DNA of 26,141 nucleotides from a virus: IMG/VR virus record IMGVR_UViG_3300047375_000061, positions 1 through 26,141 of that record; one strand, written 5' to 3'. Made by a program: the position numbers and the translations under genes. This document shows, one piece after another, positions 1 to 26,141 of the stretch; the stretch's first letter is position 1; each line of letters opens with the position of its first letter. The notes under the pieces are model-generated. The model was not told where the DNA came from, ran no database searches, and saw only the letters and a list, made by a program, of their open reading frames with translations.

Positions 1-537
1 CCACAATGTTAAAATTTGTGGTGGTAGTTCTGGGATGCCATCGAAGATTGATCTCCCTGCCCATTCATATGGACGACCTGTATCTGGATGGATACTTGGC
101 GGAAGTACATCCTGAACAGAGCCTGCACGTAATTCAAATACCACTTCGGTCTTGCGTGGATCTCCCTCGACAGGCCACGATATCTTGTGCGTGATTAAAT
201 CAGGTGGAGCTTTAAAGATCAGCTTACCACGATTTTCACGTCCGATAATCTGTGGTGCAGATTGCATCAACTCAGAAAAATCTATTCCCAGATGTTCAAA
301 AATTATTTTTGTATGCTCGACGTTATCTATGTCGATAGCACAAGTTCCAGATGCACCATGCAGTAATCCTACATTGTGATTTGGGTTCTGCTCATAATAT
401 AGTCTAGCCTGATCTGGATCTGACAATGCCTTCTCTGGTTGTTGCCAACCAAATCTCGTTGGCCCTTTGGAGCCAGCAGGGATTGTTACCAGATACCAAC
501 TCAACTTTGAGCAGTAATCTTCTATCTGAAAGCTCAT
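1..537 (-). CDS. Bifunctional DNA primase/polymerase, N-terminal part (partial at window edge)
   Basis: The frame is open from an ATG at 537 down to base 1, giving 179 residues; the C-terminus lies outside the window. It looks like the prim-pol (AEP-type) domain that synthesises primers and extends DNA in plasmids and phages. The metal-binding DxD is seen as CAIDID (Asp69 and Asp71), and the family's late motif appears as LPPSIHPDTGRPYEW near residues 145-159. GRENRGKLIF (residues 99-108) sits where the nucleotide-binding motif is expected, without the usual Ser-x-His. The ATG overlaps the stop of the upstream HTH gene (ATGA), so the two are probably translationally coupled. A helicase domain could follow in the missing part, but this cannot be seen. 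Confidence 0.85.
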   Translation of the reverse strand, partial: MSFQIEDYCSKLSWYLVTIPAGSKGPTRFGWQQPEKALSDPDQARLYYEQNPNHNVGLLHGASGTCAIDIDNVEHTKIIFEHLGIDFSELMQSAPQIIGRENRGKLIFKAPPDLITHKISWPVEGDPRKTEVVFELRAGSVQDVLPPSIHPDTGRPYEWAGRSIFDGIPELPPQILTLW

Positions 538-719
538 ACCGAATCAGTCAGATATTCGCTAAGTTTCTTCCAAGTTGTTAAACTGATGTGGTCAACGCCA
601 TCTCCTGATGCGATCCCCTTTACAGTTGGGTGAGATAGCCCACATTTTTCAGCGACAACAGTTAAACGTCGATCTTGCAACGCCTCTCGTATGTCATCCA
701 ATGGTAGTAGTGTTTGCAT
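534..719 (-). CDS. Small Cro/CI-like helix-turn-helix regulator
   Basis: This encodes 61 residues. LTVVAEKCGLSHPTVKGIA (about residues 19-37) has the helix-turn-helix spacing of XRE-type DNA-binding proteins, and almost nothing lies outside the HTH. I chose the ATG at 719 because AAAGGA lies about 8 nt upstream; longer reading frames start at codons without a ribosome binding site. The gene faces the early operon across a short divergent region with repeated TGTAAA half-sites, so it probably represses one or both of those promoters. It is coupled by an ATGA overlap to the primase-polymerase gene. The DNA-binding role is a fold-based inference and the operator is unproven. Confidence 0.75.
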   Translation of the reverse strand: MQTLLPLDDIREALQDRRLTVVAEKCGLSHPTVKGIASGDGVDHISLTTWKKLSEYLTDSV

Positions 720-742
720 TGTTATTGTCCTTTTTTGCATTA

Positions 743-783
743 TTTGTAAAAACATCTTTACATAGTGAAAATCTTTCTGTAAA
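743..783. promoter_or_regulatory. Divergent operator/promoter region with three TGTAAA half-sites
   Basis: TGTAAA occurs at 745-750 and 778-783, and its complement TTTACA at 757-762. The first pair forms an 18-bp inverted repeat with a 6-bp spacer. The second pair encloses an inner GAAA-atc-TTTC inverted repeat (767-777). TTTACA read leftward from 783 could be a -35 box with a weak -10 (TAAAGA) 17 bp on; rightward, TTGTAA (744-749) and GAAAAT (767-772) are also 17 bp apart. The sites lie between the HTH gene and the early operon, as expected for an operator of that regulator. The promoter assignments are tentative. Confidence 0.5.
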
Positions 784-831
784 CAAGATTCTGTAGAGAA
801 TGAGTGAAAAAAAGAAAGAAAGGAAATTGCC

Positions 832-1209
832 ATGAGCAATATCGATGGACTTGCCTCCCAGTGGCTAGAAGTAAAGGCGTTAGAAAAACAGATTATCGCA
901 CAGCGTCATGCGATAGAAGAGCAAATCACAGAGGCACTAGATGCCAAAGATGAAGGCTCAATATCCCACAAATTATCAGAGCATAAAGTTACGTTATCAC
1001 AGCCTGTGTCTCGTAAAGTTGATGCTATTGCATGGGATAAAGTTAAAGATAAAATCCCAAGTAACCTACACCCAGTAAAAGTAAGCGTATCTGCGGATGC
1101 CGCTGGCTGTAGATATTTAGCGGAAAAAGAACCGCGCCTATGGTCAAAAATTGCCAAGGCATTCACAACTAAATCTGGAAAAATTGGTGTTAAAGTAGAG
1201 GCTCTGTAA
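832..1209 (+). CDS. Small phage protein of unknown function, first gene of early operon
   Basis: This encodes 125 residues. The start is supported by AAGGAAA about 7 nt upstream. The N-terminal third is predicted helical and charged (LEVKALEKQIIAQRHAIEEQ, about residues 12-31, could form a coiled coil). The rest is mixed and lysine-rich, and ends in a short beta-like stretch. I recognise no catalytic motif. It is the first gene after the divergent control region and lies two small genes upstream of the Sak4-like ATPase. Its position suggests a role tied to recombination or DNA metabolism, but this rests on context only. The stop overlaps the next start by one base (TAATG). Confidence 0.8.
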   Translation: MSNIDGLASQWLEVKALEKQIIAQRHAIEEQITEALDAKDEGSISHKLSEHKVTLSQPVSRKVDAIAWDKVKDKIPSNLHPVKVSVSADAAGCRYLAEKEPRLWSKIAKAFTTKSGKIGVKVEAL

Positions 1210-1385
1210 TGGAGCTTACTGCCAATGAATTGGTCATGCTATCCGAAGCGTTGAAGTCTGTGACGTTTATGGATGGCCTGACCAAAAGCCCAGAGCAGAT
1301 CAGATTGGAACGTAAACTGTCACGTTGGTCTGATCATGAAAATCTATTTTTTGTAGAAGGAGAAAATAATGGAAGAAATAAATAA
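1209..1385 (+). CDS. 58-aa hypothetical protein
   Basis: The frame starts with the ATG that shares its A with the preceding TAA stop, and ends at TAA 1383-1385. GAGG lies about 8 nt before the start. The product is mostly helical, with hydrophobic spacing in MELTANELVMLSEALKSV and a charged second half. No domain is recognised. It fills what would otherwise be a gap in a tightly packed operon, and both its junctions have the usual overlap form, which is the main reason to accept it as real. Confidence 0.6.
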   Translation: MELTANELVMLSEALKSVTFMDGLTKSPEQIRLERKLSRWSDHENLFFVEGENNGRNK

Positions 1386-1455
1386 AATATTAGACGAGGT
1401 ATTTGCCTCTGTCTTTAAAGAGAAATGGGAGGATAGAGAATATAAATGGCTATAA
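1369..1455 (+). CDS. 28-aa possible small protein
   Basis: A short frame starts at ATG 1369 with a strong ribosome binding site (AGAAGGAG, 1355-1362) at good spacing, and ends at TAA 1453-1455, overlapping the next gene's start by 10 nt. The product is an acidic-basic helix ending in EYKWL. Given the strong RBS and the long spacing (about 12 nt) between GGGAGGA and the next ATG, this could be a real microprotein, or a leader whose translation feeds ribosomes to the ATPase gene. It is too short for homology evidence. Confidence 0.4.
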   Translation: MEEINKILDEVFASVFKEKWEDREYKWL

Positions 1456-2201
1456 ATTTAAAATCACTATCTAAGCCATCAGGTCAGCGACCAATAATCG
1501 CCACCTTATTTGGTGAAGGCGGAATGGGTAAAACTACACTAGCCGCTATGTTCCCAAAGCCAGTCTTTATCAGAACTGAAGATGGAACTGCATCACTTAT
1601 GGGTAACAAGGAAGTTAGTCTCTTCCCATTGGCAACATCAAGTCAAGATGTCTTGGATGCAATTGAGGCTCTAGCCACTGACAAGCATGAGTTTAAGACA
1701 TTGGTTATCGATAGCATTACGCAATTGGCAACAATGATCGAAAGCGAAATTGTAGCGGCTGATCCTAAAGCTAAATCTATAAACCAAGCTGGGGGTGGAT
1801 ATGGAGCAGGGTATGGTACTGCATCTGAAAAGCACCGCCAGATCAGAGAGTGGGCAGGATCTCTTGCTTATGAAACTGGAATGAATGTGGTCTTTATTGG
1901 ACACGCCGACACTGAGACGTTGGACTTGCCTGATCTAGATCCATACGCAAGGTACTGTGTGAGAATGCATAAGAAGAGCATTCCGCATTACACTGATAAT
2001 GTTGACCTAGTTGGATTAATCCGACTGAAGACATTTACTCGCGGAGATGGCGATAAGAAGCGCGCCATTTCTACTGGTGAACGTGAGATACTGTGCTTTC
2101 CACAGGCATCATCAGTCACCAAAAATCGGTTCAACATTACTGAACCACTGCCATTTACATTTGATGGCGGCAATCCATTTTCACAATTTGTAGCAGAGTA
2201 G
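1446..2201 (+). CDS. Sak4-like RecA-fold ATPase (phage recombinase)
   Basis: This encodes 251 residues. The Walker A motif is GEGGMGKTT (residues 23-31) and the Walker B motif is TLVIDS (85-90), in the order of RecA-like NTPases. The size, the single domain and a downstream neighbour of DUF669 type fit the Sak4 group of phage single-strand annealing and recombination ATPases. Sak4 proteins promote strand annealing and phage recombination and often act with the phage's own SSB-like protein. The central segment, rich in Gly and Tyr (QAGGGYGAGYG, about residues 115-125), could be a flexible DNA-contacting loop; that is a guess. A generic phage AAA ATPase is the alternative name. Confidence 0.82.
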   Translation: MAINLKSLSKPSGQRPIIATLFGEGGMGKTTLAAMFPKPVFIRTEDGTASLMGNKEVSLFPLATSSQDVLDAIEALATDKHEFKTLVIDSITQLATMIESEIVAADPKAKSINQAGGGYGAGYGTASEKHRQIREWAGSLAYETGMNVVFIGHADTETLDLPDLDPYARYCVRMHKKSIPHYTDNVDLVGLIRLKTFTRGDGDKKRAISTGEREILCFPQASSVTKNRFNITEPLPFTFDGGNPFSQFVAE

Positions 2202-2211
2202 GAGAACTCAC

Positions 2212-2673
2212 ATGGACTTAAACGGATTTAACGCATTGGAAATCGAGCCAACAATAACTAACGAACCAATCCCAGCAGATTGGTACAAGGCTGTAATTTC
2301 TAACACCGAGCAGAAGGCAACCAAAGCTGGAACTGGCTCATACCTAGAACTCACAATTGACGTGATCGAAGGATCATATCAGGGCAGAAAAATTTGGGAT
2401 CGACTAAACTTACAGAACCCAAACCAAACTGCGGTTGAGATTGCACAACGTAATCTATCGAGCATTTGTCGTGCGATTGGTGTGAACAACCCAAAGGATA
2501 GTGCTGAGTTATGTGACAAGCCACTGATGGTTAAAGTTGCAGTTAGAGCGGCTGATGGTCAGTATGATGCCACTAACGAAGTTAAGGGTTATGACGCGGC
2601 AGGTGGAGCTACGGCTACTGCATCACCTGTAGTTGCAACTGCGAGTGCATCTACACCACCTTGGAAGAAGTAA
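2212..2673 (+). CDS. DUF669-family protein, probable single-stranded DNA-binding partner
   Basis: This encodes 153 residues, with GGAG about 7 nt before the ATG. The core has the DUF669 pattern: an N-terminal ADWYKAVI strand, then GSYLELTIDVIEGSYQGRKIWDR-type strands, then a helix with TAVEIAQRNLSSICRAIGV. This family sits beside Sak4-type ATPases in many phages and is thought to act as an SSB-like protein. The C-terminal 25 residues are low-complexity Ala/Thr/Ser followed by PPWKK, a disordered tail with a short aromatic end. It lacks the acidic tip of bacterial SSB; the helicase encoded downstream carries such a tip instead. A hairpin follows the gene. Confidence 0.78.
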   Translation: MDLNGFNALEIEPTITNEPIPADWYKAVISNTEQKATKAGTGSYLELTIDVIEGSYQGRKIWDRLNLQNPNQTAVEIAQRNLSSICRAIGVNNPKDSAELCDKPLMVKVAVRAADGQYDATNEVKGYDAAGGATATASPVVATASASTPPWKK

Positions 2674-2686
2674 CGTCTACCTCTGG

Positions 2687-2707
2687 ATCGGCTCCTCGTG
2701 AGCCGAT
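2687..2707 (+). terminator. Intergenic stem-loop between SSB-like and exonuclease genes
   Basis: ATCGGCTC (2687-2694) pairs perfectly with GAGCCGAT (2700-2707) around a 5-nt loop, and G-U pairs could extend it. Only TTTA follows, so it is at best a weak intrinsic terminator. An attenuating or RNA-processing hairpin that sets expression of the downstream genes is equally possible. Confidence 0.5.
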
Positions 2708-2730
2708 TTACTAGATAGATGGAGAAGCAA

Positions 2731-3672
2731 ATGAACCTTGAACAATATATGACGCCAGAAACAGTTCGCCTCATTTACGAGAAATATCAACAGAAACGAA
2801 AGAATGAGCATCGACCTCACTTGGGTGGATCTCAAATTGGCAATGAATGTAATCGCGCACTTTGGTATCAGTTTAGGCACGCATGGACGCCAGACTTCTC
2901 TGGGAGAATACTTCGATTGTTTGAAACAGGTGATCGTGAAGAAGATCGTGTTGTATCTAACCTAAGAGATATCGGTGTAGAGATTTGGGAAGTAGACCCA
3001 GAGACTGGTAAGCAAGTTAGATTTACAGAATGTGGTGGTCACTTTGCATTGTCTCTGGATGGTGTGGGTCTTGGTTTTCCTGAGAGCAGTAAGCCACACA
3101 CACTTGAATTTAAAACAATGAACACCAGAAGTTTTAAAGATATCGAGAAGAAGGGATTGCAGAAAAGCAAGCCTATCTATTGGGCGCAATGCCAGATTGG
3201 TATGCACTTGGCTGAATTAGAGAACTGCTACTTCTTTGCAGTTTGTAAGGAGACTGACGCTATTTATGCAGAACGTCTAAAGCTAGATAAGTCTGAGGCC
3301 ATGCAACTTATCGAGAAGGCAAATAAAATTATATTTGCAGAGACGCCACCATCCAAATTAAGTGAGGATGCAAGTTTTTGGCAATGCAAGTTCTGTCCGT
3401 ATTGGGCGGTATGTCATGGATGCAAGATACCAGAAGTTAGTTGTAGGACTTGTAGCCATGTGACCCCAGAGAAAGATGGCACTTGGAGTTGCGCCAAAGG
3501 GAAGCCCACAGTTACCTGTGATGAACATCTATACATCCCACAAATCATGCCAAAAGATTTGGTGGTGCATGATGCTGGTGATGACTTTGTTGAATATGAA
3601 GATCAAGACACTGGCGAGATCATTAAGAACAAGGAGAACAGCCAAGCTATCTTTGATGGTAGGATGGTGTAA
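2731..3672 (+). CDS. Cas4/RecB-like PD-(D/E)XK exonuclease with predicted Fe-S cluster
   Basis: This encodes 313 residues from the ATG at 2731, which has GGAGAAG 6 nt upstream; an ATG at 2719 has none. The nuclease core shows GDREE near residue 67, LDG at Asp110, LEFKT at Glu126/Lys128, and YWAQCQIG with the Gln motif (150-157). Cys40 together with Cys219, Cys222 and Cys228 matches the split Cys pattern of the 4Fe-4S cluster in Cas4 and AddB-type nucleases. Further Cys at 231, 238, 241, 254 and 263 may bind zinc. It probably resects DNA ends to make ssDNA for the Sak4/DUF669 pair. Its last codons (IFDGRM) recur at 4195-4212, downstream of the next gene. Confidence 0.85.
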   Translation: MNLEQYMTPETVRLIYEKYQQKRKNEHRPHLGGSQIGNECNRALWYQFRHAWTPDFSGRILRLFETGDREEDRVVSNLRDIGVEIWEVDPETGKQVRFTECGGHFALSLDGVGLGFPESSKPHTLEFKTMNTRSFKDIEKKGLQKSKPIYWAQCQIGMHLAELENCYFFAVCKETDAIYAERLKLDKSEAMQLIEKANKIIFAETPPSKLSEDASFWQCKFCPYWAVCHGCKIPEVSCRTCSHVTPEKDGTWSCAKGKPTVTCDEHLYIPQIMPKDLVVHDAGDDFVEYEDQDTGEIIKNKENSQAIFDGRMV

Positions 3673-4184
3673 TGGTTTTAAATGTAAGATTGACTAGATC
3701 AGAAATGTCAGAAGTAAAACAAGCGGCGGCTTTACGTTGGCAATTGGCAAGGGCAAGCGGTGTTGTAAATCAACGCAAAGATATTAGATCAGATGCTGAT
3801 ATTGATCTTCTAGGTTTAAAGGCTGAAATGGCAGTCGCAAAAGCCTTACAGCTTCCATATAGGGCATCTGACCTTGGCATAGATAGTGGTGCTGATATGT
3901 GGTCTGAAGACGTAAGTATTGACGTGAAGGCAACGTATCATAAATCAGGCAAGCTATTATTTAAATCCTTAGATTCGTTTGTCGCTGAATACGCAATATT
4001 AGTTACCATATCTGATGATGAAGATGTGATGCGTATTGTTGGAGGTATGGGTAGAGATAGATTTAAATTAGAAGCAGTAGAGACAGACTTGGGTAGGGGT
4101 ATATGTTGGGTTGCACCTCAAGACATATTAACACCCATAGAAGGCGTTTGGCTTGCATTAACTCAGTGGAGGTTGTGCAGATGA
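3672..4184 (+). CDS. PD-(D/E)XK-like endonuclease, probable inserted (homing-type) gene
   Basis: This encodes 170 residues, with AGGA 7 nt before the ATG, whose A is shared with the upstream stop. A helix carrying GLKAE (Glu52) is followed by Asp75, then IDVKAT with Asp84 and Lys86: the E, D, (D/E)xK order of a restriction-like nuclease fold. The Asp75 to Asp84 spacing is right for the family. No specific subfamily is recognised; a resolvase-like or restriction-like role is possible. Directly after its stop lies a short copy of the end of the preceding exonuclease gene. That suggests this nuclease gene arrived as a unit and split an ancestral exonuclease-GNAT junction. Catalysis is inferred from motif order only. 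Confidence 0.6.
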   Translation: MVLNVRLTRSEMSEVKQAAALRWQLARASGVVNQRKDIRSDADIDLLGLKAEMAVAKALQLPYRASDLGIDSGADMWSEDVSIDVKATYHKSGKLLFKSLDSFVAEYAILVTISDDEDVMRIVGGMGRDRFKLEAVETDLGRGICWVAPQDILTPIEGVWLALTQWRLCR

Positions 4185-4189
4185 CCTTT

Positions 4190-4218
4190 AAGTTATCTTT
4201 GATGGCAGAATGAAATGA
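4190..4218 (+). pseudogene. Remnant of the 3' end of the Cas4-like exonuclease gene
   Basis: Bases 4190-4212 match 3644-3666 at 20 of 23 positions. In the corresponding frame they read VIFDGRMK-stop, against AIFDGRMV-stop at the end of the exonuclease. Two of the differences are synonymous (GGT/GGC and AGG/AGA), as expected for a once-coding copy. The remnant's TGA (4216-4218) overlaps the next gene's ATG at 4215 in the ATGA form typical of this genome. It cannot be expressed as part of the exonuclease, since TAA lies in frame just upstream. Confidence 0.6.
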
Positions 4219-4763
4219 TAGAAGACACGATAGTGAGAGAGGCTGTATTAGAAGATATAAAATATGTTGTCAGCCTCAGTAAAAAAGAAAGTTTGAGTTT
4301 AGGTTTTATTCCAAAGATGGCGTATGAATCTGCGATCACAGGAATCAAAACTGGCAAGAGATGGTCACCTGTTTGTAATGACAAACTATTTGTGTGTACT
4401 GTTAACGATGACCTTGTTGGTTTTTGCCTAGCTAGTTTTGGCAAAAGAAATGCAATCTACCGCAAGGGAAAGATAGCTCAGATTTGCCTCCAAGAAGATG
4501 CCAGAAAATTTGAGAGGGGAAAACTGCTTTTAAACGTAGTTATCAATTGGGGTAAGTCTATTGGGACTTTATCTTTTGATGCAGGTTGTGCTGACGATTT
4601 GGAAAGTAATTTCTTTTGGCAAGCTATGGGTTGGGAGATTGCAGGATCTCGTAAGGGTATCGGACACAAGAACACTTGGGTTCAAACAAGCAAACGAAAA
4701 ATCAATATATATAACTACGATCCCAATTGGCTAAGTGGATTAATAATAGGAGACGTTAAATGA
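4215..4763 (+). CDS. GNAT-family N-acetyltransferase
   Basis: This encodes 182 residues. The N-terminus (MIEDTIVREAVLEDIKYVVS) is the usual GNAT opening strand and helix. The acetyl-CoA site is suggested by QICLQEDARKFERGKLLLN (about residues 89-107), followed by NFFWQAMGWEIAG, the family's motif B helix (F/W near 'GW'). The substrate cannot be told; phage GNATs can modify host or phage proteins or small molecules. No good ribosome binding site precedes the ATG. In the inferred ancestral arrangement it would have been coupled by ATGA to the exonuclease. Its stop overlaps the helicase start by 4 nt. Confidence 0.75.
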   Translation: MIEDTIVREAVLEDIKYVVSLSKKESLSLGFIPKMAYESAITGIKTGKRWSPVCNDKLFVCTVNDDLVGFCLASFGKRNAIYRKGKIAQICLQEDARKFERGKLLLNVVINWGKSIGTLSFDAGCADDLESNFFWQAMGWEIAGSRKGIGHKNTWVQTSKRKINIYNYDPNWLSGLIIGDVK

Positions 4764-6418
4764 CATTTACCCTTAGAGACTACCAAAAAGAAGCAATAGA
4801 TGGGCTGTACAGCTACTGGGCAAGTAAGTCAGGGGATAATCCACTAATCGTTGCGCCTACAGGCTCTGGGAAGACTGCGATCATCGCACAACTGATTTCA
4901 GACGCCATGAGCTACCACGGCACGAGAGTTATGGTTGTAACGCACGTTAGGGAGCTTCTGGAGCAAGGTGCTTCAGGATTGGTCAAACTGTACCCACAGG
5001 CTGATTTTTGCTTCTACAGCGCGTCTGTGGGTGAGAAGCGACTAGACAAACCTATTATATTTGCAGGGATACAAAGTGTATGGGAGAGAGCCTACCAGAT
5101 CGTCCCTGCAATTGATTTGATATTAATCGATGAGGCTCACATGCTACCCAAGAATGAAGGCACTCGATACAACAAATTCATAGCTGACATGAAGAGTTGT
5201 AATCCAGATGTTAAAGTTGTTGGACTGACTGCCACGCCATACCGATTAGACAGTGGATACTTGCACAAAGGCGAGGGAGCTATCTTTGATGGGATTGCAC
5301 ATGACATATCTGTTGAGATGCTCATGGAGCAAGGTTACCTATCTCCTGTCATATCCAAGGGCGGAATTAAACAGATCGACCTGACAAATGTCAAGAAACG
5401 TGGTGGTGAATTTATCGAGAGCCAATTGGCTACTGCCGCATCAGATCCAGAGTTAGTTGCGTCTACAGTCGCAGAGATAGTTGACTTAGGATCAGATAGG
5501 AAAAGTTGGTTGGTGTTTAGCTCTGGTGTGAGCCACGCACAAATGTTGGCAGATGAATTTGAATTTCACAATATATCAGTTGGAGTTGTCACTGGATCAG
5601 ATGGAAAGAAAACCAGAGATCAGACAATTTCTGATTTTAAATCTGGCAAACTAAAATGCCTGATCAATGTGAATGTGTTGACCACTGGCTTTGATCATCC
5701 TTCTGTGGATCTCGTCGCGTTGGTTAGAGCTACAGCATCAACTGGATTGTATGTGCAAATGGTTGGACGTGGCACTAGAATTGCAGATGGCAAGGAAAAC
5801 TGCCTGATATTAGATTATGGTCAAAATGTTGAGCGTCACGGATTTATCGATAAGGTTAAGCCAAAAGATAAAATGAGTGGTGGCGATGGAGAAGCTCCAG
5901 TTAAGACATGCGAGAAATGCCAGACGATGGTTCACGCCGCCGCTCAAGTTTGTCCTGAGTGTGGATTTCAGTTTCCACCGCCTATGCTTAATCACAGTTC
6001 AAGTTCATACCGAGGTGCTATGTTATCGTCTCAAGTAGAATCCGAGTGGGTTGATGTCGATAGTGTGTACTATTCAAGGCATAAGAAAGATGGAAAGCCA
6101 GACAGTGTGAAGGTGACTTACCATTGTGGAATGATGTCAAACTCTGAGTGGCTGTGTCCAGATCATGGTGGATACGCCGCCAGTAGATATAGATCCAGAA
6201 AGCCTTTGCTAAACTCAACGGCAGATACAACAGATGAAGCTCTGGACGAATCAAGTTCTTGGATAACGCCTAGTCGCATAAAAGTTAAACCATCATCTCA
6301 CAATCCAAAATACAAAGAAATTGTAGAATTTGATTATACACAAGTGGAGAAGAAACATGAGACGCAAACGCAAAACTCGGACTACTACGATTGGACTGGT
6401 GAAGATATCCCCTTCTGA
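4760..6418 (+). CDS. SF2 DEAH-box helicase with zinc ribbon and SSB-tip-like C-terminus
   Basis: This encodes 552 residues. The motifs appear in order: LRDYQKEAI (residues 5-13), Walker A APTGSGKT (32-39), DEAH (124-127), LTATP (156-160), LTTGFDHP (307-314) and QMVGRGTR (333-340). Together these give a complete two-domain superfamily 2 core. A zinc ribbon follows, with Cys384/387 and Cys398/401, then about 140 low-complexity residues. The protein ends DWTGEDIPF, close to the E. coli SSB end DDDIPF that binds replication and repair partners. It probably remodels or unwinds phage DNA or recombination intermediates, and may recruit host SSB-binding partners. It overlaps the VRR-NUC gene by 62 nt. 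Confidence 0.92.
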   Translation: MTFTLRDYQKEAIDGLYSYWASKSGDNPLIVAPTGSGKTAIIAQLISDAMSYHGTRVMVVTHVRELLEQGASGLVKLYPQADFCFYSASVGEKRLDKPIIFAGIQSVWERAYQIVPAIDLILIDEAHMLPKNEGTRYNKFIADMKSCNPDVKVVGLTATPYRLDSGYLHKGEGAIFDGIAHDISVEMLMEQGYLSPVISKGGIKQIDLTNVKKRGGEFIESQLATAASDPELVASTVAEIVDLGSDRKSWLVFSSGVSHAQMLADEFEFHNISVGVVTGSDGKKTRDQTISDFKSGKLKCLINVNVLTTGFDHPSVDLVALVRATASTGLYVQMVGRGTRIADGKENCLILDYGQNVERHGFIDKVKPKDKMSGGDGEAPVKTCEKCQTMVHAAAQVCPECGFQFPPPMLNHSSSSYRGAMLSSQVESEWVDVDSVYYSRHKKDGKPDSVKVTYHCGMMSNSEWLCPDHGGYAASRYRSRKPLLNSTADTTDEALDESSSWITPSRIKVKPSSHNPKYKEIVEFDYTQVEKKHETQTQNSDYYDWTGEDIPF

Positions 6419-6749
6419 GCATGACGAGCAAGTTGGATTTATCAATTGGTTTCGAGCCAAATATTCAGGTGTTTTGATATTTGCAATTCCTAATGGCGAG
6501 AAGAGAGCCATTAGCGTTGCCAAAAGATTAAAAGCTGAAGGTGTAGTTCGAGGTGTACCAGATTTATATGTCCCTACTTGGAACCTGTGGATTGAAATGA
6601 AGCGAGTGTCAGGTGGAAGACTTTCGCCTGATCAGAAAGAAATGATAAATTATTTAGAAAGTATTGGAAATACAGTTATCATAGGGAAAGGGGCAAGTGA
6701 TGCCTCTAAAAAAGTATTGGAGTTTATAGAGAAAGGAAAACTAGAATGA
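6357..6749 (+). CDS. VRR-NUC domain nuclease
   Basis: This encodes 130 residues from the ATG at 6357, which has GGAG (6346-6349) 7 nt upstream; an earlier ATG in frame has no such site. The VRR-NUC hallmarks are present: EHDEQVGFINWF (residues 21-32), IPNGEKR (44-50), the catalytic VPDLYV with Asp69, IEMKR with Glu80 and Lys82, and LSPDQKEMINYLESIG. These small nucleases of the PD-(D/E)XK fold include structure-specific endonucleases and are common in phages as Holliday-junction or flap nucleases. The N-terminal RRKRK stretch may bind DNA. The gene starts inside the helicase gene and ends with an ATGA overlap on the next gene. Confidence 0.88.
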   Translation: MRRKRKTRTTTIGLVKISPSEHDEQVGFINWFRAKYSGVLIFAIPNGEKRAISVAKRLKAEGVVRGVPDLYVPTWNLWIEMKRVSGGRLSPDQKEMINYLESIGNTVIIGKGASDASKKVLEFIEKGKLE

Positions 6750-7006
6750 CGTGGGAAATAAAAAAAATAATATGTGGAAATCAAGAGCATTATAAAAAAG
6801 CTCAAGATAAATATGGAGAGGCGTGGAGGATACAAGCCAAGAAAGATAAAAATGACAATCCTGCATTAAGGTTAAGCCAGAAGCCATTGAAAAATGGTAA
6901 TTTAAGTAAAGAAGGAGCGTCCAGAGGTGGCAAGAATAGTGCAAAAACACATGCACATATTCAACAGCAACTTAGTTTATTCCCAAAAAGTCTTCTAAGT
7001 CATTGA
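6746..7006 (+). CDS. 86-aa hypothetical basic protein
   Basis: Translation is supported by AAAGGAAA upstream and an ATGA overlap with the VRR-NUC gene. The protein is rich in Lys, Asn and Gln. A segment reading KEGASRGGKNSAK (about residues 55-67) resembles the short basic GGK helices at the ends of some HNH homing endonucleases, but no HNH residues are present. It could be a small DNA-binding protein or a leftover domain; I do not assign a function. It ends the early operon, about 80 nt before a new promoter. Confidence 0.65.
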   Translation: MTWEIKKIICGNQEHYKKAQDKYGEAWRIQAKKDKNDNPALRLSQKPLKNGNLSKEGASRGGKNSAKTHAHIQQQLSLFPKSLLSH

Positions 7007-7026
7007 AAACAAACAAAACTTTCTCC

Positions 7027-7057
7027 TTGATATACTACATTTAGTATGCTATATATT
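7027..7057 (+). promoter_or_regulatory. Sigma70-like promoter for the two genes at 7087-7809
   Basis: TTGATA (7027-7032) and TATATA (7050-7055) are separated by exactly 17 bp, the best promoter-like pair I found in the window. An inverted repeat ATACT-acattt-AGTAT (7032-7047) covers the spacer, and CTACAT/ATGTAG (7035-7040 and 7060-7065) brackets the -10 region, so a repressor could act here. AGGAG lies 8 nt before the following ATG. Confidence 0.65.
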
Positions 7058-7086
7058 GTATGTAGAGAGAAAAAAGGAGATTTTCT

Positions 7087-7482
7087 ATGAGTGACTTTTA
7101 CTATAATGATGGCGGACGTGTCGAATCAGGCCGAAGAGGTTTAGCTGGTGATTGTGCAGTTCGCGCAATGGCTATAGCTTTAGAGCTAGACTACGATGCT
7201 TGCTATAAAGAAATAGCACAAGCCAATAAAGAAAATGGACGTGCTAAGTCTGTTCGTCATGGCGTTATGAAAGACGTGTATGGCGCAGTTTTAAAGCGTC
7301 ATGGGTGGGTCTGGCATTCAGCACCAAAATTCAAAGGTGTAAAAGCTCGCGCTGAAGATATGCCTGATGGTGTTGTTATTGCCAGACAGGCAAGGCACTT
7401 CGTTGCTGTTATTGATGGTGCTGTTCACGACATATGGAATTGCTCTCACAAAATGGTCTATGGATATTGGGCTAAAAAATAA
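7087..7482 (+). CDS. Predicted papain-fold cysteine protease-like protein
   Basis: This encodes 131 residues. GDCAVRAMAIAL (residues 21-32) places a Cys at the start of a helix, ARHFVAVIDG (102-110) supplies His104, and HDIWN (114-118) supplies Asp115. This Cys-His-Asp order is that of papain-like and C39-like peptidases, and the GDC-RA-A pattern recurs in small phage proteins. It lacks a signal peptide, so it would act in the cytoplasm. Possible roles include cleaving a host or virion protein, or a pseudoenzyme. It has its own sigma70-like promoter and a strong RBS, separate from the replication operon, which suggests early or independent expression. The fold call is from motifs only. Confidence 0.6.
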   Translation: MSDFYYNDGGRVESGRRGLAGDCAVRAMAIALELDYDACYKEIAQANKENGRAKSVRHGVMKDVYGAVLKRHGWVWHSAPKFKGVKARAEDMPDGVVIARQARHFVAVIDGAVHDIWNCSHKMVYGYWAKK

Positions 7483-7490
7483 AACCAACT

Positions 7491-7514
7491 GCCCTAGCTA
7501 ATAATGGCTAGGGC
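7491..7514 (+). terminator. Stem-loop between protease-like gene and 89-aa gene
   Basis: GCCCTAGC (7491-7498) pairs with GCTAGGGC (7507-7514) around an 8-nt loop, followed by an A/T-rich stretch (TATTTAAATTT). The T-run is interrupted, so it may be a partial terminator or an RNA-stabilising hairpin for the 5' gene. Confidence 0.55.
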
Positions 7515-7539
7515 TATTTAAATTTAAAAGGAAGAGAAA

Positions 7540-7809
7540 ATGAAACCAACAATGAATGTATGGATTGAGCTACAAGAACCAGATGAAAATTACACTGGAA
7601 AAGAAATAGCTGACAATGCAAATAGAATGTTAATACGGCTTGGCAGTGAAAGAGGGTATTTTCAATTCTCACCAACTAAAATGAAAGGTTGTCATTATAG
7701 ATATATAGATGGACCAGAAGGCGGTATTACTCCTCTAGAAGATAATGGCAAATGGTTTAACCTAGAATATTTTGGGCGTGAACTTGTTGCGAATAAAATT
7801 AGTGCTTAA
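7540..7809 (+). CDS. 89-aa hypothetical protein
   Basis: The ATG is preceded by AAAGGAAGAG. The protein is soluble and mixed alpha/beta, with an N-terminal VWIELQEPDENYTGKEIA and aromatic residues spread through the C-terminal half (YFQF, HYRY, WFNLEYF). No known domain is recognised. It is the last plus-strand gene. Its TAA ends at 7809 and the stop of the opposing minus-strand gene begins at 7810, so both stops sit in one TTAATTAA-like palindrome. Confidence 0.75.
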   Translation: MKPTMNVWIELQEPDENYTGKEIADNANRMLIRLGSERGYFQFSPTKMKGCHYRYIDGPEGGITPLEDNGKWFNLEYFGRELVANKISA

Positions 7810-9840
7810 TTAATTTTGATCACTTACTGTTAAAATTTTATCTTTTGTTTTTGGCGATATTGTTTGGATTAATCCATCTAATGCGCCAGAAACCACTGGA
7901 TCATAAATATCCCCAACACCTTCAGTCAGCTTTGTTGATGCTATAACTCTTGGTTGAGAAGCAGATACTGCGTTTATAGCTTTAGCAAAAGCATTATAAA
8001 TTGCATCTATACTCGTATTATCCGTTAATGATTTTTCAAGAAGATCCGCATTTTCTGAAACTACAAGCTGTGCAATCTCTTTGTATTGATCATCAGTAAA
8101 TGGTGGTTTTTTACCACCAAACATTCTTGTAATGATATTTGCACTTGCACCAATATCAAGACCATTAGACATTATAAGACGACTTACATCTGCCGCACCT
8201 TGTCCTAATCCAACTCTACTTGCAGATCCAAGTCTTTCTCCAGAAGGAGATCCTCCAAATGTTCCGCTACTTGCAACAATAGAACCACGCGCTTGATTTA
8301 TTTTGCTAATGATAGTTTCTATTTTATCTCCAGGATATAATATTTCTAGTATGACACGTTCTTTTTGGTTTATACCATCAGAAGCATCAGACAGTTTTGT
8401 AACTGTTCCAATCTTTTGACTAGACTGACCTTTTAATTTTAATGCAGATGCCGCACCACTTCTTAACGCTTCAATCGCATCTACATCTTTTGCTTTTACA
8501 AGGTTATCAAATTGAACTGCAAATTCTTCTGGATTTTTAGAAAATACACTTTTACCTTCATTAAACATTTTAACAGAATTATTTATTATAGCCCAATTTT
8601 GTCTTGTGGCTTGTAGGTCTGGTGAAATTTGATCCAACACACTTTTAATTTCTTTTTCATAATTACCAAAAGTTGTAGCTTTATTTTTAGTTCCTGATCT
8701 TAATGCTTTATCTTTCACGTCCATTAAAACTCTTTTAATAATTTCTCCCTCTTCTAAACTAAGAGATCTATTAAGCTCTAAAGGTTTTCCCTTACCAGTT
8801 GATTTAAACAATTGAGGAATGCCTGATTCATCTAAACCTTTGTTTATTAAATTTCTTAAACTTCTACTTTCTCTAACCATAAATAAAACAGTTTGATCAA
8901 GAGGTTTAAATGTTTGACCAGAAGTAGATTCCCAAATTTGTTTATAGGCTTCACTTTCAGCTTTTAATAACTTTTCAGTATCATCAGAAAAAGTTTTAAA
9001 TATGTTTCCACCTTGAGACTCTGGGTCTAAATCATTTTGTAGTCTTTCATAAAGATCTTTTACAAAGCGATTTTTTCTTCCAGTAATTGCATCTCTTATA
9101 ATAGGTGATCCTGGCCCTGACTTTGATGCAAATCCAGACACAACTTTTGCGGCTTCTTCTGACATCTCTGGAAGAATTTTTCCATCATTCACTTGTTGTA
9201 AAAAATCATCAACAGTTAAACCACTGTCACTAATCATGCGAATAAGTTCATCTTCAACTTTCTTACCAACTTTACCTGTAAGCGTTCTTTTTACACTGTC
9301 TAATATTGGCGTTAAAGCAACTTGAGTAGCTTGTGTTAGTTTAGCAAAAAGAGGATTAGCGACTGCGCCAGTTAAAGTTGCAACAGGAGCATCTTTAATT
9401 CTTGAAAATCCTTCTTCTTCTGATGAGCCAGTGCCTGATAAAAATCCTTGTGCGGCTCCATAACCAAGCAATCTCATCCAAGTTGGTGCAGTTGCGGCTA
9501 GAGATGTTCCGCCTGTAAATGGAGCGGCTAATGTAGCAACAGCCGTTGGAACTATCGCTCCACCAATTTCATACTTTAAGCTACCATCTTTTGATTGAGC
9601 AGATTTTAATTTAGATCTTTCTTCAGCTAAAGCATCTTCATATGTTACATCTGGGCTTAATGCCTTAATACCAGCAATTGTCTCATCTGCGTAATTAAAA
9701 AGTAATCCAGTAGCGGCTAGTCTAGCTTTATCAGCTAAAGTTAATCCTAATTCTGGGTCAACTTCAGATTCTGATAAAACTTCTATATTTTGCTCTGCTC
9801 TTATTCGAGCAAGCATTTCTTCTACAGTTTCTTCAGCCAT
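7810..9840 (-). CDS. Large putative internal virion (ejection) protein
   Basis: This encodes 676 residues. A charged helical N-terminus is followed by a hydrophobic, Gly/Ala-rich stretch (about residues 92-135) and then a long, mostly helical and charged body. Large proteins with this layout, clustered as two or three at the distal end of a late operon behind the tail genes, are often DNA-ejection or internal core proteins that span the envelope during genome entry in short-tailed phages. No lytic transglycosylase or protease motif is visible. It is the last gene of the late cluster, 1 nt after its neighbour. The role is inferred from size, hydrophobicity and position. Confidence 0.55.
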   Translation of the reverse strand: MAEETVEEMLARIRAEQNIEVLSESEVDPELGLTLADKARLAATGLLFNYADETIAGIKALSPDVTYEDALAEERSKLKSAQSKDGSLKYEIGGAIVPTAVATLAAPFTGGTSLAATAPTWMRLLGYGAAQGFLSGTGSSEEEGFSRIKDAPVATLTGAVANPLFAKLTQATQVALTPILDSVKRTLTGKVGKKVEDELIRMISDSGLTVDDFLQQVNDGKILPEMSEEAAKVVSGFASKSGPGSPIIRDAITGRKNRFVKDLYERLQNDLDPESQGGNIFKTFSDDTEKLLKAESEAYKQIWESTSGQTFKPLDQTVLFMVRESRSLRNLINKGLDESGIPQLFKSTGKGKPLELNRSLSLEEGEIIKRVLMDVKDKALRSGTKNKATTFGNYEKEIKSVLDQISPDLQATRQNWAIINNSVKMFNEGKSVFSKNPEEFAVQFDNLVKAKDVDAIEALRSGAASALKLKGQSSQKIGTVTKLSDASDGINQKERVILEILYPGDKIETIISKINQARGSIVASSGTFGGSPSGERLGSASRVGLGQGAADVSRLIMSNGLDIGASANIITRMFGGKKPPFTDDQYKEIAQLVVSENADLLEKSLTDNTSIDAIYNAFAKAINAVSASQPRVIASTKLTEGVGDIYDPVVSGALDGLIQTISPKTKDKILTVSDQN

Positions 9841-9841
9841 G

Positions 9842-11407
9842 CTATTGCTCCGATCTTCTATCTGGATTGTTTAATTCATCTGAAAGCATAGTAAGCATTT
9901 GTTTTGTTAATCTTTTTTCTATACCTGGGATAGCTAACATTTCTCTAATTTTTTCAATTGTCATACTAGATACAGCATCCTTAAACATTAAATTTTGTCC
10001 AAGAGCTGTTTTAGCAAGAAGTTCATTTGCATACCCTTGAGGGTTCAAGATGTCATAGGTTTCATCGCCACTTTTATATTTTAAATACTGAATAGCATTA
10101 GGATAAACAACTCCAAATGCATCTTGAGCAGAATTTATCATACCTTTTGTTGCTTCTTCTCGTAGGGCTTGTTTTTGTTTTATAGTATCAGCACTATCAC
10201 CAACTTTAGGGAAGTATTGATCTAATGCATCTATATATTCTGATGGAGCAATCGCCGCACCAGATTCATTTCTTAATTGAGCCGCTACCCAGTTTTGAGC
10301 CGCAATGTGGAATTGTTGAGCTTTAGGATCAATTCCTATATTACCTAAACCAAGTCTACGCATTGTTTTTATTTGAGCAATATCTTGTAAGGTTACTACA
10401 TACCCATCTGCTAATTGATTTCTTAGAATACCTTCATTGTAAAGCATTCTACTTCCAAATGTTGCAGAAGTATTTTGGTTTTGATCAAATTTCTGACTTC
10501 TTTGTTCTATTATTTTATTTAAATCAAGACCTTCTGGAATTGGAAGATTAGTAGTTCCAGATAAATCTATTCCTGGTTTTGATCTTGTAACTTCTTTACC
10601 ATCTACAATTTCTGTGTATTCGCCACCAACAACAAGTTTTTGATAATTTGCGGCATATAGATTTTTATCTGATTGGCTAACATCTTTTGCTGTATTTGGA
10701 TCTGCAAGTCTAACACCAATATTATTAACTGAATCAACCAATCTTTCGTACTGAGAGCCTGCCCCTGGTTTGCTAAACGTGCTAAACACATTTACTAAAT
10801 CAGGATCATTAACAGTTGAGTTGGGAAGACTAATGGTTTCTGTACCATTAATTTGACCTTCTGTTAATGTAATGTTTGGGTATTTAGTTTGGAATTTTTG
10901 AACACCTTCAAGATTATTGAAAGTGTAAGGCGTTAATTTACTTTGACCAGTAGTAGTAGTCTTTTCATAAGGTACAACTGTTTTACCAGCGGCTTTTGCG
11001 GCAGTAATTTCAGCTTGTGTCATAACTGTAGGTTTACCATCAACAGTGACGTTGGAGTATCCACCCTTACCCTTCAGTGCAGTTCCTAAAGTTATAGTAG
11101 ACTGCATTCTAGCTCGATCTGATTCTGCCTTTTCTTTCTTCTTGGCATTCAGGTAATCTAGTGGAGCTTGCATAGAACCAACGGCAGAACCTAATACAGT
11201 TGCACCAGGCTGTGATGCCTGACGACCCATTTCTGCAAAGAATTGGAATGCCGCTTCCCAAGGATCAGGCTCTGGAAGTTGTGGGTACAATTGATTGGCA
11301 ATAGAAGTCGCTTGATTGGCGATGTCTTGTGAGAAGAGATTACCAAATGCTCCACCACTTAACTGATTTAAATCTGTACCAGATACACCTAGTTTTGTTT
11401 CAGCCAT
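9842..11407 (-). CDS. Putative internal virion/structural protein
   Basis: This encodes 521 residues and I do not recognise the family. The N-terminal 120 residues are Gln/Ala-rich and helical (DIANQATSIANQLYPQ, then a KKKEKAESDRARMQ charged helix). The middle is a Thr-rich beta-like part, and the last 200 residues are again helical (QTLREEATKG-type patterns). No signal peptide or long membrane segment is seen. It lies between two other putative internal virion proteins, with short spacers, and is probably packaged with them. A tail or adaptor protein cannot be excluded. Confidence 0.5.
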   Translation of the reverse strand: MAETKLGVSGTDLNQLSGGAFGNLFSQDIANQATSIANQLYPQLPEPDPWEAAFQFFAEMGRQASQPGATVLGSAVGSMQAPLDYLNAKKKEKAESDRARMQSTITLGTALKGKGGYSNVTVDGKPTVMTQAEITAAKAAGKTVVPYEKTTTTGQSKLTPYTFNNLEGVQKFQTKYPNITLTEGQINGTETISLPNSTVNDPDLVNVFSTFSKPGAGSQYERLVDSVNNIGVRLADPNTAKDVSQSDKNLYAANYQKLVVGGEYTEIVDGKEVTRSKPGIDLSGTTNLPIPEGLDLNKIIEQRSQKFDQNQNTSATFGSRMLYNEGILRNQLADGYVVTLQDIAQIKTMRRLGLGNIGIDPKAQQFHIAAQNWVAAQLRNESGAAIAPSEYIDALDQYFPKVGDSADTIKQKQALREEATKGMINSAQDAFGVVYPNAIQYLKYKSGDETYDILNPQGYANELLAKTALGQNLMFKDAVSSMTIEKIREMLAIPGIEKRLTKQMLTMLSDELNNPDRRSEQ

Positions 11408-11421
11408 ATCAATTACCTATT

Positions 11422-12684
11422 CTACGAGTTCATTATTTTATATGCGCTTGCCAAACCACCCATACCAGCTATTGCTTGTCCGTAAAGAGATGGGTTTGCA
11501 CTCATCTGAGATCCTGAAGTATAACTACGATTAATTGTATTGTATGGCGTTCCAGACAATGCACCTAATGTGAAGTTAAGCATTTCTTGTGGATACATTT
11601 TTTGGTCAAGATAATCAGCGTATGCCAAGTCAAGTGCCTGTTGATCAAGTTGCCTACGAGCTTCACCTGTTGTAATTAACCCAGCCGCCGCTTGAGTTTG
11701 TAAGTCTTGTACTAGCGGAGCCATGTTTTGGTATGCGTTCATTTGTTGAATGCGTGACGCTTCATTTGTTTCATATGCGTTTCTAGCGGCGTCATCTGCA
11801 CCAAAACGTGCTTGACGATCTATATCGTATTGACTACGCAACGCGGCGTCTGCACCAAATCTTGCTGATCTATCTTGCTCAAACTGACCACGCATAACAT
11901 CTTCCGCGCCAAATCTTGCGGCTCTGTCTTGCTCAAATCCAGATCTCATTGTGTTTTCTGCGTTAAAGCGTGACGCCCTATCAGTGTCATATCGACCTGC
12001 GGCGAATCCAAGACCTTCTCGTGCGGCTTGCGCTCGTAAATCTCCTGCGGCTTGTGCGCCTTCTCCAGCAGTTGTAGCTTCCATAATGCCTAAACGTGAA
12101 CCAAAGCCTCCACCACCTGTAGATGCTCTGGCTCTGGCTTCATTTTGTGCGCGTATTGTCTGTTCTTCTATTTCACGAACAGCAGGGTTCATGGCATCTT
12201 GATATATGTCCATGTAAGGCTGTGCAGACTCAAGACTAAATGGATCTCCTAGTAATTCTTCTCGTGTCGCCCCTTGGTAGTCGCCCAAAAGATCTTCACG
12301 ACTTGCACCTGAATAGCTTCCTAAAAGTTCCTCACGGCTTGCACCTTTAAATGGGCTACCCAGTAATTCCTCTTGAGACATGGCGTCATAACCACGACCT
12401 AAAGTATCTGCTACTCCAGATGCCTTATTTACGAAAGGCATGTAGCTTTCAGCACCTTTTGTAAGTATGTCAGCACCCATACGCTCTTCTTCAGTGCGTC
12501 GATCACCACCATATGTTGCAGTTCTTGCGCCTTCGTATGTTGGGTAAGGTGAGTTGGCTAATTCTGCGGCGCGCTCAAATGCTGTTCGACCTGCGGCGGC
12601 GACCCATGATGGAATCTCTGTACCAGCTACTGTCTCACTTGAGGATGGTAACTCTGTGTATGATGGTGTGCAAAAACTGCCCAT
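11422..12684 (-). CDS. Repeat-containing putative internal virion protein
   Basis: This encodes 420 residues with two internal repeat arrays. Residues 101-149 hold four 12-13-residue units of the form GASREELLGSYS. Residues 234-305 hold four 18-residue units of the form QDRAARFGAEDVMRGQFE, predicted to make one long charged helix. Between them is a Gly-rich hinge (STGGGGFGSRLG). The C-terminus is helical, then Ser/Tyr/Gly-rich. There is no enzyme motif. GGAGG inside the end of the upstream GNAT gene is its RBS. Long repeat helices suit an internal core or ejection protein; this is an inference. Confidence 0.55.
   Translation of the reverse strand: MGSFCTPSYTELPSSSETVAGTEIPSWVAAAGRTAFERAAELANSPYPTYEGARTATYGGDRRTEEERMGADILTKGAESYMPFVNKASGVADTLGRGYDAMSQEELLGSPFKGASREELLGSYSGASREDLLGDYQGATREELLGDPFSLESAQPYMDIYQDAMNPAVREIEEQTIRAQNEARARASTGGGGFGSRLGIMEATTAGEGAQAAGDLRAQAAREGLGFAAGRYDTDRASRFNAENTMRSGFEQDRAARFGAEDVMRGQFEQDRSARFGADAALRSQYDIDRQARFGADDAARNAYETNEASRIQQMNAYQNMAPLVQDLQTQAAAGLITTGEARRQLDQQALDLAYADYLDQKMYPQEMLNFTLGALSGTPYNTINRSYTSGSQMSANPSLYGQAIAGMGGLASAYKIMNS
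11770..11985 (-). repeat. Four 54-nt in-frame repeats coding an 18-aa helical unit
   Basis: The repeats encode residues 234-251, 252-269, 270-287 and 288-305 of the protein above. Conserved positions are DR, ARF, A and R, with a partial fifth unit after. They are diverged at base level and stay in frame, so they reflect protein structure rather than a DNA element. Confidence 0.7.
12238..12384 (-). repeat. Four in-frame repeats coding a 12-13-aa unit (S-R-E-E-L-L-G)
   Basis: The units are at residues 101-113, 114-125, 126-137 and 138-149, with SxEELLGxx conserved. Three are nearly identical, which suggests recent duplication or selection for repeated binding motifs. Confidence 0.7.
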
Positions 12685-13122
12685 TTAAGCCTCCGTGTAA
12701 AGAGAGCCAACTTTAACCAAGCCTAACCTCTCATAAAATTTATCTTTGCGTTCACCATCTCCCGAATAGACATGGCCTAACTTTACTTTTACATTAGCGT
12801 CTTTACCAATTTTCATAAAGCCTTTAATTAATTTTACAGCTATCTGCGATTTTCTATGCTCCTTATACACAAAAAACCACATATCTGCTAGATATTTTTC
12901 AGTAGACCACCAGTCAGACGTATCCGCCCCACCAATTGATCCTACAATCTTTCCATCAATCTCTGCGATTAACACTACACCTCTATGAATTGCTCTATTA
13001 ATAGCAGATGTAAGTATCTCAGGATTAATAGGTGAAACAGTCTCAACAGTCTCTGAATGCATAACACTTAACATATTATACAAACCAGATATATCGAGAA
13101 CTGTTGCACTTCTTATTATCAA
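12685..13122 (-). CDS. GNAT-family acetyltransferase in the virion gene cluster
   Basis: This encodes 145 residues. The start is TTG at 13122, overlapping the previous TGA as TTGA. The next ATG (Met17) would remove the first GNAT strand (IIRSATVLDISGLYN), so the TTG is preferred. GKIVGSIGG forms a central strand pair, and VYKEHRKSQIAVKLIKGF (about residues 85-102) carries the acetyl-CoA pyrophosphate-binding pattern. FYERLGLVKVG is the usual motif B. Single-domain GNATs of this kind occur among structural genes of many phages, where the target is usually unknown. It is unlike the early GNAT at 4215 in length and sequence. Confidence 0.8.
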   Translation of the reverse strand: MIIRSATVLDISGLYNMLSVMHSETVETVSPINPEILTSAINRAIHRGVVLIAEIDGKIVGSIGGADTSDWWSTEKYLADMWFFVYKEHRKSQIAVKLIKGFMKIGKDANVKVKLGHVYSGDGERKDKFYERLGLVKVGSLYTEA

Positions 13123-13481
13123 CCCATGCCACCTAATGCGCCCATTTCTGGAGCCATTTGTGGTTCTGGAGCTTCTTGCATTTGCTCTTGAGGTTGGCCT
13201 AAGTTACGACCACCTTCTTCACCTTCAACAGCCGCAATAAGTTCAGCAAGCTCTGGAAGTAGCTTCATGAGGACTTGTGCAACGTCTGGGGTAATAACAT
13301 CATCCAACATTGCCAACTCTTGATCAGACATAGCTGAGAGACGAGCTACAAGCATTGCACCAATATCTTCATCAGGCTTTAGCAAATTCTTCTTTGCTTG
13401 TGGTGGCAGATTTTGCATTGGCTTATCAGCGTTCATATTTGCGCCAGACATATCTGGCATAGGCATTGGTTCTCTAGCCAT
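13119..13481 (-). CDS. 120-aa acidic Pro/Met-rich protein
   Basis: The start is the ATG at 13481, with AGAGGT 6 nt upstream; a longer frame begins upstream without RBS support. The N-terminus is low-complexity Met/Pro (MAREPMPMPDMSG). The middle is a helical core (MSDQELAMLDDVITPDVAQV), and the end is Glu/Gln/Pro/Gly-rich and disordered. The core helices resemble small phage scaffolding- or adaptor-like proteins, but I have no firm match. It lies between a membrane-active virion protein and the GNAT gene, with a 4-nt overlap to the latter. Confidence 0.65.
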   Translation of the reverse strand: MAREPMPMPDMSGANMNADKPMQNLPPQAKKNLLKPDEDIGAMLVARLSAMSDQELAMLDDVITPDVAQVLMKLLPELAELIAAVEGEEGGRNLGQPQEQMQEAPEPQMAPEMGALGGMG

Positions 13482-13482
13482 A

Positions 13483-14796
13483 TTAGACCTCTTTCTGTTT
13501 ATATAGAACTGACCAGTCTGTTTTTTTACAAAAGAAACCAATCGACCAGCAAATCGGTTCTAAAATTTTACGATACACTTTACCAAGATAATCTGGTTTG
13601 TCACGATCTCCGTAAATGTAAGCGATTTCGTTTGCACGATGACCTGCAACATGCGTCCAGAAGTTAACTAAACGTCCTTTTCGCATTTGCTTAACCATCC
13701 ACACATCCCAGATATGATATCCGTTAACGTGCGTTGGTGTTAAGTAATCACGAGTAAAGCGATAATCTAGTACAACTTGCTTGCGTGTCATGATACCTTG
13801 ACGCTGTAATTCGTTACAAATTACACGACCACCAAGCATACCACCAATAAACCCACCAATAGGGCCACCTATTGCTGTACCAACATAAGTACCTAAACTT
13901 ACTTTAGCCCCTGCCTTCGCAGAATCCTTTAGAGATGCACCACCAATCAACATAGCCGCAGTTGTACCTAACCCAGCTCCAGCAGATCCATATAAATTTG
14001 CTCGACCTGCCGCAGTTGAACTAGAACCAAAGGAACTTAACCTATCTCCTACTCCAGAGAAGTAACCAGTATTACCACCTGCTAAAAGTGTGGCTTGTGT
14101 GCCTTTTGCATCTTCTATTTTTTGTAATTTAGCTTTTGCAACATCAGGATTAGCCGCAAGTTCTAATGCATCTGTTTTATTAGCTTTTATTGTTTGCTTT
14201 GCATTAACAAGGTCAGCATTTGCTGATTCAGGGCTATATGCAACTTTAGCCGAAGGACCAGATTTAGGCGCGCCAAAAGTATCTGTAAGTTTAAAGTTTT
14301 CATAAAAGTCACTAACACCTTCTCCAAGTTTATCAAGACTAAAAGATTCACCATCATCTATATTGAATGCAACTGACCTACCAATTTGACCACCAACCCC
14401 AGCCGCAAGTTGTGCGCCCATAGCCAGAGCTTCTTGTTTTAGTGCTTCAGTAGGGTCAATTCCATATTCTTCTTGGAACTCTTGCCTTAACTCATTAGCT
14501 TCTTCTTCGCTAATCATATCGTCTTGAGGGTCAAATGTTACACTGCCTGTCTCTTGTTGGCTAACCCACTGGAACATTGGCATGTATTTTGTGCCGTATA
14601 CGTTCTGCATTACATCTAAATCAAATGTAGGTGTATTAGATTTAAGCTGATAAGTCTTGGCAGTAAACGTCCCATCTTCGTTTTCGATAGCACCTTCTAG
14701 TGCTGGTGAACTTGGAGATGTGTAATATTCGTTAGTCGGTAAAGCTCCGTAGCTTCCTGGTATTAAATTTGATTCTAAAACAATTGGACTTCTCAT
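13483..14796 (-). CDS. Virion protein with glycine-zipper hydrophobic region and C-terminal Cys domain
   Basis: This encodes 437 residues. Residues 1-100 are extended and Pro/Thr-rich, and 100-145 are an acidic helix. Residues 263-325 are hydrophobic, with repeated GxxxG spacing (AIGGPIGGFIGGMLGG), typical of membrane-inserting helices. The last 110 residues form a separate compact, aromatic, basic domain beginning CNELQRQGIMTRKQ and containing WTHVAGHRANEIA and three further Cys. This layout, with an insertable region followed by a folded end domain, fits a virion protein that enters the envelope at infection. The domain is not one I can name. ATG and RBS (GGAG) are clear. Confidence 0.6.
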   Translation of the reverse strand: MRSPIVLESNLIPGSYGALPTNEYYTSPSSPALEGAIENEDGTFTAKTYQLKSNTPTFDLDVMQNVYGTKYMPMFQWVSQQETGSVTFDPQDDMISEEEANELRQEFQEEYGIDPTEALKQEALAMGAQLAAGVGGQIGRSVAFNIDDGESFSLDKLGEGVSDFYENFKLTDTFGAPKSGPSAKVAYSPESANADLVNAKQTIKANKTDALELAANPDVAKAKLQKIEDAKGTQATLLAGGNTGYFSGVGDRLSSFGSSSTAAGRANLYGSAGAGLGTTAAMLIGGASLKDSAKAGAKVSLGTYVGTAIGGPIGGFIGGMLGGRVICNELQRQGIMTRKQVVLDYRFTRDYLTPTHVNGYHIWDVWMVKQMRKGRLVNFWTHVAGHRANEIAYIYGDRDKPDYLGKVYRKILEPICWSIGFFCKKTDWSVLYKQKEV

Positions 14797-15119
14797 TAAT
14801 TTATCTCCAGTAAACTTGCCACTACATGCAACCTATTGGCAGTCGCCGCCGTAACTTTTATAATTTCATCTTCTGTCAAAACAAGTGGCTGTGTTAAAAG
14901 CTCTACAGTACCATTAGCACCAATTGCCTTAACTTTGAAGAGGCTAAATACATCCGCATCCGCATTTGTAATTGTGACTGTAATTGTATCTGCACTTCCA
15001 CTATCTTCAGAAACTAAAATAGATTTTATTGTAGCAGTAGTAGCAGAAGGGCATGTATACAATGATGTTGCGTCAGTTGTCGTTAAATCTACTTTTGCAT
15101 TTTTATAATTATTTGGCAT
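14796..15119 (-). CDS. 107-aa beta-rich virion protein
   Basis: This encodes a Thr/Ala/Val-rich protein of alternating residues (TATIKSILVSEDSGSADTIT and similar), typical of a small beta-sandwich. It has one Cys (YTCP) and no signal peptide. Such proteins often decorate capsids or tails; the exact role is unknown. It is coupled to the next gene (TAATG) and lies in a run of small virion genes downstream of the nozzle-like protein. Confidence 0.65.
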   Translation of the reverse strand: MPNNYKNAKVDLTTTDATSLYTCPSATTATIKSILVSEDSGSADTITVTITNADADVFSLFKVKAIGANGTVELLTQPLVLTEDEIIKVTAATANRLHVVASLLEIN

Positions 15120-15305
15120 TTATGATATAAACCACGCTGTTGCTTCGGCTTGCTCTACAGCTACTTGAAGCCCAGTAGATGCCGCAAAGTAAGTTGATTG
15201 TCGTTCTAATTCAAGAGTATTTGTTAAACGTGCCATATATCCTTGTTGATAATTTTCTGGTGGGCTTGGCAATCTTAAAACTGCAAGTGGTGATCCTTGT
15301 GTCAT
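15120..15305 (-). CDS. 61-aa small virion-cluster protein with LPSPPxNYQ motif
   Basis: The ATG overlaps the stop of the upstream gene (ATGA). After a short N-terminus it carries LRLPSPPENYQQGYMARL, followed by one amphipathic helix (NTLELERQSTYFAASTGL). The LPSPPxNYQ string is repeated almost exactly in the exported 132-aa protein encoded at 18918-19316. It could be a small adaptor or plug in the tail; this is only a suggestion. Confidence 0.65.
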   Translation of the reverse strand: MTQGSPLAVLRLPSPPENYQQGYMARLTNTLELERQSTYFAASTGLQVAVEQAEATAWFIS

Positions 15306-17212
15306 CTCAATCCATCCTGACGTGAATTAACTCTAAAATCTCCCAACGTCCAATCGTCTGTCGTGCCTGTGCTTTGGAACTTTAGACCTATCTGCCGACC
15401 TTTGGCGCGTGTGCTTACTTTTCCTGTGGAAGATGTAATCGTAAATGGTCCTTTTACAGTTTCAGGAGAGTTGGGATATTTTCTTGTATTCATATATAAA
15501 AATAAGTTTGTGCTAGAACTCATAGTAACATCTGGAACTACTTTATCCACCATATACAAATCTTCACCATTTTGTGTAATTTCACGCGGTGATCCTTCTA
15601 TGTAGCTGTTCATTGCCGCTCCATCTGCGCTAGTGCCTGTTTCGTGGTTGTAAAGATACCCATCAGGGTCAAATGCAAATGGAACAGTTCGTGCGCCAAA
15701 GCTATCTGACCATACTGACCTATCCATAGTTCCAACAGTCCAAGCATTTTCTGCATAATTGTAAGTTACATAACTATCGTTTTCAGGGTTAGTTGTCTCT
15801 GTATTTTGATCACTTACATAGAACCAAGTAATCTCTTTAAATTCTTTGTTGTGTCCAGTGACAACTTTATCAATATATCGTGTCTGCATACGATCAAATA
15901 CAAAATGCTGAACAGGACATGGTATTTCTTTTACAATACCATCATAAGTAAAGAAATTACGCTTACCCATCCAGAAGACATTTCCGTCAACAGATACCAT
16001 TGTATTTAAGCCAGCCGCTCCTGCGTTTGTCGCAAGTAACCTAAACGAGAATACAAAAGCACCACCAACAAACGTCATGCCATATATTGCCTCGTCAGTA
16101 GATATGATTGTCTCCTCACGAGCAGATACCATAGCTACAATTTTAGTTCCAACTTGAAGCCTCTGATCACCTGCGGTGTTTGTCGAAGTTGGATTCCAAA
16201 CGCTAAAGTCTTCTTGTGTTGACCACCTGACCAACATATTATCTACATTTCCAGTGCCACCACCCACAACATAAGCCTGACATCCACCTGCTATAAAATG
16301 CCTATCTGGGAAGCTAACAACAGTAGTACGAGCCACATTAGGAACACTATTTGCACTTGATAGTGATGATACAAGTACAGCACGATTAGTAACCCCTGCC
16401 GAAGTATCCCAATAATATATTGCACCATTGCGAACTGTCGCAAGGACATCTTCACCCCAAAGATCTATACTCCAAGCACTATTATCTAAGCTAACATTAG
16501 CAAGTGTATCTGATCGTGGAGTACCCCACGCCTCTTCACCCCAACCGCCAACTCCAAAACCAAGAGCTGGGTCAGAACTTTGAGATCCAAGTCCATCGCC
16601 AACACCAATTAAATATTTTACAGTAACAGTACCACCACCAGAAGCTACAGTAGAAGTAGCCGCAGTTGGGACAATAATACTGTAAGAGTTTATATTAATT
16701 CTTGTTATTTGATATCCGTAGTAATTGTTTAAATCATCTGCCGAAACGCCACCAGTTGCTGATGCTCCACTAATAACAACCCAATCGCCAGTTTCAGCCC
16801 CATGTGAATTATCTGTAATGACTACAGTCGTGCTTTCATCTGTCGTGGCTATTGGGTTACTTAACCCAGTAGATGTCTTCCGCAAAGGCGTAATATCGTG
16901 AAGTGAGCCATTCTCAATAATTAACAAGTGATTGTGCGTACCAACGACAAGCCTATCTTCGCCATCAGAGTTTGACCTCCAATACACCATGCGTCTGGCA
17001 ATACCTTCAATATTAGTTTCAGTAGATGTAATATTTCCAGAAGGATTTAATGCGTATATTGTATCTTTCTGCCATCCACCTATCTTTTCAGGATATCCAT
17101 TTTTAAAACGAACTAAGTCACTATCTACCCAGAAAGGCCCATTTTTGCCAGTAGCGTATTCTGTAACGTCTTTTACAATACCTGGGTTGTATTTTAAAAG
17201 TTGCAAAGGCAT
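15302..17212 (-). CDS. Tail nozzle/tubular-like beta-propeller protein
   Basis: This encodes 636 residues. The opening region PFWVDSDLVRFKNGYPEKIG (about residues 26-45) resembles the N-terminus of nozzle or stabilisation proteins (T7 gp12/P22 gp10-like), which close the portal and form the distal tail tube of short-tailed phages. The body is a long run of beta strands with recurrent Gly-rich turns and W/F residues, as in a propeller. No Cys-rich or enzymatic part is seen. It sits between the lysis genes and small virion proteins. The family match is by pattern memory, so the exact subfamily is open. Confidence 0.65.
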   Translation of the reverse strand: MPLQLLKYNPGIVKDVTEYATGKNGPFWVDSDLVRFKNGYPEKIGGWQKDTIYALNPSGNITSTETNIEGIARRMVYWRSNSDGEDRLVVGTHNHLLIIENGSLHDITPLRKTSTGLSNPIATTDESTTVVITDNSHGAETGDWVVISGASATGGVSADDLNNYYGYQITRININSYSIIVPTAATSTVASGGGTVTVKYLIGVGDGLGSQSSDPALGFGVGGWGEEAWGTPRSDTLANVSLDNSAWSIDLWGEDVLATVRNGAIYYWDTSAGVTNRAVLVSSLSSANSVPNVARTTVVSFPDRHFIAGGCQAYVVGGGTGNVDNMLVRWSTQEDFSVWNPTSTNTAGDQRLQVGTKIVAMVSAREETIISTDEAIYGMTFVGGAFVFSFRLLATNAGAAGLNTMVSVDGNVFWMGKRNFFTYDGIVKEIPCPVQHFVFDRMQTRYIDKVVTGHNKEFKEITWFYVSDQNTETTNPENDSYVTYNYAENAWTVGTMDRSVWSDSFGARTVPFAFDPDGYLYNHETGTSADGAAMNSYIEGSPREITQNGEDLYMVDKVVPDVTMSSSTNLFLYMNTRKYPNSPETVKGPFTITSSTGKVSTRAKGRQIGLKFQSTGTTDDWTLGDFRVNSRQDGLR

Positions 17213-17722
17213 TTAGATCATCTCCAACGCTTGGTGTAGTGTTTCTTTGTTGCGGCGCGTCCAACCTCGTCCAAAGGTTTCAAAAGTTTTTAAACTTTTA
17301 TAGAAGTCTTGTCGAACGCCGTAAACATAATTTATGATTTCTTCTGGGTCTTTTTCCATGATAAGACCTAGCGTCTGTGGTCCTATGGCTCCGTCTTGTG
17401 TAGCACCTACTGCACGTTGCACAGCTTTTGCAGGTCTACCACTGCCCGAATTTACAGCCCAATCGAAGCACGCCCAGTCTAAGCCCGATGGAAGCGAATC
17501 GCCTTTAACTCGATCCCAGTAGTTCTTCTTATATATCGGAGCTACATCTTCTGGAGTTAAGTCACGCATTTCTTGTTCAGTTGATTCACTACCAGTCCAC
17601 TCATCGTACACTTTTTTGGTAACTCCCAAATTTGTGATACCTCCAGGATCTTCGGGATGATTTACGAATCCTCCTTCGTGAGAAAGAAGCATTTCTAAGC
17701 ATTTATCAAAGTTCTCTTTCAT
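17213..17722 (-). CDS. GH108-type lysozyme (endolysin)
   Basis: This encodes 169 residues. LSHEGGFVNHPEDPGGITN (residues 13-31) is the glycoside hydrolase 108 signature, with Glu16 as the expected catalytic acid. The rest of the catalytic domain shows YWDRVKGDSLPSGLDWACFD. The C-terminal part, GAIGPQTLGLI and neighbours, matches the peptidoglycan-binding segment that follows in this family. It hydrolyses the glycan chain of murein at lysis. There is no N-terminal signal, so release depends on the holin encoded directly upstream. ATGA overlap with the holin gene. Confidence 0.93.
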   Translation of the reverse strand: MKENFDKCLEMLLSHEGGFVNHPEDPGGITNLGVTKKVYDEWTGSESTEQEMRDLTPEDVAPIYKKNYWDRVKGDSLPSGLDWACFDWAVNSGSGRPAKAVQRAVGATQDGAIGPQTLGLIMEKDPEEIINYVYGVRQDFYKSLKTFETFGRGWTRRNKETLHQALEMI

Positions 17723-18078
17723 TTCTTACCTCCAAAATACTTACTAACACCACGCATACCAATTGATGCACTCACGATACCGCCAAGGCTATATTGATAC
17801 CAACCTGGCATACTAGATAGAGCGGCAAAACCATCTTGCACAATAGCATTACCCCAATCCCCACAAAACGCCAAAATAAGGGGAATACTGAACAAAAGTG
17901 TTATCCACTCGTCTTTCCAGGAGTTCTCTGTGGCTTTCATGGCGGCTAGATCCCAATCAAGCTCACCAGTGGCTATTTTCATTTTAGTTTGGGCTTCAGC
18001 TTGCTTTACGGCAGTCTTACCCTCAATCATAGTTCCAGCAAGATCAGCGACCTTACCCAGTAATCCTAATCCCATCAT
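17719..18078 (-). CDS. Holin-like membrane protein
   Basis: This encodes 119 residues starting MM (ATG at 18078 or 18075; the first overlaps the upstream TGA). An amphipathic N-terminal half (GKTAVKQAEAQTKMKIATGE) is followed by a hydrophobic segment WITLLFSIPLILAFCGDWG (about residues 58-76) and a second, YQYSLGGIVSASIGMRG (94-110). This layout resembles the GTA-type holins with a helical leader before the membrane part. It would form the lesion that releases the downstream lysozyme. Position directly before the lysozyme gene supports the call. Confidence 0.75.
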   Translation of the reverse strand: MMGLGLLGKVADLAGTMIEGKTAVKQAEAQTKMKIATGELDWDLAAMKATENSWKDEWITLLFSIPLILAFCGDWGNAIVQDGFAALSSMPGWYQYSLGGIVSASIGMRGVSKYFGGKK

Positions 18079-18398
18079 TCTTTATTCGCCTTTCCTTTTG
18101 TGTAGGCTTCCTTGCCATAGAATGCCGCAACGATAGCGGCTACGGAAACAAAATATACACCAGCAATAGAGGCCAGTGACTTCATGGCTTCATCAAGATT
18201 AGCCACGTTACAAATAATTATAGCAAATGGATACAGCAACATTCCGAACAAAGCGAACCAGGCCATCTTGCGCTGGGCATCTCTTTGTGCATCGTCATCA
18301 GCCATTTTTAATCGCTTGTCTTCTAGTGCTAACTTATCCCATTCAGATTGGTCTACTGATCCATTTCCATCTAAATCGGCTTTCTCAAATTCTGTCAT
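18075..18398 (-). CDS. Two-TM membrane protein with an EF-hand calcium-binding loop
   Basis: This encodes 107 residues from ATG 18398, with AGGAG about 7 nt upstream. Residues 8-19 are D-L-D-G-N-G-S-V-D-Q-S-E, a complete EF-hand loop with acidic or polar ligands at 1, 3, 5, 7, 9 and 12. Two membrane segments lie at about 45-63 and 77-95, with charged ends. Only one EF-hand is present, so it may pair between subunits. It is in the lysis cassette directly before the holin, so it may be an antiholin or a calcium-tuned holin partner; that role is inferred. Confidence 0.75.
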   Translation of the reverse strand: MTEFEKADLDGNGSVDQSEWDKLALEDKRLKMADDDAQRDAQRKMAWFALFGMLLYPFAIIICNVANLDEAMKSLASIAGVYFVSVAAIVAAFYGKEAYTKGKANKE

Positions 18399-18408
18399 TT
18401 TAAATCTC

Positions 18409-18918
18409 CTAGTCAGCAAGAGGGTTATCTAAAGCCCTCTGCAATTTGCCCATGAGTTTATCTTCAAGTTCTTTCATTGAGCTATCTTGTGAAACCCTAA
18501 CACGTTCTCTTTGATTTTCAAAGCGAACTTCTGCGTTGTCTATCATAGTACGAACCTTTTCTTCGGATTCTCGTACCATGTCCTCTATTCTGTCCACTTG
18601 AGACTCAAGCCGCAACAGATCATCACGCAATCCATTTTTAATGTCACGACTATATTCTACTGACTCTTCTACCTTTTCAGAAATGCCACTGACCTTTGCA
18701 TCCATTACATCCATTTGTAATTGATATTCCTCCAAGTCTAGACCTGTAACAGCTTCTATCTTTTGCCACATAAGAAATCCTGCGTACAAAGCACCTACAA
18801 TTGTAGATAAAAATGCAAGTATAGCCATGATAGAACCGAACGACATCTTCATACCACCTGTCTTAAACTCACGATCTGCAAGTCCATCAATATTATCTGC
18901 TATCTTGGTAGTGTCCAT
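18409..18918 (-). CDS. Membrane-anchored coiled-coil protein of lysis region
   Basis: This encodes 169 residues. One membrane helix lies at about 27-50 (SIMAILAFLSTIVGALYAGF) and is followed by about 100 residues of heptad-patterned coiled coil (LRDDLLRLESQVDRIEDMVR and on). An N-in anchor with a long periplasmic coiled coil resembles inner-membrane spanins, though the partner lipoprotein is not seen. It could equally be a T4-like small membrane protein of unknown role. It begins one base before the stop of the exported 132-aa protein (TGATG). Confidence 0.7.
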   Translation of the reverse strand: MDTTKIADNIDGLADREFKTGGMKMSFGSIMAILAFLSTIVGALYAGFLMWQKIEAVTGLDLEEYQLQMDVMDAKVSGISEKVEESVEYSRDIKNGLRDDLLRLESQVDRIEDMVRESEEKVRTMIDNAEVRFENQRERVRVSQDSSMKELEDKLMGKLQRALDNPLAD

Positions 18919-19316
18919 CAGTTTTCAAACTCCATCTCACCACTTGAGTTTTGTAAGTTCTTTAGTGCTTCTAGCTCATCTCGTAGCTTTTGTATCTCTA
19001 GCCTTCGCTGAGTTAGCTCTATTTGGTAAAGGTCATCACAGTTAATACGAGCCTTGGGTTTGTCTAAAGGTATAACAATACGTGCATACACGCCTATATC
19101 TTTACCACGACTGTTTGTATTTAATCCTGACAGTACACCTGTCACACCATACTCTAAGTTTACACCACCACCTACAGCGTTACTGCATCTCATATTTCCT
19201 GTCGAAAAAGAATCCGATTGGTAGTTCATTGGTGGACTTGGCAAGGCAAGCGAAAGAGAACTATTATCTGCAAAAGCAGAACTGGCTAATAAGCAAAATG
19301 TTAAAGCTATTCTCAT
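18918..19316 (-). CDS. Exported protein with SPP motif and C-terminal coiled coil
   Basis: This encodes 132 residues. A Sec signal peptide (MRIALTFCLLASSAFA, cleavage after Ala16 or nearby) is followed by LPSPPMNYQS, then STGNMRCSNAVGGGVNLEYG, a conserved-looking Cys, and a second Cys in RINCDDLYQ. The last 35 residues form a charged coiled coil. The layout (SPP, one Cys, V-G, then N-C-x-x-L) is like that of the larger exported protein at 20988-21542, so they may be paralogues. It probably lives in the periplasm or at the outer membrane. Function unknown. No lipobox is present. Confidence 0.7.
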   Translation of the reverse strand: MRIALTFCLLASSAFADNSSLSLALPSPPMNYQSDSFSTGNMRCSNAVGGGVNLEYGVTGVLSGLNTNSRGKDIGVYARIVIPLDKPKARINCDDLYQIELTQRRLEIQKLRDELEALKNLQNSSGEMEFEN

Positions 19317-19699
19317 GTAGGCTCACCATCTAACCTTGAGCATATTCTAGACGATATCAAAGTTCTAGATGTATTTGTTCTTTTTACTTTTGAAGTAGTG
19401 CAGAGATACACAGCCTCATCCATGTCAATTTCTCGTATGTATACATCAAAAGATTTATGCTCTTTGTATTCAACCTTTATGATCCTATACGTTGTAGAGA
19501 AAGGTATGTTCATCCAATTTAAATCAAACAAATCAATCTGGTAATACTTTATCTCTTCTCTAGAATTAAAAAGAGACATCTCCACTTTGACCACGTTTTT
19601 AACGTGAGATGTTTTTACTTCAGGGTACGCAGGCGTCATTTCGTGCGCGGACGCACCAAAAGTAATTAGCATACCTAATGTGATTAATTTACTTAGCAA
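19313..19699 (-). CDS. Exported Ig-fold, fimbrial-chaperone-like protein
   Basis: This encodes 128 residues if TTG 19699 is the start; it gives the signal peptide LSKLITLGMLITFGASA. In-frame ATG codons at 19759 and 19768 would overlap the pilin-like gene by up to 80 nt, and the ATG at 19672 leaves too short a signal. The mature part has the strand pattern of a chaperone N-domain (SLFNSREEIKYYQIDLFDLN, then STTYRIIKVEYKEHKSFDVY) and two Cys near the end that could bond. It lies directly after a pilin-like gene. The chaperone reading is a fold guess. Confidence 0.5.
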   Translation of the reverse strand: MLSKLITLGMLITFGASAHEMTPAYPEVKTSHVKNVVKVEMSLFNSREEIKYYQIDLFDLNWMNIPFSTTYRIIKVEYKEHKSFDVYIREIDMDEAVYLCTTSKVKRTNTSRTLISSRICSRLDGEPT

Positions 19700-20177
19700 T
19701 ACAGCTTGCCTGCACCACCGCAGTGTAGGTCCCACCTGGTAATGGTTTAGCTGAACCATAAGTTGCACTAGATGCAGTGCTGAACCATGTGGAGCCTGCC
19801 AATGTTAAATTAAAGTTTGTAGTGCTTCCTACAACTGTTTTAGCCGCTTCGTATGCTGACATACCAGAAACAGACGTTTGTGTAACACTTGTACTACCTG
19901 TCCATGCAAGCGTGTCGGACAAAGAAGGCGACGAGCTAAAAGCTGTTGGGTGTGTTATACTAGCTATATAAGCATCTGCTATTGAAACGTCATACCTAAC
20001 AATAGGTAGTATGCCACCATCCGCAGGGGTTGTGCTTAGTTTACTTGCAATCGGGTTTCCATATGCACCTGACTTAGTTGTTTGGATAACACATTTAGCT
20101 TCTACGCTTCCTGTAATTTCAACATTCGCTAGTGCTGGAAATGCACATAGTGAAAGTATTGCTATAGAATATTTCAT
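19689..20177 (-). CDS. Exported pilin-like/beta-rich protein
   Basis: This encodes 162 residues from ATG 20177, with GAGGT upstream at good spacing; an ATG at 20189 overlaps the previous stop (ATGA) but has no RBS of its own. A signal peptide (MKYSIAILSLCAFPALA) is followed by VEITGSVEAKCVIQTTKS, then long Thr/Ser-rich beta segments. It ends GGTYTAVVQASCIAK. Cys near both ends of the mature chain suits a disulfide-bonded Ig-like or pilin-like fold. It has no catalytic motif. It may be a surface subunit exported by phage-infected cells or a periplasmic part of a lysis or exclusion complex. Function inferred. Confidence 0.6.
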   Translation of the reverse strand: MKYSIAILSLCAFPALANVEITGSVEAKCVIQTTKSGAYGNPIASKLSTTPADGGILPIVRYDVSIADAYIASITHPTAFSSSPSLSDTLAWTGSTSVTQTSVSGMSAYEAAKTVVGSTTNFNLTLAGSTWFSTASSATYGSAKPLPGGTYTAVVQASCIAK

Positions 20178-20185
20178 TTTAGACC

Positions 20186-21058
20186 TCATTGGTTATACTG
20201 CATGTCGATCATCTCTTCGTGCAGAATTTGTTGTGCCAAATTATTACGCAAGCCTTTCTTGTTATCTGATATCTGTGAATCAGCAAGAGTAGGGGCATCA
20301 TTATAAGCACCACCATTTATAGATGCATTGTAATACATATTGATGTTAGTTTGCTGATTGATAGCCATGATAATTTGATCTTGTCCTTGCGTTTTAAATA
20401 AGGTCAACGCATTGGCAGATGCTGTTAGCCCTAATTCAATTCTAGTTTGCTCTTCTTCTTCCTCTTCAGAAAGAATTAGATTACCATCTTCATCATACTC
20501 AAAGTCGTTATCGGCGTCTATAGCACCCATAGCCTCGTCATCTTCTAGTACATCATACACTTCAACTACAGGTATTACTGGTATTGGCTTAACATAATCT
20601 GGGCATGATGGATTTAGTTGTGGATCAAAGCATTCATCAATTCTGTAGCTATATACCACCAAAGGATCTGTTACACTTCCCTCGCCTTCAACAGTAATTG
20701 ATCCATCCCCCCACTTAGAAGAGGCTACGTTAGCTAAAGGAAAAGACTTGACGATTGTATTGCCTGGCACTCCAGACCAATCATCTGTTGCGGAAAACGT
20801 ATATCCTTCACCTTCCGCATTTAAGTTACGGATGTGGACTTTCATATCGTCTTCTGGGTTTTTTACTGTGGTGTATTTGTATAATAATCCATTTACATCT
20901 AAGCCAGGTATGTCAGGCAAAACAGAACTCATACCCCAACTTAGTGCTGTGGATGCGGCATTTCCAGTTGTTCCGTAGCTATACGGATCACAAGAAGAGT
21001 AAGAAGGCCAAAGTGCTAATAATAACACTAAGACCTGTTTTTGTTTCAATGTTTTCAT
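20186..21058 (-). CDS. Exported 290-aa protein with acidic segment
   Basis: A signal peptide (KQKQVLVLLLALWPSYSS) ends near Cys23; the box before this Cys is a poor lipoprotein match. The mature part has a Ser/Gly/Asp beta domain (about residues 25-150) with two Cys (DECFDPQLNPSCPD). A Pro-rich linker and a very acidic stretch (ADNDFEYDEDG and a run of Glu, about residues 190-213) follow. The last 75 residues form a polar helical tail. I do not know the family. Its signal-peptide codons overlap the end of the preceding gene by 71 nt in another frame. Confidence 0.65.
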   Translation of the reverse strand: MKTLKQKQVLVLLLALWPSYSSCDPYSYGTTGNAASTALSWGMSSVLPDIPGLDVNGLLYKYTTVKNPEDDMKVHIRNLNAEGEGYTFSATDDWSGVPGNTIVKSFPLANVASSKWGDGSITVEGEGSVTDPLVVYSYRIDECFDPQLNPSCPDYVKPIPVIPVVEVYDVLEDDEAMGAIDADNDFEYDEDGNLILSEEEEEEQTRIELGLTASANALTLFKTQGQDQIIMAINQQTNINMYYNASINGGAYNDAPTLADSQISDNKKGLRNNLAQQILHEEMIDMQYNQ

Positions 21059-21542
21059 TAAAAATCTTTTTCATTGGATTGTTTTGTTCTCGCTCAATAG
21101 TCTGCTTAACTGTCTCCATTTCCCACGCAACTCTGGCCTTATCTCCCACCAACCCCATGTATGGGCAGGGCGTCCCGGCATTGAGCATTGCGTCAAAAAC
21201 GCGAGAATCCTGGCAAAGGGCCGAAATCGCGGCCACCTTCATCCCCATATTATAAAGGGCTTTTGCGTTTTTTAGTTTTTCGCAGTTCATGTCTCGCACA
21301 GTTCGACCTGCTGAAATACCAAGTATCTGCGTCTGCACAGCACCAGCAACACCAACAGTACATAAATCAGAATTGCTTGTACTTATTTGTGGAGAAATTG
21401 CAGAAGGAGGTGGACTGTTTATGGTAGTTTCCATAGTGCCAGTTGATGTCACTGTGCTATCCGACTTGATTGTATCGTCATCATTAGCAAAAGCAAAACT
21501 ACTACTTAATAGAAGTAATGCTATTACAAATAAACGTATCAT
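20988..21542 (-). CDS. Exported protein with SPPPSA motif and C-terminal membrane anchor
   Basis: This encodes 184 residues. A signal peptide (IRLFVIALLLLSSSFAFA) is followed by a Thr/Ser linker, then INSPPPSAISPQISTSNSDL, a Cys region (LCTVGVAGAV), RDMNCEKLKNAKALYNMG and two more Cys near CQDSRVF and TPCPYMG. A hydrophobic end (GLSVIISTLAFLLFL) should anchor it in a membrane. I recall similar proteins in marine myophages but cannot place a function. The stretch 21141-21240 is GC-rich compared with its flanks. Confidence 0.7.
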   Translation of the reverse strand: MIRLFVIALLLLSSSFAFANDDDTIKSDSTVTSTGTMETTINSPPPSAISPQISTSNSDLCTVGVAGAVQTQILGISAGRTVRDMNCEKLKNAKALYNMGMKVAAISALCQDSRVFDAMLNAGTPCPYMGLVGDKARVAWEMETVKQTIEREQNNPMKKIFNENIETKTGLSVIISTLAFLLFL

Positions 21543-21769
21543 TTTCTTTCTACCAATCGATCTAGCTTTTCTTCAATCCTATCAAACTTACTCATAATTT
21601 GACCTAATACTTGAGATGAGTCAGTCTTAGTGACGTACTCTTTAGCCAACTCTTCTCTAGTTCTGTTCAGCAAAATGGTAACGCGCTTTAGTTCTTCATG
21701 GTGAGTTTTAATCCACCATATTAAAAAACCAAACCCTGCGGTTAATCCAATGTTCCAAATAGATTCCAT
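21539..21769 (-). CDS. 76-aa membrane/coiled-coil protein
   Basis: One N-terminal membrane helix (WNIGLTAGFGFLIWWI, about residues 5-20) is followed by a coiled coil ending SKFDRIEEKLDRLVERK. Small one-TM proteins with a YVxKxD segment and a coiled coil are frequent near phage lysis genes; here YVTKTD is present. A holin-accessory or spanin-like role is possible, unproven. ATGA overlap with the exported gene that follows. Confidence 0.65.
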   Translation of the reverse strand: MESIWNIGLTAGFGFLIWWIKTHHEELKRVTILLNRTREELAKEYVTKTDSSQVLGQIMSKFDRIEEKLDRLVERK

Positions 21770-21770
21770 G

Positions 21771-22991
21771 TTACGCTACTTTTTCTAATGCAGAATTAAT
21801 ACCCAAAACATCTTTAAGCCTATCTCTAATACCAAGACCATCCAGATTTTGTGCAAATGATGGCGACCACCACAAATTACTTAAATGTAAAAAATCTATA
21901 GAGGCTTTTCCACTGTCTAATATTACTTCTGGGGCGCGCCCAAAAGTCCCAGCAGGATAAGCATGTTCTATCATGTCACAGAAAGCCTTATCATACTTTC
22001 CAGTTTCCATACATCGCTCACCACGTTCTCTTGCGTAGTCCCAAAAAGGAGTGTTGTATTTTGAACCAGCAAAATAGTGTAGCATAATTATACGCTCTAC
22101 GTTTCTTATTAGACCTACATATTCAATGTTAGCCTGTTCTGTAGACATGATACCTTGGATGCAGTTCATAGCGTTTTCTAAAACGCTATTTGCCATACCA
22201 AAAGACATAGCTTCTAAAGGCTCTAAGAAGAAAGACGAGTTGCCATTGCTTGCTAATCGGTCAGTAAAATTTCGGTTCTTTGAGTAGTTGTTAAAGCCAA
22301 AAGAGTTAGTTTCTTTACTGGGCGTTAAGCCAAAGTCACTAAATATTGCCTTTATGTCTTCTTTAACTTCTTCAAGCGTGTTGATGTCGCTGTTATATAG
22401 ATACCCAACAGAACATCTATTTTGTAAAGGTATCCCAAACACCCAACCATACGGCCTAGCAATAGTAAGTGTGTGTGAAAACTTTGGGGCATCCCAGTAG
22501 CATTGATTTACATGGACAGCGTTTACAGGAATGTAAGCAGACTGTGAGTGTTTGCTGTAATCTTTAGGGCGACCAGAACAATCAATAATATAGTCAGCAT
22601 CAATATCATCGGGAGTTATGTTATGCTCAAACAAATCAACATGATCTTTTAGCTTACCATAGATGTAGTCTTGCATTTTGTTTGCGTTAAAGTGAATAGC
22701 AGTTGATGGTGTAGGAAAATCGTGTAGAAATTCTTCTTTTGTTTTAGACCAACCGCGCTTGAATATGCCTGTTTTTACATAGGCATCTACAAGATTAAAA
22801 TCTTTCCCACTAAACCCCAAAGTCTTGTTTAAAAGGTGAGGTAAGATGAGAGTTGTCCCCTCACCTACTGCTTGCGGTTTTATAGTGGGGTCATAGTGCC
22901 ACTCAACCTTTGCGTCTGGGAAGTTAAGTTTCATTTGTAGCGCAGACATACACCCTACAGTTCCACGCCCTATGACTGCGTATTTCTTCAT
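21771..22991 (-). CDS. FAD-dependent tryptophan-halogenase-like protein
   Basis: This encodes 406 residues from ATG 22991, which overlaps the previous stop as ATGA. It has the Rossmann motif GRGTVG (residues 8-13), the conserved GEGTT (43-47), and the halogenase lysine region VKTGIFKRGW, where Lys73 fits the catalytic position. It also has GWVFGIP (182-188), matching the family's WxWxIP with a Phe. The second half includes FLEPLEAMSFG, expected for the flavin-binding loop. Such enzymes make HOCl or HOBr-type species from FADH2 for chlorination or bromination. Marine phage halogenases are known, but the substrate here is unknown. A host-supplied flavin reductase would be needed. Confidence 0.85.
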   Translation of the reverse strand: MKKYAVIGRGTVGCMSALQMKLNFPDAKVEWHYDPTIKPQAVGEGTTLILPHLLNKTLGFSGKDFNLVDAYVKTGIFKRGWSKTKEEFLHDFPTPSTAIHFNANKMQDYIYGKLKDHVDLFEHNITPDDIDADYIIDCSGRPKDYSKHSQSAYIPVNAVHVNQCYWDAPKFSHTLTIARPYGWVFGIPLQNRCSVGYLYNSDINTLEEVKEDIKAIFSDFGLTPSKETNSFGFNNYSKNRNFTDRLASNGNSSFFLEPLEAMSFGMANSVLENAMNCIQGIMSTEQANIEYVGLIRNVERIIMLHYFAGSKYNTPFWDYARERGERCMETGKYDKAFCDMIEHAYPAGTFGRAPEVILDSGKASIDFLHLSNLWWSPSFAQNLDGLGIRDRLKDVLGINSALEKVA

Positions 22992-23428
22992 GCCATATCC
23001 AAAATAGAAGGTATTGAAGGCCACGTAACAGAAGTTGGAAATGTATCTTGATCTGTTATATCTAACAAAGCTGTTCTATACGCTGTGACTTCATTTTGTT
23101 GGGTAGAAGTTAATCCATCCCAACGCATAGGGTTTGAAACAACAGGATCAACAAGACTAGCCAATAGTCCATTCCGTTCACGCCTTATTTCGGCGGCATT
23201 AGAGTTATCTATCTCCTCTTGTGTTGGAGGCTCTGGAGCGACATAAGGCGCAATGTCATTTGCCTCTTGCATCTGAGCTAATAAAACTGTGTTGTCTATA
23301 GTATTATCTGCATCATTTACGTCTAAGGTGTAGGGCGTCCAACCTTCATATTTTTCAAGGTCTAGCCAACAGTCTATGCGATTACCTGTGTCGTCTATAT
23401 AAATTGCGTCTTTGTAAGTATAAGCCAT
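22988..23428 (-). CDS. Tail-fibre assembly chaperone-like protein
   Basis: This encodes 146 residues from ATG 23428 (TAATG with the tail-fibre stop, and GAGGT upstream). The middle has PPTQEEIDNSNAAEIRRERN, and the end has GLLASLVDPVV, QQNEVTAYRTALLDITDQ and a W-P-x-I-P tail: the RNxLL and YRxALxDIT pattern of phage fibre-assembly chaperones. It follows the tail-fibre genes, as such chaperones do. It would help fold or trimerise the fibres. Confidence 0.75.
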   Translation of the reverse strand: MAYTYKDAIYIDDTGNRIDCWLDLEKYEGWTPYTLDVNDADNTIDNTVLLAQMQEANDIAPYVAPEPPTQEEIDNSNAAEIRRERNGLLASLVDPVVSNPMRWDGLTSTQQNEVTAYRTALLDITDQDTFPTSVTWPSIPSILDMA

Positions 23429-23904
23429 TATGAGTACCTCACCCAAAGACCAGTGTATTTTTGATTCCAGTTACTGCCACCATTACCTGTATTTGCTCCG
23501 GGAGACATTAAACGCCAACTTCCTGAGTAAGTTTGGTTACTTATAACAGTGCCGGGACTATTATAACCACTGTTGGCTTCTAGACCATTGGTAGCTGTAG
23601 TACCAGAAGTCGAAGTAGCTGTTCTATCTGCCCCATTTTGCCCGCTTGCTAATGCTGTTCTAGGTCTTAATGCACTTCCTGACGCTGTTCTTCCTTCTTT
23701 ATAGACTGCAAAGTTACTATCGCTTGCCATACCAGTATCGTAAGCAAGAGTATATGTACCTACACCATTTACGTCTGTAGATGCTCCAGCATCAATATTA
23801 CCGCTACCAAGAATAGAAGTTCCGCCGACTGTCTTTAGCCCACCTACACTTGATAAATTACGACTGTCATCAATAACAGTTGTTCCACCTACTTTAATAG
23901 CCAT
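23428..23904 (-). CDS. Tail-fibre-like protein (distal/accessory)
   Basis: This encodes 158 residues. The N-terminus MAIKVGGTTVIDDSRNLSSV is a common phage-fibre opening. The rest is Gly/Ser/Thr-rich with repeated Asn and Tyr and ends in WNQKYTGLWVRYS, suggesting a folded C-terminal tip with aromatic residues. It may be a short fibre or a receptor-binding tip. It lies directly after the S74 fibre gene and before the chaperone. Confidence 0.65.
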   Translation of the reverse strand: MAIKVGGTTVIDDSRNLSSVGGLKTVGGTSILGSGNIDAGASTDVNGVGTYTLAYDTGMASDSNFAVYKEGRTASGSALRPRTALASGQNGADRTATSTSGTTATNGLEANSGYNSPGTVISNQTYSGSWRLMSPGANTGNGGSNWNQKYTGLWVRYS

Positions 23905-23924
23905 CTTCGTTCTCCTTTAAACTA

Positions 23925-25655
23925 TTAGCTGTTAATTTGTGTTTTAAGCTCATCAATCTGAGCCTGTTGTTCTTTCATAGCCTCGATAAGTACAGCCACA
24001 ATGTTACCGTATTTAACTGACTTGATGCCATCCTCATTGGTGTTGACTACATCAGGCAATACATCTTCTACCTCTTGAGCAATGACACCTATTTCTGAGC
24101 CACCATTCTCTAGCCAATCAAAGCTAACACCACGCAAAGACTTAACTGCATCTAGTGAGCCTGTAAGTGTCTCTACATTTGTTTTAAGTGTAGCATCTGA
24201 AGTGGAGTTGAAGTTGGTTGCATTTACGTCACTAGTAAAAGTAGCTACATCGTTGCTTGCAAGTGTTAAGGCTAAAGAAGTATTATCAACATAAAATTGT
24301 AGTGATTGTATACCACTACTTCCTGCTTTAATGTATGGACCAGTCGAGTTGTCATAACCAATTTCTGTTTTATAGTTTGTGTTTGAACCACCACTAACTC
24401 TTATAGCTGAAGTTACACCTTTACGAACCTCGAAATCAGTGCTAGGGGATGAAGTTCCCACTCCAACTCTATCATTGCCACCATCAACAAACAACATACT
24501 TGATTGACCATTTGACTCAACACGGAAGTCAAAATCTCCACTATCTTCGTTGAAAACAGTTTCACCTGTTGAAATAATCATTCGTGTACTGTCACCAATA
24601 ACTGCTCTTAAAACATTAGCTTGATTAAATTGTAAATAACTATCGTCATCTCCATTAGAGCGTAATTTACCTGTTGACCCCATAACAACATCACTATTGA
24701 AGATAGCATCACCAGAGGCTGACATATCAAGGGTGAGGGCTGTGATGGTTGAGCCGCCATCGTTGCCTTTAAAAATAATATCTTTGTCCGTACTGTCTGA
24801 TTGAATTATAAAATCATCGTTTGTACTTACAAATCTTCCAAAAGTATCTGCGTTATCTTGTAAGACAATGTTGCCTCCATCAGCATCTAACATTAAATAC
24901 GAGGCGGCATCTATGGTTAAGTCGCCAGAAGCATTAGCTATATTGCCTGTGACTTGTATGCCGGTGGCGGTGGTGGCTAGTTTGGTTGCGTTGTTGTGGT
25001 AAAGCGTAACTGCACCATCATCCGCAGTGGCCATAAATGTTTCTGACCCATCCCCTTTTTGAAGAAAGATGTTATTAGAGCCACGTATGTATAAATCACC
25101 TGTACCTGTATCAGCAATAAGACTATCGCCGCCATTATGATAAATCTGTAGGTCAGACCCAGCACCGAATATGGCTTTGTCGTTGTCACCGAAGTTGATG
25201 TCGCCTGTTGTTGATAAAGCACCAACACTCAAGGAATCAAAAGCATCTACCATTTTAGCACCAGAGCCTACGCCATCTGAGTAGATTACTTTAGTTTTAC
25301 CACTAGCAATCGTAACTGTTGCACCAGATCCTTGCTTAATAATAATGTCTTGAGATCCACTTGTGGCATTTTCAATGAACCAAAGTTTACTAACAGTATT
25401 TGGGCCTATTGTAATTGTACAAGTTGAGTCCAACGTACCTGTATACTTTAAGAACATTGAACGACCTGGATCAGTAGCCCCATCTGCTATTGTTGTTGTG
25501 TGTGCATCAGCATTTGTCGTTATAGCTTCTGTACTATAAGAAAAAGCCTCTGCAATTAATTCAAGGTTAGTATTCGTTACTGTACCCCATGAGCCTGACT
25601 GATCGCCAGTTGCCATCTCATTGAGGCGAAGGTCATTTACATAGGTTGAAGCCAT
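23925..25655 (-). CDS. Tail fibre with C-terminal S74 intramolecular chaperone
   Basis: This encodes 576 residues. A repeat-rich beta shaft (many NxxD, GNDG and TxxxD segments) is followed by the S74 peptidase domain from about residue 484. The SDATLK motif gives Ser486 and Lys491 as the self-cleavage pair. GVIAQEVEDVLPDVV and IEAMKEQQAQIDELK are the family's conserved helices. Such fibres trimerise through the C-terminal domain, which is then cut off. The likely job is receptor binding. RBS AAGGAT precedes the ATG. Confidence 0.88.
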   Translation of the reverse strand: MASTYVNDLRLNEMATGDQSGSWGTVTNTNLELIAEAFSYSTEAITTNADAHTTTIADGATDPGRSMFLKYTGTLDSTCTITIGPNTVSKLWFIENATSGSQDIIIKQGSGATVTIASGKTKVIYSDGVGSGAKMVDAFDSLSVGALSTTGDINFGDNDKAIFGAGSDLQIYHNGGDSLIADTGTGDLYIRGSNNIFLQKGDGSETFMATADDGAVTLYHNNATKLATTATGIQVTGNIANASGDLTIDAASYLMLDADGGNIVLQDNADTFGRFVSTNDDFIIQSDSTDKDIIFKGNDGGSTITALTLDMSASGDAIFNSDVVMGSTGKLRSNGDDDSYLQFNQANVLRAVIGDSTRMIISTGETVFNEDSGDFDFRVESNGQSSMLFVDGGNDRVGVGTSSPSTDFEVRKGVTSAIRVSGGSNTNYKTEIGYDNSTGPYIKAGSSGIQSLQFYVDNTSLALTLASNDVATFTSDVNATNFNSTSDATLKTNVETLTGSLDAVKSLRGVSFDWLENGGSEIGVIAQEVEDVLPDVVNTNEDGIKSVKYGNIVAVLIEAMKEQQAQIDELKTQINS

Positions 25656-25656
25656 A

Positions 25657-26079
25657 CTAGTCTATCCTTATAATTGCGTTGTTAGCTGTCTGAGCAGGGA
25701 AAACAACTCTGAAAGTACCTGATGAAACTGTAAAGTCTCCACCAAAGTCCAATACAGCGATAGCTCTATCTCCGTCTGTATCGTTATATATTAACGCACC
25801 ACGCGCTGTAAAACTAGCTGATGTCCACTCAGGATTATCAGAGTCAAAACATCCGCTTGTTCCGTTTTCAATTACAGACGCATTTGCCAGTGTCACTCCA
25901 CCAGTAGTGTATCCGTTACCATTAGCAACTTCGTTCGATGTTGTGTAGGTATCAGTAGTAGCATCTAAACTTGCACTACTTGTGTAGAGAGCGATCTTTA
26001 TTGTATCACTGTCTAAGTCATGTAACCCAAGCATTACATCTTTTTTAAATTGGGTACACATTGCTTGTGTAATAGCCAT
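25657..26079 (-). CDS. 140-aa beta-rich virion protein
   Basis: The ATG overlaps the stop of the upstream gene (TAATG) and has a strong RBS, GGAGG, that lies inside that upstream frame. The protein is beta-rich (TIKIALYTSSASLDATTDTY, then NGYTTGGVTLANASV). Two Cys are present. Small proteins of this kind are found near tail-fibre genes in phages and may be part of the tail or a head decoration. Role not determined. Confidence 0.65.
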   Translation of the reverse strand: MAITQAMCTQFKKDVMLGLHDLDSDTIKIALYTSSASLDATTDTYTTSNEVANGNGYTTGGVTLANASVIENGTSGCFDSDNPEWTSASFTARGALIYNDTDGDRAIAVLDFGGDFTVSSGTFRVVFPAQTANNAIIRID

Positions 26080-26141
26080 TATAAACCTCCGTTATATTCT
26101 GCCGCATAATCGCGTTGCATCTCTTGTACAAATAATTGTAC
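26079..26141 (-). CDS. C-terminal end of another late gene (partial)
   Basis: The minus frame is open from the window edge to TAA 26081-26079. It reads VQLFVQEMQRDYAAEYNGGL, with GGA GGT forming the next gene's RBS. The end of the reading frame is exactly in phase with the overlap. Its product cannot be named from 20 residues. Confidence 0.55.
   Translation of the reverse strand, partial: VQLFVQEMQRDYAAEYNGGL

Follow-up and report, generated by a model that had tools for sequence, protein, structure and literature searches.

A scar of two gene ends in a marine phage recombination operon points to the fusion of alternative cassette alleles

Introduction

The free-standing homing genes of phage T4 lie between conserved genes and often overlap the stop codon of the gene upstream, and SegE adjoins uvsW, which it also targets (PMC2988022). 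Free-standing (intronless) homing endonucleases of the T-even phages, such as SegE (inh/uvsW) and MobE (nrdA/nrdB), resemble the locus described here, where a nuclease-like gene that we call nucA is found between conserved DNA-metabolism genes. In both cases the start codon is placed over the upstream stop, the gene can lie beside a helicase gene, it is present in some relatives and absent from others, and it has spread into alleles that lacked it. The likeness is strong in layout, however, the known T4 enzymes are GIY-YIG or HNH proteins, while nucA encodes a putative nuclease of PD-(D/E)XK type. The nucA locus also differs in showing no signal of nuclease-specific co-conversion, and in that its interrupted allele carries a two-gene scar with an illegitimate joint.

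A second comparison is phage mosaicism at gene boundaries, produced through relaxed homologous or illegitimate recombination by systems of the lambda Red and Sak4 types. There, as here, modules are swapped at short conserved boundary strings, and the phage studied here encodes a Sak4-like protein, a single-strand DNA-binding protein (SSB) and an exonuclease. The annealing activity of Sak4 from phage HK620 is reported to be stimulated by SSB, and phage annealing proteins are reported to favor recombination between diverged sequences (PMC5928155, PMC5499656, PMC3945230). The present locus is different from the general pattern in that both parental gene orders, and remnants of both at one joint, have been kept.

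Two further nucleases occupy the same position in relatives. The slot of roseophages CRP-901 and CRP-902, which are in culture, contains an HNH endonuclease gene (CRP901_gp19, CRP902_gp19), likewise positioned between a small gene and the helicase gene, with overlapping start and stop codons. The HNH family is unrelated to nucA, and the two are alternatives at the slot. In both of these genomes (L128, L129) the Cas4-like exonuclease is annotated as "oxidoreductase". The other occupant is PDDEXK_14 (PF24579), a putative phage PDDEXK endonuclease, which resembles the nucA product in being a PD-(D/E)XK-type protein but has no detectable sequence relation to it and occurs in a different setting in pakpunaviruses.

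Here, we analyze a stretch of 26,141 nucleotides from a marine phage related to CRP-901/902 (positions 1 to 26,141 of IMG/VR virus record IMGVR_UViG_3300047375_000061), referred to as the window.

Results

nucA is part of a recombination operon

The nucA gene lies in an operon with genes for Sak4, SSB, an exonuclease, a helicase and a VRR nuclease (Table 1). Querying viral contigs with the exonuclease gene (exo) returned 75 contigs, on which exo, nucA, GNAT, helicase and VRR nuclease were mapped. Elsewhere in the window, on the minus strand, a 417-aa protein encoded among the structural genes (21771-23024) resembles by eye a flavin-dependent tryptophan halogenase, and the protein encoded at 11422-12684 contains short internal repeats of the form GASREELLGD.

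Table 1. Coordinates of the genes and gene remnants discussed in the text, in window positions.
Feature	Position	Strand	Remarks
Sak4-like single-strand annealing protein gene	1446..2201	+	phrog_124, E 2e-47
SSB gene	2212..2673	+	phrog_6015, E 5e-46
exo, Cas4-like exonuclease gene	2719..3672	+	phrog_1990 Cas4-domain exonuclease, E 3e-95; tail ...IFDGRMV-stop
Upstream copy of the 23-nt direct repeat, at the 3' end of exo	3644..3666	+	contains an AGG-rich stretch
nucA, 170-aa nuclease-like gene	3672..4184	+	PD-(D/E)XK-type motif
Helicase gene-start remnant	4181..4195	+	ATG ACC TTT AAG TTA (MTFKL); ATG overlaps nucA stop (ATGA)
10-codon mini-ORF created by the fusion	4181..4213	+	MTFKLSLMAE-stop; from nucA stop to one base before GNAT ATG
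exo 3'-end remnant from a GNAT-bearing allele	4194..4218	+	TATCTTTGATGGCAGAATGAAATGA; 25/25 identical to L005 exo end
GNAT acetyltransferase gene (other cassette)	4215..4763	+	phrog_1249 acetyltransferase, 9e-7; Pfam Acetyltransf_1, 0.002
DNA helicase gene	4760..6418	+	intact start ATGACATTTACCCTTAGAGAC; phrog_16, E 7e-101; ResIII/Helicase_C

The scar behind nucA holds the ends of two genes

An initial annotation of this DNA had reported that the end of exo recurs behind nucA. The repeat is as described, with 3644-3666 and 4190-4212 agreeing at 20 of 23 bases and the second copy reading VIFDGRMK-stop in frame, with an ATGA overlap onto GNAT. In 60 dinucleotide-preserving shuffles of 2400-5400 the top 23-mer pair scored 16-19 and none reached 20 (0/60), and the exo tail compared with random 53-nt stretches at 31 offsets gave a maximum of 16. 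These shuffles and the relatives rule out a repeat by chance. The copy is closer to the exo end of nuclease-less relatives than to the window's own exo end: the match to the uninterrupted allele of contig L005 extends over all of 4194-4218 up to the stop, after which L005 runs on into GNAT. The AGG-rich stretch within the upstream copy is likely the ribosome-binding site of the next gene. A 15-nt core of the exo tail, AGCTATCTTTGATGG, has a third exact copy at 5278-5292, inside the helicase coding sequence (GAIFDG), which we take as coincidence.

The other half of the scar, at 4181-4195, was absent from the earlier account. Contigs in which nucA directly abuts the helicase gene (L010, L017, L022, L025, L053 and others) show the same overlap of nucA stop and helicase ATG, and the helicases of this group start MTF(T/E/K)L, with other helicases starting MTFKLRDYQ. 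Because of this, we read the segment as a helicase gene start that keeps its frame and its expected position behind nucA and breaks off after about five codons. The chance of an MTFKL match is about 1 in 60,000, a figure from hand arithmetic and not a computed result. No helicase beginning with ATGACCTTTAAG was found in the viral contigs, where only ATGACNTTTAAA forms turned up, and the exact helicase donor is therefore unsampled. The nucA-helicase alleles of clade B start ATGACCTTTACC, which covers just the first 10 nt of the remnant.

The two halves meet at AAGyTA (AAG(T/C)TA, 4190-4195), a possible microhomology joint, in which the T at 4193 is a mismatch to the exo parent. The mini-ORF that spans the joint may preserve translational coupling. 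The full scar string is identical in 12 contigs and the window, so a single origin appears most likely.

These results change how the insertion is understood. The idea that a nuclease gene had been inserted together with a replacement exo end was right about the end: RMV-stop is present, and among the relatives this tail is seen only ahead of nucA or the PDDEXK_14 gene (nucB). The simple insertion, leaving an exo remnant alone, is ruled out by the helicase start codons in the scar. Because of those codons, nucA would have come from an exo-nucA-helicase allele that was fused to an exo-GNAT-helicase allele.

Relatives carry both parental gene orders

The uninterrupted exo-GNAT allele that the initial annotation predicted exists in six contigs without nucA (L002, L004, L005, L006, L011 and L012), where exo ends in the old C-terminus, ...SQAIFDGRMK-stop, and its TGA overlaps the GNAT ATG as ATGA. 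A pattern scan for the junction of the exo end and GNAT found 18 contigs, 12 with nucA and these six, and thus close relatives hold interrupted (12 contigs and the window) and uninterrupted alleles at one site. The order exo-GNAT-helicase is complete in five of the six, while the L005 piece has exo-GNAT and stops before the helicase. The other parental order, nucA-helicase with the ATGA overlap, is found in L010 and L025, and also in L017 and L022 with a small gene, c3, ahead. Following the VRR nuclease gene in L010 (4440-4793) and L025 (3281-3634), whose slots have no GNAT, there is a distant GNAT-like frame (26% identity).

It could be argued that the uninterrupted alleles are secondary, with recombination between the exo-end repeats deleting nucA precisely and restoring exo-GNAT. 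The repeats do flank nucA at 20/23, and L005 is exactly the expected product (ATCTTT...RMK-stop). However, five of the six uninterrupted alleles have ATTTTT, which is not obtainable by deletion from any known interrupted allele and rules out this origin for those five. The remnant itself also needs an earlier exo-GNAT adjacency, and uninterrupted ATTTTT alleles with deep exo/GNAT diversity are already largely seen. We consider deletion very improbable as the source of these alleles.

Small cassettes are exchanged between exo and the helicase gene

Among related phages the interval between exo and the helicase gene is a site of small-cassette exchange, with the helicase as its right boundary. 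Across 66 listed intervals there are 13 gene arrangements, counted after nucA and PDDEXK_14, initially merged by single-linkage clustering, had been separated. The modules are c3 (about 60 aa), c1 (about 89 aa), one nuclease and GNAT. The slot nuclease is nucA, a PDDEXK_14 protein (PF24579, 1.8e-58) or an HNH protein (HNH_3; phrog_99, 7e-44); two together occur in 0 of 58 complete intervals, and about a quarter of complete intervals have none. For nucA, all 39 loci share a single insertion site, and no second site was found among them.

The final codons of exo and of c3 vary with the identity of the next gene, with RMV-stop before nucA or nucB, RMK-stop before GNAT and often RMQ or RMQT-stop before c1. 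The exo and c3 ends share the joint string GGGAGGATG, and the helicase, nucB and some nucA genes share the start string ATGACGTTT. Cassette boundaries thus fall at a likely ribosome-binding stretch in the last codons of the upstream gene and at the start box of the gene downstream.

A second scar lies in L094 (2940-3015) and at the same place in L095. Here the exo reading frame continues into codons from the C-terminal end of the HNH gene (RVLSHDV), and AGAGTTCTGTCCCATGACGTT, which joins the HNH end to the helicase start, stands twice ahead of nucA. Because HNH end codons and the duplicated AGAGTTCTGTCCCATGACGTT precede nucA, an HNH gene probably once filled this slot, and nucA was probably joined at the helicase start box. 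This scar is independent of the one in the window.

The nucA product is assigned to the PD-(D/E)XK type by its motif

The motif reads E52 ... GIDSGAD (D71, D75) ... IDVKA (D84-x-K86), and these residues are invariant across nine sequences; homologues are 71-99% identical to the nucA product of the window. Family matches are weak (phrog_18407, 1e-7; DUF5843, 5e-5, below its cut-off). Searches of solved structures (by sequence), NCBIfam and the PADLOC defence library gave no matches, and no relatives were found in sequenced phages and prokaryote genomes. An AlphaFold2 model had a pLDDT of 41. With weak family matches, no solved relative and a poor model, the putative PD-(D/E)XK assignment rests on the motif. 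A profile comparison with PDDEXK_14 detected no relation, using a very shallow profile. The dN/dS of nucA is about 0.05-0.2, like that of core genes, and the gene is under purifying selection.

About 150 Pseudomonas phages have PDDEXK_14, which in the pakpunaviruses that were inspected is one unremarkable gene amid small hypotheticals. In Pseudomonas phage ITTPL (L131, 3495-3917) and other pakpunaviruses this protein has about 140 aa, and several records name it "anaerobic NTP reductase large subunit", which looks like a misannotation that has propagated. A possible interruption of a reductase gene by PDDEXK_14 in Pseudomonas phages was considered and dropped, as the reductase name is the label of the small protein itself. 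A distant PDDEXK_14-like gene (33% identity) is located at another site, upstream of exo, in L038 (197-637). It has EMR for EVK, so that the (D/E)XK lysine is missing, and is possibly inactive.

nucA has entered several haplotypes

For eight interrupted alleles from the clade of the window, the mean difference is 0.40% in nucA, compared with 2.25% in exo, 1.45% in GNAT and 2.15% in the helicase start. Contig L044, which has nucA, matches the exo haplotype of the nucA-less L002 at 13 sites up to -58, and then shows zero differences from the window between -58 and +817 (875 bp). Similarly, L008, with nucA, resembles L012, without it, from GNAT nt 20 onward, including the helicase haplotype. The gene is also in a second clade, where exo has diverged by about 20% and nucA by about 2%. 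Together, the low diversity of nucA, the sharing within these two pairs and its presence in both clades indicate recent entry into several existing haplotypes.

Such spread is expected from ordinary recombination as well, and general recombination is intense at the exo-helicase locus. The first 540 bp of the window's helicase gene (4760-5300) are about 95% identical to clade B (L016-L023, L075), with 15-30% divergence further along. This tract is common to clade A and to all clade-B alleles compared, whatever the slot gene, and reads as an old recombination tract.

A homing endonuclease would supply a driver for the spread. On this reading nucA is a free-standing PD-(D/E)XK homing enzyme. It would cut nucA-less phages close to where exo meets the helicase gene, and repair of the break would copy it in; the scar would then be a repair joint with homology on its exo side and an illegitimate join on its other side. 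In favor of this, the other occupants of the slot are PDDEXK_14 and an HNH protein of homing-endonuclease type, and no two of the three share a complete interval. Within the interrupted alleles nucA has diverged less than any other segment, its entry into uninterrupted haplotypes has its nearest breakpoints 58 bp away on the left and about 20 bp into GNAT on the right, and homing genes of T4 are similarly placed (PMC2988022). However, when all cross-clade pairs were compared, pairs sharing the nuclease had no more flank similarity than pairs not sharing it, and thus gave no signal of nuclease-specific co-conversion. The single insertion site, a dN/dS that does not indicate decay, the behavior of GNAT, a non-nuclease, as a cassette at the same site, and the ordinary setting of PDDEXK_14 in pakpunaviruses also count against homing. 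The suggestion of an unrecognised homing nuclease is weakened by the missing co-conversion signal, the single site and the lack of a confident structure. As a driver of the spread, we regard homing as a tentative possibility.

Another reading is that nucA, PDDEXK_14 and the HNH protein are interchangeable, useful accessory nucleases, acting in recombination or in attack on competing phages or host DNA, and swapped by selection without being selfish. Purifying selection on nucA and its place in the operon agree with this, however, the intervals with no slot nuclease mean that any such role would be dispensable, and the defence library gave no match. We judge this reading rather unlikely.

Discussion

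The sequences show the gene orders of both parents, a remnant of each, the same scar in every contig with the joint, and spread across haplotypes. The history that in our view probably underlies the window allele is the fusion of two alternative alleles at the cassette site, with spread afterwards. One illegitimate crossover, probably at microhomology, would have joined an allele of the order exo-nucA-helicase to one of the order exo-GNAT-helicase, so that the opening helicase codons from one parent run into the closing exo codons from the other. This would have stacked the two cassettes and left the short scar at 4181-4218 behind. Ordinary homologous recombination, using exo on the left side and either GNAT or helicase on the right, would subsequently have carried the joined unit to several exo/GNAT haplotypes and to the second clade. 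We speculate that the phage's own Sak4/SSB/exonuclease system did the joining, and its Sak4-like protein is a candidate agent for short-homology recombination. A role of the nuclease in its own spread is at most putative.

Homing is compatible with the allele-fusion history and adds a driver to it, and the facts are explained about as well if the recombination system of the phage shuffled the genes passively. Strict homing by nucA, judged from the sequences, is plausible while falling well short of probable. The same caution applies, slightly more strongly, to the wider proposal that nucA, perhaps with the PDDEXK_14 occupant, is a free-standing PD-(D/E)XK homing endonuclease that competes with an HNH enzyme of the homing kind for a single slot where the helicase gene starts, and that spreads itself into uninterrupted phages.

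Environmental sequences preserve the scar, the fused product and the gene orders of both parents, so that one step of modular phage evolution is legible down to single bases: two alternative cassettes became stacked at gene boundaries, after which the product spread. In a widespread group of marine phages with cultured members (CRP-901/902), three unrelated nuclease families occur as alternatives at one slot, and the locus offers a compact set of testable candidates for distinguishing homing from passive recombination.
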